A stretch of DNA of 64,000 bases from an uncultured Acidobacteriaceae bacterium (GTDB lineage: Bacteria > Acidobacteriota > Terriglobia > Terriglobales > Acidobacteriaceae): assembly GCA_903849645.1 (NCBI GenBank), contig CAINJJ010000001.1:1-64000 (forward strand). Reading direction: 5' to 3'. Shown here one piece after another: positions 1-64,000 of the stretch; the first letter of the stretch is position 1, and each line of letters opens with the position of its first letter. The translations under genes and the position numbers were made by a program. Below the pieces are notes generated by a model, which was not told the DNA's origin, made no database searches, and saw only the letters and a list, made by a program, of their open reading frames with translations.

Positions 1-74
1 TTCCGCGAGTTTGGCGGGCGTTGCGTTAAAATCGCTTCCGAACGAGGACCGAGCCATGCCGAGCGGCCTGCGTG

Positions 75-113
75 CTTTCCCACCCAAGCCGCAAAAGACG
101 CAGCTTGGGGCAC
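75..113. repeat. REP-like hairpin, family 1, copy 1
   Basis: The element opens with CTTTCCCACCC and closes with GGGGCAC. The arms CCCAAGC and GCTTGGG pair around a short loop. The same flanks with a different stem sequence recur at 1710-1752, 6328-6372 and 47344-47388. Bases 1-210 hold no convincing gene. Confidence 0.55.
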
Positions 114-210
114 AATCCATCGTGGGAGAACCAGAAGTGAAAACCTGACCGGGCCACCTGCCACCCAGATTTGGTGGTGGGTGAATGGATGGGCCACCCG
201 CCCTGCGGAA

Positions 211-1521
211 TCAGCTCTTGAGGAATCGCTCGTTCAGGCGGCGGTGCCAGGCAACGTCCTTCCAATTGGCGAACTGGGGTTGGGCGTAGTTGTGGGGGGT
301 CCAGCCCCAGAAGCCGCAGGCGATGGCGTCGTCGCAGCTCCAGGCAGACCAGTCGAGGAGCCAACCCCAGTCGAGGTCCTTGTGGTCGATGTAGAACCAG
401 CTGGACCAGGCCTCGGAGGTGGTGAGGGGCGTGCCGCGGCGCTGGGCCCAGGCGGCGAACTCCTGCATCTTGAAGCGCTGGCGGGCGCGGAGCATGGGGG
501 CCATGGCGGCGGCCGTTTTGCGGGAGCGGTCAGAGAACTCCTTGAACCAGCGGTCGGTCTCTAAGAAGTGGTCGCCGGTGAGCTGGTCAAAGCGGGTGCG
601 CTCGGTCCAGCGGGGGTCAGCGTCGGCGTAGAAGTGGACGTCGAGGCAGTCCAGTTCGAGTGGCACATCGAGCCAGCGCAGGTCGCCGTGGATGGAGGTG
701 GTGAAGCGCACTTCGGGGAACTCCTGGCGGAGGGGTTTGATGGCGTTGTTGATCTCCTGCGCGAGGAAGGCGGACTGCCTGGGCGAGAAGGCGGCAAGTT
801 CCCCGAAGTCCTGGCCGGAGGCCTCTTTCAATCGCTCCTGGAAGCGGGGGAAGAAGTAGGGGGTTTCATTGGCAATGTCCACGTAGACGAGCCGGTCGAA
901 GCCGAAGCGCTTCTTCCATTCGCGGAGCTGGACGGCCCACATTTCCGCACCATCGGCCATGGTGACGGGGGTGCGCAGGGCGGGCGGGCAGCCGGGCGAG
1001 GTGGGAAGGCCGGGCATGAACCACCAGCCGCTGAGGGTGTAGTGGAGCGAGGGACGCCGGAGGAGCTTCTCCATGAAGTCAATGACCCACTCGCCGACGG
1101 GGCCGCTGACGGCGGTGTTCCAGTTCCAGGGCATGTAGGGCTGTTTGGGGTCCGGCCAGTCGAGGATGCGCTCGGGGCGGGAGAGGTCAATCCACTGGGG
1201 CATGGGATCGATTCGCAGGGTGTTGTAGCCGCGCTCGACGGCCTCGTCAAGGACGCGGTCGTAGTTGGCGAAGCTGCCGCCGGGCTGGTGGCGGAGCGCG
1301 TAGGCTACGTCCCACATGGCCAGGGTGAGGCGGCGCGGGGAGAGGCCCTGGCGCATGTCAAAGGCGGGGACGGAGTCGGGCTTTGCGCCGGGGGCGCTCC
1401 GGGGGCGGTCGGAGGCAACCTGTGCCGGCACGGGTGCCTGGGATTGACCCGAGAGTCCGGTGGCAGGCGCCAGGGCCGCCGCCGCTCCGTATCCAAAGAA
1501 CTTCCGCCGCGAGACGCTCAT
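211..1521 (-). CDS. Tat-exported glycosidase-like (TIM-barrel) protein
   Basis: About 436 residues. The N-terminus carries a twin-arginine signal (SRRKFFGYG followed by an Ala-rich hydrophobic stretch), so export in folded form to the periplasm is predicted. The rest resembles cellulase-like TIM-barrel glycosidases. A DIANETPY motif near the middle looks like the Asn-Glu acid/base pair of clan GH-A, and TSEAWSSWF near the C-terminus could supply the nucleophile Glu. The Trp-rich tail fits a carbohydrate cleft. I chose the ATG at 1521 because GGAGG lies 8 bases upstream; a GTG three codons earlier would place the Shine-Dalgarno too close. It stands alone. Family assignment is by motif only, and the substrate is unknown. 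Confidence 0.75.
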   Translation of the reverse strand: MSVSRRKFFGYGAAAALAPATGLSGQSQAPVPAQVASDRPRSAPGAKPDSVPAFDMRQGLSPRRLTLAMWDVAYALRHQPGGSFANYDRVLDEAVERGYNTLRIDPMPQWIDLSRPERILDWPDPKQPYMPWNWNTAVSGPVGEWVIDFMEKLLRRPSLHYTLSGWWFMPGLPTSPGCPPALRTPVTMADGAEMWAVQLREWKKRFGFDRLVYVDIANETPYFFPRFQERLKEASGQDFGELAAFSPRQSAFLAQEINNAIKPLRQEFPEVRFTTSIHGDLRWLDVPLELDCLDVHFYADADPRWTERTRFDQLTGDHFLETDRWFKEFSDRSRKTAAAMAPMLRARQRFKMQEFAAWAQRRGTPLTTSEAWSSWFYIDHKDLDWGWLLDWSAWSCDDAIACGFWGWTPHNYAQPQFANWKDVAWHRRLNERFLKS

Positions 1522-1709
1522 GATTCTCACCTCCGGTGTAACAAGCGATTAGTCAGCCGCGCTCAGGCCAGCCACAAAGGCCCGCTCGCCCGCCTTCGAT
1601 AACAACGGAAAGTGATGCAATGAAAGTCTCCGGAGTTCTGATAGCGGACAAGGCTTTTGGGTATGGCAGAAGAATTCTATACCAGAAGCGCGAAGGCGGA
1701 GGTCTGTGC

Positions 1710-1752
1710 CTTCCCACCCTTTCCGCCAAAGGCCGCGGAAAGAGTGGGACAC
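1710..1752. repeat. REP-like hairpin, family 1, copy 2
   Basis: Flanks CTTCCCACCC and GTGGGACAC match copy 1. The arms CTTTCCGC and GCGGAAAG pair perfectly and differ from the arms of copy 1, so pairing is kept while sequence changes. Confidence 0.6.
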
Positions 1753-1812
1753 TCAGTTCTGGTGGTAGGTATAAGGGTGGGCCACAGGCCACCAGGACGA
1801 AATCGGCATGGG

Positions 1813-1907
1813 CGCCGTCCCTACGGGACTCCGGGTGAATTTTGGGGTTGGCCGACCCTACCCCACGCTGGAAGCGCGGGGCTAATGAACGCTGCGCCTA
1901 CGGCGCG
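1813..1907. repeat. Family 2 triple-hairpin repeat, copy A
   Basis: It contains three small palindromes in order: GTCCC-TAC-GGGAC, then a CCCCACGC...GCGCGGGG hairpin, then GCGCC-TAC-GGCGC. The same order recurs at 38443-38530, and the last two hairpins recur at 10594-10640. Confidence 0.65.
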
Positions 1908-2113
1908 TGCCTGCATCGAGGTTACGGACCATGGTGCCCAGGGCGCGGGGGACGAGGTGGCGCCTGGATGGAGTGTTGCGGTCAGAGTGTCTGGGGCGCG
2001 GGGGGAAGGGATGGGCGCCTGGATGGAGCGCTGCGGTTAGAGATCCCAAGGCGCGGGTGGTGGGCAGGCGGATGTGCGAGCAGATGGCTTATTCTGAGCG
2101 GGGGAGAGCACGT

Positions 2114-2569
2114 ATGGCGGACAACCGCTTGTATGAAGAGATGCTGGCGGTGGCGCTGGAAGAGGCGCGCATTGGCCTGGCCGAGGGGGGCATCCCGATT
2201 GGGGCGGCCCTGTTTACCAGCGGGGGGCAACTGGTGAGCCGGGGGCACAACCGGCGGGTGCAGCAGGGCGACCCCAGCGTGCACGGGGAGACGGACGCGT
2301 TTCGCGCGGCGGGCAGGCAGAAGAGCTACCGTGACCTGGTGATGGTGACCACTCTTGCCCCTTGTTGGTATTGCAGCGGGCTGGTGCGGCAGTTCCGCAT
2401 TGGGACGCTGGTGGTGGGCGAGAGCCGGACGTTTGCGGGCGGGGTGGAGTGGCTGCGGGAGTCGGGGGTCAAGGTCATTGACCTGGACAGCGCTGCGTGC
2501 CGGGAGCTGCTGGAGGGCTACATCGCGGCCAACCCGGCGGTGTGGAACGAGGACATCGGGGAAGAGTAG
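2114..2569 (+). CDS. Cytosine deaminase, small zinc-dependent (yeast FCY1-like)
   Basis: 151 residues, the size of the yeast-type cytosine deaminase. It hydrolyses cytosine to uracil and ammonia (pyrimidine salvage). The zinc site is visible as HGETDAFRAAG (His ligand plus catalytic Glu) and PCWYC (two Cys ligands). The N-terminal EEGGIPIG-like segment (AEGGIPIGAAL) and the C-terminal VWNEDIGEE also match the yeast enzyme closely. The frame is open further upstream, but that stretch is repeat sequence; the ATG at 2114 follows GGGGGAGA by about 8 bases and starts exactly where the family begins. A guanine or other nucleoside deaminase is the alternative, but the C-terminal match favours cytosine. 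Confidence 0.88.
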   Translation: MADNRLYEEMLAVALEEARIGLAEGGIPIGAALFTSGGQLVSRGHNRRVQQGDPSVHGETDAFRAAGRQKSYRDLVMVTTLAPCWYCSGLVRQFRIGTLVVGESRTFAGGVEWLRESGVKVIDLDSAACRELLEGYIAANPAVWNEDIGEE

Positions 2570-2586
2570 GAACCACCCGGCAGGGC

Positions 2587-2610
2587 TGCTGCCCCGATTG
2601 CAGCATTTTT
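2587..2610 (+). terminator. Rho-independent terminator after the cytosine deaminase
   Basis: TGCTGC and GCAGCA pair around a 7-base loop and are followed directly by TTTTT, 18 bases past the stop codon. Confidence 0.65.
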
Positions 2611-2749
2611 GATGCATTTTTCGGGCCGGATTTGCTGAAATCAAGGCGAATGTTACGGGGCCGGTGATATTCTCAGCTTCGCCCAGGCACAAGTGGGCCG
2701 GGCGGCGATTTTGGGCCCAAGACAAGACAAACTGAAGAGGTCTTCCCGA

Positions 2750-4120
2750 ATGCACGAAGGATTTGCGGCAGGACTGTCTGGAATCATCCCCGATCCAGAC
2801 CGGATATTGACCGCTCCTGCGGTTCTTGAGCGGTTATCCCACGACTTCTACTGGTACTCGCCGGTTCTGCGGCCGCAACTGGCCCCCAAGGTGGGGGACA
2901 TTGTGGTGCAGACGGTGAGCGTGGACGAGGTGGTGGCGGTGTTGCGCTATGCCGGCCAGCAGGGCGTGCCGGTGACGGTGCGCGGCGCGGGCACGGGCAA
3001 CTGCGGGCAGAGCGTTCCGCTCGAAGGCGGCATCGTGCTCGACCTGAGCCTGATGGACAAGCTGGAGGGCATCACTCCGGACGGGGTGGCGGTGTGCGAG
3101 CCGGGGGTGCGGATGGCGCTGCTGGAGACCGAGGCCCGCAAGCTGGGCTGGGAGCTGCGCATGTATCCCTCCACATTCAACAAGGCCACGCTGGGGGGAT
3201 TTCTGGCCGGCGGGTCGGCGGGCGTAGGCTCGGTGACACACGGCAGCGTGCGCGACTTTCATACGGTGCGCGCTGTGGAAGTGGTGACCATGGAAGAGGA
3301 GCCGCGGGTGGTGCTGCTGGAGGGCGATGCGGTTCATGAGGTGCTGCTGGCGTGGGGCACCAACGGCATTATCACCCGCGTGTGGCTGGCCCTGACTCCG
3401 GCGGTGGCCTGGACGCAGATGGCCATTGCGTTTCCGATGTTTGAGGACGCGTTCTACTTCTCTGACATGGTGGCCCGGGTGCTGGAGTGGAACAAGCGGC
3501 TGGTGACGGTCTTCGAGTGGCCGCTGCCCTCGTTTTTCACGCCTATCCAGGCGCTGGTGCGGGAGGGCAAGGCGCTGGTGTTTCTGATGATTGCCACGGC
3601 GCAGGTGGCCAAGCTGCGTGCTCTGGCCGAGTCGGCGGGGGGCGAGGTTACGTTCTCCGGCGAGTTTGAAGGGCCGCGGGTGCAGCCGCTCTTGAGCGAC
3701 TATATCTGGAACCATACGACGCTGTGGGCGATGAAGGCGGATCCGTCCTATACGTATCTGCAATGCAGCTTTGACCTCTCGAAGTGCATTGAGCAGAGCC
3801 GCAAGCTGCGGCAGCGCTTTGGGGAGGACATTCTGTTCCATCTCGAGTTCATGAAGAACAGCTATGAGACGGTGATTCCGGCGGGGATTCCGGTGGTGCG
3901 GTTCACGAGCGAGGAGAGGCTGAACGAGATGATCGAGTTCTGCCGGTCAATTGGCGTGCTGGTGGCCAACCCCCATGTGAACGAGCTGGAGGGCAGCGGG
4001 CGGTTCCGGCCGGACAATCTGCAGTTGGAGGCCAAGCAGAGATACGACCCGCGGGGGCTGCTGAATCCCGGCAAGATGGTGAGCTTTCGCGTGGAGGTTC
4101 CGGCGATCGCAAACGGCTGA
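2750..4120 (+). CDS. FAD-linked oxidase / dehydrogenase (GlcD-like)
   Basis: 456 residues. The FAD-binding type 4 (PCMH/VAO) fold is visible: a GAGTGNCGQ phosphate-binding loop near residue 80, followed by GGIVLDLSLMDKLEGI and the LGGFLAGGSAGVGS segment near 150. The C-terminus ends with YDPRGLLNPGKMV, typical of GlcD/D-lactate dehydrogenase-type flavoproteins. It would oxidise a 2-hydroxyacid or similar alcohol; the substrate cannot be told. The ATG at 2750 follows GAAGAGG by 9 bases. It stands alone and is followed by a strong terminator. The cofactor and fold are well supported, the substrate is not. Confidence 0.8.
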   Translation: MHEGFAAGLSGIIPDPDRILTAPAVLERLSHDFYWYSPVLRPQLAPKVGDIVVQTVSVDEVVAVLRYAGQQGVPVTVRGAGTGNCGQSVPLEGGIVLDLSLMDKLEGITPDGVAVCEPGVRMALLETEARKLGWELRMYPSTFNKATLGGFLAGGSAGVGSVTHGSVRDFHTVRAVEVVTMEEEPRVVLLEGDAVHEVLLAWGTNGIITRVWLALTPAVAWTQMAIAFPMFEDAFYFSDMVARVLEWNKRLVTVFEWPLPSFFTPIQALVREGKALVFLMIATAQVAKLRALAESAGGEVTFSGEFEGPRVQPLLSDYIWNHTTLWAMKADPSYTYLQCSFDLSKCIEQSRKLRQRFGEDILFHLEFMKNSYETVIPAGIPVVRFTSEERLNEMIEFCRSIGVLVANPHVNELEGSGRFRPDNLQLEAKQRYDPRGLLNPGKMVSFRVEVPAIANG

Positions 4121-4142
4121 GGGCGGTGGTTTGAGGAAGCGG

Positions 4143-4170
4143 AAGGGCGGCCCGAGCGGCCGCCCTTTTG
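4143..4170 (+). terminator. Rho-independent terminator between convergent genes
   Basis: AAGGGCGGCC and GGCCGCCCTT pair perfectly around a 5-base loop, and CTTTTG runs into the 3' side on the plus strand. It lies between the FAD oxidase (+) and the Gfo/Idh gene (-). Confidence 0.75.
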
Positions 4171-4189
4171 TTGTTGGCCGTCGGCGAGG

Positions 4190-5182
4190 CTATTCGCCGG
4201 GGAAGCGGACGCCGAGCTGCGTTCGGACGGTCTCAAGCATTTCAGCCATGGCGAGCGAGGTGGCGTGGGAGATTTCCGGGCTCTCCAGGCTGCCCTGGCG
4301 GACGAGCGCGCAGAAATGGGCGGTTTCGTAGTTGAAGCCGCCGGCGGTGAAGGGCTCGTGCAACTCGACGGTGCGCCCGCCGGTGTAGTGGACCGTGGCG
4401 CGGGCGGGGTTCCACCAGTTGGCGTGGAGCAGGACGTAGCCGCGCGGGGCGGCAAGCAGGGCATCTCCGCGGCTGAGGAGGTCGAGCCCGGTGTGGAGCT
4501 GGGCCATGCCGCGCTCGTGCTCGGTCTGGAAGAGCGCCAGAGAGTCCACGCCGGAGGCGGCGACCCGGCCCATGGTTTGGACGCGGACCAGGGGGCCGAG
4601 CCAATCGAGGGCGAGAAAGGCCTCATAGGGGCCGATGCCCATGACGCCGCCTCCGCCCAACTCAGCGAAATGGAGGGGGTACTCCGGGGGCAACGTAGCG
4701 TCCGCGTGGCCTGCGCGCACATACCCGACCGGGCCGATGGGGTCGGCGGCGAGGTGCGAGCGGAGGCGGCGGTAGAGGGGAAAGAAGGGAGGCTTCATGG
4801 CCTCCATGAACAGGCGGCCGACGCGGTGGGCCGCTTCCAGAACTGCGGTGAGCTGGCGGACGTTGAGCGCGGCGGGCTTTTCGCAGAGGACGTGCTTGCC
4901 CGCCAGGAGGGCCTGGATGCAGAGCTCGGCGTGGGTGTCGGGGTGGGTGGCGACGTAGATTGCGTCCGTATTGGAGGCGAGGAGGGCTTGCAGCGACTCG
5001 GCCACCAGCGGCACGCCAAAGCGCAGGGCATAGGCGCGCGCGTTTTCGGCGTTTCGTCCCCAGACAGCGGAGAGGGCGGCTCCTGGGACTGCGGAAAGGC
5101 CCTCGGCGAAGCGCGCCGCGGCCCGCCCAGGGCCTAGTACGCCCCAGCGGATGGGCTGCGAACTCTGGGGCGAAGGGGTCAT
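4190..5182 (-). CDS. Gfo/Idh/MocA-family NAD(P)-dependent oxidoreductase
   Basis: 330 residues. The N-terminal Rossmann domain begins RWGVLGPGRAAARFAEGL (GxGxxA-type dinucleotide motif). The hallmark LLAGKHVLCEKPAALN follows near residue 95, and its EKP holds the catalytic Lys of the family. The C-terminal half is the usual beta-sheet substrate domain. Members oxidise or reduce sugars, inositols or dihydrodiols. It lies 42 bases downstream of dapD on the same strand, so the two are probably co-transcribed, although no pathway link is evident. The substrate is unknown. Confidence 0.87.
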   Translation of the reverse strand: MTPSPQSSQPIRWGVLGPGRAAARFAEGLSAVPGAALSAVWGRNAENARAYALRFGVPLVAESLQALLASNTDAIYVATHPDTHAELCIQALLAGKHVLCEKPAALNVRQLTAVLEAAHRVGRLFMEAMKPPFFPLYRRLRSHLAADPIGPVGYVRAGHADATLPPEYPLHFAELGGGGVMGIGPYEAFLALDWLGPLVRVQTMGRVAASGVDSLALFQTEHERGMAQLHTGLDLLSRGDALLAAPRGYVLLHANWWNPARATVHYTGGRTVELHEPFTAGGFNYETAHFCALVRQGSLESPEISHATSLAMAEMLETVRTQLGVRFPGE

Positions 5183-5224
5183 GGGCTCAGGGGGTTGGGC
5201 ATGGCGCGGCTGAGGAAGGCCTGA

Positions 5225-6073
5225 CTATCGCAGCAGTTCTTCGAGGGTGGTGCTGAGGTCTGTTTTTTCATCACGGTACTTGACGATGACCGGCGCGTAG
5301 AGGCTCAGGCCCCACTCCTGCCCCTTGCCCTTGGAGACGGCGCGGGAGCCGGGCACGACCACGGCATTCTCAGGGATGATGAGGGGCAACTGTTCGGTGG
5401 CGCGGAGGATGGTTCCGTTGACCAGGTCAAAGACCGGGGTGCCGCGGGTAAGGATGGTGCCGGCAGCGAGCACCGCGCCGCGGCGGACGATGGCGCCCTC
5501 GTAGACGCCTGAGTTGCCGCCGACCAGCACATCGTCTTCAATGATGACGGGGCTGGCGTTGACGGGCTCGAGCACGCCGCCAATCTGGGCCGCGGCGCTG
5601 AGGTGAACGCGCTTGCCAATCTGCGCGCAGGAGCCGACCAAGGCGTGCGAGTCGACCATGGAGCCCTCGTCGACCCATGCCCCGGCGTTGATGTACATGG
5701 GGGGCATGCAGACCACGCCGCGGGCCACATAAGCGCCGGAGCGGACCGACGAGCCGCCGGGAACGATGCGCACGCCGTCGCCGGAGTTGAAGTGCCGCAC
5801 GGGGTAGGTCCCCTTGTCCACAAAGGAAAAGCCGGCGGCGGGGAACTCCTGGAGCACGCCGAGGCGGAAGCCGAGCAGGATGCCCTGCTTGACCCAGGCG
5901 TTGACGCGCCAGCCCGAGGGGGAGGCGGGGTCGGGGGCTGCGGAGCGGACTTCGCCGCTCTCGAGCGCTGCGCGGAGCATCTGAAAGGCGGTGACCGCCG
6001 AGGAGTCGCCGATGGCGCCGGGACCGGCGGCAAAGTAGCGCTCAATGGTCTTTTGCAGTTGGCTGATGTTCAT
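5225..6073 (-). CDS. dapD: 2,3,4,5-tetrahydropyridine-2,6-dicarboxylate N-succinyltransferase
   Basis: 282 residues, the normal length for DapD. It transfers succinyl from succinyl-CoA to tetrahydrodipicolinate in the diaminopimelate/lysine pathway, supplying peptidoglycan. The start [14 protein letters not shown], the [17 protein letters not shown] segment and the hexapeptide-repeat left-handed beta-helix ([19 protein letters not shown] through [15 protein letters not shown]) are diagnostic. The tail is longer than a bare helix and ends in a Leu-rich helix. Upstream lie four tandem hairpin repeats. No lysine riboswitch was recognised. Confidence 0.95.
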
Positions 6074-6153
6074 TGCATCCCGAGTCTATCAATTGGGGGG
6101 TGCAAGGCGCTCCCCTGAGGGAGGGCAGGACCGGAGCCATAGAAGGGGTGCCG

Positions 6154-6270
6154 GCCACCTGCGGTGGGGCCAGCGGGCCTTCAGCCACCTGCGGTGGGGC
6201 CATTGGCCTTCGGCCACCTGCGGTGGGGCCATTGGCCTTCGGCCACCTGCGGTGGGGCCATTGGCCTTCG
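6154..6270. repeat. Four tandem copies of a 29-30-base hairpin unit
   Basis: The units start at 6154, 6184, 6213 and 6242. Each begins GCCACCTGCGGTGGGGCC and continues ATTGGCCTTCG; the first has a diverged tail and one extra base. CCACC and GGTGG form a stem around TGC. The last three units are identical, which points to recent tandem duplication. Related sequence lies inside the gene at 38625-41084. Confidence 0.85.
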
Positions 6271-6327
6271 GCGTGGCTTGGATGCGGGTTCGTTGGGATT
6301 CAGGGATTGGCGCTGTTGGCGTTGTGG

Positions 6328-6372
6328 CTTCCCACCCATGCCCGCGATAAGGCTGCGGACATGGATGGGGCA
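6328..6372. repeat. REP-like hairpin, family 1, copy 3
   Basis: It starts CTTCCCACCC like the other copies. The arms CCCATG and CATGG pair, with inner CCGC and GCGG arms, and it closes with ATGGGGCA. Confidence 0.5.
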
Positions 6373-6434
6373 GAGGGGGTCGACAACAGATCGGAAAGCG
6401 CTCTGGATCTCCGAGGAGGCGCGGAAGCGAGCGG

Positions 6435-6752
6435 TCAGGCGCGCGTGGGGCCGCCCGCGGAGACGGTTTGGAGCCGGAACGAGTTCTTTCCCGCGGGTAT
6501 CAGGGCCAGGGGAATGGAGGCACGGTCGCGGTTGCGGTGGAGATGGTGCGATTCGAGCCATGCGCCGAGACGGGGATCGTTGATCTCCGGTTCGTCGAGC
6601 CAGAAGCCCGGCTTCAATCCGCACTGGATCTGCAAGTGACCCAGTTGGAGCTCGATGACCGAAGTGTCTTTGGGGAAATAGCGCCGGACATTGTCAACGC
6701 CGACATGCAGTCCGGTCAGGCCACGAGACTTGCTCTGCGTTTTTACCACCAT
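6435..6752 (-). CDS. Small hypothetical protein
   Basis: 105 residues, function not recognised. The central part ([19 protein letters not shown], then [19 protein letters not shown]) reads like a folded protein, with alternating hydrophobics and low-complexity sequence absent. There is no signal peptide, membrane segment or metal motif. The ATG at 6752 follows AGGT by 5 bases. A weak promoter may lie upstream (TTGACA on the minus strand at 6910-6915, 18 bases before AATATC). It is the only gene between the dapD and nucleotide-sugar operons. Reality is probable but not certain. Confidence 0.55.
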
Positions 6753-7068
6753 AAGTTACCTGCTTTTCAACGGCGGATAAGGTCAGTCTAGGGACCCAGG
6801 GGGAGGGAAACCGGTACCCGGTGCCGGGAATTCGCTGTGCGGATTCCTCATTTGAAACTCACCGGCCGGAGGGCCAATTTGGGTCGATATTGAACCATAT
6901 TTTCTGTGATGTCAAGATTTTTGACTAAAGTTTAACTTCTGTGAATTTTGCAGGTTGAACGGCCTGGCAGCAAGGGGAGAAGAAGCAGGGAAGACCCAGG
7001 ATTCAAGACGGGAGAGGGCCGGATTGGGGCGGGAAGGCGAAGTTGTTTGCGGAGTGAGGCTTCCGCTG
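6753..7068. other. AT-richer intergenic region
   Basis: About 316 bases without a gene. The stretch 6880-6955 is much richer in A+T than its surroundings and holds the possible minus-strand promoter of the 105-residue protein. No terminator for the nucleotide-sugar operon ending at 7069 is clear. Confidence 0.4.
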
Positions 7069-8208
7069 TCAGGTCCGGGGTGAGGAGGGATGGGCGTGGG
7101 TCAGCGCGTACCGTAGTGCGGTGGTTACTTCCAGTTGCTGCCGAATGGTTACCTGGTTGAAAAAGGGCAGGGCCAGAGTGCGGCGGGCGATGGATTCGGT
7201 GAGGGGCAGGGAGAGGGTGGAGGCTCCGGTGCGGTTGCGCCAGGCGGGCTGGAGGTGGATGGGCGCGAAGTACCGTCCGGTGGCAATGCCGCTCTGGGCC
7301 ATAACCGCCTGGACCTGGTCGCGGTCCGAGCCCTCGGGGAGGCGCACAACGTAGACAAACCAGCTGATGGAGCGGCGGGGCAGGGTGAGCGGGGGGCGGT
7401 CGAGCCCTGAGATGCTGTCGAGCAGCGCGTCATAGCGTGCGGCGGCTGCCTGGCGCTGGCCGAGCATCGGGCCGAGGCGGGCCAACTGGGCCCGGCCGAG
7501 GGCGCAGGCCAGCTCCGAGAGGCGGTAGTTGTAGCCCGGCTCGGCGTGGTCGAGCCAGTCGGCGGAGGGTTGGCGGCCCTGGTTACGGAGGCTGCGCAGG
7601 CGCGCGGCGAATTGAGGGCTGCGGGTGAGGACCGCGCCGCCTTCGCCGGTGGTCATCTGCTTGTTGGGATAGAAGCCGAAGACGGCGAGGTCGCCGAAGG
7701 AGCCGGCCCGCTGCCCGTCGAACTCCGCGCCGATGGCCTCGCAGGCGTCTTCGATGAGGGCGAGGCCGTGGCGGCGGGCAATGCGGCCGAGGGCATCCAT
7801 CGCCGCCGGGACGCCGAAGGTGTGTACGACGAGCAGGGCGCGGGTGCGTGGGGAGAGGAGGGACTCGACGGAGGCCGGGTCGAGGTTGAGGGTGACGGGG
7901 TCGATCTCGGCGAAAACCGGCGTTGCGCCCACCTGGAGCACGGCGTTGGCGACGGCGATGAAGGCAAAGGAGGGCACGATCACCTCATGGCCCGCTCCGA
8001 TGCCCAGGGTGAGGAGGGCCAGGTGAAGCCCGGCGGTGCCGGAACTGACCGCCACGGCGTGGGGCAGGTCGTGACAGGCGGCGAGCTCTTGTTCGAAGGC
8101 TTCTAGTTCCGGACCGAGGCTGAGGCGCTGGGAGCGGAGTACGGCGGTGACGGCATCGATCTCCGCATCGGTGATGTCGGGGGATGAGAGGGGGATGCGC
8201 GGGGTCAT
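7069..8208 (-). CDS. DegT/DnrJ/EryC1-family PLP sugar aminotransferase (LegC-like)
   Basis: 379 residues. It is expected to aminate a 4-keto-6-deoxy nucleotide sugar with glutamate as donor. IPLSSPDITDAEIDAV at the start, HDLPHAVAVSSGTAGLHLAL (cofactor phosphate loop) and GFYPNKQMTTGEGG (Lys forming the PLP Schiff base) are typical of the family. It is the last gene of a three-gene minus-strand operon and overlaps the epimerase gene by four bases (ATGA). With a 4,6-dehydratase and a hydrolysing 2-epimerase beside it, the best role is C4 amination of UDP-4-keto-6-deoxy-GlcNAc towards a di-amino sugar. Confidence 0.88.
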   Translation of the reverse strand: MTPRIPLSSPDITDAEIDAVTAVLRSQRLSLGPELEAFEQELAACHDLPHAVAVSSGTAGLHLALLTLGIGAGHEVIVPSFAFIAVANAVLQVGATPVFAEIDPVTLNLDPASVESLLSPRTRALLVVHTFGVPAAMDALGRIARRHGLALIEDACEAIGAEFDGQRAGSFGDLAVFGFYPNKQMTTGEGGAVLTRSPQFAARLRSLRNQGRQPSADWLDHAEPGYNYRLSELACALGRAQLARLGPMLGQRQAAAARYDALLDSISGLDRPPLTLPRRSISWFVYVVRLPEGSDRDQVQAVMAQSGIATGRYFAPIHLQPAWRNRTGASTLSLPLTESIARRTLALPFFNQVTIRQQLEVTTALRYALTHAHPSSPRT

Positions 8209-9404
8209 GCCGGGCCTGCGGGGGTGTCTTCGAGGGCTTCGGGCAGGGGACCGGGCTCCTTGATGAGCAGGCGGTCCAGGGGCACGGTGGCGAGAACGCG
8301 TGCGATGGTGGCGGCGGCGCGGCCATCTCCGTAGGGGTTCTCCATGCCGCGGAGGCGGACGCGGAACCCGGGCTGGAGGGCGGTTTGAATGGCGCGCAGG
8401 ATTGCAGTGCTCTCAGCCGGAGCGTCGAGCACGTTGCGGGCGCGTTCGCGGCCCTGCTGGCGCATGCCGATGTTGACCGCGGGCAGAGCCAGGGAGGCGG
8501 CTTCCATGATGCCGCTCGATGAGTTGCCGACCAGCGCGTCGGCCTGGCGCAGCAGGCTCCAATAGGTCACGGCGTCCAGGTTTACAAAGATGTGGGTATG
8601 AGGCCGCCGGGCAGCCAGAGTCCGGGCGCGGTCCATCAGGGAGTAGCTTCCGGCGTCGGCGTTGGGATAGACGAAGATCAACTGTCCCGGAGCTTCGGCG
8701 AGCGCGGTGAAGAGGGCGTCTGCTTCTTCAGTGGTATCGCGCAGGATGGTGACGGGGTGGCAGGCCACGACCAGGGTGGGCGATTGCAGGGAGAGGCCCA
8801 GCTTGGCCTCGACGGCGGCGCGATCCAGGAGGGTGGAGCGGCGCAGGTGGTCGAGAGAGGGTGCGCCGGCGTGGTGGACGCGCCAGGGCTCCTCGCCCAT
8901 GGCGATGACCCGGCGGCGGGCCGTGGGCGTGGAGGTGAAGTGGAGGTGAGCCATCTTGGTGAGGGCGTTGCGGACCTGGTCGTCGATGGCTCCCTGGCTG
9001 ACCTCGCCGCCCTCGATGTGGGCGATGGGGATGCGGAGGGCTACGGCCACGGAGGCGGGAGCGAGCATCTCGTAGCGGTCAGCGATGAGCAGGAGCAGGT
9101 CAGGGCGCCAGGCGGTGAGCGCGTCGGCGAGGCCCAGCATGGCGACGCCGATGGTTTTGGCCATGCCGGTGTCGGTATCGGAGCTGAGGAGGCACTCGAT
9201 ACGGGCGATGATGGGGAATCCGTCGCGCTCGATTTCGCGGAGAGTGAAGCCGAACTCCGGCGAGAGGTGCGCGCCGAGGGTCAGGACGCCGAGCTCCACG
9301 CGAGGGTCCGCTGCCAGCTCGCGGAGCGGCCAGTAGAGGTGGCTGTAGTCCGCGCGCGAGGTTGTCACGACCCCGATGCGTCGTTTGGGCGCCGCGCCGG
9401 TCAT
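8205..9404 (-). CDS. UDP-N-acetylglucosamine 2-epimerase, hydrolysing (NeuC/LegG-like)
   Basis: 399 residues. It starts RRIGVVTTSRADYSHLYWPL, the hallmark of the hydrolysing NeuC/LegG branch (TSRADYG-like) rather than non-hydrolysing WecB. IAHIEGGEVSQGAIDDQVRN and LVGNSSSGIMEAASLALPAV are the conserved catalytic and nucleotide-binding stretches. Such enzymes release UDP and give a free 2-epimerised sugar for condensation with phosphoenolpyruvate to a nonulosonic acid. Four-base overlaps with both neighbours imply translational coupling. No NeuB-type synthase or CMP-transferase lies in this window, so the endpoint is inferred. Confidence 0.87.
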   Translation of the reverse strand: MTGAAPKRRIGVVTTSRADYSHLYWPLRELAADPRVELGVLTLGAHLSPEFGFTLREIERDGFPIIARIECLLSSDTDTGMAKTIGVAMLGLADALTAWRPDLLLLIADRYEMLAPASVAVALRIPIAHIEGGEVSQGAIDDQVRNALTKMAHLHFTSTPTARRRVIAMGEEPWRVHHAGAPSLDHLRRSTLLDRAAVEAKLGLSLQSPTLVVACHPVTILRDTTEEADALFTALAEAPGQLIFVYPNADAGSYSLMDRARTLAARRPHTHIFVNLDAVTYWSLLRQADALVGNSSSGIMEAASLALPAVNIGMRQQGRERARNVLDAPAESTAILRAIQTALQPGFRVRLRGMENPYGDGRAAATIARVLATVPLDRLLIKEPGPLPEALEDTPAGPA

Positions 9405-10528
9405 GGGCAGACTCCCGGCGCTGAATGCTGTGCAAGGGCGGAGACGTCTGGTCCGGGCGTGTAGTCCGGAACCATGAGGCAGAGGGCTGCCAGAGCGGCG
9501 GGCAGGTCGCGGGTCTGCACCGCATGGCGCAGGCGGTCGAGGAGCGTGGCGAGGCGCGCCGCGGCCAGGCGGGCGGCCTCGACGCGGACCAGGCCGGCGC
9601 TGTCGGCAGGGTGCGTGTAGTCGGCGGCCTTCCAGAGCGCTTCCGCCATCCTGTCGCCGGGACGCAGGCCGGTGAAGGCGATTTCGATGGCCCGGTGGGG
9701 CGCGAGCAGGCGGGCGATGAACCGGGCGAGGTCCTGAATGAGCTGTGGGGCCGCGAGCACGGGGGCGAGCAGTGCGGGTGGGTCGGAGCAGGCTGCGGCG
9801 GCGAGCAGGAGGTTGACGGCCTCGTCCAAAGTGACAAAGTAGCGCCGCGCGTCCGGGCCGGTGACGGTGATGGGGCCGCCGTTCATGAGCTGGCGCGCAA
9901 AGACCTCCGCCACGGAGTCGCGCGAGGCCAGCACGTTGCCGAGCCGGAGGGCCACGCCGCCCGAGGCCAGAACCATCTGCTCGGTAGCCCGCTTGGTGGC
10001 GCCCATGACGGAGGCCGGCGCAACGGCCTTGTCGGTGGAGAGCAGCACGACGCGCGCGCTGTGAGCCTCCGCCGCGCGGAGGAGCGTGGCTGTGCCGAGG
10101 ATGTTGTTGGCCATCGCTGCCAGCGGCTGCTGCTCCATGAGCGGGACGTGCTTGAAGGCGGCGGCGTGGAAGACGATGTGTGGCGCGTGCGCCGTGAAAA
10201 GCTCGTCGAGCAGCGCGGGGTCTCCGGCGCTGCCCAGGATGGGGGTCATCGGGACGGCGTGGTGGGCTTCATTCCAATCGCGCTGGAGGCAGTAGAGATG
10301 GCTCTCCGAGGCGTCGAGCAGGAGGAGTTGCGCCGGACGCAAACCGGCGAGGCGCGTTGCCAGGGCCGAACCGATGGAGCCGCCCGCGCCGGTGATCAGA
10401 ATGGATTTATCGCGCAGCAGAGCGAGGGCGCCGGGCGTGGGAAGGGGCAGAGGCGGGCGGCCGAGAAATGCGTGCCAGTCGATGTCCTGGGGCAGGGAAG
10501 TCACCCCTTGAGTATAGATTGGCCTCAC
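9401..10528 (-). CDS. UDP-GlcNAc 4,6-dehydratase family protein (LegB/FlaA1-like)
   Basis: About 375 residues, an extended SDR. The NAD-binding motif is ILITGAGGSIGSALATRL. The active site reads LSTDKAVAPASVMGATK: Met takes the place of the usual Tyr of YxxxK, and the Asp-Lys of TDKA is thought to do the catalysis, as known for FlaA1/PglF-type dehydratases. It would produce a 4-keto-6-deoxy sugar nucleotide. It is first in the three-gene operon. The start is uncertain: GTG at 10528 or GTG at 10504, the latter following AAGGG closely. It is soluble, without the membrane region of PglF. Confidence 0.85.
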   Translation of the reverse strand: MRPIYTQGVTSLPQDIDWHAFLGRPPLPLPTPGALALLRDKSILITGAGGSIGSALATRLAGLRPAQLLLLDASESHLYCLQRDWNEAHHAVPMTPILGSAGDPALLDELFTAHAPHIVFHAAAFKHVPLMEQQPLAAMANNILGTATLLRAAEAHSARVVLLSTDKAVAPASVMGATKRATEQMVLASGGVALRLGNVLASRDSVAEVFARQLMNGGPITVTGPDARRYFVTLDEAVNLLLAAAACSDPPALLAPVLAAPQLIQDLARFIARLLAPHRAIEIAFTGLRPGDRMAEALWKAADYTHPADSAGLVRVEAARLAAARLATLLDRLRHAVQTRDLPAALAALCLMVPDYTPGPDVSALAQHSAPGVCP

Positions 10529-10560
10529 TTGCCGGTATTTGCCGCGTCAAAACCCCATCG

Positions 10561-10595
10561 TTCTGGCGATGCGGCGCGGTTGGCGCCTCGCATAC
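10561..10595. repeat. 35-base direct repeat, first copy
   Basis: It begins TTCTGGCGATGCGGCGCG and is repeated without change at 10704-10738. Both copies lie between the dehydratase promoter region and the TPR/ASPIC gene. Confidence 0.8.
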
Positions 10596-10640
10596 CCCAC
10601 GCTGAACCGCGGGGCTAATCAACGCTGCGCCTACGGCGCG
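10594..10640. repeat. Family 2 hairpin repeat, copy B
   Basis: It has the CCCCACGCTGAACCGCGGGG hairpin followed by GCGCC-TAC-GGCGC, as in copies A and C. The first (GTCCC) hairpin is missing here. Confidence 0.65.
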
Positions 10641-10703
10641 ATAGAATGTGCGCCCGGTTGAGCCAACAACCTGGATTCTTATGATTGGCCGGAAACACCA
10701 TCT

Positions 10704-10738
10704 TTCTGGCGATGCGGCGCGGTTGGCGCCTCGCATAC
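10704..10738. repeat. 35-base direct repeat, second copy
   Basis: Identical to 10561-10595; the region between the copies holds the family 2 element. Confidence 0.8.
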
Positions 10739-10798
10739 ACTTGAGGGTTGCGCGGGATTTCGAGAGGCCTTTTGGGGCACGCCGCGCCGGAGAAGACG

Positions 10799-13700
10799 TT
10801 GCTCAATCGATTCGACTGCAAACCAAGTTTGATCTGCTGGCTGCTGGGTCTGGCCTTTTTTCTGATTCCCGCAATCGGGGTTGCGGCGCCGGCGCGGTTT
10901 GACGCGGAGGCGGTGCGGGTGAACAACCGCGGCGTGGCGCTGATGGGCCAGCAGTTTACCGAGCGCGCGGCCGAGACGTTTGCGCAGGCTTTTGAAAAGG
11001 ACCCGAAGATGGCGCAGGCGGCCATCAACGAGGGCATCGCGCTGATGGCGCTGCAAAAGCTGGACGAAGCCAAGAAGTCGCTGCAACAGGCCATTGCGCT
11101 GGACCCCGGCAACGCGCAGGCCTGGTACAACCTCGGGCTGGCGCAGCACTCCGGCAACGAGACGGAGCCAGCGCTGGCCAGCTTCCAGCAGGCCGTGAAG
11201 CTGGATCCTCGCGACGCCGACTCCTACTACTTTGAGGGCGTCTGCTACCAGGAGATGAAGCAGTTTGACAAGGCCATCGAGATACTGAAGCAGGCGCTCG
11301 CGATCAACCCGCTGCACGCTTCGTCGGAGTTTGCCATGGCGCGGGCGCTGCAGCGCTCGGGGCGCGCACCGGAGGCCAAGGACCACTTCAAGCTCTTCCA
11401 GCACATGACGAGCACCAAGATTTCGGCGGCCATTGGGCTGGCGTATGGGGAGCAGGGGCGCTACTCGACGGTGACGCCGGTGGATGAGCCGGAGGGGCTG
11501 CCGAAGGCGATGATTGCGGTGAAGCTGGCGGCGCGGCCGTTGCTGTCAGCCAAGGGCGCGAGCTTCTCGACAACCGGCGGGGCGTGCATGATGGACGCCA
11601 CGGGGTCGGGGGCAATGGACCTGGTGCTGATGCAGAGCGGCGCGCAGGCTGTGCGCGTGCTGCATCCGAAGGGGGACGGGAGTTTTGAGGACTGGGACGG
11701 GGCGGGGGCGGGGCTGAAGGTATCGGGCCATGCGGTGGCCTGCGCGGTGGGCGACTATGACGGCGACGGGTTGAACGATCTGGCCGTGGCGCTGGACGAT
11801 GCGGTGGTGCTGTTCCGCAACCTGGGCAAAGGGAGGTTTCAGGATGTGACGGCGGAGGCGGGGATTGCGGCGAAGAACCGGCCGAGCGGAGTCACCTTTG
11901 TGGATTACGACCACGATGGGGACCTCGACCTGCTATTGACCGGCGCGGGGCTGAATGTCGGCGAGGCCGCCAATGTGCTATGGCGCAACAACGGCAACAA
12001 GACCTTTACCGACTGGACGGAGGCGACCGGGTTTGGGGGGAGCGGCGCGACGACGGCGGCCATTTTGACCGACTTCAACAACGACCGGGCGGTGGACATT
12101 GCGGTGAGCGGCGATGGCGTGGCGCCGCTGCTCTATGTGAACCCGAGGGAGGGGAAGTACCCGACACAGGCTTTGTATGACGCCAAGCTGCCGGCGTCGG
12201 TGGGCATTGCGGTGCTGGATTTTGACAAGGACGGCTGGATGGACATCGCCGTGACCCATGCCGGCGCGCCGGGTGTGACGCTCTGGCGCAATGTGGAAGG
12301 GCCGAATCACGTGGGCCGGCGCTTTGAGCGCGTGAGCCTGCCTATGGGCGATGCGACACGGGGCTGGGGCGTGACGCCGGTCGACATTGACAACGACGGC
12401 TGGATCGATCTGGCGGTAATCGTCGAGACCAAAGCGGGGCCGCGGGTGCGGGTGCTGCGCAACAAGGGCGACGGCAGCTTTGAGGATGTGAGCCATGCGC
12501 TGGGGCTGGATGCGGTGGCTCTGAAGGCTCCGCGCGGGCTCATGGCGGCGGACGTGGATGGGGACGGCGCGGCGGACCTGATGGTGACGCAGTTGAACGC
12601 GCCGCCGGTGCTGCTGCGCAACGTGGGCGCGAACAAGAACCATTTTGTGCGCCTGGACCTGGCCGGGCTGGCCGACAACAAGACGGCGCTGGGCGTGAAG
12701 GTGGAGATTTTCGCAGGCGGCCTCTGGCAGAAGTGGGAGTTGGCCGGGGCTTCCGGCTACCAGACGCAGGCCGCGCCGCAGATTCTGGCGGGGCTTGGCG
12801 ATGCGGAGGGGATTGACCTGCTGCGCATTTTGTGGCCCACCGGGGTGCTGCAGGACGAGATCGATTTGCCTCGGGCGCGGGTGGTCGCCATGAAGGAAGC
12901 GGACCGGCGCGGCTCCTCCTGCCCGGTGCTGTTTGCCTGGGACGGGCACAAGTACAGGCTGGTTACGGACGTGATTGGCGCGGCGGTGGTCGGGCACTGG
13001 TTTACGCCGGCGCGGCGCAACACGCCGAATCCGGGGGAGTGGATCAAGGTGGATGGGGCGGCGCTGGTTCCGGTCAACGGGAAGCTGAGCCTGCGCTTCA
13101 TCGAGCCGATGGAGGAAGTCAACTACATCGATCAGTTGCGGCTGGTGGCGGTGGACCATGCGGAGAACGTCGAGGTCAACCCGGACGAGCGGTTTCTGGA
13201 TGATCCCCCGTTTGCCTCGGGCCGGGTGGTGGCTTCGGCGGGTGCCCGGCTGCCTCTGGGCGCATGGGAAGGAGAGGGCAGTGCGCAAAAGGACGTGCTG
13301 GAACAGATCAGCCGGCGGGACCACGCATTCTCCAGCGGGTTTACGCCGCTGCCTTATGACGGGTTCGCCAACCTGCACGCTCTGACGCTGGACCTGGGTC
13401 CGGTGGACGCGGGGGCTCCGCTGCGGCTGCTCATGACCGGCTATGTGAACTACTTCAGCGCCACCTCGCTTTATGCCGCGTGGCAGGCGGGGATCAAGCC
13501 GATTCCGCCCTATGCCGAGGCGCAGCTTGGGGATGGAAGCTGGCAGCGGGTGGCGGGGGACGTGGGCTTTCCGGCGGGACTGGAGCGCACCATTGTGGCC
13601 GATCTGACGGGCAAGCTGCCGCCGGGGACGCGGCGCATCCGGCTGGTGACCAACCTCGAGATTTACTGGGACCAGATTCTGATCGACAACCACGCCGAGG

Positions 13701-14269
13701 CGGAGGCGCGCAGCACCGAGTTGCCGCTTGCGCTGGCCACGGAGCACTTCCGCGGCTATCCACGGCAGATAGACGGAGCGAGCCCCGGCGACCTGGACTA
13801 TGACTACGATCGGGTGTCGCTGACGGGGCCGTTTCAGCATCAGCGGGGGAACTACACCCGGCTGGGCGACGTGACTTCCCTGTTGAGGGGAGTGGACGAC
13901 CGATACGCCATCTTCGGCAGCGGCGAAGAGATTGCGACGGAGTTTGACGCGTCGAGCCTGCCCCCGCTGCCCGAGCACTGGAAGCGCGACTACTTCTTCT
14001 ATGCCAACGGTTTTGTAAAGGACATGGACTGGTGGGACGCTTCGCCGTATACCGTGACGCAGTTGCCCTTCCACAAGATGAGCGCCTACCCCTATCCGGC
14101 GGGGGAGCACTTCCCGGAAGACGAGGACTCGGTGAGCTACCAGTTGAACTGGAACGACCGATTCGACTCCGGGGACCCGGTGCGGTCGTATCGGTTCGAC
14201 TACCGCCAACTGCCCGCGACGCCCGCCGGGGACGGCGTGCCGGCGGCCACGGGGCCAGAGCGCCCATGA
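10799..14269 (+). CDS. Exported TPR / FG-GAP / ASPIC-UnbV protein
   Basis: About 1156 residues. An N-terminal hydrophobic signal (LICWLLGLAFFLIPAIGVAAP) precedes four or so TPR repeats (residues about 40-200, e.g. AQAWYNLGLAQHSGN). Next comes an FG-GAP/VCBS propeller with Ca-binding-like repeats (DYDGDGLNDLAVAL, DYDHDGDLDLLL, DFDKDGWMDIAV, DIDNDGWIDLAV), then an ASPIC/UnbV domain (GYQTQAAPQILAGLGDA, ILWPTG). About 450 C-terminal residues rich in Trp and Tyr are not recognised. I prefer the TTG at 10799, which GGAG precedes by 6 bases and which starts just before the signal peptide; TTG at 10748 is also open. The gene overlaps the amidase by four bases. The function is unknown. Confidence 0.82.
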   Translation: MLNRFDCKPSLICWLLGLAFFLIPAIGVAAPARFDAEAVRVNNRGVALMGQQFTERAAETFAQAFEKDPKMAQAAINEGIALMALQKLDEAKKSLQQAIALDPGNAQAWYNLGLAQHSGNETEPALASFQQAVKLDPRDADSYYFEGVCYQEMKQFDKAIEILKQALAINPLHASSEFAMARALQRSGRAPEAKDHFKLFQHMTSTKISAAIGLAYGEQGRYSTVTPVDEPEGLPKAMIAVKLAARPLLSAKGASFSTTGGACMMDATGSGAMDLVLMQSGAQAVRVLHPKGDGSFEDWDGAGAGLKVSGHAVACAVGDYDGDGLNDLAVALDDAVVLFRNLGKGRFQDVTAEAGIAAKNRPSGVTFVDYDHDGDLDLLLTGAGLNVGEAANVLWRNNGNKTFTDWTEATGFGGSGATTAAILTDFNNDRAVDIAVSGDGVAPLLYVNPREGKYPTQALYDAKLPASVGIAVLDFDKDGWMDIAVTHAGAPGVTLWRNVEGPNHVGRRFERVSLPMGDATRGWGVTPVDIDNDGWIDLAVIVETKAGPRVRVLRNKGDGSFEDVSHALGLDAVALKAPRGLMAADVDGDGAADLMVTQLNAPPVLLRNVGANKNHFVRLDLAGLADNKTALGVKVEIFAGGLWQKWELAGASGYQTQAAPQILAGLGDAEGIDLLRILWPTGVLQDEIDLPRARVVAMKEADRRGSSCPVLFAWDGHKYRLVTDVIGAAVVGHWFTPARRNTPNPGEWIKVDGAALVPVNGKLSLRFIEPMEEVNYIDQLRLVAVDHAENVEVNPDERFLDDPPFASGRVVASAGARLPLGAWEGEGSAQKDVLEQISRRDHAFSSGFTPLPYDGFANLHALTLDLGPVDAGAPLRLLMTGYVNYFSATSLYAAWQAGIKPIPPYAEAQLGDGSWQRVAGDVGFPAGLERTIVADLTGKLPPGTRRIRLVTNLEIYWDQILIDNHAEAEARSTELPLALATEHFRGYPRQIDGASPGDLDYDYDRVSLTGPFQHQRGNYTRLGDVTSLLRGVDDRYAIFGSGEEIATEFDASSLPPLPEHWKRDYFFYANGFVKDMDWWDASPYTVTQLPFHKMSAYPYPAGEHFPEDEDSVSYQLNWNDRFDSGDPVRSYRFDYRQLPATPAGDGVPAATGPERP

Positions 14270-15675
14270 AGGATCTGGTTCTTGCGTCCGCGGTGCGGCA
14301 ATTAGAGCTTCTCCGGGCCGGCCAGATTTCGATCCCGGAGCTGGCCGAGGCGCATATCGCGCAGATTGAGCGGCTGGAGCCGGAGATCAACGCATTTGCC
14401 GACTTTGACGCGGAGAGAGTACGGCGAGAGGCGCGGCGGCTGGCTGCCGTGAAGGGCGAGCGGGGTCCGCTCCACGGGCTGCCTGTCACGGTCAAATCCT
14501 CCATCGCCACGGCGGGTTATCGCTGCGAGATTGGCAGCCTGCTGCACAAAGGGGAGATTCCGGTAGAGGACGCCGTGGTGGTGGGCCGATTGCGCGCGGC
14601 GGGGGCGCTGATTCTGGGCACGACCAACTGCCCGGAGTTCCTGATGGCCTATGAGACCGACAACCTGCTGCACGGGCGGACGCGTAACCCGTGGGACCTG
14701 GAGCGGTCGCCGGGCGGGTCGAGCGGCGGCGAGTCGGCGGCCATTGCCGCGGGCATGAGCGCGGCGGGCCTGGGTTCGGACTCGGGCGGGAGCGTGCGGG
14801 TGCCGGCGCACTTTACGGGGATCTGTTCACTGAAGCCCACGCCGGGGCGGATTCCGGGGCGGGGGCATCTGCCGCCGTGCGTGGGGCCCTTTCAGATCTT
14901 GGGCGCGATCGGACCCATGGCGCGGACCATTGAGGATGTTGGGCTGATGTTTGGCGCGCTGGCAGGGCAAGACGAGTGTGACCCGGCGAGCCCGCCTGTG
15001 GCGCTGCGGCAGGTGACCGCCGACGATGCGCGCAGGCAAAAGATTGGCTATTTTGAAGACGACGGGCTGGCTCCAGTGACTGCCGAGACCCGCAACGCCG
15101 TGCAAGCCGCCGCCGCCGCGCTGCGCGCTGCGGGATTCCACGTGGAGCCGTTCCAGCCGCGTACGCTGGAGCCGCTGCGAGAGCTCTGGTGGAAGTTCTT
15201 TGTGCAGTGCGGGGCGATGTTTTATGCGCCGGGGATTCTTGGGCGGGAAGAGCTGCTAAGTCCCATTTTCAGCGAGTTTCTTGGGATTGCGCGGTCGGCG
15301 CCCCCGCTGACGGCGCAGGGGTTGTTGGAGGCCTGGGCGGAGCTGGACCTGCTGCGCGCTCGGGCGCTTGCGGAGATGAGCGAGTTTCCGGTGCTGCTGT
15401 GCCCGGTGGCGTCGATTCCCGCCTTTCGGCACGGGGAGCGCTCCTGGACGGTGGAGGGCCGGACGGTGGAGTACCTGGACGCGGTGCGGCACACGCAGTG
15501 GTTCAACGCGCTGGCCGCCCCCGCGGCGGTTGTGCCCGTTGGCCGTTCGGCGGAGGGGCTGCCGGTTGGAGTGCAGATCGTGGCGCGGCCGTTTGAGGAT
15601 GAGCTGGTGCTTGCCGTGGCGCGGGAGATTGACCGGGCCTTCGGGTACAGGCCGCCGCCGATGGCGGAGGGTTGA
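14266..15675 (+). CDS. Amidase signature-family hydrolase
   Basis: 469 residues. The Ser-cisSer-Lys triad is visible: Lys in LPVTVKSSIA, the cis-Ser in the Gly/Ser-rich GGSSGGESAAIAAG stretch, and the nucleophile Ser in LGSDSGGSVRVPA. KPTPGRIPGRG and the C-terminal ALAAPAAVVPVG segment are also typical. It hydrolyses an amide to acid and ammonia; GatA-like sequence alone cannot give the substrate. No GatB or GatC neighbour is present, so a tRNA amidotransferase role is unlikely. There is no signal peptide. The ATG overlaps the stop of the preceding exported protein (ATGA), so the two are translationally coupled. Confidence 0.88.
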   Translation: MKDLVLASAVRQLELLRAGQISIPELAEAHIAQIERLEPEINAFADFDAERVRREARRLAAVKGERGPLHGLPVTVKSSIATAGYRCEIGSLLHKGEIPVEDAVVVGRLRAAGALILGTTNCPEFLMAYETDNLLHGRTRNPWDLERSPGGSSGGESAAIAAGMSAAGLGSDSGGSVRVPAHFTGICSLKPTPGRIPGRGHLPPCVGPFQILGAIGPMARTIEDVGLMFGALAGQDECDPASPPVALRQVTADDARRQKIGYFEDDGLAPVTAETRNAVQAAAAALRAAGFHVEPFQPRTLEPLRELWWKFFVQCGAMFYAPGILGREELLSPIFSEFLGIARSAPPLTAQGLLEAWAELDLLRARALAEMSEFPVLLCPVASIPAFRHGERSWTVEGRTVEYLDAVRHTQWFNALAAPAAVVPVGRSAEGLPVGVQIVARPFEDELVLAVAREIDRAFGYRPPPMAEG

Positions 15676-15822
15676 CTTTTGGGGATGAGATTCCCGCAAA
15701 TTGGAGCGAAAATGTGCGCGCCGTCACACGTGTTTGCCAAACCGCCGCTCAGTCAATCTTTGGGTTGAGGGCGTGCGGATAAGTGGGCGGTAGTCTGGGC
15801 TTTGCGGGAAGGAGCACGGACG

Positions 15823-16731
15823 GTGCGTGAAAGCTGGCTCGAACGATTTGCTGAAACACCAGATGTGCTGAAGAGCGCTCGGCTCCAGCAGACGGTGGTG
15901 CCGGTTCTGGACCTTGAGATCGGCGGCAGCGAGTTCATCACCATGGCGGGCCCCTGTTCGGTTGAGACCGAGTTTCAGTTGATGGCCACCGCCAACCATG
16001 TTCGCCGCAGCGGCGCACGGATTTTGCGCGGCGGCGCTTTCAAACCCCGCAGTTCGCCGTATGCCTTCCAGGGCCATGGACTTGAAGGCCTGAAGATGCT
16101 GGCGCGCGCACGGCAGGAGAGTGGGCTGGCCATTGTGACTGAGGTCATGTCAGAGGACGATGTGCCCCTGGTGGCCGAGTATGCCGACATTTTGCAGATT
16201 GGCACACGCAACATGGAGAACTACGCCCTGCTGGAGGCCGCGGCGCGGTCTGGACGGCCAGTGCTACTCAAGCGGGGCATGGTGGCGACGATTGCCGACC
16301 TGCTGCGTTCGGCGCAACTGATTCTGGACAATGGCAACCCCAACGTGATTCTCTGCGAGCGCGGGATTCGCACCTTTGAGACCGCCACGCGCAACACGTT
16401 TGATATTGCGGCTGTGGCGCTGCTCAAGCAGATTTCGCACCTGCCCGTGATTGCCGACCCCAGCCATGCGGCGGGGCTGCGCGAGCTGGTGCCCACACTG
16501 GCGCGCGTGGCGGTGGCCGCGGGCGCCGACGGGCTGCTGGTCGAGGTGCATCCCAACCCGGAGAAGGCCTGGAGCGACGGCGAGCAGTCGCTGGACTTTG
16601 CGGGCTTTGACGAGATGATGGCCGACCTGGGCCCCTGGATCAACCTGCACGATATGAGCCGCGCAAAAAAGGAACACGGCCAGCCCAAGCGCAAGTCCGC
16701 GGACACCCTCTCCATGGAGGCTGTTGGATGA
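15823..16731 (+). CDS. aroF: 3-deoxy-7-phosphoheptulonate (DAHP) synthase
   Basis: 302 residues, class I type beta by sequence. It condenses phosphoenolpyruvate and erythrose 4-phosphate at the entry to the shikimate pathway. Diagnostic stretches are [67 protein letters not shown] and [10 protein letters not shown], which hold the PEP and metal ligands. There is no fused chorismate mutase or ACT domain. The start is GTG at 15823 with AAGGA 9 bases upstream; TTG at 15802 is an alternative. Its stop overlaps the ATG of the next gene, tying an amino-acid biosynthesis enzyme to a periplasmic cytochrome operon. Confidence 0.93.
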
Positions 16732-18152
16732 GGTTTGCCGCTGGCTTCCCCGGTATTGCAGGACTGCTTCTCGGTTTCTCCGCGCTCTGCGGGCCGGTTT
16801 CGGCAGCCGCGCAGACGCCATTCTCTGACATCGTGGTGACGGCCGCGCCAGTGTATGAGCCGCTGGCCGCGCTGCGCGGCCAGGAGCGGTTTCCCAAGGG
16901 GGCACAGCTGCTGCTGGTGCACCAGGGCAAGCCCGAGCCGCTGGTTGCGGGCTTTGCCGCGACGGCGGACGCCAATGTTTCCATCGACGGCAGGAGCGTT
17001 TTGTTTGCGGGCAAGCAGGCGGCAAACGACCCCTGGCAGATTTGGGAGCTGACATTTGCGGATCATTCGCTGCGGCGGCTGATCGCAAGCAGCGCGGACG
17101 CCATCCGGCCCTTCTATCTGCCTGCCGGACGGCTGGTGTATGCGCAGCGCACGGCGAGCGGGTTTCAGGTGGTGGCTGCGGGCAAGTCTGCCACATCCGC
17201 GCTGGCGGCAATTGACGCCGCCGCAGGGGCAACTGTGCTGCCGCTGACCTATGTGCAGGGGAGCGCGATTCCCGCGGACGTGCTGCTGGACGGGCGCATT
17301 CTTTTCGAGTCGAACTTTCCACTGGGATCCGAAGCGGGGAATCACCTGACGCCGGAGATGTTCCTGGTGTACTCCGACGGGTCGGGAGTTGAGTCGTATC
17401 GCTGCGACCATGGAGCGCCGCGCTGGGGAGGGCATCAGCTCGCTTCGGGCGATGTTGTCTTTACGCATGGCGCATCGCTGGCGCGGTTTACCTCGCCGCT
17501 GGCGCACGAGGCGCCGGTCGCCGCACCGCATGGGGAGTTTGGCGGCGCGATCGCCGAGACGGCGGGAGGCGATTGGCTGGTGAGCGCGCGCGCGGGGGCG
17601 GGAACGCACTATGCGCTGAAGGTGTGGAAGCCGGGCACGGCAGCGATGCAGACGGTGCTGGCGCAGGCAGGGCTGGACCTGGTGGAGCCGGTGGTGGTTG
17701 CGCCGCGCACCAGGCCGCACCAGCATCCCACCGCGCTGCATGACTGGAGCTACGCCAACATGATGGCTCTGGATGCGCGGCTCTCACGCGCCGGGGACCT
17801 GAAAGTGTTGCCCGCGTCGGTGCGGCTGGAGACTCTGGACGCGCAGGGCCATGCGGTGGTGACGGGCACGGCTCCGGTGGAGCCGGACGGGTCGTTTTTT
17901 GTGAAGACTCCCGCCGACAAGCCGATTCGATTTTCGCTGCTGGACCAGAAGGGCGCGGTTGTTCGCCAGGAGCATGGATGGTTCTGGATTCGCCGCGGGG
18001 AGCAGCGCATCTGCGTGGGCTGCCACACAGGGCCGGAGCGCGGCTCGGAGAACCAGGTGCCCGCCGTTTTGCTTCGCACCACAACGCCAGCCGACCTCAC
18101 CGGCGTGAACCCAGTGAGCAGCGCGCCCAACAAAGCGGCTGGAGGCAACTGA
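16728..18152 (+). CDS. Hydrazine-synthase-alpha-like exported protein with one CxxCH
   Basis: 474 residues. A signal peptide ([19 protein letters not shown]) is followed by WD40/TolB-like propeller repeats (AVVLFAGKQ-type strands, [18 protein letters not shown]). Near the C-terminus is a single haem c site, [18 protein letters not shown]. This arrangement resembles proteins annotated as hydrazine synthase alpha-related in organisms that do not make hydrazine, so that activity should not be assumed. It is the first periplasmic gene of the propeller-cytochrome operon, coupled by an ATGA overlap to DAHP synthase and separated from the CRTAC1 gene by one base. A redox or substrate-binding role is inferred. 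Confidence 0.75.
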
Positions 18153-18153
18153 G

Positions 18154-19845
18154 ATGAATCTTCGTTTTCTACTGATCTTCGGCGCGGTTTCGATGGCGGC
18201 GGCACAGGCGTCTTCGCAGGCCCCGGTGGCATCGCCGGTTTCGTCCGCTGCCGGTGCGCAGGCCGCGATTGCCGCACCGCAGGCTCCGGTGATTCGCTTT
18301 GAAGATGCGAGCGACAAGGCGGGCGTTCACTTTACTCACAGCTTCGGCTCGCGGCAACTGGGCTCGCTGCTGGAGGGAACGGGCGCGGGCTGCGTGTGGT
18401 TCGACTACAACAACGATGGGCTGCCGGACCTCTACGTTGTGAACGGACGGCCGCTGGATGATGCGATCCATCCGTATCCCCTGAAAGACAAGCCGGCGCC
18501 GCCGCCGCACAATCATCTCTATCGTAACGACGGCAACGGGCACTTTACGGATGTGACCGACAAGTCGGGACTGAATCCGGATATGTACTCGGTGGCGGTG
18601 ACCGCGGCGGACTTTGACAACGACGGCTTTGAAGATCTGCTGGTGACCGCGTATGGCAAGACGATTCTTTATCACAACGACGGCAACGGGCATTTTACGG
18701 ATGTGACGGCGAAGGCCGGGCTTCAGGTGGATGGCTGGGCCATCAGCTCTACGTGGCTCGACTATGACAAGGACGGCTGCGTTGATTTGTTTGTGGGCCG
18801 CTATGTGAAGTTCGACCCCAAGTATCGCGCCTTCTATGCGGCAGACAACTATCCTGGCCCGCTGGACTATGAGGGCGAGACCAACAAGCTCTACCACAAC
18901 AACTGCAACGGCACATTCACCGACGTGAGCGAGAAGTCGGGCATCGCTGCGCTGGTGGGGCGCACCATGGGCGTGACCGCGGCGGACTTTGACAACGACG
19001 GCTGGGACGATATCTACGTGGCCAACGACCGCACGGAGAACTTTCTCTTCCACAACAAGCACGACGGCACGTTTGAGGAAGTGGGCAACGACACGGGGAC
19101 GGCGTTTGGGCAGAACGGCGAGTCAACATCGAGCATGGGCCCGGTGTTTGCGGACCTGGAGGGGCGCGGGCTGCTGGATCTGTGGGTGACAGACGGGCAC
19201 TATAACCGGCTGCTGCATAACACCGGGAAGATGGCTTTTGAAGACATGGGTGCGGCCAATGGAGTTTCCCAGACCAACGCGCAGTATGTGAGCTGGGGCA
19301 CGGGCGTCTATGACTTCGACAACGACGGGCTGCTCGACATTCTGATTTTTCATGGCGGGCTGATTCATCTTTACCCGCAGGAGCACACGCTGTTTCGCGG
19401 GTTGGGCAACGGGAAGTTTGCCGATGTTTCGCGCGAGGCAGGGCCGGTGTTGAGCGTGCGCACCACCGCGCGGGGCGCATGCTTTGGCGACTACGACAAC
19501 GACGGGAAGGTGGATGCGTTCCTGGTGAACCTGGGCGACAAGGGGACGCTGGTGCACAACGTCTCGACTGGAACGGGCCACTGGATTGCGATTCAGCTCA
19601 AGGGAACCAGGAGCAATCGCGACGGGATTGGCGCGCGGGTGGAGGTGTTGGCCGCGGGCAAGCGGCAGACCGCGGAGCGCGTGGCGAGCAGCGGGTATCT
19701 CTCGCAGGATGACAGCCGGCTCCACTTTGGCCTGGGCGCCGCCGCGACGATTGACAAGCTGACGGTGCGGTGGCCGAGCGGGCGCGAGCAGACGCTGGAG
19801 AAGGTTGCAGCGGATCGCATTCTCACCGTGGAGGAGCCGAAGTGA
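18154..19845 (+). CDS. Exported CRTAC1-family protein (FG-GAP propeller with ASPIC/UnbV)
   Basis: 563 residues. A short signal peptide ends in an Ala/Pro-rich segment. Seven or so FG-GAP repeats carry Asp-rich Ca-binding-like loops (DYNNDGLPDLYVVNG, DFDNDGFEDLLVTAYG, DYDKDGCVDLFVGRY, DFDNDGWDDIYVAND, DFDNDGLLDILIF, DYDNDGKVDAFLV). The C-terminus is an ASPIC/UnbV domain (GIGARVEVLAAGKRQTAE, LTVRWPSGREQTLEKV). Such proteins are periplasmic or secreted binding proteins of unknown ligand and are numerous in acidobacteria. It starts one base after the preceding stop and overlaps the next start (GTGA). Confidence 0.88.
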   Translation: MNLRFLLIFGAVSMAAAQASSQAPVASPVSSAAGAQAAIAAPQAPVIRFEDASDKAGVHFTHSFGSRQLGSLLEGTGAGCVWFDYNNDGLPDLYVVNGRPLDDAIHPYPLKDKPAPPPHNHLYRNDGNGHFTDVTDKSGLNPDMYSVAVTAADFDNDGFEDLLVTAYGKTILYHNDGNGHFTDVTAKAGLQVDGWAISSTWLDYDKDGCVDLFVGRYVKFDPKYRAFYAADNYPGPLDYEGETNKLYHNNCNGTFTDVSEKSGIAALVGRTMGVTAADFDNDGWDDIYVANDRTENFLFHNKHDGTFEEVGNDTGTAFGQNGESTSSMGPVFADLEGRGLLDLWVTDGHYNRLLHNTGKMAFEDMGAANGVSQTNAQYVSWGTGVYDFDNDGLLDILIFHGGLIHLYPQEHTLFRGLGNGKFADVSREAGPVLSVRTTARGACFGDYDNDGKVDAFLVNLGDKGTLVHNVSTGTGHWIAIQLKGTRSNRDGIGARVEVLAAGKRQTAERVASSGYLSQDDSRLHFGLGAAATIDKLTVRWPSGREQTLEKVAADRILTVEEPK

Positions 19846-21779
19846 GTTTGCGCGCACTCATCGCGGGGCAATGGAGTGGGTTGAGGGCTGCTTTTGCGGC
19901 GTCGACTGCGACGCTGGCGCTGTTTGTTGTGGCGGCCGCGGTGTGGCCCGCGCTGAACCGTCCGGCGAACGCCGGCCCGCGCGATACATCCGCTGATGAG
20001 CTGGACTACGCATCGCCGCTGGAACTGGTTGTCTCGCCGGACGGCGGGCGGCTTTATGTGCTCTGCCAGCAGAGCGAAGAGATTCGCGTTCTGGACGCGA
20101 ATAGCTATGCGGTGCTGAAGACGGTGCATGTGGGCCGCGTGCCGCGCGGCATCGCGCTCTCGCCCGCGGGGGACCGGCTCTTTGTCACCAACACATGGGA
20201 CGATACGCTTTCAGTGATCGATACAAAAGCGCTGACGGTGACCGCAACGTGGCCGGTGGGCGCGGAGCCCTCGGGCGTGGTGGAAGATCGAGCGGGCAAG
20301 CGGCTCTACGTGGCCAACCGCATCAGCAGCGATGTGGCGGTGCTGGACGCGCAGACCGGCGCGGAAGAGAAGCGCCTGATGGGCGGACGCGGGACAAGTT
20401 ATCTGGCACTTTCGCCGGACGGCAATCGCGTATACGCCACGCATGTTTATCCCAACGCGAGTGCGCATCGCACGGCGCCGGAGTCGGAGATTACGGTGAT
20501 GGACACGACGCGCGCCGTGGTGACCGACCGGATGCCGATGCACGGTATCGCGGGCGTCTTCCATCTGGCCTTTTCCGCGGATGGACGGCTGGGCGTTGTG
20601 GCCGGATACCATCCGAAGAACCTGGTTCCGCTGGCGCACCTGGAACATGGGGGAGCGTTCGCCTATACGCTGACACTGTTTGGCGCCGATGTGGGCAAGC
20701 CGGTCGAGGTGCCGCTGGACGAACTGGACCGCTACGCGTCGCAGCCCTTTGGCGTGGTGATCAATGCAGACAAGTCGCGCATCTTCGTGACCATCGGCGG
20801 TTCGGAGAACGTGGTGGCCATCGACGCGCAGCGGCTTTTGGCATTCCTGCGCACGCATCCGAGGCCAGCGTCGGGGTCGTATGCGCAGGACCTCTCCGCG
20901 AGTTCCAACTACGTGATCGCGCGCATTCCCGTGGGGCATAATCCACGCGGCCTGGCGCTCTCCCGCGATGGGCGGCGGCTCTTTGTGGCCAACCGATTGG
21001 AAGACACCATCAGCGTGATCGACACGCGCAGCAATCGCGTGGCTTCGACCATTGCGCTTGCGGGCCCCAACGGCACCAACCCGATTCGGCGCGGCGAGCA
21101 GACGTTCTATACGGCGCGGTATTCGTTTCAGGGCCAGATCAGTTGCTCGAGCTGCCACATCGACTCGACCTTTGACGGGCTGACATGGGACCTGGAGCCG
21201 GATGGCTTTGGGCGCGACATTGTGGACAACAAGATGCTGGAGGGCGTGAAAGGCACGGAGCCCTACAAGTGGAACGGCGGCAATCCCAACATTCCCACGG
21301 AGTGCGGCCCTCGGACCGAGAAGTATTTCTGGCGTTCGGAGCAGTACGACAACCTGACGCTCGCCGATTTGACCGTCTACATCCGCAACATGCCCACGCG
21401 GCCCAACCGCTGGCGGCTGCCGGGGTATGAGCTTACGCCGGCGCAGGAGCGCGGGAAGGCGCTGTTTTCGCGGGCGGTGGACAAGTTCGGCAAGCCGATT
21501 GAGGAGTACAACCGCTGCTCCTTTTGCCATAGCGGTCCCAAGGGCACCAACCAGAAACTGTTTGACGTGGGCACGCGCAAGCCCACCGACAACGGGGCGA
21601 TGCTGAAGGCGCCGCCGCTGACGGAGATTGCGCTGACCGCGCCGTATCTGCATGACGGCTCCGCGCGCACACTGGAAGAGATCTGGACCGTCTATAACCC
21701 GGAAGACAAGCACGGGCGCACGAACGACCTCACCAAGGACGAACTCAACGACCTGATCGAGTACCTGAGGACGAGATGA
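19842..21779 (+). CDS. YVTN beta-propeller protein fused to a di-haem cytochrome c domain
   Basis: About 645 residues. A hydrophobic N-terminal segment (TLALFVVAAAVWPAL) works as signal or anchor. YVTN/NHL-type propeller repeats fill residues 40-420 (GRLYVLCQQSEEIRVLDA, DRLFVTNTWDDTLSVID, RLFVANRLEDTISVID). The C-terminal third has two haem c motifs, CSSCHIDSTFDG and CSFCHSGPKG, and the layout of MauG/di-haem peroxidase-like proteins (AQERGKALF, APYLHDGS, ARTLEEIW). It is probably a periplasmic electron-transfer or oxidase protein. I chose the GTG at 19842, which overlaps the preceding stop, with GGAGG 7 bases upstream. Confidence 0.85.
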   Translation: MSLRALIAGQWSGLRAAFAASTATLALFVVAAAVWPALNRPANAGPRDTSADELDYASPLELVVSPDGGRLYVLCQQSEEIRVLDANSYAVLKTVHVGRVPRGIALSPAGDRLFVTNTWDDTLSVIDTKALTVTATWPVGAEPSGVVEDRAGKRLYVANRISSDVAVLDAQTGAEEKRLMGGRGTSYLALSPDGNRVYATHVYPNASAHRTAPESEITVMDTTRAVVTDRMPMHGIAGVFHLAFSADGRLGVVAGYHPKNLVPLAHLEHGGAFAYTLTLFGADVGKPVEVPLDELDRYASQPFGVVINADKSRIFVTIGGSENVVAIDAQRLLAFLRTHPRPASGSYAQDLSASSNYVIARIPVGHNPRGLALSRDGRRLFVANRLEDTISVIDTRSNRVASTIALAGPNGTNPIRRGEQTFYTARYSFQGQISCSSCHIDSTFDGLTWDLEPDGFGRDIVDNKMLEGVKGTEPYKWNGGNPNIPTECGPRTEKYFWRSEQYDNLTLADLTVYIRNMPTRPNRWRLPGYELTPAQERGKALFSRAVDKFGKPIEEYNRCSFCHSGPKGTNQKLFDVGTRKPTDNGAMLKAPPLTEIALTAPYLHDGSARTLEEIWTVYNPEDKHGRTNDLTKDELNDLIEYLRTR

Positions 21780-22933
21780 TGAAGCTTGATAGCAAGAGAG
21801 TCTGGCTGGGCGTGCTGCTGGCGGTGTCAACCTCCGCCTGGGCCGCGACAACGCCTGCCGCGGCGCCGCCCGCGAGCCACAAGCCTCATGCGGCGCTCGC
21901 CGGGGCAGGCACCGTGAAAGTGCCCACGCCGCAGTCGCTTCCGCGCTTCAACTTTGAGAACTACACCACGGCCAACGGACTGCCGGACAACCACGTCTTC
22001 ACGGTTCTGGTGGATGGCGACCGGGTGTGGGCAGGCACGGAAAACGGCCTGGCGCTCTACCAGAACCACACGTGGAAGACCTACACGACAAAGGATGGCC
22101 TGGCGCATCGCGCCGTGCTTTCACTGGCGCTGGACCACAAGACAGGCGACCTTTGGGCGGGCACGATGGGCGGGCTGAGCCGCGTCTCCGGGGGGCGCAT
22201 CGAGAGCTATAACCAGTTGAACTCCGGCCTGTCGAACGATGTGGTCTACGGCGTCTCGGTGGAAGGGGACAACGTGTGGGTGGCCACGGCCGCCGGCGGC
22301 TGCAAGCTGGACCAGCACACAGGCCAGTGGACGCTCTATAACGAGCGGAATACGCCGATGGCGGAGATATGGGTCTATTCGGTCTCAGCGACGCCGGAGA
22401 AGGTCTACTTTGGCGTTTGGGGCAGCGGGATTCTAGAGCTGGACCAGAAGACCGGGCGGTGGGACAAGTACGACGACCCGGACGGCGAAACCGAGATGGT
22501 GCTGTTCAAGGACCAGGGGCTGATTCACGAGATTGTCACTTCAGTCAGTTTCGTTGACAATATTCTCTGGGCCGCCACGTACTTCGGCGACAGCCGCTAC
22601 GACGGCCGCTACTGGCACAACTTCCTCAAGAAAGACAGCGGGCTGCCCTCGAACTTTACCAATACGGTGAAGGGGATTGATGCAAATCGGGCCTGGTTTG
22701 GGACAGACAAGGGGCTGGCCTACTACGACGGCGTGAATTGGGCCGTCTACCGCCCTTCACTGAAGGACGGCAAGCCGGAGATGACGGTGCGCGATGCGCA
22801 GGGGAAGGTAACTCCTGTGGCCGTGACGACCGCTCCGGCGCACAACTATGTTCTCGGCATCGACTTGCAAGGCAGCGACATCTGGGTCGCCACGGCCAAG
22901 GGGTTGAGCCACGGGATTCGTCAAAAACCATAA
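21776..22933 (+). CDS. Exported Reg_prop (two-component-regulator-type) beta-propeller
   Basis: 385 residues. After a signal peptide (WLGVLLAVSTSAWAATTP) the protein consists almost entirely of Reg_prop-type blades: YTTANGLPDNHVFTVL, RVWAGTENGLALYQ, YTTKDGLAHRAVLSLAL, DLWAGTMGGLSRVSG, KGIDANRAWFGTDKGLAYY. In hybrid sensor kinases such blades form the sensor. Here no kinase, transmembrane or output domain follows, so it is a free periplasmic propeller. ATG overlaps the preceding stop (ATGA). A partner or ligand-binding role within the operon is inferred. Confidence 0.83.
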   Translation: MMKLDSKRVWLGVLLAVSTSAWAATTPAAAPPASHKPHAALAGAGTVKVPTPQSLPRFNFENYTTANGLPDNHVFTVLVDGDRVWAGTENGLALYQNHTWKTYTTKDGLAHRAVLSLALDHKTGDLWAGTMGGLSRVSGGRIESYNQLNSGLSNDVVYGVSVEGDNVWVATAAGGCKLDQHTGQWTLYNERNTPMAEIWVYSVSATPEKVYFGVWGSGILELDQKTGRWDKYDDPDGETEMVLFKDQGLIHEIVTSVSFVDNILWAATYFGDSRYDGRYWHNFLKKDSGLPSNFTNTVKGIDANRAWFGTDKGLAYYDGVNWAVYRPSLKDGKPEMTVRDAQGKVTPVAVTTAPAHNYVLGIDLQGSDIWVATAKGLSHGIRQKP

Positions 22934-22955
22934 GGAAACAAGGAGCAATACAATC

Positions 22956-23456
22956 ATGAACGCATTCGCAGACATTCTGGAAGCCATTGCCCACGCACCC
23001 ATCCAAAAGCGCGCCATGACCAATCACGGCGTGCTCAACGAGGCCTATGCCTACGCCAAGCCGAGCTCGTTTGCGCGCGGCATGCGCATCGACATCGGCG
23101 GGGTAGTCATCCTGCTGATCTCCGGCACTGCATCGATTGACGAGAACGGCGTGAGCGTCCACATCGGCGATTTTCCGGCGCAGTTGCGCCGCACGTTTGA
23201 CAACATCACCGGCTTGCTTCAGGCCGAAGGCGCGACCTGGCACGACATCGTGCGGACCAGCTGCTACCTGCGGGACATTGATCGCGACTACGACGTGTTC
23301 AACGCCGGGCGCACGGCGTTCTTCAAGGAGCAGGGACTGGATCCGCTGCCCGCCTCAACCGGCATCCAGGCGCATCTCTGCCGTCCGGAGCTGCTGATCG
23401 AGATCGAAGCCATCGCCATGTTCCGCACCGACAAGGGATCCGCAGCCAAGGAGTAG
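22956..23456 (+). CDS. RidA/YjgF-family protein
   Basis: 166 residues, longer than the usual 125-130. Typical RidA proteins hydrolyse reactive enamine/imine intermediates. The LISGTASIDENG segment, NITGLLQAEGATWHDIVRTSCYL and the C-terminal LIEIEAIAMFR match the family. The extra N-terminal 35 residues contain FARGMRIDIGGVVI and show no signal peptide, so a cytoplasmic location is likely although all neighbours are exported. The ATG at 22956 follows AAGGAG by about 10 bases. Whether the imine-deaminase Arg is kept was not settled. It sits 22 bases after the propeller gene and 5 bases before the binding protein. Confidence 0.82.
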   Translation: MNAFADILEAIAHAPIQKRAMTNHGVLNEAYAYAKPSSFARGMRIDIGGVVILLISGTASIDENGVSVHIGDFPAQLRRTFDNITGLLQAEGATWHDIVRTSCYLRDIDRDYDVFNAGRTAFFKEQGLDPLPASTGIQAHLCRPELLIEIEAIAMFRTDKGSAAKE

Positions 23457-23461
23457 TTGCC

Positions 23462-25438
23462 ATGCGCAAGGGATGGTTGTTGATTGCGGCCGCGAGCTTT
23501 GTTGTGGCCGCAGGGGCGGGGGCAGCGGCTCAAACTGCGGCCAAATGCGAATGCGGCGCGCACCCGCCGGGTCCGGCGCGGGATCGCGAGGTTGTGCCCT
23601 ATGCGGGCGAGCCCGCGGACCTGAGCCCGTACTCCAAGTTCGCGGCGCCCTACGATCTGAACTACACCCATCCCAACATCTACTCGGGTGCGGGCCGCGA
23701 CATTCCCGAGCCCAAGGACCTGACCGAGGTGCGCATCGGATTCTTCGGGCCGGTCGCGCCCAATCCCGAGTCGGTCTTCGGCGAGCGCATGCTGCACGGC
23801 GCGCAATTGGCGCTGGAAGAGTGGAACGCGCGCGGAGGGTATGGCGGGAAGCCCTTCAAGCTGATGCTGCACAACGACTACGACAACTGGCAGGCCAAGG
23901 CGGTTTATGGGGAAGACCGGCCCACGGACCCCGCCATCTGGGGTTCAGCCTCCAATGAAGTGGTCAAGATGGTCTACGACGACCAGGACTGGGCGATCTT
24001 TGGCTCCATCAGCTCCGAGTCCACGCACATTGCGCTCCGGGTGGCGCTGCGGGCCGAGATACCGATTGTGAATTCGGCTTCGACCGATCCGACAATCCCC
24101 GAGACCTACATTCCCTGGTACTTCACTGACCTCCAGGACGACCGGGTGCAGTGCCTGACGCTGGCGCGGCGCATCTTTACGGAGGTGGGGCTGAAGCGCG
24201 TGGCGATTCTGCGCGTCAACAGCCGCTACGGCCGCTTTGGCGTGCTCAAGTTTCGCGATGCCGCGCGCAGGCTGGGGCATCCGGTGGTGATTGAGCAGAA
24301 GTACCTGCCCGGCGCAACCGACTTCTCCAAGCAACTCGGCGTCATCGCGTCTTCGCGCGCCGATGCCGTGGTTCTGTGGGCCGACGAGGAGCAGGCCGCG
24401 GGGATTTTGAAGCAGATGCGGGCCGCAGGGATGAAGCAGCGGGTCTTTGGAGCCTATCGCACCCTGGGGCCAAATCTGCTGGCAAAGGCCGGTCCGGCGG
24501 CGGAGGGATTTGAGGCGGTTTTTCCGTACGATCCGACGCGCAAGGACCCGCGCTGGGCTGACTTCAATGCGCGCTTCGAAACGCGATTCCACGAGAAGCC
24601 GGAGCAGTTTGCCGCGCTGGCCTATGACGCAATGAACGCCCTGCTGGACTCCATCTGCAAGGCTGGCCTGAACCGCGCGCGCATTCATGATGCCCTGGCC
24701 AACATCGAGCATTATGACGGGGTGACCGGACCGATGGTCTTTGACCCCAACCAGAAAAATGTGGCGCCGATGTATCTGGGCACGGTGCACGACGGTTCGG
24801 TGACGTACCGGGTGGCGACGATGGAAAAGGCGACTCCGGCTGCGTCTGCCGTTGCGCCGGGAACGGCGGCGGGGCCAGTGCCTGCTGCGGTCGCGGAGCC
24901 CTATGCGCGGGTTGGCGAGGACGGCGTTGACTATGCTGGTCCGAGGCCTCGGAATGTCGTATCCGGTTCGGTGCAGGTTGTCCTGTTTGGCCCGAAGGCC
25001 ATGGAGGTTGCCCAGTCGGCGGATGTTCTGGCCGAGCTTGCCGTAGCGGCGGGTTCGCGGCCCTGGAAGTTACTGCCCGTGGCCAGCGATCAGAACTGGG
25101 GCGCGGCCTCCACGCAACTGGTGCGGGCGCTGATGGACGAGCACGCGGTGGCGATTGTGGCCCTGGACCGCAACTCGAGCCACCTGGCGGAGCAACTTGC
25201 GCTCAAGAGCTTTGTTCCGGTCCTGGCGCTGAGCCAGGACAGGACGCTGACCTCGATCAACATTCCGTGGATCTTCCGGTTGCCCGCGGATGCCACGCCC
25301 GCTTCAGCGCTGCACCTGCTCAGGGCGGCTGCCGCCCGCGGCGGGGCCAATGCGGGAGGCCTCAGGGACGCGCTGGCCTCCGGGGATACGCTGTCCGGCG
25401 TGGCGTTCTTGCCCACGGGCGAGCCACGCGGGCAGTAG
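23462..25438 (+). CDS. Periplasmic solute-binding protein, branched-chain amino-acid type, with second half-domain
   Basis: 658 residues. A signal peptide is followed at residues 90-430 by a Peripla_BP_6 (LivJ-like) domain: RIGFFGPVAPNPESVFGERM, GAQLALEEWNARGGYGGKP, IFGSISSESTHIAL, YFTDLQDDRVQCLTLARRI, YGRFGVLKFRDAARRLGH. After an Ala/Pro linker (about 445-475) a second, partial domain repeats the N-terminal half pattern (NWGAASTQLVRALMDEHAV, NSSHLAEQLALKSFVPVLAL). The family normally has one domain of about 380 residues. No permease or ATPase gene is present, so it may be a sensor-like or orphan binding protein. It is the last gene of the operon. Confidence 0.82.
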   Translation: MRKGWLLIAAASFVVAAGAGAAAQTAAKCECGAHPPGPARDREVVPYAGEPADLSPYSKFAAPYDLNYTHPNIYSGAGRDIPEPKDLTEVRIGFFGPVAPNPESVFGERMLHGAQLALEEWNARGGYGGKPFKLMLHNDYDNWQAKAVYGEDRPTDPAIWGSASNEVVKMVYDDQDWAIFGSISSESTHIALRVALRAEIPIVNSASTDPTIPETYIPWYFTDLQDDRVQCLTLARRIFTEVGLKRVAILRVNSRYGRFGVLKFRDAARRLGHPVVIEQKYLPGATDFSKQLGVIASSRADAVVLWADEEQAAGILKQMRAAGMKQRVFGAYRTLGPNLLAKAGPAAEGFEAVFPYDPTRKDPRWADFNARFETRFHEKPEQFAALAYDAMNALLDSICKAGLNRARIHDALANIEHYDGVTGPMVFDPNQKNVAPMYLGTVHDGSVTYRVATMEKATPAASAVAPGTAAGPVPAAVAEPYARVGEDGVDYAGPRPRNVVSGSVQVVLFGPKAMEVAQSADVLAELAVAAGSRPWKLLPVASDQNWGAASTQLVRALMDEHAVAIVALDRNSSHLAEQLALKSFVPVLALSQDRTLTSINIPWIFRLPADATPASALHLLRAAAARGGANAGGLRDALASGDTLSGVAFLPTGEPRGQ

Positions 25439-25449
25439 TGGAGGACCGC

Positions 25450-25938
25450 TCATTCACTGCTACGGGCCAGGGACCAGCCTTCGGCTTCGCGCGCCAGTTC
25501 GAACTTGTAGCCGAAGCCCCTGGCATTGTCGATGTAGCGGAAGAAGCGGGGTCGCAGGCAATAGAGGCTGCTCCAGCGGATGGCGGGGCGGAGGATGGCG
25601 CCGATCTCAAATCGCTCGCAATACTCCCGGATGATGGCGTCGCGGCGGTCCGGGTCAGTGAGTGTGCTCACGTCCCCGCGCAGTTGGACGCCGCAGATAT
25701 GCTTCCAGTCTTCAGTCGGCCGGTAGATGGCGGCGGCCGCTTCAGCGCGCCGGGAGAGGTTCTGGCTGTGCAGGCTGGACTCGGAAGAGAGCCAGTGAAG
25801 ATTGAGCGCCTCGTCCGCAATGTAAAAAACCGGAGCCAGGCATGGCTCGCCGTTCTCGCCGGTGGTGGCCAGTGAAACCGTGGACTGCTCATGGAGCAGC
25901 GCGGCCACCATCTCCAGATTTTTGCGTGTGTCAGGCAT
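25450..25938 (-). CDS. Pyridoxamine 5'-phosphate oxidase-like FMN-binding protein
   Basis: 162 residues, a split-barrel flavin-reductase fold. TVSLATTGENGEPCLAPVFYI is the first-strand pattern of the PNPOx-like family, followed by RRAEAAAAIYRPTEDWKHICGVQLRGDVS. It is shorter than true PdxH, lacks the PdxH C-terminal motif and is more likely an FMN- or haem-binding general-stress-type protein. The ATG at 25938 is chosen; a GTG 7 codons upstream is also open. It is convergent with the binding-protein gene, with only 11 bases between. Confidence 0.75.
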   Translation of the reverse strand: MPDTRKNLEMVAALLHEQSTVSLATTGENGEPCLAPVFYIADEALNLHWLSSESSLHSQNLSRRAEAAAAIYRPTEDWKHICGVQLRGDVSTLTDPDRRDAIIREYCERFEIGAILRPAIRWSSLYCLRPRFFRYIDNARGFGYKFELAREAEGWSLARSSE

Positions 25939-26315
25939 TGCATTCAGCCCCCGACACACTCTAATCCATCCTGAGCGGTCCTCACAAAGCAGAACAGCGG
26001 CAGAGCTCCGCGAGGTTGGTTTTCCTCGACTTGGGGATCTCTGCCGCTGCCGGCTTTACCGCTGCGAAGGACGAATCCGATTCATCCCGCCGCATGGAAA
26101 CTTGTCTGGCCTGCGCGGTCTTGAGTGCCGTCCTTGGACGTCAGCCAAGCGCAGACTGATGGGTCGCGTCTGGCCGGGGCTCCCTGCTGCTAAGCGCCCA
26201 CACACCGCGCAACCATGTATATGGTGGAATGAATCAGTGAACGGCGGCTGTGACGCCGGGCACGGTCCGGCGTGATATGCGGGTCACAGCGCCAGGACTG
26301 GAAGTGTCTGGCGGC
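25939..26315. other. Gene-free region
   Basis: About 380 bases between the FMN-binding protein and the lactate permease terminator. I see no gene or clear repeat in it. Confidence 0.4.
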
Positions 26316-26355
26316 AGAAAAGTGAGCCGCGCCCCTGAGTTTCAGGTGGCGCGGC
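26316..26355 (-). terminator. Rho-independent terminator after the lactate permease
   Basis: GCCGCGCC and GGCGCGGC pair, extended inward by CCTGA and TCAGG with one bulged base. On the minus strand the hairpin is followed by ACTTTTCT. Confidence 0.65.
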
Positions 26356-26415
26356 CCGTGGGTCATCCGCGGTGTCTTTTCAAGCCCTGACGGCTTTTGG
26401 TGAAGGGGTCCTCTC

Positions 26416-28203
26416 TTACTTGACCACCAGGCTGGTGAACGGGAAGACATAGGCCATGAGGAAGACAAAGACGCCGACCAGCGCCGCCAGCGCCAGGCTG
26501 TGGAAGAACACAAAGCGCAGAATGGAGCCTTCCTGCCCGTACTGCTGGGTTGCGGTCGAGGCCACCACGATGCTCTGCGCATCAATCATCTTGCCCATCA
26601 CGCCGCCCGCCGAGTTGGCGCTGCACATCAGCACGGGGGAGACGTTGATCTGCTGCGCGGTCATCTTCTGCAGGCTGCCGAAGAGCACGTTGGAGGAGGT
26701 GTCAGAACCCGTGGTCGCCGTTCCCACCCAGCCAATGAGCGTACCGAAGAAGGGATAGAGGAATCCGGTGCGCGCAAAGGTCAGTCCGAGGGTGGCGTCC
26801 AAGCCGCAGTAGCGGGTGATAAAGCCCAGCGCGAGCATGGCGGCGATGGTGATGACGGTGAACCGTATGCGCCAGAGGGTGCTCACAAACGTCTCCGCAA
26901 GCTGCTTTGGTCCCAGTCCCATGAGGAAGCCGGAGAGGATGGCCGCCAGCATGATGCCGGTGCCGGTGGCCGCGGCCCAGTTCAGCTTGTAGACGGCGGC
27001 TTCGGCCGTTGGCTTGAGCACCACCGGAGGAACCCGCTGGACGAAGTTGTGGAGGCCGGCGACCGGGATGCTGATGGTGGTCGCCTTGTTGAGCGCCAGG
27101 GAAAAGACCGGCAGTCCCCACACAAACACGAGCACGCTGAGGATGAGCCAGGGCAGCCAGGCCTTGAAGGTGGCGCCGGCGCTGTGGTCAAAGCGCTGCC
27201 GTTCCTTGCCCGTGATGTCCTCGCCTGCCGCGTTGAGCACGCGCCGGGGCTTCCAGAACTTGAGGAAGGCGATGAGGACCACGATGGTGGAGGTGGAGGC
27301 CACAATGGCGACCAGTCCGGGGCCGTTGTAGGTAGCCATCAGGAACTGGGTAGACGAGAAGGTGACGGCGGCCACCAGGATTGCGGGCCAGATCTCGATC
27401 ATGGCCTTGAAGCCGGCATACGCCCAGATCAGCCAGAACGGCACCAGAAGGCAGAATGGCACCAGGATCATGGCCGTCATCTTGGACAAGCTGTTCACAT
27501 CGATTCCCGTCACCGTCTGGAGGGTGATGATGGGGATGCCGAGAGCGCCGAAGGCCACGGGCGCGGTGTTGGCAATCAGGCTGAGGCCAGCGGCCTGCAT
27601 CGGCTTGAATCCGAGGCTGATGAGAATGGCACCGCAGACCGCCACCGGGGTGCCGAATCCGGCCGCGCCCTCAAAGAACGCTCCCAGCGCGAAGGCGATG
27701 AGCAGCAGTTGCAGTCGGCCGTCGTCTGTAATGTTGGTCAGGCTCTGCTGCAGGGCGTTGAAGCGGCCGGTCTTCACCGTCAACTGGTAAAGGAAGATGA
27801 CGGGAAGAATGATCCAGCAGATGGGGAACAACCCGGTCGCCGCACCAAACGCGGTGGTCGTCAGCGCCAGTCTGACCGGCATCCCGTAGACGAGGATGGC
27901 GATGGCCAGAGCCGTCAGCAGGCCGACAACCGCGGCGGTGTGCGCCTTCATGTGGAGGACTGCCATGGAGCCGAGCAGCACGATGACGGGCAGCGCGGCC
28001 AGGATGGTGGACAGCCACCAGGTCCCGGTGGGGTCGTAAGACTGCGCCCATTTTCCAGTGGCCGGATTGGTCTTGATCAGGAAGATCGCGGCGGCTACGA
28101 AGAACAGGAATCCGACCACGATGGAGACGATAGAAAAGGTGGAAGCGGGCTTGGGGCCCGGCGTGGGGACACTCTGGCTAGCGGATGAATGACTCGATCC
28201 CAT
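26416..28203 (-). CDS. lldP: L-lactate permease
   Basis: 595 residues with about 13-14 membrane segments. It is an LctP-family proton-coupled lactate/glycolate importer of the inner membrane. Diagnostic stretches are FFEGAAGFGTPVAVCGAIL, LSLIANTAPVAFGALGIPI, the FGTLIGWVGTATTGSDTSSN loop and CSANSAGGVMGKMIDAQSI. The N-terminal 30 residues are a Ser/Pro-rich cytoplasmic tail. Upstream, at 28317-28332, lies a TGTGA-N6-TCACG palindrome, so CRP/FNR-type control is likely. No lactate dehydrogenase gene is beside it, though the FAD oxidase at 2750-4120 belongs to a family that includes such enzymes. Confidence 0.93.
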   Translation of the reverse strand: MGSSHSSASQSVPTPGPKPASTFSIVSIVVGFLFFVAAAIFLIKTNPATGKWAQSYDPTGTWWLSTILAALPVIVLLGSMAVLHMKAHTAAVVGLLTALAIAILVYGMPVRLALTTTAFGAATGLFPICWIILPVIFLYQLTVKTGRFNALQQSLTNITDDGRLQLLLIAFALGAFFEGAAGFGTPVAVCGAILISLGFKPMQAAGLSLIANTAPVAFGALGIPIITLQTVTGIDVNSLSKMTAMILVPFCLLVPFWLIWAYAGFKAMIEIWPAILVAAVTFSSTQFLMATYNGPGLVAIVASTSTIVVLIAFLKFWKPRRVLNAAGEDITGKERQRFDHSAGATFKAWLPWLILSVLVFVWGLPVFSLALNKATTISIPVAGLHNFVQRVPPVVLKPTAEAAVYKLNWAAATGTGIMLAAILSGFLMGLGPKQLAETFVSTLWRIRFTVITIAAMLALGFITRYCGLDATLGLTFARTGFLYPFFGTLIGWVGTATTGSDTSSNVLFGSLQKMTAQQINVSPVLMCSANSAGGVMGKMIDAQSIVVASTATQQYGQEGSILRFVFFHSLALAALVGVFVFLMAYVFPFTSLVVK

Positions 28204-28316
28204 ACGGCCTCTCAGATGTAGGTTGACTCGTCACGGCCACACAGTCGAAAGGGGAAGGCGCAAGGTGCGGGTGTCGAGTTACGGGTTCATATTGATTGCG
28301 CGAGAACACGGCTGGC

Positions 28317-28332
28317 TGTGATTTGGATCACG
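28317..28332. promoter_or_regulatory. CRP/FNR-type operator candidate upstream of lldP
   Basis: TGTGATTTGGATCACG: the half-sites TGTGA and TCACG flank 6 bases, and the core reads TGAT-N4-ATCA. It lies 114 bases before the lldP start. A near-twin occurs at 45881-45896. Confidence 0.55.
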
Positions 28333-28420
28333 TGTCAAGAAGACAGAGCAGACAGTATTGATGAGGTCGAAAACTTGAAGACGGGCGGTTGATTCCCCAT
28401 TGAAAGTCCCCGGCTTGTGC

Positions 28421-28461
28421 CAAAAAGCCCGAAGGGCAGCCCGGTGTGCGGGCTGCCCTTC
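28421..28461 (-). terminator. Rho-independent terminator after the porin-like gene
   Basis: Two perfect 13-base arms (GAAGGGCAGCCCG and CGGGCTGCCCTTC) surround a 5-base loop at 28431-28461. On the minus strand GGGCTTTTTGG follows. Confidence 0.85.
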
Positions 28462-28490
28462 CTGGGTTTTCCTGCTGCTGGGAGTTCGGT

Positions 28491-30626
28491 TTACGGCAGG
28501 TAGTAGCGGAGGCTGGTGAAGAAAAGGTTGTCGATGCCCTTGGCGCCGATGCCGGAAGCGCCCGACCAGCCCTGGCGAACTGTGTATCCATACTGGAGGC
28601 CCTGACGCAGGCGGCCGCGGTCGCCCTTGTAGATGTCATACCAGTAGCCGCCTGTGATCTCCTGCACGTCGCGGGTCTGCGCGCCGCAGGAGCCGCCGGG
28701 GTAGAAGCCCGTCGAACTGCCGTTGTAGCCGGGGTTGGAGGTGGTGTTGCAGCCCGAGTTTGAGAGGAGGCGCGAGCCGTAGCCCACTGCCGCCGCTGAG
28801 GGAGCCTTCCAGGTTGCGCCCCACTTGCCGCCGAGGGTGATGTCGGCCGCGGTCGGGCTTGAGGTGCAGGCGAATGCGCCGGCGGTCGTCGGGCAGAAAG
28901 TAGCGCTCGGCGCTCCGAGGGTGGTGGTGGCCGCGGAACCGTAGTCTTCACGGCCGGCATAGTCGCCGCCGTAGTAGGCATAGATGAGGAGGCGGGGCGT
29001 GGGCGTGACGTCAACGCTCAAGAGGCCGGAGACGTTGTGGATGGGCCGGAGAGCGCCCGCGGCGTTGGCCGTGACATCCGACAGCGTGGTGTCGCCATAA
29101 CGGCCGACGCCGGGTCCGAAGAGGCCCTTGGCGCCAATCACCAGCTTGTTGGGAATGAGGTTGACGCGGGCGCTGGCGCCGAGTCCGCCAAGCTTGATGC
29201 TGTTGGAGATGGCGCCGGCAGTGGTCAACGTCGGGGCCGCCAGCACGGTGGAGCCGGCCGTGGCCGAAGCCGCTACGTCGGTGAGTCCGCCGTAGAGGTT
29301 GCCGTTGGTGGTCTCGCCGGGGTAGATGGTCTCGTGGGCAAAGCGGGCGATGCCGAAGACTTCAAAGTGCCCGAAGGAGGGGTCGAGCACGGCCTTGACG
29401 AGGACGTCCGGCGCCTGGTTGAAGGAAACGTTGGCCAGGTTGGCGCAGGAGTTGACCGTCTTGTAGACAGGAACCGCGACCGGCACGGATCCGCCCGAAG
29501 CGGAGACATCCGCCTGGTTGGTGTAGTTGACGATGGAAGTGGCGGGGGAGCAGGCGCTGATGGCCGCATTGAACAAGCCGCCGCCCACGCCCTGGGTGCC
29601 GAGCACCGCATAGGGGGTATTGCCCGCCATTGAGCCCGAGAAGAGCAACTGCGGATTCTCGAGTGAGACGGCAACGGCGCCGGTCTTGAAGTTCTTGGCC
29701 ACGCGGAAGCCGCCGGCGCGAGTCCAAACGAGGCCGGTCACGTAGTTCGGATCGATCTGGTTGGGGAGGGCGACATTGGCGGCGGGGGTGGTGATGCCCT
29801 TCTTGTTTTCCGCGGCGAGGGACCAACCCTGGCCGGCGGAAAACGTCCAGTGGCTGTTGGTCTCCACTTCGCCCAGGGCTATGCGCTGGCGATAGAGGAA
29901 GCTGGTGGACTGGTTGTCATTGGAGGTGGTGCCCACACCGAGGAAGTCGCCTTCGACAATGGCGCGGAGCGTGCCCCAGCTGGTCTTGCCTTCCAGGGAG
30001 AAGCCAACGCGGGACTGGCGGCCGGAGTAGTAGAACTCGCTGAGGGAGTAGGCGTCCGCGTGCTCGTAGGGGATGGCGCTGAAGGCGGTTGGGAGCTCGC
30101 CGCCGGTGGCCTTGCTGCGCCAAACCGACTCGCCGTTCAGGAAGCCGTAGGGAGTCAGCGTGACTCCCTTATAGTGAAGGACGCTGGGGCTGTTGATGGA
30201 CTTCTTGATGGCGGCGGTTTCGTCGGAGATGGTCTGCACGACGGAAACGTTGGCGGACTTCATGTCGGTGACGGTGGTCTGCAGCGTGGTGACCGCCGCG
30301 GCGTTGTCGCTGACGGCCTGCTGCTGCGCGGAGGCCGCTGCCTGCGCCTTGTCTGCCGCTGCCTGCGCGTCTGCTGCCGCCTGCTGCGCCTTCTTCAGTT
30401 GCGCGTCCTTGTCGGCCAGATCGGTTTTGAGGCCGTTGATCTGGCCCTCGAGTTCCTGGCGCAACGCTTGAATCTGCTCCTGAACTGTAGGCGGAGGAGG
30501 AGTCTTGGCCTTCTTGGCGACGGCGTCCTTTTTGACCGGCGGCGTGGCGTCGCTGGCGATGGCAGATGAGCAAACGAGACTGGCTGCCATAAGTACGGTG
30601 GCAGCGGTCTTGAATCTGAAGTTCAT
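28491..30626 (-). CDS. Outer-membrane porin-like protein with N-terminal coiled coil
   Basis: 711 residues. The signal peptide is MNFRFKTAATVLMAASLVC and onward. A Pro/Lys-rich linker leads to a coiled coil (VQEQIQALRQELEGQINGLK and an Ala/Gln-rich heptad region, residues about 45-130), which could cross or bind peptidoglycan or trimerise. The rest looks like a beta-barrel: LTPYGFLNGESVWRS, SRVGFSLEGKTSWGTLRAIV, EGDFLGVG and repeated short amphipathic strands, as in DcaP-like porins. The C-terminus ends SLRYYLP rather than in Phe. The ATG at 30626 has AGAGAGG upstream. It lies behind lldP on the same strand order but has its own strong terminator. The transported solute is unknown. Confidence 0.78.
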   Translation of the reverse strand: MNFRFKTAATVLMAASLVCSSAIASDATPPVKKDAVAKKAKTPPPPTVQEQIQALRQELEGQINGLKTDLADKDAQLKKAQQAAADAQAAADKAQAAASAQQQAVSDNAAAVTTLQTTVTDMKSANVSVVQTISDETAAIKKSINSPSVLHYKGVTLTPYGFLNGESVWRSKATGGELPTAFSAIPYEHADAYSLSEFYYSGRQSRVGFSLEGKTSWGTLRAIVEGDFLGVGTTSNDNQSTSFLYRQRIALGEVETNSHWTFSAGQGWSLAAENKKGITTPAANVALPNQIDPNYVTGLVWTRAGGFRVAKNFKTGAVAVSLENPQLLFSGSMAGNTPYAVLGTQGVGGGLFNAAISACSPATSIVNYTNQADVSASGGSVPVAVPVYKTVNSCANLANVSFNQAPDVLVKAVLDPSFGHFEVFGIARFAHETIYPGETTNGNLYGGLTDVAASATAGSTVLAAPTLTTAGAISNSIKLGGLGASARVNLIPNKLVIGAKGLFGPGVGRYGDTTLSDVTANAAGALRPIHNVSGLLSVDVTPTPRLLIYAYYGGDYAGREDYGSAATTTLGAPSATFCPTTAGAFACTSSPTAADITLGGKWGATWKAPSAAAVGYGSRLLSNSGCNTTSNPGYNGSSTGFYPGGSCGAQTRDVQEITGGYWYDIYKGDRGRLRQGLQYGYTVRQGWSGASGIGAKGIDNLFFTSLRYYLP

Positions 30627-31127
30627 TGGGCCTCTCTTTTCTCGCAAATCGGGTTCGGTAGTTGTTGCGCAGGCTTCAAATGCCGGCGCTTGATGTCTCA
30701 ACATCCCCTGGTCCATAAACATGAAGCCGAATCGTGTTTCGACCGGTAGCTATGATGCGCATGCAACTTCCAGAAAGCTGGTCCGCGCAAGCGGAGGAAT
30801 CCCCAGCCGCATCCGTTGTCTAGACTCGCAGAAGCGTATGAATATTTGACGAATTCACGTGTTTTTCACAAAAGAGAATGCGCAGCCTGGTGCATCTGAC
30901 GGGGGAGATTCCCGTTCCATCCACAAACGGTTCTTGGCCCCGGATCGAATTGCTCAAGAGCAATACCTATAGCAAGCCAAGGAGGCGGTTCGCAACGGAG
31001 AATTTAGAGGCACGACGGAAAAGTTCTGAAATGTGCGTCAAGCGGGATCGAGCGACCGGCGGATTCGGGCTGCGACACCGCCGGTTTGAGTTGCCCTTGC
31101 GCCTGTCAAGCGCGAGTGGGAGGCTGA
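30627..31127. other. Gene-free region
   Basis: About 500 bases. There is a small perfect hairpin ATTGCTC-AA-GAGCAAT at 30949-30964 and an AT-richer patch around 30838-30880 that probably carries the porin promoter on the minus strand. I see no gene. Confidence 0.45.
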
Positions 31128-33968
31128 CTATTCCCGGTGCTGCCCCGCGCTCAGGAGGTTGGCGAGCAGGCGGTAAGAGCCGGGAACCAGCTCCGGCAAC
31201 TGGCGGTGCAGGGCATAGGAGACATAGATATAGGTCCCTTTGCCGGGGTGGGCGATGAGCAGCCCGCCGCGCTGCGGGTCCTGCCCAGGGTCGGCGGTCT
31301 CGGTCAGCGCGGTGTAGCCGGGGTCCCAGGAGTCGGCGAAACCGTGGCCGCGCTCCTCCACCCATCCGTCAAAATCAGCAGGGGTGAGGGCGTTGGGCCA
31401 GGCGAGCAAGGCATTGGAGGGTTCCAGCAGCTTGACGGGGGCGGTTTCGTCCACTACCTCTTCCGGCCGGCGGGAGAGGGTGATGGGCAGGGGGGCAGGG
31501 AAGGGGCCGCCCTGGTAGCCGACCACGAGGGCGCCGCCGCGCAGGACAAACTCGTTGAGGCGGGCCTGGTTGGCGGCCAGTTCGGGCCGGGTGGTGTAGG
31601 CGCGGATGCCGATCATGATGACGTTCCAGGCGGACAGGTCGGCGGAGGCGACTTCGGCGGCGGTGAGCAGGTGGGCCTTGAGGCCGAGACCTTCAATCGC
31701 CTGGGGAATCGAGTCTCCCGGTCCCATGAGGTAGGCCACGCGGAGGCCCGGCGCGAGCTTGAGGTCGATCTTGCGGGTCTTCAATTCAGAGGGCAGGTAG
31801 CGGTTATAGGGCAGCAGGCCGTCATAGCCGACGCTCTGCCAGCCGCCCTGGTAGGTCTTTCCGCTGACGGTCGCCACCGCTTGCAGGGAGTAGGAGCCGG
31901 CCTGGACCGATGCCGGGGTGACGGAAAACAGCAGCGCCTCGGTGTCTCCGGCGCTGTCGCGGTGAAACGGGGCCTTGGGAGGGTCGGAGCGCCACCCGGC
32001 GGGCAGCTTCAGCTCCACCGTGCCGTCGGCCGCGGCCTGGCTGTGGACCGTGACGCGGATCGGGAGGGGCGTGCCGTCGATGGGCAGGACGCGGGCGCCG
32101 GGGTCGAGGCGCAGGCCGATGGGCGGGGTGACGACAAGCGGCTCATAGATGCCGCCCGGCCCCACCTTGCGCTCGAGGGTCTGGACGACCCGGCCGAGGC
32201 GAACGGGCAGCCCGTCAAAGCTCCACTCTTCCCATGCGGCCAGAGGCCAGGGGGCAAAGGAGCGGCCGCGCCACTCGGGGTGGTTGAGGTCGTAATAGGG
32301 CTGAACGTCGGTGGCGCGGATGAAATAAGGCTGCGTGGGCTCGGCGTCATCGGGGACCTTCAACTTGAAGACCTCGTCCGAGACCCCGGCGGTGGCGCTT
32401 CCTGGCACGCTGGCCGGCTCTCCGGCCCCCTGCCAGGGGGTGCTGCCCTGGAACGCGAACCAGGACTTCATGCCGCGCGCCTCCGGGGTGGCGCTGGCGG
32501 TGTGGACGCGAACGAAGAACTCTTCGCCGGGCGTTACGCTGCGGGGGGTCTCATCCGCCGAGCTGCCCTGGAACGGGCCGCCTGCCTGCCCATTGGTGGC
32601 CTTGGTGGTGAAGGCAACGAGGTCGAGGCCAAGCAGGTCTGCGAGGGCCGTCTGGAACTGGTCGATCTTCAGATCCAGCTCATGGACAAGGCTGGCATTG
32701 GCCGGGGAGGCGAGGCCGGCTGATGCCAGCTTGTCGCGCAGGGCGCTGGTCTGGCGGTAGATGGGCGCGAGGCGGTGGGCGGCGGCGAGGTTTTCCAGGC
32801 CGCGGCGGTCCCTGTTGAACTCAGCGAGGCTGTCGTCGATCTGGCGGAGTTGTTCGGCGATCCAGGGCGGCGCTGCGTCTCCGGCGAGGTGCGCGAGCCC
32901 GGCGATGCTGGTGTCAATGGCGACCTTCCGGTTTCGGAAGAGCGACTCGGATGCTTTGGATGGCTCGGAGTCGTGGGCGCTGGCGGCGGGCGTGACCGCC
33001 CAGAGGTGATAGTGCGAGGCTGCCGGTCCGCTCAGGGTGGGGTTGGCGCCGCCGTTCTGGGTCTTCTGCTCGCCCCAGCCCTGGCGGGCAATCTGGGTGT
33101 AGCTTCTCCCGAGGACGGGGTCGAGGTCGCCGACGGAGATGGTGGCGTCTGTCGAGAGCGCGCCGTCGGTCCACTCGCCGGTGACGTAGTTCTTGAACCG
33201 GGCCGGCGCCCATTTTCCGGTGGCGTAGTCAAACATGCCCTTGTCCGTAATCTGGGCGAAGGGGACCATGGAGTAGACGGCGAGGGGCTGCCAGGGCTGG
33301 AGGCCATTCTTCACCTGATCGGGAAAGACCTTGGGATCGGCGGCGGCCTTGAAGACCTCCTGGGCGATCTCGCCGGAGACCTGGTGCTGCCCGTGGCCGT
33401 CGGAGACCGCGCCGACGAAGGTGGAGACGATGACCTGCGGCCGCTCCTGGCGCACGGCCAGGACGGCGTCATACAGCACGCGGTCGTGGCCCCAGAGGGT
33501 GAAGGCTTCTTCTTGCGTCTTGGAGAAGCCGAAGTCGGCCTGAGTGCCCCAAAGCTGCTTTGCGCCGTAGTACTCGCCTGCCTTGAGCAGTTCGTTGGTG
33601 CGGATGAGGCCCAGGGCGTCGTCCACATCCGAGGACATGACGTTCTGGCCGCCTTCGCCGCGGGTGAGCGTGTAGAGGGTGGCGCGGGCGCCGAGGCCGC
33701 GGGACAACTGTGTGAGCAGGCCCCCGTCTTCATCGTCGGGGTGAGCGACGATCATCATCACGCTGGCCGTGGTAGAGAGGCGCCTGAGGGCCTGTTCGGT
33801 GGCGGCTGCGCCGCGGTCCTCGCCGAGCGGCAGCACAAGGGCGCTGGGCTCGGGGAGCGCGGGTGAAGCCTGCTGTGAAGCCAAAAATGCCGGGCTGAGG
33901 CCCGCCACCATCAGGCCCGCCAGGGCCGCCATCGTTGCTGCGCGATGCGAGTTCGGAAGAGTGAGCAT
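31128..33968 (-). CDS. Large exported PIG-L (LmbE) family deacetylase
   Basis: 946 residues. After a signal peptide (AALAGLMVAGLSPAFLASQ) comes the PIG-L domain: VMMIVAHPDDEDGGLLTQL (zinc motif AHPDDE), RGEGGQNVMS and SDGHGQHQVSGEIA (His ligand). Such domains remove N-acetyl from amino sugars. The middle resembles a NEW3/Ig-like region (YFIRATDVQPYYD, VELKLPAGWRSDPPKAPFH). The C-terminal 220 residues have the alternating pattern of a class I glutamine-amidotransferase-like fold (LRVAYLMGPGDSIPQAIEGL, VIMIGIRAYTTRPEL, LVVGYQGGPF). ATG at 33968 was chosen because it precedes the signal; the frame is open 99 codons further. It is divergent from the APC permease. Substrate unknown. Confidence 0.83.
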   Translation of the reverse strand: MLTLPNSHRAATMAALAGLMVAGLSPAFLASQQASPALPEPSALVLPLGEDRGAAATEQALRRLSTTASVMMIVAHPDDEDGGLLTQLSRGLGARATLYTLTRGEGGQNVMSSDVDDALGLIRTNELLKAGEYYGAKQLWGTQADFGFSKTQEEAFTLWGHDRVLYDAVLAVRQERPQVIVSTFVGAVSDGHGQHQVSGEIAQEVFKAAADPKVFPDQVKNGLQPWQPLAVYSMVPFAQITDKGMFDYATGKWAPARFKNYVTGEWTDGALSTDATISVGDLDPVLGRSYTQIARQGWGEQKTQNGGANPTLSGPAASHYHLWAVTPAASAHDSEPSKASESLFRNRKVAIDTSIAGLAHLAGDAAPPWIAEQLRQIDDSLAEFNRDRRGLENLAAAHRLAPIYRQTSALRDKLASAGLASPANASLVHELDLKIDQFQTALADLLGLDLVAFTTKATNGQAGGPFQGSSADETPRSVTPGEEFFVRVHTASATPEARGMKSWFAFQGSTPWQGAGEPASVPGSATAGVSDEVFKLKVPDDAEPTQPYFIRATDVQPYYDLNHPEWRGRSFAPWPLAAWEEWSFDGLPVRLGRVVQTLERKVGPGGIYEPLVVTPPIGLRLDPGARVLPIDGTPLPIRVTVHSQAAADGTVELKLPAGWRSDPPKAPFHRDSAGDTEALLFSVTPASVQAGSYSLQAVATVSGKTYQGGWQSVGYDGLLPYNRYLPSELKTRKIDLKLAPGLRVAYLMGPGDSIPQAIEGLGLKAHLLTAAEVASADLSAWNVIMIGIRAYTTRPELAANQARLNEFVLRGGALVVGYQGGPFPAPLPITLSRRPEEVVDETAPVKLLEPSNALLAWPNALTPADFDGWVEERGHGFADSWDPGYTALTETADPGQDPQRGGLLIAHPGKGTYIYVSYALHRQLPELVPGSYRLLANLLSAGQHRE

Positions 33969-34115
33969 ACTTCCCGTCAGTGTACAATCCGGTGAGCGTG
34001 TCGGCTCAATCGTCCGGCTTGCGGGGAGGGAATCCTCGCGCAGTTGGCCGTTAGCCGCAAAGCACATCGGGGTCGAAGGACCTGCACCGCTCTCCCGGCT
34101 ATTTCTCACCCAATC

Positions 34116-35567
34116 ATGCCCCTGACCTCGCCAACCGCCGCCGCTTCCGCCCAGCTTCACCGCCGCATCGGCCTGCGCGCCGCGGTTGCGCTCAACATGC
34201 TGGAAATGATTGGGGTGGGCCCTTTCATCACGCTGCCGCTGGTGATTGCCGCGGCGGGGTTTCACCTTTCAGTCTGGGCGTGGGTGCTGGGTGCGGCGGT
34301 GGCTGTGGCGGACGGGCTGGTGTGGGCGGAGCTGGGCGCGGCTTTTCCGCGGGCGGGCGGGTCGTATGCCTTTTTGCGGGAGATTTATGGGCCGCAGGGC
34401 GCGGGGAACTGGCTCAGTTTCTTGTATGTGTGGCAGGTGGGCTTTACCGCGCCGCTGTCCATTGCCTCGGGGTGCATCGGGCTATCGAGCTTTCTGGGCG
34501 TCTTCTGGCCGGGACTGGATTCCGCGCCGTTTGCCGCCCTGCCCTGGCTCCACTACTCCAATCTGACCGCGGCGGCGGCCTGTTTGCTGGTGACGGCCCT
34601 GCTCTATCGGAATCTGAGCTCAGTGACACGGCTGGCGTGGGTGCTGTTTGCCGGGGTGCTGGCGGCGCTGACCGGGGTGATCGTCTCCGGCTTTGCCCAT
34701 GCGGCGGCCACGGGAGGCTGGCACATGCCTTCCGCTCCCGCGCAGCCGTTTTCCGTGGCGATGCACGGGCTGGCGCAGGCGACGCTGCTGACCACCTATT
34801 GCTACTGGGGCTACTACAACATCTGCTTTCTGGGCAGCGAGACGCGCAAGCCGGAGAAGACCATTCCGCGCGCCATCCTGCTCTCGGTGCTGTTTGTATC
34901 GGCGTTTTATGTGGCCATGAACCTGGCGGCGCTGCCCTCGCTGCGCGACGCCGCGAGCCATGCCGCGGAGAGCGCCGCGCTGCGGGTGCAACTGGTGGCG
35001 GATATTGCGCGGTCGGCCTTTGGGCGCTGGGCGGGGTACCTGATCGCGGCGCTCATTGTGTGGACGGCGTTTGCCTCGGTCTTTTCGCTGCTGCTGGGCT
35101 ACTCGCGGGTGCCGTATGCGGCCGCGCGGGACGGCAACTACTTCCAGTTCCTGGCCGCCATCCATCCCAGGCACGGGATTCCGCACCGCTCGCTCGTGGC
35201 CCTGGGGCTGGTGGCGGCGTGCTTCTGCTTCTTCACCCTGTCGCAGGTGATCACCATGCTGGTTATCACCCGAATCCTGCTCCAGTTCTTCTTCCAGCAC
35301 ATCGGGGTGATGCTGCTCAGGATGCAGCGGCCGGAGCTGAACCGGCCGTTTCGCATCCCGCTCTATCCGCTGCCTCCGCTGGCGGCGATTGGCGGGTTTC
35401 TCTTCATGCTGGTGAACCGCGACCACGCGCTGCGGGGGCTGGCGGTGGCGGCGGGAATCGCTGTCTCCGGGACGCTGCTCTACCTTGTCCGCGCCCGGCG
35501 GATGGGGCAATGGCCGTTTGTTTCACCCCACGCAGCCGAAAACAATCGCTCGGCGAATTTCCTGTAA
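34116..35567 (+). CDS. APC-family amino-acid permease
   Basis: 483 residues with about 12 membrane helices, an inner-membrane amino-acid/polyamine/organocation importer. The first helix carries [21 protein letters not shown] (the unwound GxG-like substrate site of APC transporters), followed by [20 protein letters not shown] and the helix [20 protein letters not shown]. The start at 34116 begins the family-like N-terminus; no strong Shine-Dalgarno is visible. It is divergent from the PIG-L gene, sharing about 150 bases of promoter region, and 62 bases before msrP. The substrate is not determined. Confidence 0.88.
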
Positions 35568-35629
35568 CGCCTGCCGCCCGGCTCGTGTCTAATAAGTGCA
35601 ATCGACACTTCCCCGTGCGAGGTCACTTC

Positions 35630-36622
35630 ATGCTCATCGGCAAGCCTTCTGACATTCCGTCTTCTGAGATCACGTCCAAAGAGCAGTACGACCGCTACTT
35701 CAACCGGCGCCGGTTCCTGCGTTCTGCGGTCTCCGGCGCGGTGGCGGCGGGCGCCGCTGCGCTGGGAGCCGAGCGGCTGGCGGAGGTCATCTCGCCGAGC
35801 ATTGGCGCCCTGGCGGGGACCAAGCTGCAGACGGTCAAGAGTCCCTTGACCACCAGCGGCGAAGAACTCACGAGCCTCAAGGACCTGACCAACTACAACA
35901 ATTTCTATGAGTTTGGCGTGGACAAGGGGCAGCCGGTGATGAACGCCGGAGCGCTGCCGACGCGGCCCTGGACGCTGCGCGTCGAGGGGCTGGTGAAGAA
36001 GCCCAAGACATTCGATATCGACACCCTGCTCTCCATGCGTCCGCTGGAAGACCGCGTCTACCGCCACCGCTGCGTGGAGGCGTGGAGCATGGTGATTCCC
36101 TGGGTGGGCTATTCGCTCTCGGAACTGATCAACGCCTTCGACCCGCTGCCCTCGGCCAAGTATGTGCAGTTCCTCTCCTATTTTGACAAGAAGGTGGAGA
36201 AGTGGTGGTCGGAGAGCACCATCCTGTGGCCCTACTCCGAAGGGCTGCGCATGGATGAAGCCATGCATCCGCTGACGCTGCTCACGTTTGGCCTGTATGG
36301 CGAGGTGCTGCCCAACCAGAACGGCGCGCCGGTCCGCGTGGTGATTCCGTGGAAGTACGGGTTCAAGTCGGCCAAGTCGATTGTGGCCATCCGGTTCCTG
36401 GACAAGCAGCCCTCGACGTCATGGAACCAGCAGAGCGAGCGGGAGTACGGGTTCTACTCGAACGTGAACCCCAATGTGGACCATCCCCGCTGGAGCCAGA
36501 AGACGGAGCGGCGGATTGGGCAGCCCTTCTACGCGCAGCGGCGGACCACGCTCATGTTCAACGGATACGGGGAGCAGGTGGCCTCGCTCTACAACGGCAT
36601 GGATTTGAAGAAGAATTTTTGA
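35630..36622 (+). CDS. msrP: Protein-methionine-sulfoxide reductase, molybdopterin catalytic subunit
   Basis: 330 residues. It is a periplasmic Tat-exported molybdoenzyme (YedY) that repairs methionine sulfoxide in envelope proteins using electrons from quinone through MsrQ. The Tat signal is [20 protein letters not shown]. The molybdenum-ligating Cys is in [18 protein letters not shown]. Later motifs [19 protein letters not shown] and [16 protein letters not shown] fit the family. The ATG at 35630 has GAGG 7 bases upstream. msrQ follows 150 bases later. Confidence 0.95.
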
Positions 36623-36772
36623 AGCGGAGCTGGCGGGGTTGGCCGCGCTTTGCGCGTGTTGACGGGGCTGGCACGACAGAACCTCGGCCCGTATTGGCTC
36701 CGGGATGGAGCGAGATTCGGGGAACACCTCTAACGCGCGTTGAGTGGCGCGGGCCGCACTCACCAGAAAGCC

Positions 36773-37390
36773 ATGACGTTGAACAAGATCAAGATTCTCA
36801 AGACGCTTGTCTGGATCGGTTGCCTTATCCCCTTGGGGCGGCTGATCTATGGCGCCGCCACCAACGACCTGGGCGCGGACGCGACCGCCACCATTACCTT
36901 TGCCACGGGGCTGGCCACGCTGCGGATTCTCACGCTGTCGCTGGCGGTGACGCCGGTGCGGCGGCTGATTCCCGCGGTTGGCTGGATCGGCCCGCTGCGC
37001 AAGACGCTGGGCCTGTTCGCTTTTTTCTATGCCACGCTGCACCTGGCCACTTACGTCGCGCTGTACGCGGGCTTTGACGTGAACGCCATGGCCGCCGATA
37101 TCGCCAAGAGGCGGTATATCACCATTGGCGTGGCCGCCTGGCTGCTGCTGCTGCCGCTGGCCGCCACCTCCACCAACTGGGCCATCCGCAAGATGGGCGG
37201 CAAGCGCTGGAAGCGGTTGCACAAGCTGGTGTACGTGGCAGCGGTGTTCGGGGTGATTCACTACTGGTGGCAGGTGAAGTCGGGGGTGTTGACGCCGATT
37301 GGCATCACCGTGGTGCTGGCGGTGCTGCTGCTTGCGCGGCCGGTGCTGGACTGGAATCAGCGGCGCAAGATGGCGGCGCGGGCGGCTTGA
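36773..37390 (+). CDS. msrQ: Protein-methionine-sulfoxide reductase, haem-binding membrane subunit
   Basis: 205 residues with about six membrane helices, a ferric-reductase-like b-type cytochrome that passes electrons from the quinone pool to MsrP. Haem-ligand His candidates are in FFYATLHLATYVAL, RLHKLVYVAAVFGVIHYWWQ. The RKTLGLFAFFYATLH segment is characteristic. The ATG at 36773 begins MTLNKIKILKTLVW; the ribosome site is weak (AGAAAG). It ends three bases from the convergent rnhB fusion gene. Confidence 0.93.
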   Translation: MTLNKIKILKTLVWIGCLIPLGRLIYGAATNDLGADATATITFATGLATLRILTLSLAVTPVRRLIPAVGWIGPLRKTLGLFAFFYATLHLATYVALYAGFDVNAMAADIAKRRYITIGVAAWLLLLPLAATSTNWAIRKMGGKRWKRLHKLVYVAAVFGVIHYWWQVKSGVLTPIGITVVLAVLLLARPVLDWNQRRKMAARAA

Positions 37391-37393
37391 GGC

Positions 37394-38362
37394 TCAATCA
37401 GCAACGGTAGGCAGCTCTTCAGGGCGGGGCTTGCGTTCGTGGCCTTTGAGATGCGGGTCGCTGACGCCCAGGGTGTGGTAGTGTTCCCGGGCCTGATGGA
37501 GGCTGGGGGCGTTGGCTCCGCCTTCGTAGGCGGGGTCGGCAAACTGGACGGCGTCGTCCTCCCACCAGCAGACCTCGCAATGGCAGAAGGTGCCTGGTGG
37601 CTCCTGCTCCAGGGTGAGGCAGCCGCAGCAGGGGCAGGGAAAGCGCCGGGCAGGCGGAGGTTTTTCGATGCCGCCGGGCTCGACCGCTGCTTCGTCTTCG
37701 AACTCTTCGGCCAATGCAACATCAAGCGGGTCGCCGTCAAAGCGCAGGACCGACTGCGTGACGGGGTGGAAGCTGCGGCGGTGGAGCGGCGTGGGTCCGA
37801 GACGGGCGAGGGCGGCCAGGTGTTCCGGTGAGCCATAGCCCTTGTGCTGAGCCAGCCCGTAGCCGGGGAACTCGCGGTCGAAATCGACGAGGAGCCGGTC
37901 GCGGTAGACCTTGGCCAGGACGCTGGCAGCGGCGATGGAGAGGCTGAGGCCGTCTCCGCCGATGACGGGCTGCTGCGGGCAGGGCCAGTCGATGGGGTCG
38001 CGGCCGTCGATGAGCAGGTAGTCGGGGCTGAGGGCTAGCTGCTCGACGGCGCGGCGCATGGCCAGCAGCGACGCCTGGCGGATGTTGATGCGGTCGATGG
38101 TCTCGGCGTCCACGGCGGCGATGGCCCAGGCCACGGCGTTGCCGCGAATCTCCGGGTCGAGCTCGGCGCGCTTTTTTTCAGAGAGCTTTTTGGAGTCAGT
38201 GAGGCCGTCGAGGCGGCAGCCGGGCGCGAGGATGACGGCGGCGGCGACGACCGGGCCGAAGAGCGGGCCGCGGCCCACCTCGTCCACGCCGGCGATGCGG
38301 AGGGCTCCGCGACGGCGCGCGGCCTCTTCGAGCGTCCATCCGCAGACCGTGCCCTGAGCCAT
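37394..38362 (-). CDS. rnhB: Ribonuclease HII with C-terminal CPCC cysteine-rich domain
   Basis: 322 residues from the ATG at 38362 (ATGs at 38383 and 38416 are also open). The N-terminal 210 residues are a complete RNase HII, which cuts RNA in RNA-DNA hybrids and removes single ribonucleotides: IAGVDEVGRGPLFGPVVAAA (Asp-Glu pair), LTDSKKLSEKKR, YLLIDG and GGDGLSLSIAAASVLAKVYRD supply the four acidic ligands. After an acidic linker come about 70 residues matching the Cys_rich_CPCC family: FPCPCCGCLTLEQEPPGTF, CEVCWWEDDAVQF, YEGGANAPSLHQAREHYHTLG. This tail probably binds zinc. The family's bacterial members normally end near 210 residues, so the fusion is unusual. The reading frame is continuous across the junction. 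Confidence 0.93.
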   Translation of the reverse strand: MAQGTVCGWTLEEAARRRGALRIAGVDEVGRGPLFGPVVAAAVILAPGCRLDGLTDSKKLSEKKRAELDPEIRGNAVAWAIAAVDAETIDRINIRQASLLAMRRAVEQLALSPDYLLIDGRDPIDWPCPQQPVIGGDGLSLSIAAASVLAKVYRDRLLVDFDREFPGYGLAQHKGYGSPEHLAALARLGPTPLHRRSFHPVTQSVLRFDGDPLDVALAEEFEDEAAVEPGGIEKPPPARRFPCPCCGCLTLEQEPPGTFCHCEVCWWEDDAVQFADPAYEGGANAPSLHQAREHYHTLGVSDPHLKGHERKPRPEELPTVAD

Positions 38363-38442
38363 GCATTCAGTATATGAAGTCATGGCCCGGGGGGCGCGGG
38401 GCAATCGCAGGAGCATTCCCTTGGTGAAATGCCTGGCCTCTT

Positions 38443-38530
38443 GCGCCGTCCCTACGGGACTCGCCGGTCAGACAGGGACGCTTTCCCCACGCTGAAGCGC
38501 GGGGCTAACAGACCCTGCGCCTACGGCGCG
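38443..38530. repeat. Family 2 triple-hairpin repeat, copy C
   Basis: All three hairpins of copy A recur in the same order: GTCCC-TAC-GGGAC, CCCCACGC-TGAA-GCGCGGGG and GCGCC-TAC-GGCGC. They lie between the rnhB fusion and the DUF4139 gene. Confidence 0.7.
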
Positions 38531-38624
38531 ATGGAACGCGGACACGGCGCAATGGAGCACGGACCCGGTTTGGAAAGCGGACGCGGTTTGGTCTACACCC
38601 TCAATTCGACCGATTGCCTCCGTC

Positions 38625-41084
38625 CTATCGGGCCGGGGTTGCGTCCCAGTCGAAGCTGAGCTGGGCGATGGCCTGGTTGAGTTTTTCGACGGCGGCCTGT
38701 TTTTGCAGTAAGAGGTCGGCGGTCTGCTTGCGGGTGGTCTGGAGCAGGTCTTCGGCGCGGTTCAGCTCGTCGACAAAGCGTTTGGCGGCGTCGTTGCCCT
38801 TGAGGGCGGTGAGGTTTTCGCGGTCGCGGGCCTCGTCGGCGGAGGCGGTGGCCTCCTGCTTTTGGGATTCAGCGATGCGGGCGTCGAGATCGGCTACACG
38901 GGTCTGGGCGTCGATGACAGGCTTGAGCTGCGCCTGGGCGTTGGGGACGCGGGTGGCGAGGTCGATGAGGTAGCCGGACTGGTTCTGATTAGCGTTGAGG
39001 TAGACGGTGGTGTATTCGGGGCCGCGCTCGCGGACCTCCAGCTTGGCGGTATCGTGAGGGGCCACGGCGAGGCGGAAGCGGTAGAGGTTGGGCGCGGTCT
39101 CGGCGGGCTTGAGGCCTTCGTCGAGGGTCCAGCCGTTGGTGCGGCGGGGGTGCTCCAGGAGGACCACGTGATCGGCATCGCCGGAGTTGGTGGCGGAGTA
39201 GGTGAGGGAGGCGACGTCCATGTAGGTCTCGACCACGGAGCCCTTCTGGATCTGCACATGGTGGAGGGTGCGCTGGCTGTCGCGGGCGGTGACCTTGACG
39301 CGGACGGCCTGGTCGGCGGCGTAGGAGAGCAGGCGGCGCTCGCCGGGATGGATGGGGTCGAGCAGGCCCTCGCCGGCGAACTCGCCGGACTCGAAGATGG
39401 AGAAGCTGCCGGAGTCGAGCGTCAGTTTGGACTTGTTTTCAAGCCAGACGGCGCGGAGCGGTGTGCGTTCGTTCTGGCTCCACAGGGTGACGTGCTCGGC
39501 GGGCAGGTCCTGCTGGAGGATGGGCACCATGGCCGACTCGTTTTTGTGGATGGTGACGGGCTGGGTGAGGGCGTATTCGAAGAAGTCGTCGAAAGCGTTG
39601 GTGGTGACGTCGCCTTCCTGGAGGGCGTCGGAGGCGCGGTCTACGCCGTAACCGTTGCCCATGCTGCCGCTGGAACCGGACAACGCGCCATGGAATGAAC
39701 GTGCTCTCGCAAATGGGCCGGCATTGATGGGAGCGGAAGCCATGACCTTCGGGCTGATGGTATCCGCCTCAACCTCGATCGTCTCAGTTGCGGAACCAAC
39801 ATTGAGACGGACGTTGACGTTGGCGGTCTGCTGGCCGCTCACACTGACGCTTCGCTGTACGTAGGTATTGAACCCCCGGGCTGTAGCAGTCAGCTTGTAT
39901 TGTCCCGAGGCCAGAGGTGTGATGGTGAATGAGCCATCCTCTGAGGATGTTTGTGTGATCGAGGCGTTCGACCCCAGCGATGTTGCGGTGACTGTTGCCC
40001 CCGGGATCACAGCGCCGGTCATGTCCGTGACGATGCCAGAGATTCCGCCAGCGCCGACGGTTTCCGCCGCTTCGTGCGTCTGCGGCGTCAGTTGCGCCTC
40101 GGTGCTGATGGGAATCTCCGGACGCCGCGTGTAAAGCGGCTGGGAGAGCGGCTGGATGAAGCTTTGCGGAGCGCCGGCAACCAGGGAGAGCTGGACGTTG
40201 TCCCAGTCCGCGCCGACGGTGTTATCGACAACCGCCCAGCCCTGCATGGTGGCCGAGCCGTTGGGGACACGCGGAAAAACAAGGCGGTAGGTCGACTTCC
40301 AGACCGGGACCTCGGAGATGTAGCTGACGTGGAGCTCGCGCTGGCCTGTTCCGAGCGAGTCGAGGGTCAGGTGGCGCAGGCCGGTGGAGTGCGTGGTGGA
40401 GAGCAGTTCAAGATAGCGGTCGAGCTGGCCCTGAAGGCTGGCGTCGAGCGGGCGGACGCTGAGCGCCGGGTTGAGCTCGATGACGCGGACCGCGCCGGAG
40501 GCGGCGATGAGGGTGAGGTAGTAGCTGTCGACCGTGGTGGCGCTGTCAGAGGCGCCGACCTTCTGGGTGCGGGACTCGATGGACATGAGGCGGCCGGTGA
40601 TGACGCCGCCCGCGCCGTTCGAGACAGGCCCCCCGGTGACCTCGACGCGCTGGCCGCGGAGGGCCTGGAAGAGTTCGGTGGAGCTGGGGTCGTCGGTCAT
40701 GCCGAGCGACAGCGCCTTGAGCTGCTCGGCCAGGGGCGTGGTGGAGTTGTAGTTGACGCCGCCGACGCGGCCGCCGCCCTGGTCAAGCACCGTGAGCGAC
40801 TGGAGCACGTCGTTGAGCTGGGGCGAGGTGAAGTCGATGGCCACGCGCTGGTTGCCGTTGACGGTGCCGGCATGTTCAAAGTAGCCGACGCCGTTTTTGT
40901 AGAGAACGACCTTGCGCACGGGCAGATCCTTCACCGGCACCTGCGACCCCTGCGGTGGGGCCAACTGCGCCTTCGGCGGCACCTGCGACCCCTGTGGTGG
41001 GGCCAGCTTGGCAGAGGCCGGCGTCTGGGCGGAGAGGGCGGCGGTGAAGGCGAACAGGCTGAAAGCGGCAGCGAAAGGGCGCAT
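38625..41084 (-). CDS. DUF4139 (MuiA-like) exported protein with inserted carboxypeptidase-regulatory domain
   Basis: 819 residues. The signal peptide MRPFAAAFSLFAFTAALSAQ is followed by two copies of LAPPQGSQVP. DUF4140/DUF4139-like sequence then begins (VRKVVLYKNGVGYFEHAG, RELHVSYISEVPVWKSTYRL, WDNVQLSLVAGAPQSF). Near residues 345-435 it is interrupted by a CarboxypepD_reg domain (ISGIVTDMTGAVIPGATVTA, SGQYKLTATARGFNTYVQRS) of the kind found at the N-terminus of acidobacterial TonB receptors. DUF4139 resumes (FFEYALTQPVTIHKNESAMV) and the protein ends in a coiled coil. ATG at 41084 follows AAGGAGG. Function unknown; envelope location inferred. Confidence 0.82.
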   Translation of the reverse strand: MRPFAAAFSLFAFTAALSAQTPASAKLAPPQGSQVPPKAQLAPPQGSQVPVKDLPVRKVVLYKNGVGYFEHAGTVNGNQRVAIDFTSPQLNDVLQSLTVLDQGGGRVGGVNYNSTTPLAEQLKALSLGMTDDPSSTELFQALRGQRVEVTGGPVSNGAGGVITGRLMSIESRTQKVGASDSATTVDSYYLTLIAASGAVRVIELNPALSVRPLDASLQGQLDRYLELLSTTHSTGLRHLTLDSLGTGQRELHVSYISEVPVWKSTYRLVFPRVPNGSATMQGWAVVDNTVGADWDNVQLSLVAGAPQSFIQPLSQPLYTRRPEIPISTEAQLTPQTHEAAETVGAGGISGIVTDMTGAVIPGATVTATSLGSNASITQTSSEDGSFTITPLASGQYKLTATARGFNTYVQRSVSVSGQQTANVNVRLNVGSATETIEVEADTISPKVMASAPINAGPFARARSFHGALSGSSGSMGNGYGVDRASDALQEGDVTTNAFDDFFEYALTQPVTIHKNESAMVPILQQDLPAEHVTLWSQNERTPLRAVWLENKSKLTLDSGSFSIFESGEFAGEGLLDPIHPGERRLLSYAADQAVRVKVTARDSQRTLHHVQIQKGSVVETYMDVASLTYSATNSGDADHVVLLEHPRRTNGWTLDEGLKPAETAPNLYRFRLAVAPHDTAKLEVRERGPEYTTVYLNANQNQSGYLIDLATRVPNAQAQLKPVIDAQTRVADLDARIAESQKQEATASADEARDRENLTALKGNDAAKRFVDELNRAEDLLQTTRKQTADLLLQKQAAVEKLNQAIAQLSFDWDATPAR
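40937..41006. repeat. In-gene tandem repeat encoding LAPPQGSQVP twice
   Basis: Two units, each containing CACCTGCGACCCCTG and GGTGGGGCCA, are 42 bases apart near the 5' end of the DUF4139 gene. The core CTGCGGTGGGGCCA is the same as in the intergenic tandem array at 6154-6270. Confidence 0.7.
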
Positions 41085-41433
41085 CGGGCCTCCTTGGGGC
41101 GGCATGAGGAATGCTACTCTCTTGGACCCCGGCGAACGGGAAATGGTTCCCCGCGCCGCGGTGGATTCCGGAGACCGCCAGGAAAACATCGATGAGCTAT
41201 AAATGGCATCCTGATCGGCCGGGATGAACGAGACTGGTACCTAGACGGGATCCGGCGCGGAAGCGAGGGTTCCGCCCAGGGTGGTTCGGGCGGATGAGAT
41301 GGCCATCCCTGCATGCCTCAGAGCGCGACCGGTGCGCTGCTGGGGGTTTTCCGCCATGCCGGACGGGCCGGTCTGCGACGTTGCACGCGATGTCGCCGAT
41401 GGATGGTCCCGCCCACGATCAGGAGAAGCATCC
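41085..41433. other. Gene-free region
   Basis: About 350 bases between divergent genes (DUF4139 protein and a 61-residue protein). It must hold both promoters; I could not place them with confidence. No gene seen. Confidence 0.4.
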
Positions 41434-41619
41434 ATGGAAACTACCAAGAGCGACAGCGCGATTACGGACGATGTATTGCATATCGAGAACAAAAGCCAGC
41501 TCTCCGCCGAGGCGATTGCCAAGGCGCTGGCGCACCACAACCGGCACCACAGCGGAGACCAGCCGAAGCAGGCGGCGGCCAAGCTGGAGGCGGTGAAGAA
41601 GGGCAAGCCGGGCAAATAG
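41434..41619 (+). CDS. Small hypothetical protein, 61 residues
   Basis: Not recognised. It is a charged, His- and Lys-rich polypeptide (AKALAHHNRHHSGDQPKQAA, tail KKGKPGK) with no signal, membrane segment or Cys. The ATG at 41434 has AGGAG 9 bases upstream, which is the main support for translation. A perfect 9-base-arm hairpin (CGCTGCCGG...CCGGCAGCG, 41632-41656) lies 12 bases after its stop and overlaps the end of the convergent DinB gene. It could be a nucleic-acid-binding or stress peptide, but that is a guess. Confidence 0.55.
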   Translation: METTKSDSAITDDVLHIENKSQLSAEAIAKALAHHNRHHSGDQPKQAAAKLEAVKKGKPGK

Positions 41620-41643
41620 AGGCCGGGCCGGCGCTGCCGGGAG

Positions 41644-42135
41644 TCAACCGGCAGCGGGGGCGGCGATCTTTTCGAGCTGGGCGAGGTGGTTGAGGTCGTG
41701 GCCGGCCATGGTTTCAACGATGGTGAGGAAGGTCATGGCGCCGCGCTCGGGGTGCGAGACAGGGCGGTTGGCGGCCTCGGGCAGGGCGGCGGCCAGGAGC
41801 AGGCGGTTCCAGTCGCGGAAGGCAGTGAAGGCGGCGAGGGCCTGGTCGGCGGGGATGGCGGGGTAGGGCGCGGCCCATTTGTCCTGGTCAAAGGGCTGAA
41901 CGACGTGGTTGTCCTCGGCGAGGGTCTGGCGGAGGCGGAAGCCGAAGGCGAGCTCACAGTCGGCGAGGTGGGCGAGGATTTCGGCGGGGCTCCACTTGCC
42001 GGGGGCTGGGGAGGCCGCGGCCTTTTGGGGGCCGAGAGCGGCGAGCAGGGCAGCGAGGCGGACGGGCGTGGAGGCGAGGATGGCCTCGATTGGGCGGCCG
42101 TCGAGGTACTTGGCGTAGGGGTTGAGTTCGCTCAT
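41644..42135 (-). CDS. DinB-family protein
   Basis: 163 residues, a four-helix-bundle DinB/YfiT-like protein, often a metal-dependent thiol transferase of unknown substrate. KWSPAEILAHLADCELAFG carries the first conserved His, and ETMAGHDLNHLAQLEKI the pair of His near the C-terminus, giving the expected three-His metal site. Start ATG at 42135 has GGAGG 7 bases upstream. It is divergent from the LolD-like gene. Confidence 0.85.
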   Translation of the reverse strand: MSELNPYAKYLDGRPIEAILASTPVRLAALLAALGPQKAAASPAPGKWSPAEILAHLADCELAFGFRLRQTLAEDNHVVQPFDQDKWAAPYPAIPADQALAAFTAFRDWNRLLLAAALPEAANRPVSHPERGAMTFLTIVETMAGHDLNHLAQLEKIAAPAAG

Positions 42136-42318
42136 GGGTGGACCTCCGGAGGGGCTGGTTTGATGGTAACCGGGCGTGCGGGGCGGGCGGCGAAGGGCCG
42201 GGCCAGAAGGCCGGCTGATGGAGGCTGCGACATTCAGGGGCATGAATGCCCCTGCTCCCCCCGCGATGGCCCCTTGTGACTTAACAAAAGCCTGGCACGG
42301 TAAAATATTCATAACGCG

Positions 42319-43107
42319 ATGACGCAATCGACTTCAGCGAATGGCAGCAGAGACGCCCACTTCAAGGGGGGGCGGGAGTTGCGTCTGGATGCGGATGCGC
42401 TGATGATCCGGGTGCATGGGCTGGAGAAGACCTACCAGACGGCGCGCGGGCCGCTGACGCTTTTCCGCGATTTGAGCCTGGAGGTTGCCGCGGGCGAGAT
42501 GGTGGCGATTGTGGGCCAATCGGGCGCGGGGAAGAGCACGTTGCTGCATATGCTGGGGGCGCTTGATGCGCCGACGGCGGGGACGGTGGAGTGCGCGTCG
42601 ACCAATGTGGCCGGGCTTTCGCAGCGGGATGCGGCGGCGTTTCGCAATCGCGAGATTGGCTATGTGTGGCAGTTTCACTATCTGCTGCCGGAGTTTACGG
42701 CGCTGGAAAATGTGGCCATGCCGCTGATGGCGCGGGGCATGAGCCGGCGCGAGTCCTCGGCGGCAGCGGCCGTCTGGCTCAAAGAGGTGGACCTGGAGGA
42801 CCGGGCCGACCACCGGCCGGGGGAGCTCTCAGGCGGCGAGCAGCAGCGCGTGGCTCTGGCGCGGGCGCTGGTGAATCGTCCCCGGCTGCTTTTGGCCGAT
42901 GAACCCACGGGGGACCTGGACACGGCGACGGCGGGACGGGTTTTTGAGCTTTTGCAACGACTGCACGGGTCGCACGGATTAACGTCTGTGCTGGTGACGC
43001 ACAATCTGGAGCTGGCGGCGCGGTGTACGCGGGCCTTGCGGCTGGTGGCGGGCCGGCTGGTGAAGCTGGAGGCGCCTGGCGCGACAGGGCTGGGGGCGGC
43101 GGTTTGA
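42319..43107 (+). CDS. ABC transporter ATP-binding protein (LolD-like)
   Basis: 262 residues. Walker A is VGQSGAGKSTLLHMLGALD, the Q-loop region YVWQFHYLLPEFTALENVAM is close to LolD, the signature is LSGGEQQRVALARAL, and Walker B is LLLADEPTGDLD. LolD powers release of lipoproteins from the inner membrane by LolCE, and MacB-type exporters are close relatives. No permease gene is adjacent, so the partner is elsewhere. About 30 residues precede the usual start, and an ATG at 42403 (Met29) could be the true one. A likely -10 (TAAAAT) lies near 42301. Confidence 0.87.
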   Translation: MTQSTSANGSRDAHFKGGRELRLDADALMIRVHGLEKTYQTARGPLTLFRDLSLEVAAGEMVAIVGQSGAGKSTLLHMLGALDAPTAGTVECASTNVAGLSQRDAAAFRNREIGYVWQFHYLLPEFTALENVAMPLMARGMSRRESSAAAAVWLKEVDLEDRADHRPGELSGGEQQRVALARALVNRPRLLLADEPTGDLDTATAGRVFELLQRLHGSHGLTSVLVTHNLELAARCTRALRLVAGRLVKLEAPGATGLGAAV

Positions 43108-43407
43108 CGACGGAAAAAGCACCGTTTTGCGGGTGTTCTGAGTCTGATGGAGTAGGCAGGCTGGGATAGGATGGGAATCATCCTTTCGCGGTTTGCAACG
43201 GGCAGGATGGAAGCAACCCCAGGCAGCACGAGCGCCGGGGCGCCGGGGACGAGGTTTCCGGTTGACAACAGGGGCTGTTTCGGGGCCGATGCGCAATTTG
43301 GGTGAGTCCCGGCGGCGTAGGTTTTGATGGGTGTGCGCGGGCGGGCTGAGGCCGGAGGTTGAACCGGACGGCCACTGCGGCGATAGCCTGATTCAAGGGG
43401 GTTCCTG
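43108..43407. other. clpC upstream region
   Basis: 300 bases with no gene. A TTGACA hexamer near 43262 could be a -35 element but no good -10 follows. AGGGGG lies 7 bases before the clpC start. Confidence 0.35.
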
Positions 43408-45876
43408 ATGTTCGAACGCTATACGGAAAAGGCACGGCGCGTGATCTTCTTTGCGCGGTACGAGGCCAGCCAGTTTGGGTCGCCTTATATCGAGACCGAG
43501 CACCTGCTGCTGGGCCTGTTGCGCGAAGACAAGGCGCTGACCAATCGCTTCCTGCGCTCTCATGCGTCGGTGGAGTCGATTCGCAAGCAGATAGAAGCTC
43601 ATACCACGATTCGGGAGAAGGTTTCGACCTCGGTGGACCTGCCGCTCTCAAACGAGTGCAAGCGGGTGCTGGCGTATGCGGCGGAAGAGGCCGAGCGGCT
43701 GGGGCACAAGCACATCGGCACCGAGCACCTGTTGCTGGGATTGCTCCGCGAAGAGAAGTGCTTTGCGGCGGAGATCTTGCAGGAGCGCGGGCTGAAGCTG
43801 GCGCAGATTCGCGAGGAACTGGCGCGGGTGACGCAGGAGAAGGCTCCGGCGGCGCAGCGGCAGCGCGAGTCAAGCCTGCTGGCGGAGTTTAGCCGCGACC
43901 TGACGCAGGCAGCCATGGACGGGCAACTGGACCCGCTGGTGGGCCGTGACGGGGAGCTGGAGCGGGTGATTCAGATCCTGTGCCGGCGAACGAAGAACAA
44001 TCCGGTGCTGATTGGCGAGCCGGGCGTGGGCAAGACGGCCATTGTGGAGGGCCTGGCGCAGCGCATCGCCGACGGCGAGGTGCCGAGTTTTCTGGCGGAC
44101 AAGAAGGTGCTGGGGCTGGACCTTTCGCTGATTGTGGCGGGAACGAAGTATCGCGGGCAGTTTGAAGAGCGGCTGAAGACGATCATGAAAGAGCTGATGG
44201 AGAATCAGAACTCGATCGTGTTCATCGACGAGCTGCACACGCTGGTGGGCGCGGGGTCGGCGGAGGGTTCGCTGGACGCAGCCAACATTTTGAAGCCGGC
44301 GTTGAGCCGGGGTGAGATTCAGTGCATCGGGGCGACGACGCCGGCGGAGTTTCGCAAGAGCATCGAGAAGGACCGGTCGCTGGAACGGCGCTTCCAGGCG
44401 GTCAAGGTGCCGCCGCCGAACGAGGCGGACGCCATCAAGATCATCATGGGCATCAAGGACCGCTATGAGAAGTTCCACGCGGTGAGCTATACGGACGAGG
44501 CGGTGGAGTTCGCGGTATCGCACTCGAACCGCTATATTCCGGACCGGTTTTTGCCGGACAAGGCCATCGATCTGATCGACGAGGCGGGTGCGCGGGTGAA
44601 GTTGCGCCAGACCTCGCTGCCGGAAGAGATCACCGAGGTGCAGAAGCGGATCAAGTTCATTGTGCACCGGATGGACTCGGCGATTGCCAATCACGAGTTT
44701 GAGAAGGCGCGATTCTACTCCGACGAGGAGCGCAAGGAGCGCGAGAACCTGCGCGCGCTGCGCGACAAGTATCACCTGGACGACTCGGCCTCGGGGATTG
44801 TGGGGCGCGAGGACATTGAGGACGTGGTGAGCCGGTGGACGGGCGTTCCGGTGACCAGCATCAAGGAAGAAGAGACGCAAAAGCTGCTGCGCGTGGAAGG
44901 CGAGCTGCACAAGCGGATCATCTCGCAGGAGAAGGCCATCAGCGCGCTGGCGCGGGCCATCCGGCGTTCGCGCGCGGGGCTCAAGAGCCCCCACCGGCCC
45001 ATCGGCAGCTTCCTGTTCCTCGGGCCCACGGGCGTGGGCAAGACGGAGATGGCCCGCACGCTGGCCAACTTCCTGTTCGGGTCGGACAAGGCGCTGATCC
45101 GCTTTGACATGTCGGAGTACATGGAGAAGCATTCGGTGTCGAAGCTGATCGGATCGCCTCCGGGGTATGTGGGCTACGAGGAGGGCGGGCAGTTGACGGA
45201 ACGCGTCAAGCGGTCGCCGTACTCGGTGGTTCTGCTGGACGAGATCGAGAAGGCGCATCCTGATGTGTTCAACATCCTGTTGCAGGTGTTTGAAGACGGC
45301 CAGTTGACTGACGGTCTGGGCAACACGGTGGACTTCAAGAACACGATCCTGATCATGACCTCCAACATCGGGGCCAAGTACCTGGTGAAGGAGAAAAAGT
45401 CGCTCGGATTCCACGGAGATGGCGAAGAGCAGATTAATGATGCCGTCGAAAAGAATGTGATGTCGGAGGTAAAGAAGGCATTCAATCCTGAATTCCTGAA
45501 CCGCCTCGACGAAACCATTCTCTTCCAGTCGCTCACCGACGCGGACCTGATCCAGATTGTGGAGTTGCTGGTGCAGAGCCTGAATACCAACCTGGCCCAG
45601 AAGGCGATCACGATCTCTGTGACCGAAGAGGCCAAGAAGTGGATTCTGGACAAGACGCTGACGGACCGGAGCTATGGCGCGCGGCCATTGCGAAGGGCGC
45701 TGCAGCGCTATGTGGAGGACCCCTTGTCGGAGGCGCTGATCGCCGGGCATATCACGGCGCGGCCGGCCTTCCTTGAGGTCTATCTGGACGCCAACCAACT
45801 GTTCTATCGTCCGGTGAGCGCGGCTGACTCGGCGACGGAGGAGAAGGCGGCGGGGGTGCTGCTTTTTAGTAACTAG
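43408..45876 (+). CDS. clpC: AAA+ unfoldase ClpC
   Basis: 822 residues. ClpC unfolds substrates and feeds them to ClpP. Two Clp-N repeats lie at residues 1-145 ([40 protein letters not shown]). NBD1 has Walker A GEPGVGKT and Walker [14 protein letters not shown]-like middle domain ([20 protein letters not shown]) marks ClpC rather than ClpA. NBD2 has Walker [10 protein letters not shown], Walker [12 protein letters not shown] and the sensor [15 protein letters not shown]. No mcsAB or ctsR genes are nearby. It ends just before a CRP-like palindrome and a terminator. Confidence 0.96.
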
Positions 45877-45880
45877 GGGA

Positions 45881-45896
45881 TGTGATTGAAATCACA
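45881..45896. promoter_or_regulatory. Perfect CRP/FNR-type palindrome
   Basis: TGTGATTGAAATCACA: arms TGTGATT and AATCACA are perfectly symmetric. It lies 4 bases after the clpC stop and about 650 bases before a Crp/Fnr-family gene. What it controls is unclear; an unannotated transcript between them is possible. Confidence 0.55.
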
Positions 45897-45954
45897 GCCT
45901 CTTCATGGACCCCAATCGGGGTCCCAAACTCAGAAGCAGTCCTGGATTGAGCAG

Positions 45955-45984
45955 CCTCCGGCCCACGGGTCGGAGGTTTCTTTT
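45955..45984 (+). terminator. Rho-independent terminator after clpC
   Basis: CCTCCG and CGGAGG pair, with an inner CCC/GGG, and TTTCTTTT follows. A second hairpin (GGACCCC-AATC-GGGGTCC, 45907-45924) without a T-run precedes it. Confidence 0.75.
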
Positions 45985-46543
45985 GATGGGGCAACAAGGG
46001 CTGTGAAGGCGGGTCTGGACGGCGTTCCGGAGAGTCCGATGTCGTCTATCTGTTTGATATGAATATGGATAAATTCAATTCCAAGGGGAACTGGATTGCT
46101 CCGGGACGGGGGAGCCTTCCGAGTTTTTGCGCGCTCTGGGGCAGATTTTAGAATATGAGCAAAATTGCACACTTCATTTTTTGCGGAGCCATGAAAATGA
46201 GGTAACCAAATATTAGATGACGAAAGCGTCATTGACGCTAGTCAAAGGCTTGTGGTGTAGTGATGTGAGTCACAGCAGAAAGTTTATTGTTGTGAGTCAC
46301 CACTTGTTGTTTTCTCTTTGGAGAGGCGCATTGCTCGGGGGGGCGGTGCGCGGGTCCATGATTCATTGCCTGGAACTCTGCAACCTGTCGATCACAGTGA
46401 GTTTCCAATCGTATCGTCCCGCATGAAGGCCCATTGGAGCTTTCATCGGCTCATCCGGAACCATTTGAGTGCAAGACCCTCGATTGGACCAAGGTAGAGA
46501 AGTCGTCAACGCAATTCAGCCCGGAAGTCATGGGGAGGGCCAT
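45985..46543. other. Long AT-richer leader of the Crp/Fnr gene
   Basis: About 560 bases whose base composition is visibly lower in GC than the surrounding genes. It holds the repeated TGTGAGTCAC motif (46264-46300) and a small TGACG...CGTCA hairpin near 46218. Short frames here lack ribosome sites and family-like sequence. A small RNA is possible but not shown. Confidence 0.45.
46264..46300. promoter_or_regulatory. Two TGTGAGTCAC motifs upstream of the Crp/Fnr gene
   Basis: TGTGAGTCACA at 46264-46274 and TGTGAGTCAC at 46291-46300, centres 27 bases apart. Each is a compact palindrome around one central base, with half-sites like CRP but no 6-base spacer. Autoregulation is inferred. Confidence 0.4.
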
Positions 46544-47296
46544 GTGACGACAGCAAGAGTGTCGGCAGAACGATTTGTCCCTATGGGGGGGACGAAGACG
46601 GACTACAACATAGCGGAGCGCGTGGTGATGATGTGCGCTTCCGCGTTGTTCGCCGGTTTGAGCGAGAGCGAGTGCCTGGAGATCGCCACCTGCGCGCACG
46701 CCAAGACCTATGCCCGGGATGAGCTGCTGTTCATGCAGGGGCAGCCGGTACGGAGCCTGATGCTGATCCAGTCAGGCAGCGTGAAGCTCACGCAGATCAG
46801 CTCCAGCGGCAACGAAGCCATCCTGTGGATGAACGGGTCGGGGGATCCGGTAGGGTTTCACGCGGACGCCATGGGCTGCAGCCACACGTGCTCGGCGCGG
46901 GCGATGGAGAACTGCAAAGCCGCGGTGTGGGAGTACAACCGCCTGCAGCAACTTCTTACCCAGTACCCGCAGATTCGCAAGAACATCGTGCAGATTCTCT
47001 CTGGCCGGCTCAATGAGCTGCAGGAGCGGTTCCGGGAGATGGCCACGGAGAAGGTGGGACGCCGGCTGGCGCTGACGCTGATCCGGCTGATGAAGCAGGT
47101 GGGCAAGCCGGCGCACGGTGGCGTGCAGATCAACCTGTCGCGCGAGGAACTGGCGCAGATGACGGGGACGACTCTGTTCACCATCAGCCGGCTGCTTTCG
47201 CAGTGGTCGGAGGAGGGGCTTGTGATTCCCCGGCGTGAGGCGGTAGTGGTGCTGGACGCCAGGCGACTGGAGAGGCTGAGCGCGAGCGCGGAGTAG
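46544..47296 (+). CDS. Crp/Fnr-family transcriptional regulator
   Basis: 250 residues. A cyclic-nucleotide-binding-type sensor domain (residues 30-150: ALFAGLSESECLEIATCAHA, LLFMQGQPVRSLMLIQSGSV) is followed by a dimer helix and a C-terminal winged HTH (NLSREELAQMTGTTLFTISR). The recognition helix keeps the Ser-Arg of FNR but has Phe where FNR and CRP have the DNA-contacting Glu. Cys residues occur near residue 30, in the sensor (SECLEIATC) and as GCSHTCSARAMENC. GTG at 46544 was chosen, with GGGAGGG just upstream; a GTG 25 codons earlier is open. The signal sensed is unknown. Confidence 0.88.
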   Translation: MTTARVSAERFVPMGGTKTDYNIAERVVMMCASALFAGLSESECLEIATCAHAKTYARDELLFMQGQPVRSLMLIQSGSVKLTQISSSGNEAILWMNGSGDPVGFHADAMGCSHTCSARAMENCKAAVWEYNRLQQLLTQYPQIRKNIVQILSGRLNELQERFREMATEKVGRRLALTLIRLMKQVGKPAHGGVQINLSREELAQMTGTTLFTISRLLSQWSEEGLVIPRREAVVVLDARRLERLSASAE

Positions 47297-47343
47297 GGCG
47301 GGGCGAACAACCTTCCTGGATGGGCCGGGCCGAACTCGATCAG

Positions 47344-47388
47344 CTTCCCACCCATTGCGCTGGGAACCGCGCAATGGATGGAGTACAC
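47344..47388. repeat. REP-like hairpin, family 1, copy 4
   Basis: It starts CTTCCCACCC and closes near GGAGTACAC. The arms CCATTGCG and CGCAATGG pair perfectly; again the arm sequence differs from the other copies. Confidence 0.55.
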
Positions 47389-47434
47389 GGGTCTGCGGTC
47401 AATCCGAATGCGCTCTGGAAGACTGATTTGATCA

Positions 47435-47463
47435 GCCTCTGGCCATAGGGCCGGGGGCTTTTT
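47435..47463 (+). terminator. Rho-independent terminator after the Crp/Fnr gene
   Basis: GCCTCTGGCC pairs with GGCCGGGGGC (two G-T pairs) around ATAG, followed by TTTTT. Confidence 0.65.
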
Positions 47464-47500
47464 CAGGTCTGGAGCGGGCTCGGAGGACGCGGCGCAAAGA

Positions 47501-47531
47501 GAAAAGCCGCCCATCGGAATGGATGGGCGGC
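47501..47531 (-). terminator. Rho-independent terminator after the HisC-like gene
   Basis: GCCGCCCATC and GATGGGCGGC pair perfectly around a 6-base loop (47506-47531). On the minus strand TTTTCTCTTT follows. Confidence 0.8.
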
Positions 47532-47558
47532 CTTCTTGCCTGGGTGGATGGCGCCGTG

Positions 47559-48776
47559 TCAGGAGAGGTGAGTGAAGGGACGGTCGCCGAGGCCGCGGGG
47601 CAGGGGAGCGGGCACGAGTCCGGCGGTGGAGCCGGCCATGACTTCCTGGAATGCCTTGCGGAAGGCGGCCATCTCGTCGCGGGTGCCGACGGTGATGCGG
47701 ACCTGGGTGGGCCACGCCGGCCAGATGCGGCCAATGTAGATGTCCTTGGCGGCCATGGCGGCGAGGACTTCCTTGCCGGGACGGCGGACGTCAAGCATGA
47801 AGCAGTTGCTCTGGGAGGGGGTGGTGGCCCAGCCCTGGGCGGTGAGCCAGGCGAGGGTCTCTGCGCGGATTTCGCCGATGAGCTTTTTGCGCGCGGGGAC
47901 GAGGTCGGGGTCCGTGATGCTGGCCTTGGCGGCGGCCAGGGCGGTGATGGGCAGGGAGTTCTGTCCGCCGAAGCTGGCGATTTTGGCGAGCAGGTCGGGG
48001 CGGGCGATGGCGAGGCCCATGCGGATGCCGGCCATGCCGTAGAGCTTGGAGAAGGTGCGAAGGACGATGACATCCTTGCCTTCCTTGACGAAATCAAGGG
48101 AGGGGGCCGCATCGGAGAGATGGATGTAGGCTTCGTCGATGAGGACGATGGTTCCTTTGGGGGCGCCGGCGATCGCGCGTTCGATTTCAGCGCGGCTGGT
48201 GATGGTGCCTGTGGGGTTGTTGGGGTTGCAGATGTAGATGACGCCGGGGGTGGAGGAGGCGGCGAGCATGGCCTTGATGTCGTGGGAGGCTGCGCCTTTG
48301 GGGTCGGCGAGGGGCACCTTGATGACGGGCGCGTCAACGAACTTGGCGGCCCACATGGGGGCCTCGTAGCCGGGGTCGGCCACGATGAGGGGCTTGTTCT
48401 TGCCGCAGAAGGCGAGGACGGTGTAATGGAGCGGTTCGCTGGAGCCGGCGAAGGGGAGGACGGAGTCGGGGCTCAGGCCTTCGATTTTGGCGAAGGTGGC
48501 GGCGAGGTCCTCCTGCATGTTGAAGAGGTAGCGTCCGCCTCTGGGGAGCACATCGGCCATGGCCTTGCGGGCGTTGTCAGAGGGCCCGAGAGGATTCTCA
48601 TTGGCGTCGATGTGGATGCCCTTGTTGGGGTCGGCGAACTTGGGGCGCTCGGCGAGGGCGAAGCGTGCTTCCGTGAGGATGGGGATGGAGGCGAGGGCGG
48701 AGACGCCGGCGGCGACGCGGAAAAAGGAACGGCGGGAGAAGCCGCTACAACCAGTGGGATCAACGACAGGATTCAT
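47559..48776 (-). CDS. Tat-exported HisC-like PLP aminotransferase
   Basis: 405 residues. The N-terminus is a twin-arginine signal, FSRRSFFRVAAGVSALASI, so a PLP enzyme is predicted to be exported folded with its cofactor. The body is class I/II, closest to histidinol-phosphate aminotransferase: HIDANENPLGPSDNARKAM, CNPNNPTGTITSRAEIERAI, VLIDEAYIHLSD and RTFSKLYGMAGIRMG (Lys forming the aldimine). It is not in a his operon and has a strong terminator. Start ATG at 48776; AAGGAG-like sequence lies upstream. Cytoplasmic histidine synthesis is unlikely given the signal; the substrate is unknown. Confidence 0.85.
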   Translation of the reverse strand: MNPVVDPTGCSGFSRRSFFRVAAGVSALASIPILTEARFALAERPKFADPNKGIHIDANENPLGPSDNARKAMADVLPRGGRYLFNMQEDLAATFAKIEGLSPDSVLPFAGSSEPLHYTVLAFCGKNKPLIVADPGYEAPMWAAKFVDAPVIKVPLADPKGAASHDIKAMLAASSTPGVIYICNPNNPTGTITSRAEIERAIAGAPKGTIVLIDEAYIHLSDAAPSLDFVKEGKDVIVLRTFSKLYGMAGIRMGLAIARPDLLAKIASFGGQNSLPITALAAAKASITDPDLVPARKKLIGEIRAETLAWLTAQGWATTPSQSNCFMLDVRRPGKEVLAAMAAKDIYIGRIWPAWPTQVRITVGTRDEMAAFRKAFQEVMAGSTAGLVPAPLPRGLGDRPFTHLS

Positions 48777-48977
48777 GGATAAGGCTCCTTGAGACGAGGC
48801 TGGGCTGGCAAAGCGAGTGCTTTGGAGTCGACAGGACCGCGAGGGGCGGGCGATTAGGGTTGAGGCTTTGGAGGAAAGAGGGTCCCATATCTCAAGGTAA
48901 CTGGTAGGGGTTGGGTTGACAAGGAGGAAAATGAGGCGGGGTGTTGGGGGAGGCGGGGAGTGTGCTATCCTCCGTTC

Positions 48978-48991
48978 GGTAAACGCTTTCC
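48978..48991. promoter_or_regulatory. LacI/GalR-type operator candidate
   Basis: GGTAAACGCTTTCC is a pseudo-palindrome centred on CG with the AAACG/CGTTT-type core of LacI-family operators. It is 181 bases before the symporter start. No LacI-family gene lies in this window. Confidence 0.45.
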
Positions 48992-49086
48992 CGGAGCGGG
49001 ACTGCGGAGAGATGCGGAAGACGGCGGTTTGGGCGGCCGCGACAGGGACAGGGCGAGATTTTTTGCCCGGCGTCCCGCATTGCTGC

Positions 49087-49116
49087 TTGACAAACCTTGG
49101 AGTAAACCCATTTACT
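49087..49116 (+). promoter_or_regulatory. Symporter-operon promoter with overlapping inverted repeat
   Basis: TTGACA (49087-49092) is 18 bases from TTTACT (49111-49116). The -10 region is overlapped by AGTAAA-CCCA-TTTACT (49101-49116), a perfect inverted repeat that could be an operator. Confidence 0.5.
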
Positions 49117-49171
49117 TAGGTGCGAACGTCCGTGCGGCTTGCGGACGAAACGACCCCACGCAGGTGAATCA

Positions 49172-50965
49172 ATGTTCGGATTGGTACCAGCCACCCTCGC
49201 CGCCGGCCTGCATCCCGCCGCCGCAGCGGCTTTTGCGCTTAGCACCTCCTCGCTGGCCCACCTCAGCACCCTCGATATCGCGGTGGTGGCCATCTACTTT
49301 GTGATGGTGATCTGGATCGGCTTCTATCTGAAGGGCCAGGCCAACACCAGCGAAGAGTTTTTCATGGCCGGGCGCGAGATGACCGCATGGATTGCGGGAT
49401 TGAGCTTCGTTTCGGCCAACCTGGGCTCGCTGGAGCTGATGGGTTGGGCCGGCTCCGCCTATCAGTACGGCATTCTGGCCGCGCACTGGTACTGGGTGGG
49501 CGCCATTCCCGCCATGCTGTTCCTGGGCATGGTGATGATGCCGTTCTACTACGTGTGCAAGACGCACTCGGTGCCGGGCTATCTAAAGCTGCGCTACGGA
49601 CAGGGTTCGAGCACCGTGGCGGCAGTCTCGTTCGCTTTCATGACAGTGCTGATGAGCGGCGTGAACATGTTTGCCATGGCCGAGGTGATGAAGATTGTTC
49701 TGGGCTGGGATCTGAACTTCTCCATCATCGTGAGTTCGCTTGCGGTGGCCGCGTATGTGGCGCTGGGCGGGCTGCGTTCGGCCATCTTCAATGAGGTGCT
49801 GCAGTTCGTTCTGATCTGGGGCGGCGCGCTTCTGGTCCCGATCCTTGGACTTGTGGAAACCGGCGGCTGGAGCGGCTTCAAGGCGCGCCTGGCTCACAAC
49901 ATCGCCACCGGCGCCACCCCCGCCGGCGACTATACGCACATGTGGCGCAGCATGGGCCACTTTGCCGACAACCCGATGGGCATTCACTGGACGGGTATCC
50001 TGCTGGGCCTGGGTTTCGCGATCAGTTTCGGGTACTGGACCACTGACTTTCTGGTGGTGCAGCGCGTGCTGGCCGCCAACTCGCTGCGCTCGGCGCGCCT
50101 GGCTCCGGTGATCGGCTCCTTCTTCAAGATGGCCGTTCCGTTCATCGTCATTCTTCCCGGCCTGCTCGGGCTGGTTGTTCTGACCAACGCGGACGGCAGC
50201 CTGATGCACCTGGTGGGCGAAAACGTGGTGGCGGCGAACCCGGGCGCGGGGCTGCACAGCTATAACGAAGTGCTCCCGCTGATGATGGTCCGCTACCTGG
50301 GACCGGGCCTGCTGGGGCTCGGCATCACGGCGCTCATCGCCGGATTCATGAGCGGCATGGCGGGCAACGTGAGCGCCTTCACCGCCATCTTCACTTACGA
50401 CATCTACCAGCCGCACATCGTGAAGCACGCCAAGGACGAGCACTATGTTCTGGTGGGCCGCATTGTGACGATTGTGGGCGTGGTCATCTCGATCTTCGCG
50501 GCCTATGCGGTGATGAACGCGAAGGGCATCATGGATTACGTGCAGGCGCTCTTCAGCTTCTTCATCTCGCCGCTGCTGGGCGTGGTGCTGCTGGGCATGT
50601 TCTGGAAGCGCGCCACCAAGCAGGGCGGTTTCTGGGGCCTGCTGCTGGGTACGCTGACCTCCATCGGCCTGTGGGCATGGGTAAAGGCCGACCCATCGGC
50701 GCTGCGCTTTGTCGCCATCTCGCCCGACGCCAAGGACATGGCCGAGAACATGTATCGCGCGCTGTGGTCTGTCACGACATCGGTGGGCGTCAACGTGATT
50801 GTGAGCCTGTGCACCAAGCCGCGGCCGCTCTCCGAGCTTGCCGGCGTGGTTTACGGGGCGACGCCTTTGCCCAAGGAAGATCCCGTTCCCTTCTTCAAGA
50901 ACGAGTGGTTCTGGACGGGCATCGCGGTGGTGGTTTTCCTGGCGCTCAACATCTACTTCTGGTAA
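49172..50965 (+). CDS. Sodium:solute symporter (SSS family)
   Basis: 597 residues with about 13-14 membrane helices. SSS transporters import sugars, amino acids or carboxylates with Na+. TSEEFFMAGREMTAWIAGLS is the family hallmark after the first helix, followed by YLKLRYGQGSSTVAAVSFAF and GLGITALIAGFMSGMAGNVS. The ATG at 49172 has AGGTGA 6 bases upstream. It is the first gene of a run with a small membrane protein, a sugar-isomerase-like protein and an M24-fold protein, so a sugar or sugar acid is the likely cargo. Confidence 0.92.
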   Translation: MFGLVPATLAAGLHPAAAAAFALSTSSLAHLSTLDIAVVAIYFVMVIWIGFYLKGQANTSEEFFMAGREMTAWIAGLSFVSANLGSLELMGWAGSAYQYGILAAHWYWVGAIPAMLFLGMVMMPFYYVCKTHSVPGYLKLRYGQGSSTVAAVSFAFMTVLMSGVNMFAMAEVMKIVLGWDLNFSIIVSSLAVAAYVALGGLRSAIFNEVLQFVLIWGGALLVPILGLVETGGWSGFKARLAHNIATGATPAGDYTHMWRSMGHFADNPMGIHWTGILLGLGFAISFGYWTTDFLVVQRVLAANSLRSARLAPVIGSFFKMAVPFIVILPGLLGLVVLTNADGSLMHLVGENVVAANPGAGLHSYNEVLPLMMVRYLGPGLLGLGITALIAGFMSGMAGNVSAFTAIFTYDIYQPHIVKHAKDEHYVLVGRIVTIVGVVISIFAAYAVMNAKGIMDYVQALFSFFISPLLGVVLLGMFWKRATKQGGFWGLLLGTLTSIGLWAWVKADPSALRFVAISPDAKDMAENMYRALWSVTTSVGVNVIVSLCTKPRPLSELAGVVYGATPLPKEDPVPFFKNEWFWTGIAVVVFLALNIYFW

Positions 50966-50974
50966 GGAGCACAC

Positions 50975-51181
50975 ATGCACTCGTCTGCCATTCCGATCTG
51001 GTTTTTCATTGGCATCCTGCTCACCGTCTACGGTGCGCTGGTTCTGGGCTACGGCCTCTTCGAGCTCTTCACTGGCACCATGGCGGTCTCCAACTACCAC
51101 GCCTCCGTGTGGTGGGGAGCCCTTTTGTTGCTCGTCGGCCTCTTCTACAGCATTCGTTTCCGTCCCAGCCGCGCTGAATAG
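50975..51181 (+). CDS. Small two-helix membrane protein
   Basis: 68 residues with two membrane helices (IWFFIGILLTVYGALVLGYG and SVWWGALLLLVGLFYSIRF), a short loop and a basic tail. It begins 9 bases after the symporter stop, with AAGGAG upstream of its ATG. Position and size suggest an accessory subunit of the symporter, as small partners exist for some SSS and related carriers, but this is inference. No family was recognised. Confidence 0.75.
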   Translation: MHSSAIPIWFFIGILLTVYGALVLGYGLFELFTGTMAVSNYHASVWWGALLLLVGLFYSIRFRPSRAE

Positions 51182-51283
51182 GGCCGGGCTTCAACAGGAT
51201 GATTGGGCGCCCACCCCGCTGCACATGTTTCGATGCGACCAGGGTGGGAGAGATCGATCCCACAACAATCAAGGAGCATTGAC

Positions 51284-52708
51284 ATGGCAGCACAGCGCAC
51301 GATGACATTTGGCGTAGTGGTAGGCAACCGCGGATTCTTTCCTGACCATCTGGCCAAGACGGGCCGCGACGAGATCATTGCAGTACTGGAGGCGGCCGGG
51401 GCGCGGGCGATCGTGCTGAGTCCGGAAGAGTCGAAGTATGGCGCGGTGGAGACGTATGACGAGTCCAAGCGCTGCGCGGAGCTCTTCAAGAAGCACGCCG
51501 ATGAGATTGACGGCATCATCATCACGCTGCCGAACTTTGGTGAAGAGCGCGGCATCGTGGATGCGATCCGGCTGTCGGGGCTGAAGGTTCCGGTGCTGGT
51601 GCAGGCGACGCCGGACCGCTCGGACGCGATGACGATTGCGACGCGGCGCGACAGCTTCTGCGGCAAGATGAGCGCGTGCAACAACCTGATGCAATACGGG
51701 ATTCCGTACTCGCTGACGACGCTGCACACGGAGAGCCTGAGCTCGGCCGAATTCACCGCCGACCTCGAGTGGTTCTCGCAGGTGTGCCGCATTGTGAAGG
51801 GACTGAAAAACCTGCGCATTGGCGCCATTGGCGCGCGTCCCACGGCCTTTAACACGGTGCGCTACTCGGAGCGGCTGTTCGAGACGAGCGGCATCACGAT
51901 CGAGACGATCGATCTTTCCGAGATCTTCGGGCGCATCAACAAGATGCCTGACAGCGACGCCGGCGCGCAGGGCAAGCTGGCGGCAATCAAGAGCTATGTT
52001 TCGACTTCCGGCATTCCCGACGCGGCGTTGCTGAAGATGTCCAAGCTGGGCGCGGTGATTGACGGCTGGATGAAGCAGGCCAACGTGACCATCAGCGCGG
52101 TGCAGTGCTGGACTTCGATGGAAGAGTTCTTTGGCGTGGTGCCGTGCACCATCATGAGCATGATGTCGAACGACCTGATTCCCTCGGCCTGCGAAGTGGA
52201 TGTGCCGGGCACGCTGAGCATGTACATGATGGCGCTGGCGAGCGGCACGCCCTCGGCGCTGCTGGACTGGAACAACAACTACGGCAGCCATCCGGACAAG
52301 TGCGTGTGCTTCCACTGCTCCAACCTGCCCAAGCACTTCTTCAACGAAGTGCGCATGGACTATCAGGAGATCATTGCGGGCACGGTGGGCAAGGAGAACA
52401 CGTTTGGCACATGCGTGGGCCGGGTGAAAGCGGGAGCGATGAGCTATGCGCGCTACTCGACGGACGACCGCCGCGGCGTGATCCGCGGCTACACGGGACC
52501 GGGCAAGTTCACCGACGATCCGCTGGTGACCTTTGGCGGCGCGGGCGTGGCGGAGATTCCCAAGCTGCAGAAGCTGCTGAAGTACATCTGCCGCGAGGGC
52601 TTTGAGCATCACGTGGCGGCGAATTTCAGCGATGTGTCGAAGGCGGTGCACGAGGCCGCGCGGTACATGGGCTGGGAGAGCTACTACCACCCCGAACTGG
52701 AAGACTAG
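51284..52708 (+). CDS. L-fucose/L-arabinose isomerase-family protein
   Basis: 474 residues with FucI/AraA-type layout (COG2407-like): an N-terminal Rossmann-like half (FGVVVGNRGFFPDHLAKTGR, DGIIITLPNFGEERGIVDAI) and a C-terminal barrel (VCFHCSNLPKHFFNEVRMDY, GTCVGRVKAGAMSYARYSTD). Members interconvert aldoses and ketoses with Mn2+; several are of unknown substrate. The ATG at 51284 follows AAGGAG by 7 bases. It is third in the symporter operon, consistent with isomerising the imported sugar. Confidence 0.83.
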   Translation: MAAQRTMTFGVVVGNRGFFPDHLAKTGRDEIIAVLEAAGARAIVLSPEESKYGAVETYDESKRCAELFKKHADEIDGIIITLPNFGEERGIVDAIRLSGLKVPVLVQATPDRSDAMTIATRRDSFCGKMSACNNLMQYGIPYSLTTLHTESLSSAEFTADLEWFSQVCRIVKGLKNLRIGAIGARPTAFNTVRYSERLFETSGITIETIDLSEIFGRINKMPDSDAGAQGKLAAIKSYVSTSGIPDAALLKMSKLGAVIDGWMKQANVTISAVQCWTSMEEFFGVVPCTIMSMMSNDLIPSACEVDVPGTLSMYMMALASGTPSALLDWNNNYGSHPDKCVCFHCSNLPKHFFNEVRMDYQEIIAGTVGKENTFGTCVGRVKAGAMSYARYSTDDRRGVIRGYTGPGKFTDDPLVTFGGAGVAEIPKLQKLLKYICREGFEHHVAANFSDVSKAVHEAARYMGWESYYHPELED

Positions 52709-52715
52709 GCAGGAG

Positions 52716-52792
52716 ACAGTGAGCAGTGAACGGTGAGCAGTGGACAGTGGAGAGCGATCACTGACCACGGTTCACTGCTCGCTGCTCACTGT
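52716..52792. repeat. ACAGTGA-type repeats forming a large inverted repeat
   Basis: ACAGTGAGCAG (52716-52726) is exactly complementary to CTGCTCACTGT (52782-52792), and the interior repeats GTGAGCAGTG and GTGGACAGTG. The hairpin lies between the isomerase and M24 genes, four bases before the latter's GGAGG. Confidence 0.7.
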
Positions 52793-52809
52793 TTTGGAGG
52801 AAGTCCGCA

Positions 52810-53964
52810 ATGAGCAAGAGAATTGGCAGGAGCCTGGTGGCGGGCGGCGCGACGCTGGTGGCTGAAGCGGCGTGGAATGAAGAGCTGAATGTGAAGCACG
52901 ATGCGCTGGTGGCGTGGCTGCAGGCGCAGGGCCTGGGCGGCGTGCTGATCCGGCGCAACGAGAATGTGGCCTGGGTGACAGGCGGCGCGGTGGAGTTGCG
53001 CGTGCTCACGCCCTGTGAGACGGGAGTGGCTTCGTTGCTGGTGACTTCGGCGGGTGGGCGCTACTACTTCACCACGGAAAATGAAGCGCCGCGGCTGCAC
53101 GACGAGGAGTTTGGCGCGCTGGACTTTGAGCCGGTGCTTTTTCCCTGGTATGCGGACGACACGGTGGCCGCGGCCAAGAAGCTGGCGGGCGGGCCCCTGG
53201 GCTCCGATACGCCCGGCGCGGGGCTGACGCCGGTGAACCTGTATCCGCTGCGCGCGGCGCTGAGCGAGCCGGAGATTGCGCGCTATCGCTGGCTGGGCGC
53301 GGAGACGGCCGCCGCGACGGTGGAGGCCCTGCAGCAGGTGGAGCCGGGGCTGAGCGAATTTGACATGGAAGCCATTACCGCGGCCGGGCTGCTGCGGCGC
53401 GGGATTCTGCCTTCGGTCTATCTGTATGCGGTGGACGAGCGCATCTACAAGTACAAACATGCGGTGGCGCGGGGCGCGCGGCTGAAGCAGTACGGCATGT
53501 TGAACCTGTGCGCGCGCAAGTGGGGGCTGGCGGTCTCGATTACGCGGTTCATCCATTTTGGCGAACTGCCTGGCGAACTGGAGGCGCGCTTCAACTCCGC
53601 GGCGCAAGTGAATGCGGCGCTGCTGGATGCATCACGCGTGGGCGCGACCTCGGCGGAGCTGTTCAAGGTGGCGCAGGCGGCGTATGCAGCCGAAGGCTTT
53701 CCGGGCGAGGAGCGGTACCATCACCAGGGTGGGCCGACCGGCTACGGGGAGCGCGAGTGGGTGGCGACGCCCACGGGCACAGAGGTTGTGGTCAACAGCC
53801 AGGCCTTTGCGTGGAATCCCAGTATCCGCGGCGGCAAGGCGGAGGATACGGTGCTGATGCGCGACGGCAGCCTGGAGTGGCTGACGGCGACGCCGGAGTT
53901 GCCAGTGATCGAGGCGACCGCGAACGGAGTGATTTATCCGGCGGCGGGTGTGCTGGTGAAGTGA
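52810..53964 (+). CDS. M24-fold (Xaa-Pro peptidase/creatinase-like) protein lacking metal ligands
   Basis: 384 residues with the two-domain layout of M24B proteins: a creatinase-like N-domain (GLGGVLIRRNENVAWVTGGA) and a pita-bread C-domain (EPEIARYRWLGAETAAATVE, YHHQGGPTGYGEREW). Where active peptidases have Asp in the metal site, this has LNLCARKWGLAVSITRF, so both Asp appear replaced; the Glu ligands are also not obvious. Creatinase uses the fold without metal, so a non-peptidase hydrolase or binding role is plausible. ATG at 52810 has GGAGG 9 bases upstream. It is last in the symporter/isomerase operon. Confidence 0.78.
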   Translation: MSKRIGRSLVAGGATLVAEAAWNEELNVKHDALVAWLQAQGLGGVLIRRNENVAWVTGGAVELRVLTPCETGVASLLVTSAGGRYYFTTENEAPRLHDEEFGALDFEPVLFPWYADDTVAAAKKLAGGPLGSDTPGAGLTPVNLYPLRAALSEPEIARYRWLGAETAAATVEALQQVEPGLSEFDMEAITAAGLLRRGILPSVYLYAVDERIYKYKHAVARGARLKQYGMLNLCARKWGLAVSITRFIHFGELPGELEARFNSAAQVNAALLDASRVGATSAELFKVAQAAYAAEGFPGEERYHHQGGPTGYGEREWVATPTGTEVVVNSQAFAWNPSIRGGKAEDTVLMRDGSLEWLTATPELPVIEATANGVIYPAAGVLVK

Positions 53965-53982
53965 AGACAGGGGCCAGGGAGC

Positions 53983-54029
53983 AGGCAATAGGCAATAGGG
54001 ACTAGGCAATAGCGACCAGGCAATAGGGA
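53983..54029. repeat. Short tandem GGCAATAG repeats
   Basis: AGGCAATAG occurs four times at irregular 9-19-base intervals after the M24 gene and before its terminator. Confidence 0.6.
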
Positions 54030-54045
54030 CGAGTGGGCATTGGAG

Positions 54046-54075
54046 GCGCCAGATTCTTATGAGTCTGGCGCTTTT
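54046..54075 (+). terminator. Rho-independent terminator of the symporter operon
   Basis: GCGCCAGATTC pairs with GAGTCTGGCGC (one T-G pair) around TTAT, followed by TTTT. Confidence 0.75.
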
Positions 54076-54142
54076 GCTTGTGCGAGGCTCTTTGAGCTTG
54101 TTGGTCGCGATGACCTAAAGATGAGCTCAGCCGGGTCGATTG

Positions 54143-55102
54143 TCACGCGGGGTCTTTGGGCTCGAGGGTGAGGCGGGCGGTGAGGACGACCAGGGAGGCC
54201 CAGAGGGTGTCGGCGGCGAGCAGGTGGGTGACCTGGACCCACAGCGGGGCGAGGAGGATGACGTCGAGCAGGCCGAGGACATAGACGGCGGCCAGGAGCA
54301 GCATGACCCCCGCGGCGAGCCCGCGATTGTCCCAGTGTTTGGAGTTGCGTGCGGCGCGGACAAGAAGCCAGAGCAGGACGATGCTGGCGAGGAAGGCGAT
54401 GGTGGGGTGGGTCCAGCGCCAGCGGACGAGCCAGCCGCTGGTGGCGGAGAAGTCCTGGGCCAGGGCGAGGCCGAGCGAAGTGGCGGGGAAGAGAGTGTCG
54501 CCGAGCGCGGCCAGGGAGCCGGTGACGCCGACGATCATGACGACCACGACGCCGACGACGGCGCCAAAGGGAGCGACGAGGCGAATGGCGCCGCGCATAT
54601 AACCCTTGGTGCGGCCGAGCAGGTGGGCGGCGAGGGTGATGACGGCCAGGAGCAGCAGGGTGTTGGTGAGGTGGAGAGCGAGGAAGGCGGGGCGATTGGG
54701 CGACTGGCTCTGCGCCGTGTAACCGAGCTTGACCAGCAGCGCGCCGAGGGCTCCCTCGATGAGGGTGAAGACGACGGAGGCCACGGCCGCGGCGCGGGCG
54801 AGATGGCCGCGCGGGGTGCCCCTGAAGGTCCAGACGACCAATCCGACGACGGCGAAGAGGGAGAGGGCGCTGGTGATGCGGTGGGTGAACTCGATGAGGG
54901 TGTTGACGCTGGCGGAGTGCTGGAGGACGGTGCCGTTGCAGAGCGGCCAGTGGTCGCCGCAGCCTGCGCCGGAGCCGGTGGCGCGCACCAGGGTGCCCCA
55001 GAGGATGACGGCGATGAAGTAGGCCAGCACGCCCCAGGCAAAGCGGCGCAGGGCGGGGGAGGGAAGGCTTTTGGATTCGACAGGAAGGGCGGCAGTAGAC
55101 AT
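54143..55102 (-). CDS. ctaA: Heme A synthase (CtaA/Cox15 family)
   Basis: 319 residues with eight predicted membrane helices. It oxidises the C8 methyl of haem O to make haem A for cytochrome oxidase. WGTLVRATGSGAGCGDHWPL (with the GCGDHWPLC loop) and IEFTHRITSALSL carry the conserved His and Cys; a second helical bundle holds the second haem site (ALHLTNTLLLLAVI). The ATG at 55102 has GGAG 10 bases upstream; one 8 codons earlier is open without a ribosome site. No other oxidase-assembly gene is adjacent. Confidence 0.92.
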   Translation of the reverse strand: MSTAALPVESKSLPSPALRRFAWGVLAYFIAVILWGTLVRATGSGAGCGDHWPLCNGTVLQHSASVNTLIEFTHRITSALSLFAVVGLVVWTFRGTPRGHLARAAAVASVVFTLIEGALGALLVKLGYTAQSQSPNRPAFLALHLTNTLLLLAVITLAAHLLGRTKGYMRGAIRLVAPFGAVVGVVVVMIVGVTGSLAALGDTLFPATSLGLALAQDFSATSGWLVRWRWTHPTIAFLASIVLLWLLVRAARNSKHWDNRGLAAGVMLLLAAVYVLGLLDVILLAPLWVQVTHLLAADTLWASLVVLTARLTLEPKDPA

Positions 55103-55153
55103 GAAGGAAGACTCCGTGAAGGACATACCAGTTTAGAACAGGCGGCTCGCGGG

Positions 55154-55183
55154 TTGAGGCCGAAATCGTATTGGGCGTACAAT
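55154..55183 (+). promoter_or_regulatory. Promoter of the AbrB-PIN toxin-antitoxin pair
   Basis: TTGAGG (55154-55159) is 18 bases from TACAAT (55178-55183). The -10 abuts the operator palindrome. Confidence 0.6.
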
Positions 55184-55208
55184 TTGTCTTACCTGGAGGT
55201 AAGACAAA
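55183..55208. promoter_or_regulatory. 26-base palindromic operator over the ribosome site
   Basis: The arms TTTGTCTTACCT (55183-55194) and AGGTAAGACAAA (55197-55208) are perfectly complementary around GG. The second arm contains the Shine-Dalgarno (GGAGG at 55195-55199) and ends on the first base of the start codon. Autorepression by the AbrB protein, and perhaps a translation-blocking mRNA hairpin, are inferred. Confidence 0.8.
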
Positions 55209-55471
55209 TGAGGCAGATGGGGACGGTGAGTTCCAAAGGCCAGTTGATGATTCCGGTGGAGTTGAGGGCCAAATATAACCTTCAGCCCCGGGCGAAGGTT
55301 GTGTTCGGCGAGGAGAATGGCAAGATGACCGTGGAGTCAACCGCTTTGGCGGAGGTCCTGGCGCTTCGAGGCTGCTTGAGCCATGTTGAGGAGGACGTGG
55401 AGGCGTGGTGGATGGAGGAGAAGCGGATAGAACGCGAACGTGAAGAAGCGCAGATCGAGGTTGAGCGGTGA
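55208..55471 (+). CDS. AbrB/MazE-type antitoxin
   Basis: 87 residues. The N-terminal 45 are a swapped-hairpin SpoVT/AbrB DNA-binding domain (MGTVSSKGQLMIPVELRAKY, KVVFGEENGKMTVES). The C-terminal part is acidic and helical (EEDVEAWWMEEKRIERERE), suited to wrapping the toxin. It probably binds the perfect palindrome that overlaps its own start. Its stop overlaps the toxin start (GTGA), the usual VapBC arrangement. Confidence 0.9.
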   Translation: MRQMGTVSSKGQLMIPVELRAKYNLQPRAKVVFGEENGKMTVESTALAEVLALRGCLSHVEEDVEAWWMEEKRIEREREEAQIEVER

Positions 55472-55878
55472 AAGACTATGCGCTGGATGCGAACGCGCTG
55501 GTAAGGTACTTTCGCGATCAAGACGGTGCGGACAAAGTGGAGAAGTTGCTAATATTGGCGGCGAAGAAGCAGGCCGTGCTCCGCATCTCGGTCGTGAACC
55601 TTACGGAAGTCCTTTATGTTTATGCGCGCTATGCCGGGCTGGAAAAAGCGCGAACTGCCGTTCAAAAAGTGAAGAGCCTGGTGGAGTTTGAGTCGCCGGA
55701 CCCGGAGCAGGCTCTGGCCGCGGCCGCACTTCGTATCAAGTACAAGCTGGGAATGGCCGACTGCTTTGTCGCGGAGCTTGCGATGCGGACCGGGGCGACG
55801 CTGGTGACCGCGGACCCCGAGTTCGCCCGGCTAGGCAGGCAGCTCAAAGTCCTGGCGCTGCCGCGGCATCAGGGGTAG
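55468..55878 (+). CDS. vapC: PIN-domain toxin (VapC-like)
   Basis: 136 residues. A PIN ribonuclease with the four acidic residues visible: DANALVRYF, NLTEVLYVY, MADCFVAELA and TADPEF. VapC toxins cut tRNA or rRNA to stop translation. GTG start overlapping the antitoxin stop. Confidence 0.92.
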   Translation: MKDYALDANALVRYFRDQDGADKVEKLLILAAKKQAVLRISVVNLTEVLYVYARYAGLEKARTAVQKVKSLVEFESPDPEQALAAAALRIKYKLGMADCFVAELAMRTGATLVTADPEFARLGRQLKVLALPRHQG

Positions 55879-56180
55879 TCGCGTTGCAGGGCCTGTGCTT
55901 CCGAGGCTTGAAGACACGGCTGAATTCGGACCCTGACACAAAGCGCGACCCATAAACACATCAAGAAGATGAGCATGCCGGGTGCGCGCAATATTTGTAG
56001 TAATTCCGTGCTGCTCCAGCAGATGGTTGAGAGGCCCGTCGAGCCGCCATGTCCTCATGTGCCATGGGAGCCGCAGGGACCACACCCCATGAACGACCGT
56101 CCATCCCCGAATCCGCATCACGGGTGCGACTGCTTTTGGCGCATATGCCAGACTGGCGGTTCTGGGTGTATTTTTGTTGC
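55879..56180. other. Gene-free region
   Basis: About 300 bases after the toxin. I see no gene, repeat or terminator with a T-run. Confidence 0.35.
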
Positions 56181-57017
56181 ATGATGCGGACACCGTTTTA
56201 CCGACCCCTTGCGTTTGCGGCTCTGCTTGCCGTTGTATCCCTCTTCTTTACACCGTTGCCGTCCCTGGCCCAGGGCGCTCAAGCAAATGGGGCGCAAGCG
56301 GCGGCTCAGGCCGCGCCCAAGCCTGAAGATACGGAGATATGGGAGCCTGCCCCGCCGGTTGTGACTCCGGGAGAGAGCTGTTCGTTCCCTCCCTCCGACG
56401 CCATTGTGCTGTTCGATGGCAAGAACCTGGACGAGTGGGTTACGAACGAGGACAAGTCGCCGGCCCGGTGGAATGTGGCAGGCGGCGTGATGACGGTGAA
56501 CAAGTCCGGCGGAAATATCGAGACCAAGCGCTCCTTCAAGAACTACCAGCTTCACATTGAGTGGAAGATTCCGGCGAACATCACGGGCAGCGGCCAGGGC
56601 CGCGGCAACAGCGGGGTGTTTCTGGCTTCCACCGGGCCCGGCGATGATGGCTATGAACTCCAGGTGCTGGACGCCTACCAGAACAAGACTTACGTGAACG
56701 GCATGGCCGGAAGCCTGTACAAGCAGGCGATTCCGCTGGCGAATGCGGCCCGCAAGCCCGGCGAGTGGCAGAGCTACGACGTCATCTGGACTGCGCCCAC
56801 GTTTAACGCAGACGGAACGCTGAAGACGCCGGCCTATGCCACGGTGTTTTTCAATGCCGTACTGGTGGAAAACCACTTTGAATTGAAGGGCCAGACGCTG
56901 TACGTCGGCAAGCCTTTCTACAAGGCCTACTCGGCCGCTCCCATCAAGCTCCAGGCGCATGGCGACAAGAGCGAGCCCCTCAGCTTCAGGAATATCTGGG
57001 TCAGGGAACTGAACTGA
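56181..57017 (+). CDS. Exported DUF1080 (3-keto-disaccharide hydrolase-like) protein
   Basis: 278 residues. A signal peptide (FAALLAVVSLFFTPLPSLAQ) precedes a concanavalin-like jelly-roll. FDGKNLDEWV, WNVAGGVMTVNKSGG, YQLHIEWKIP, GNSGVFLASTGPGDDGYELQ and SFRNIWVREL are all classic DUF1080 motifs. Members bind or hydrolyse 3-keto-glycosides. The two ATG codons at 56181 and 56184 both fit; no strong ribosome site is visible. It stands alone. Confidence 0.9.
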   Translation: MMRTPFYRPLAFAALLAVVSLFFTPLPSLAQGAQANGAQAAAQAAPKPEDTEIWEPAPPVVTPGESCSFPPSDAIVLFDGKNLDEWVTNEDKSPARWNVAGGVMTVNKSGGNIETKRSFKNYQLHIEWKIPANITGSGQGRGNSGVFLASTGPGDDGYELQVLDAYQNKTYVNGMAGSLYKQAIPLANAARKPGEWQSYDVIWTAPTFNADGTLKTPAYATVFFNAVLVENHFELKGQTLYVGKPFYKAYSAAPIKLQAHGDKSEPLSFRNIWVRELN

Positions 57018-57362
57018 CGTTTGTCTTCTGATGAATGGGTTGGGAGTGTGGGCGATTGGCCCAGGCAAGCCGCTCCGGCCGCATGTCTGCGCGTGCCGGG
57101 CGGCTTGTAGCCGACTTGCAATCATGCCAGTTTGAGATCCTCAAGAGCAGCCGCGGGTCCTCGCTGCCTGCAGCGATGATTGCGCCGGGGGCTGAGGAGG
57201 ATTGCGCCGTGAGGGTGTTGTGGTGGGCGGCTGCCTGCGCTGCACGGCCTTGAGTGTCACCCGGTACACGGTGTCTGGCGAGGATCGATCCCGATTGAGG
57301 GTGGAGTCAGAGGTTTCCCAGATCCGCAAGTGCGAGGGACCTGGGACACCCGGCTCTGAGGC
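57018..57362. other. Gene-free region
   Basis: About 345 bases between convergent genes. An imperfect hairpin (CCCAGATCC and GGACCTGGG) lies near 57320-57350 with no T-run. No gene seen. Confidence 0.35.
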
Positions 57363-57791
57363 CTATTTGTGCTCCGCGATCATGGACTTCAGGGCATCTT
57401 CGAATTGCTTGGGGAGGTGCTTCTTCTTGAGGTGTTCGTCGCAGACCACGTGGACAGTTTCACCTTCGGCGAGGAGGGTGGGTTCTGCGTCGTTGGGTGA
57501 GGGGCGAAGGATGCGATAGGCGAATCTGATGACGGCGCCGCGGAGCAGGGCGGGGCGGGTCTCGATGAGGATGCGGTCGTCGTAGCGGGCGGGGGAGCGG
57601 TAGCGGCAGGTGGCTTCAACTACGGGCAGGATGCAGTGGTGCTCGGTCTCGAGGTCGCTGTAGGCGAGGCCGAGGGAGCGGAGGAGTTCGACGCGGCCAA
57701 TCTCAAACCAGACCAGGTAGTTGGCGTAGTAGACCACGTGCATCTGGTCGGTTTCGGCGTAGCGGACGCGGATTTCGTGAGTGACGGGCAT
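57363..57791 (-). CDS. Acyl-CoA thioesterase, YbgC/4-HBA-CoA type hot-dog protein
   Basis: 142 residues. The active-site motif RYAETDQMHVVYYANYLVWF has the Asp of the YbgC family and is followed by EIGRVELLRSLGL. It hydrolyses acyl-CoA esters in the cytoplasm. It is downstream of rseP on the same strand, separated by a repeat, so it may be read through from the envelope operon. The C-terminus is Lys-rich (HLKKKHLPKQF). Confidence 0.9.
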   Translation of the reverse strand: MPVTHEIRVRYAETDQMHVVYYANYLVWFEIGRVELLRSLGLAYSDLETEHHCILPVVEATCRYRSPARYDDRILIETRPALLRGAVIRFAYRILRPSPNDAEPTLLAEGETVHVVCDEHLKKKHLPKQFEDALKSMIAEHK

Positions 57792-57798
57792 GGCAATG

Positions 57799-57886
57799 GA
57801 CAGTGAAGAAAGACAGTGAACGAGGAACAGTGAATAGAGACAGTGAACGAGGAACAGTGAATGAAGGACGGTGAATAGAGACAGTC
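57799..57886. repeat. ACAGTGAA tandem repeats
   Basis: GACAGTGAACGAGGAACAGTGAAT occurs twice in a row with linkers, and further ACAGTGAA or ACGGTGAA words flank it. It fills the rseP-thioesterase gap. The words resemble those at 52716-52792. Confidence 0.75.
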
Positions 57887-57889
57887 TGG

Positions 57890-59266
57890 TCAGGGTTTGA
57901 TGTGGTTGAAGATGGGCAGGTTGGTGATGTCGTTGAACATGACGAAGGCAAAGAAGGCGATGAGGACGACGAAGGCGGCCTGGTAGATGCGTTCCTTGAC
58001 CATCGAGCTGATGTCGCGGCGGATGACGCTCTCAATGAGGAGCAGGAAGATGAGGCCGCCGTCGAGGATGGGGAAGGGAAGCAGGTTGAGGATGCCGAGG
58101 TTGATGCTGATGGCGGCGGCCAGGCCGATTTTGGGGATCCAGCCGGGCATCTCCCAGGCCTGCCCAGCCATCCGGGCGATGCCGACCGGGCCTGATAGCT
58201 GGCCGATGGCGACCTTGCGGGTGAAGAGCTTGCCGAGGACCTCGACGATGAGCAGGGAGTTGTCAGCGCAGAAGGAGCGTGCGTGGACAACGGCCTTGGC
58301 GAAGGGGAGGGGGTCCTGGCGAAGCGGGAAGCCGGCGGGGCTGAAACCGAGCTTCCAGGGGAAGCCGGGGCTGCCGGATTCGATTTTGGCGGGGTGAGCG
58401 ACGATGGGGGGCAGGGCGACGCCATTGCGCAGGACGACCAGGGTAACGGGCTTCCCCTGGCCTGCCTGGAGGTAATAGAGCAGCGACTCGACGCTGTGGA
58501 AGGTGTGGCCGTCAACGGATTGAATGGCGTCACCGCCGCGGATGCCTGCTTGCGCCGCGGGGGCGTTGGGGGAGACTTCCTTGACGCCGATGGGGCCGGG
58601 CAGCATCTGGGGGATGAGACCGATGGTCCCGAGGTCGAAGTCCGCGCCCTTGGCGACGGCGGGGATGTGGAGCGTGAGGGGAACGGAGGCGCCGGCGCGG
58701 TCGACGGTGACGGGTACGTCCTGATTCTGGTTGACGGTGGCGCGGAGGCCGGCCTGCATCCAGTCGGGGTTGTCTACGTTGTCAAAGTGGCGGATGACGT
58801 CGCCGGGCTGTAAGCCGGCCTGGGCGGCGGGCGAGCCATCGACGACCCACTCGACGGTGGTGGTGGTGACCTCGTACTTGGGGACTTCGTTGATCCAGAA
58901 GAAGTAGCCCAGCATGAGGACGAAGGCCAGGACGAAGTTGGAGAAAGGGCCGGCCAGGCCGATCAGCATGCGCTGCCACCGGGGATGGGCGGTGAAAGCG
59001 GCGGGGTCGTCGGCCTGCTGGTCTTCGCCGGGATTTTCGCCGGTCATTTTGACAAAGCCGCCGAGGGGGAGCAGGCAGATTTTGTAGTCGGTTTCGCCGT
59101 ACTTGATGCCGAAAAGGCGGGGCCCAAAGCCCACGGAGAAGGACTCGACGCGGACCTTGAAGAACTTGGCGACGGCAAAATGGCCGAACTCATGGACTAC
59201 AACCATGATGCCCACAAGGACGACGAAGGCAACGGCGGAGATCAGAAAGTCGTGGAGATTCTGCAT
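57890..59266 (-). CDS. rseP: Site-2 intramembrane metalloprotease RseP
   Basis: 458 residues. It cleaves membrane-bound anti-sigma factors and signal-peptide remnants. The zinc motif HEFGH is in the first helix (VVVHEFGHFAVAKFF), the LDG motif is in NLLPFPILDGGLIF, and two PDZ domains lie between (AAQAGLQPGDVIRHF; APAAQAGIRGGDAIQSVDGH). Downstream of dxr by 42 bases; this order is common for uppS-cdsA-dxr-rseP. Confidence 0.94.
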   Translation of the reverse strand: MQNLHDFLISAVAFVVLVGIMVVVHEFGHFAVAKFFKVRVESFSVGFGPRLFGIKYGETDYKICLLPLGGFVKMTGENPGEDQQADDPAAFTAHPRWQRMLIGLAGPFSNFVLAFVLMLGYFFWINEVPKYEVTTTTVEWVVDGSPAAQAGLQPGDVIRHFDNVDNPDWMQAGLRATVNQNQDVPVTVDRAGASVPLTLHIPAVAKGADFDLGTIGLIPQMLPGPIGVKEVSPNAPAAQAGIRGGDAIQSVDGHTFHSVESLLYYLQAGQGKPVTLVVLRNGVALPPIVAHPAKIESGSPGFPWKLGFSPAGFPLRQDPLPFAKAVVHARSFCADNSLLIVEVLGKLFTRKVAIGQLSGPVGIARMAGQAWEMPGWIPKIGLAAAISINLGILNLLPFPILDGGLIFLLLIESVIRRDISSMVKERIYQAAFVVLIAFFAFVMFNDITNLPIFNHIKP

Positions 59267-59308
59267 AAACAGGCGGTTGTATCCTCGCGGTGGCTCTCGG
59301 CCGACGTC

Positions 59309-60463
59309 TTATGCCAGCAGCGCACGAGCCGTTTGACGGGCTTCCCGGTCCGTGGCGAGCACTTCCGCAATGGTGTCCGGGTGCGCCTCGGGCGTGGCCG
59401 CGAGCACCTCTTCAATTGTACGCGGGATACCCGTGAAAGGGATGCGGCGGTCGAGGAAGGCCTCGACGGCGACCTCGTCGGCGGCGTTGAGGGCGATGCA
59501 GTGGGCGCCGCCTTTTTCCGCTGCTTCATAGGCCAGGCGCAGGCAGGGGAAGCGTTCGAAGTCTGGCTGTTCGAAGTCGAGGTGGCTGAGGGCGGCGAGG
59601 TCAAAGGTGAGGGTGGAGGCGGGGCGCTCGGGGAAGGCGAGGGCGTAGAGGATGGGGAGGCGCATATCAGTGACGGAGATCTGCGCGAGGATGGAGCCGT
59701 CGACGTATTCAACCAGGGAGTGGACGGTGGACTGGGGGTGGACGGTGACGCGGACCTGGGCGGGGGGCACGTCGAAGAGGCGGCAGGCCTCGATGATTTC
59801 CAGGCCCTTGTTGAGCATTGTGGCTGAGTCGATGGTGATGCGGCGGCCCATGACCCAGGTGGGATGCTTGAGGGCCTGCTCGGGGGTGATGGCAGCGAAC
59901 TGGTCGAGAGGGAGCTTACGGAAGGGGCCCCCAGAGGCGGTGAGCCAGATGGCCTTGACCTCGTTATGCGTGCCGACGCGGAGGCACTGATGGACGGCGT
60001 TATGCTCGCTGTCAATGGGGAGGATGGGGACGTTGCGCTGGCGGGCGGCGCGTATGAGGATTTCGCCGGCGGCCACCATGCACTCCTTGTTGGCCAGGCC
60101 GATGGGCTTGCCGGCGAGGATGGCGGCATGGGTGGCCTCAAGGCCGGCCACGCCGACGATGGCCGAGACGACGAAGTCGGCATCGGGGAGGGTGGCGCAG
60201 GCGACCGTGCCCTGGGTTCCGTAGACGGTCTCGATGTCGTGGACGCCGGCCTGGCGGAGGCGCAGGGCCAGGTCTTCAGCGAGTTCCTCGGTGGCCATGG
60301 AGAGGATCTGGGGGCGCCAGCGGACGGCCTGTGCATAGGCCTGTTCGAGGTTGCGGCCGGCGGCGAGGGCGGCGACGGAGTAGCGGTCAGGGAACTGCTC
60401 GACGATGGAGAGGGTGCTCTGGCCGATGGAGCCGGTGGAACCGAGGATGGAGAGTCGCTTCAC
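59309..60463 (-). CDS. dxr: 1-deoxy-D-xylulose 5-phosphate reductoisomerase
   Basis: 384 residues. Second step of the non-mevalonate isoprenoid pathway: rearranges and reduces DXP to MEP with NADPH. The N-terminus LSILGSTGSIGQSTLSIVEQ is the NADPH site; ILPIDSEHNAVHQCL supplies metal-binding Asp/Glu; LTASGGPFRKLPLDQF is the substrate loop and HPTWVMGRRITIDSATMLN follows. Co-directional with cdsA (81 bases upstream) and rseP. Confidence 0.96.
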   Translation of the reverse strand: MKRLSILGSTGSIGQSTLSIVEQFPDRYSVAALAAGRNLEQAYAQAVRWRPQILSMATEELAEDLALRLRQAGVHDIETVYGTQGTVACATLPDADFVVSAIVGVAGLEATHAAILAGKPIGLANKECMVAAGEILIRAARQRNVPILPIDSEHNAVHQCLRVGTHNEVKAIWLTASGGPFRKLPLDQFAAITPEQALKHPTWVMGRRITIDSATMLNKGLEIIEACRLFDVPPAQVRVTVHPQSTVHSLVEYVDGSILAQISVTDMRLPILYALAFPERPASTLTFDLAALSHLDFEQPDFERFPCLRLAYEAAEKGGAHCIALNAADEVAVEAFLDRRIPFTGIPRTIEEVLAATPEAHPDTIAEVLATDREARQTARALLA

Positions 60464-60487
60464 GGGAGTTTGCCTGAGTTCCTTTTG

Positions 60488-60534
60488 GGGTCCGGGCTGG
60501 ACCCGTTGCTGGCGCCTGCCGCGGGGGCAGGCGC
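60488..60534. other. Two consecutive hairpins in the cdsA-dxr gap
   Basis: GGGTCC-GGGCT-GGACCC (60489-60505) and GCGCCTGCC-GCGGG-GGCAGGCGC (60512-60534). Neither has a T-run, so they may be RNA processing or stability elements, not terminators. Confidence 0.55.
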
Positions 60535-60544
60535 GGAAAGACGA

Positions 60545-61369
60545 CTAGAACCGCTGGTGAATGACCTGGGCATACCACAGGACGGGAGCGGCAAGGAGGA
60601 GGGCATCGACGCGGTCAAGGACGCCTCCGTGACCGGGGAGCAGGGTGCCGGAGTCCTTGACGCCGGCGGAGCGCTTGAGTGCGGATTCAGCCAGGTCGCC
60701 AACCTGGGCGGCGACGTTGACGACGGCGGCCAGCACAAGCCAGTACCAGGTATCTTCCGGGAAGGAGAGGCGGGCGGAGTTCCACGTTTCAAGCTGGCGG
60801 GCGAGCAGGAGGAGCAGGACGGTGACAAGGAGGCTGCCGGCGAGAGAGCCGATGGCGCCTTCCCAGGTCTTGTTGGGGCTGAGGGCGGGGGCAAACTTGT
60901 GGCGGCCCCAGTTGCGGCCCACATAAAGGGCGGCGATGTCGCCGGCCCAGACGATGCAGAGCAGAAACGCGATGAGCGAGGGGCCGTTGGTGTCTTCGCG
61001 CAGGGCGAGGAGGGAGACGAGCGAGAAGCCGACGTAGAGCAGGCCAAAGACGGCGGTGGAGGCGTCTGGGGTGACGTTATCCGGGCGCCGGGTAAAGGTG
61101 CAGTAGACGAAGAGCGCGAGGCAGAGGAGGCCGAAAAGGGCGGAGGACTGGTCTGGCCATTCAAAGCTGCCGGCAAAGAGGGCGACCGTGGCGACCAGGA
61201 CGGCAATGCGCGGGGGATTGGCGCCGCAGTCTTTAGCGAGGCCGAGATACTCCCAGATAGCCAGAAAGGCCACACCAGCGGCGACGAGCGCAAAGAGCCA
61301 GCGGGGCGCCAGAAAGACGACGGCCAAAACCAGCGGAATGAGGATGAGGGCGGTCAGGACACGTTTCAT
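60545..61369 (-). CDS. cdsA: Phosphatidate cytidylyltransferase
   Basis: 274 residues with about eight membrane helices. It makes CDP-diacylglycerol from CTP and phosphatidate, the branch point of phospholipid synthesis. The C-terminal signature is SAGVKDSGTLLPGHGGVLDR, ending in DALLLAAPVLWY; SPNKTWEGAIGSLAGSL is also conserved. ATG at 61369. Upstream, where uppS would usually be adjacent, lies an oppositely oriented two-gene insert. Confidence 0.94.
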   Translation of the reverse strand: MKRVLTALILIPLVLAVVFLAPRWLFALVAAGVAFLAIWEYLGLAKDCGANPPRIAVLVATVALFAGSFEWPDQSSALFGLLCLALFVYCTFTRRPDNVTPDASTAVFGLLYVGFSLVSLLALREDTNGPSLIAFLLCIVWAGDIAALYVGRNWGRHKFAPALSPNKTWEGAIGSLAGSLLVTVLLLLLARQLETWNSARLSFPEDTWYWLVLAAVVNVAAQVGDLAESALKRSAGVKDSGTLLPGHGGVLDRVDALLLAAPVLWYAQVIHQRF

Positions 61370-61478
61370 TCAGGGTTGAGGATACACCGCCGGGGGGTGG
61401 GGGGTGGTGGGGAGGATTTCGCAGGGTGTCGGCAAGATTTCCGTTGCGACTTCCCTGCGTAAACAAACAAGCAATACA

Positions 61479-61507
61479 TTGACAGTCTGTTTGTCTACCG
61501 ATAATCT
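61479..61507 (+). promoter_or_regulatory. Sigma-70 promoter of the inserted PIN toxin pair
   Basis: TTGACA (61479-61484) is exactly 17 bases from TAATCT (61502-61507). AAACAAAC and GTTTGT flank the -35 as a short inverted repeat, a possible operator. Confidence 0.72.
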
Positions 61508-61560
61508 GGACTTGCCGCACATGACACGCGGTCCGGTACGAGCGGCGGAAAGGAAGTGTC

Positions 61561-62034
61561 ATGAACCACGGACTAAGTGATCAAGTACGGGCGGTTGCTC
61601 TGGAAAAGTATGTGCACCCGGCTATTCTTGCGGGGAAGGCGCAGTTTTCCGTAGCGGTCAAGGACCTGATGCAACATTTGCGGGCTGAGGGTTTTCCAGG
61701 AAAGAACTGGCCGCAGGTCTGCACCGCGCTTCAGGCAGAAAAGTTCCTTCGCACAAACGGCCTTGAGATCGAGGGAGTTGACGGTCCCCCTTCCAAGATG
61801 AGCACAACAGTTATCGTCCATTACCGGCTGTCGCCGGCAGATGCTCCGCGCAAGAGAATTTCAAGCGAATCATCAATCAGCCCGACGGCTGCGCCCGAGG
61901 AGACGCCAGAAGAGTGGGCGCACCGCATGTCTGGGAAGCTTTTCGGTTTGATGAAGGACGAATTCGCGGCCTTTGGAGGGGGGGAGGCATTTTTGCGCTG
62001 GGTCCGCTCAGAGGATGAGAACCCGACGGCATGA
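61561..62034 (+). CDS. Unrecognised protein, probable antitoxin of the downstream PIN toxin
   Basis: 157 residues. The N-terminal 90 residues look like a small winged-helix-like domain (HPAILAGKAQFSVAVKDLMQ, LRAEGFPGKNWPQVCTALQA, MSTTVIVHYRL). A Ser/Pro-rich linker follows, then an acidic helix pair (EETPEEWAHRMSGKLFGLMK, GGGEAFLRWVRSED) of the type that neutralises toxins. No known antitoxin family was recognised. ATG at 61561 has AAGGAAG upstream. Its stop overlaps the PIN gene start (ATGA), which is the main reason for the antitoxin call. Confidence 0.75.
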   Translation: MNHGLSDQVRAVALEKYVHPAILAGKAQFSVAVKDLMQHLRAEGFPGKNWPQVCTALQAEKFLRTNGLEIEGVDGPPSKMSTTVIVHYRLSPADAPRKRISSESSISPTAAPEETPEEWAHRMSGKLFGLMKDEFAAFGGGEAFLRWVRSEDENPTA

Positions 62035-62456
62035 GGCGGATATGCTGGGACACCATGTTGCTGGTCTATCTTCTGGAAGGCAATGCGCTTTTTCGTCCGC
62101 GCGCGGATGCGCTTCTGGCTCGGTCCAGAACACGTGGGGACTCGCTGTTCACGACCCTGCTGGCGGTGGGAGAGGTGATGGCGGGCGCGGAACGGTTCAA
62201 CCAACCCCTCAAAGCTACCGCTGTTCGAAAGACGCTGGATGAGATTGGTTTTCGGTTTCTGGCTTTCGATGCAGGAGCGGTTCGGACCTTCAGCGTTCTC
62301 CGAGGACGGGAAAAGCTGGGAGTTGCGGACTCGATTCATCTGGCGTGCGCGGCATCGGCTGGAGTCGATCTATTTTTGACCGGGGACAAGCAGTTAACGA
62401 AGTTGGATGTGCCGGGAATCCATTTTATTGCCGATTTCAATAATTCACTCATGTAA
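62031..62456 (+). CDS. PIN-domain toxin
   Basis: 141 residues. The PIN acidic set is visible: CWDTMLLVYLLEGN, LLAVGEVMAG, GVADSIHLACA and LTGDKQL. Expected to be an Mg-dependent ribonuclease. It differs in sequence from the VapC-like toxin at 55468-55878. It ends 25 bases from the convergent uppS stop. Confidence 0.88.
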   Translation: MRRICWDTMLLVYLLEGNALFRPRADALLARSRTRGDSLFTTLLAVGEVMAGAERFNQPLKATAVRKTLDEIGFRFLAFDAGAVRTFSVLRGREKLGVADSIHLACAASAGVDLFLTGDKQLTKLDVPGIHFIADFNNSLM

Positions 62457-62481
62457 TTGCAATTAGGGCACTAACCGAATC

Positions 62482-63315
<834 letters not shown>

Positions 63316-63586
63316 GGAATTCGCCTCTGCTTTGCTCTAGCACTTCCGGTACGCGGACCGGAGACTCACGGCGGCGCAACCCCGCCGTCAAGGTCCGGCA
63401 CCGCATTGCATCCCAGCAGGAGCCGGAGATCCCTGCCGCAATCGGCTATTTTCCGTGCCCAATCCGAGGCTCGCATCGGGAGCCGGAGTACTGCACCATC
63501 GACCGTAGCACAAGCGCTCGGGCCTCGCAATTGCGCCGCGCACACGAGTGCGGACGAGCGGCGCGGCGAGCGGGCAAGAGGCGCGT

Positions 63587-64000
63587 TCAGGCCGTGCGGC
63601 GATGGCCCTGGGCCATGTCCCGAGCGGCTGTGGAGAGCAGCGAGCGGTGGAGCGAATCCAGTTGAGGCAGCAGGGCGGCGATCTCGGCCACCAGCGGGTC
63701 GGAGAGGAGCTCGGCGACCTGGTCGTCGCGGCGGGTGCGGGCATCCTTGACCAACTGGCGGACATCGACGCCGAGGGCGGCGGCGAGGCGCTCCAGGGAG
63801 CCAAGGGTGGGAATGGCCTTGCCGTTCTCGATCTTGGAGATGTAGGTACGGGGCACCTGCATCCGGCCGGCTAACTGGCGCTGGCTCAGGTGGCGTGCCC
63901 GGCGAATCTCCTTCACCTGGCCGGCAACCTGAAGGCCCGCTTCCGCTGAGGGTTCAGCGGCGTGATAATCGACCACCACGGGACCGGGGAGCACAGGCTC
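63587..64000 (-). CDS. XRE-family helix-turn-helix regulator, 5' end may be cut by the window
   Basis: At least 135 residues from a GTG at 63994; the frame is still open to the window edge, so the true start may lie outside. The HTH (residues 26-82) reads QVKEIRRARHLSQRQLAGRM, RTYISKIENGKAIPTLGSL. The C-terminal 50 residues are helical (VAELLSDPLVAEIAALLPQL) and may form a dimer. It is upstream of uppS in the same direction, 271 bases apart. Target genes are unknown. Confidence 0.85.
   Translation of the reverse strand, partial: EPVLPGPVVVDYHAAEPSAEAGLQVAGQVKEIRRARHLSQRQLAGRMQVPRTYISKIENGKAIPTLGSLERLAAALGVDVRQLVKDARTRRDDQVAELLSDPLVAEIAALLPQLDSLHRSLLSTAARDMAQGHRRTA

Follow-up and report, generated by a model that had tools for sequence, protein, structure and literature searches.

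The window, by which we mean the whole 64,000-nucleotide stretch analysed, comes from an uncultured Acidobacteriaceae bacterium and carries on its minus strand a gene for a DUF4139 protein with a receptor-type domain and a TonB box between its two halves. In the order in which the gene is read, its features are:

41089..41095, minus strand: Shine-Dalgarno sequence AAGGAGG, four bases 5' of the ATG at 41084
38625..41084, minus strand: whole gene, encoding a probably secreted DUF4139 protein of 819 amino acids, plus stop (open reading frame listing and Pfam)
41028..41084, minus strand: probable signal peptide (residues 1-19), with a Pro-rich stretch after it (read by eye)
40152..40931, minus strand: N-terminal half of the DUF4139 protein, residues 52-311 (Pfam, half profiles and AlphaFold2)
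40056..40151, minus strand: first disordered tether, residues 312-343 (pLDDT <50 at 312-322 and 324-343)
39795..40049, minus strand: inserted CarboxypepD_reg domain (receptor N-terminal extension, transthyretin-like), residues 346-430 (Pfam, AlphaFold2 and VIA-align)
39612..39791, minus strand: second disordered tether, residues 432-491, Gly/Ser-rich, which houses the TonB box and from which any recognisable plug is gone
39765..39785, minus strand: TonB box ETIEVEA, residues 434-440 (receptor-built profile and a PROSITE-type pattern)
38628..39596, minus strand: C-terminal half of the DUF4139 protein, residues 497-819 (half profiles and AlphaFold2)

Judged by eye from its N-terminus, the protein is probably secreted. 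Both of its halves are homologous to other DUF4139 proteins: profiles of the two halves align with them, some relatives are annotated as such, and in tblastn both halves match Azospirillum and Methylobacterium, with further matches of the N-terminal half in Rhizobium, Phyllobacterium and others (E down to 4e-33 overall). Unlike in ordinary family members, the Pfam match to DUF4139 (PF13598; residues 251-466, 101 of 205 profile positions) is interrupted by the insert, and the split match scores 28.9 bits against a gathering cut-off of 31.8. Three proteins of the same genus, all without the domain (L247-L249), score 42.1, 41.1 and 37.9 bits, above that cut-off. The source genome has one DUF4139 match. 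A sequence-only reading of this DNA had called the protein MuiA-like, for which there is weak support: the match to the MuiA family (NCBIfam TIGR02231) at residues 487-599 scores 36.2 bits, far below the cut-off of 112.6, and the protein does not qualify as a member. No plug or barrel family appears among its Pfam matches at E up to 1, and it shows neither a barrel nor any evident membrane anchor.

The same reading had proposed that the DUF4139 fold is split by about 90 residues of receptor type, and both domain search and structure prediction bear this out for the domain itself. CarboxypepD_reg (PF13620) matches residues 348-427 with 70.1 bits (E 2.1e-19, gathering cut-off 32.3). The span that separates the two halves is larger than proposed, at about 185 residues (approximately 312-496). 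In an AlphaFold2 model built with 76 aligned sequences (mean pLDDT 83.1, pTM 0.60), we observed sheet-rich halves, a helical hairpin at about residues 703-808 that ends the C-terminal half, and a disordered loop, and neither a plug nor a 22-strand barrel. Within the loop, the strands of the inserted domain (346-422) have a pLDDT of about 96, and residues 312-322, 324-343 and 432-491 fall below 50. Since the insert is modelled confidently and both its flanks are not, the domain is predicted to be an autonomous unit on two floppy tethers; the model leaves its placement relative to the DUF4139 host unset. The best VIA-align match of the inserted domain is 5aq0 (Z 13.4, rmsd 1.3, 81 residues aligned), and the N-terminal extension of SusC (9hfj) matches with Z 11.3 and rmsd 2.1 over 80 residues. 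In the model of a domain-less relative from Occallatibacter (L051), the insertion site is likewise disordered (pLDDT <50 at 307-318 and 326-414). VIA-align barely probed the sheet-rich halves of this model, returning little for them and, for the helical hairpin, matches with Z of 9.1-11.9, a range common for helices. A PDB sequence search gave three coiled-coil-like matches (E 0.04-0.07). The BFVD matches of the L051 model were giant-virus proteins (Pandoravirus, Tupanvirus and Pithovirus), one of them annotated DUF4139, that resemble the host fold.

We assembled a family set of 143 distinct DUF4139 proteins having both halves, the window protein included. Four loci were excluded, three for lack of both halves in one frame (L019, L140 and L141) and one likewise for a broken frame (L170), and twenty distant DUF4139 places (L175-L194) were left out for aligning over a short stretch only. 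The inserted domain is present in 58 of the 143, always at the same site between the same halves, in a set of which one part was ranked by the full-length query, favouring domain-bearing relatives, and another part by the N-terminal half. It is absent from the other 85, including all eight alphaproteobacterial outgroups, two of which are nearly identical. Thus, the insert is neither unique to the window protein nor native to the fold, and the single novel fusion first imagined is not borne out; the domain is a recurrent, patchy feature of Acidobacteriota. That it were a native segment, as its constant position in all 58 bearers might suggest, we consider vanishingly improbable, given the 85 family members and every outgroup without it and the disordered loop seen at the site in both the window and L051 models. 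An assembly or gene-calling artefact that fused a receptor fragment to the gene deserves equally little credence: many relatives are metagenome assemblies, but a single open frame runs through both halves in 58 distinct proteins, among them those of the named strains Acidicapsa dinghuensis 4GSKX (L034) and Bryocella elongata DSM 22489 (L038), and large insert clades match host clades.

On a tree built from the halves alone, presence and absence of the domain require at least 21 state changes. The window protein belongs to a supported group of 10 rows, in which the domain occurs only in the window protein and L032; most of its near relatives are without it. Among cultured relatives, Terracidiphilus gabretensis has the gene in a domain-less form. 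Leaving the window aside, the domain was found in 3 of 21 loci of the same genus. These 21 were drawn by DUF4139 family from 25 places other than the window's own, the four omitted being distant frames of 517-556 amino acids; 17 of them were already among the 143, and L260, L261, L265 and L266 are new. The gene itself is patchy in the phylum: the N-terminal half finds a match above 120 bits in 29 of 199 sampled genomes, and 19 further genomes match weakly, at 34 bits or less. Two genes, from a record titled Rhodanobacteraceae (L037) and from an Acidimicrobiia assembly (L082), lie inside acidobacterial clades; these assemblies are probably mislabelled.

Outer-membrane nutrient receptors dock onto the energy-transmitting protein TonB through a short tag, the TonB box. 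Directly after its inserted domain, the window protein reads SATETIEVEAD. Oar-type receptors continue after the domain with a VGxxTETVEVTA-like segment and then with LPLNGRNFxxLxxLxPGV, so that the window protein shows the receptor arrangement of N-terminal extension and then TonB box. Oar has been described as combining an N-terminal extension (PF13620) with a plug that bears a TonB box, a description tested with the substitutions E118R and I122P (from passages of PMC6434023), and the spacing of E to I in these substitutions fits ETVEV. The sequence-only reading, which expected a gain of envelope interaction, had overlooked this box, which would make TonB a likelier partner than the envelope in general.

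Our initial motif counts used patterns picked after reading the loops; hence, the conclusions rest on profiles built from receptors and on a PROSITE-type pattern. The profile covering linker and plug start, for which 40 receptors alone were used, scored at least 8 bits in 20 of 77 domain-less acidobacterial loops, as against 2 of 1540 shuffled loops, and in none of 77 reversed loops, 8 outgroups or 268 pieces of C-terminal halves. We then split the profile three ways, into box, mid-linker and plug start, with thresholds passed by 1% of shuffles (for the box, 3.0 bits in domain-less loops, 5.2 bits in domain-bearing tails and, for same-genus loops, again 3.0). Counting sequences regardless of kinship, we detected the box in 27 of the 77 domain-less loops, where 0.8 were expected, and in 54 of 57 domain-bearing tails, L174 having been omitted from the 58 as too divergent. 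The mid-linker was detected in 4/77 and 16/57, and the plug start in 15/77 and 6/57, respectively. The box is thus the receptor piece most common where the domain is absent. Pieces of other proteins encoded at the same loci exceeded 3 bits in 9 and 8 bits in none of 1403 cases, against 27 and 15 of the 77 loops. Among same-genus loops, in a set that overlaps the 143, the box profile was matched in 12 of the 18 without the domain. The position of the box ranges from residue 1 to residue 49 of the loop. Since the profile found no box in 50 of the 77 domain-less loops, the arm would be dispensable in many lineages; and since 15 of the 77 have a plug start, part of the signal may be plain remnants.

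We also used a pattern for the TonB box, the core of PROSITE PS00430. This core occurs once in the window protein, at 434-440. Of 58 domain-bearing loops 19 contain it, against a mean of 0.9 in shuffles, and of 77 domain-less loops 9, against 0.3 (the shuffle maximum being 3 for both); it was also matched in 15 of 40 true receptors and 4 of 21 same-genus loops. In background pieces it was found in 8 of 1403, in C-terminal halves in 4 of 143, and in no N-terminal half (of 143) or outgroup loop (of 8). That so few loops of either kind contain this strict pattern, and that four C-terminal halves do, speaks against a docking arm. PS00430 is named as a source for the TonB box in a passage of PMC6118199. 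The source genome has nine TonB_C matches. We also read 20 further CarboxypepD_reg places in this genome, 18 of which gave readable frames. Sorted by eye alone, ten were receptor-like or truncated receptors, with a box-like segment right after the domain, and the other eight had no such segment there; one of the eight (L230) has a VTVEA-like segment some 25 residues on.

Relatives' loops keep remnants of the start of the receptor plug. The domain-less L132 contains a long plug piece with VDG motifs, and the plug piece of L134 is more decayed. Among the 20 domain-bearing loops whose segment ahead of the domain is of sufficient length, a plug-like piece was found there in 4 (L005, L072, L073 and, weakly, L012), where 0.2 were expected, and the plug piece comes ahead of the box in L083 and L104, the reverse of the receptor order. 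This order would fit either tandem duplication with later deletions or capture on repeated occasions. Between TonB box and plug, two receptor genes of the source genome are each interrupted by one in-frame stop (TAG and TAA): L223, on the minus strand at G000:C30:45400-46900, and L224, on the plus strand at G000:C9:141300-142700. Past the stop the frame is open to the end of the stretch, and ahead of it each leaves a frame of 143-169 amino acids comprising extension domain and box; they are candidate pseudogenes, errors or free-standing TonB-box proteins.

The insert is homologous to the N-terminus of Oar-type TonB-dependent receptors, comprising the extension domain, the TonB box and, in relatives, the plug start. 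We compared the 58 inserts with 40 receptor domains, 20 from the source genome and 20 from relatives (L203-L222, selected for resemblance to the window protein), in a tree of few columns. The insert of L032 is the sister of the window insert (99/84), whose nearest neighbours by path are L032, L033 and L034. A wider, weakly supported fork (80/80) also includes L036 and a receptor domain of the source genome, L145. The insert label needs 8 changes on this tree, and inserts formed one clade in 0 of 200 bootstrap trees; together with the place of L145, this makes several insertions or exchanges possible. A single clade of 57 inserts (L174 left out as too divergent) has a log-likelihood 11.3 lower and is not rejected (p-AU 0.32). 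Hence, a single origin is neither rejected nor demonstrated. In BLAST comparisons, the window insert scored 99 bits with the insert of L032, 98 with L033 and 79 with L034, and 83 bits or less with the 20 receptor domains of relatives. The source genome has 61 CarboxypepD_reg matches, 34 of them in open frames of more than 1000 amino acids and so of receptor size; the 40 places that were fetched scored 70 bits or less. The comparison thus lends no support to recent capture from one of the genome's own receptors, the best of these 40 of 61 places falling well short of the L032 and L033 inserts. Large insert clades agree with host clades. It is well supported, though by inference, that the window copy descends from an ancestor which it shares with L032 and L033, and likewise that the domain has been lost from most of the rest of its clade.

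Domain exchange is also possible, because near pairs show a domain far more diverged than its host, at silent sites too. In the pair L066/L069, the host halves are 97-98% identical and the domain 69%, and dS is 0.87 in the domain against 0.21-0.23 in the host, about four-fold; in L064/L068, it is 0.49 against 0.15-0.24. The divergence of the L066/L069 domain would fit exchange of the domain or local hypervariability.

In one domain-bearing clade (L061, L063, L064, L068, L070, L072, L073 and L097), a gene of the lptC/lptA family lies downstream on the same strand in all eight loci, at up to about 2 kb. Upstream of the DUF4139 gene, seven of the eight have a recJ-family gene, at a gap of 20-55 bases in six and 924 in the seventh; an ABC gene and rpoN lie further downstream in several. 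With names assigned by Pfam on one representative per family, this gene order would fit a role in the envelope. The surroundings of the window gene are different. Of its neighbour genes, DinB recurs in 17 of 72 loci, the ABC gene in 12 (scores 56-162), and the permease and PIG-L in one each; RnhB, MsrP, MsrQ and ClpC were found in none of the 72.

The anatomy of the insert and its receptor origin are well supported. We propose that a disordered loop in a secreted DUF4139 protein received the N-terminal cassette of a receptor, and that this cassette has often been eroded and probably now serves as a TonB-docking arm, an account that, as a whole, we place a little short of an even chance. For the loop as a putative docking arm, taken by itself, our inference is more tentative. 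In the periplasm, the TonB box of the window protein would pair with TonB's C-terminal domain; the extension domain may help to select among several TonB proteins, as a specificity element of the kind suggested for SusC in passages of PMC7782687. The DUF4139 protein could thereby be tethered to the Ton machinery, driven by it or competing for it. Going by the MuiA name and the lpt neighbourhood of one clade, one might guess that its cellular output concerns the outer membrane or polysaccharides.

A serious alternative, to which we would give roughly a third of our belief, is that a receptor N-terminus was accidentally inserted into a loop tolerant of changes in length and is decaying, its boxes and plug pieces being functionless leftovers. 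Domain-less proteins outnumber domain-bearing ones near the window, the host tree has its many state changes, and plug pieces, expected to be useless outside a barrel, persist in loops without the domain. Furthermore, dN/dS of the domain exceeds that of the host N-terminal half in 8 of 8 near pairs, so that the domain is less constrained, which counts against the docking arm; but at about 0.06-0.29 it is still low for an inert remnant, and a divergent copy retains a full-strength profile score. The box persists in nearly all domain-bearing tails, against far fewer mid-linkers and plug starts, although it adjoins the domain, and the strand after the domain could be retained as part of it. Its presence in two-thirds of the same-genus domain-less loops also argues against mere decay.

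We consider it improbable that the domain serves as a general module for adhesion or protein binding (transthyretin-like, CNA-B-like) and acts independently of TonB, for example by binding an envelope protein or glycan. Its Foldseek and VIA matches do include pilin, S-layer and carbohydrate-enzyme accessory domains, and residues 328-502 weakly match an NCBIfam anammox S-layer family (46.2 bits, far below the cut-off of 1400); however, the receptor-type linker and plug pieces indicate a receptor source, and the box occurs without the domain.

The proposed docking arm resembles several known systems in part. Like Oar-type TonB-dependent transporters, it has the extension ahead of the TonB box, with plug-start remnants in relatives; unlike them, the window protein has no plug domain proper or beta-barrel, and the cassette sits inside another protein. 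According to passages of PMC7782687, the extension of SusC (Bt1763) has a transthyretin-like fold with the same best structural match as the window's inserted domain, and is directly followed by an unstructured, flexible TonB box; its purpose is left open there, with specificity among TonB proteins suggested. The SusC extension is a free transporter N-terminus, whereas the window domain is tethered at both ends in a loop. TonB-dependent colicins are also non-barrel proteins with a TonB box (in passages of PMC11658791), but they are imported bacteriocins, and the window protein is chromosomal, apparently periplasmic and the cell's own. In passages of PMC11658791, PMC7782687, PMC6434023 and PMC6118199, TonB boxes belong to outer-membrane transporters and to bacteriocins that exploit them. 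Our literature search found nothing connecting DUF4139, itself rarely named, with the CarboxypepD_reg domain or TonB. Within that literature the parts are of known kinds; what appears new is their combination, its erosion series and a box that persists where the domain is missing.

For Acidobacteriota, our analysis raises the idea, rather unlikely on present evidence, that a periplasmic non-barrel protein has turned Ton client, that the box would be kept as a free-standing short linear motif after loss of the domain, and that TonB would deliver proton-motive force to a non-transporter. A chromosomal protein spread through this phylum, with a TonB box in one of its loops, would rank as a candidate TonB partner that is not itself a transporter. 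The box also gives a handle on DUF4139, and the natural series of domain plus box, box alone, plug remnant and nothing helps to ask what the receptor extension is for.
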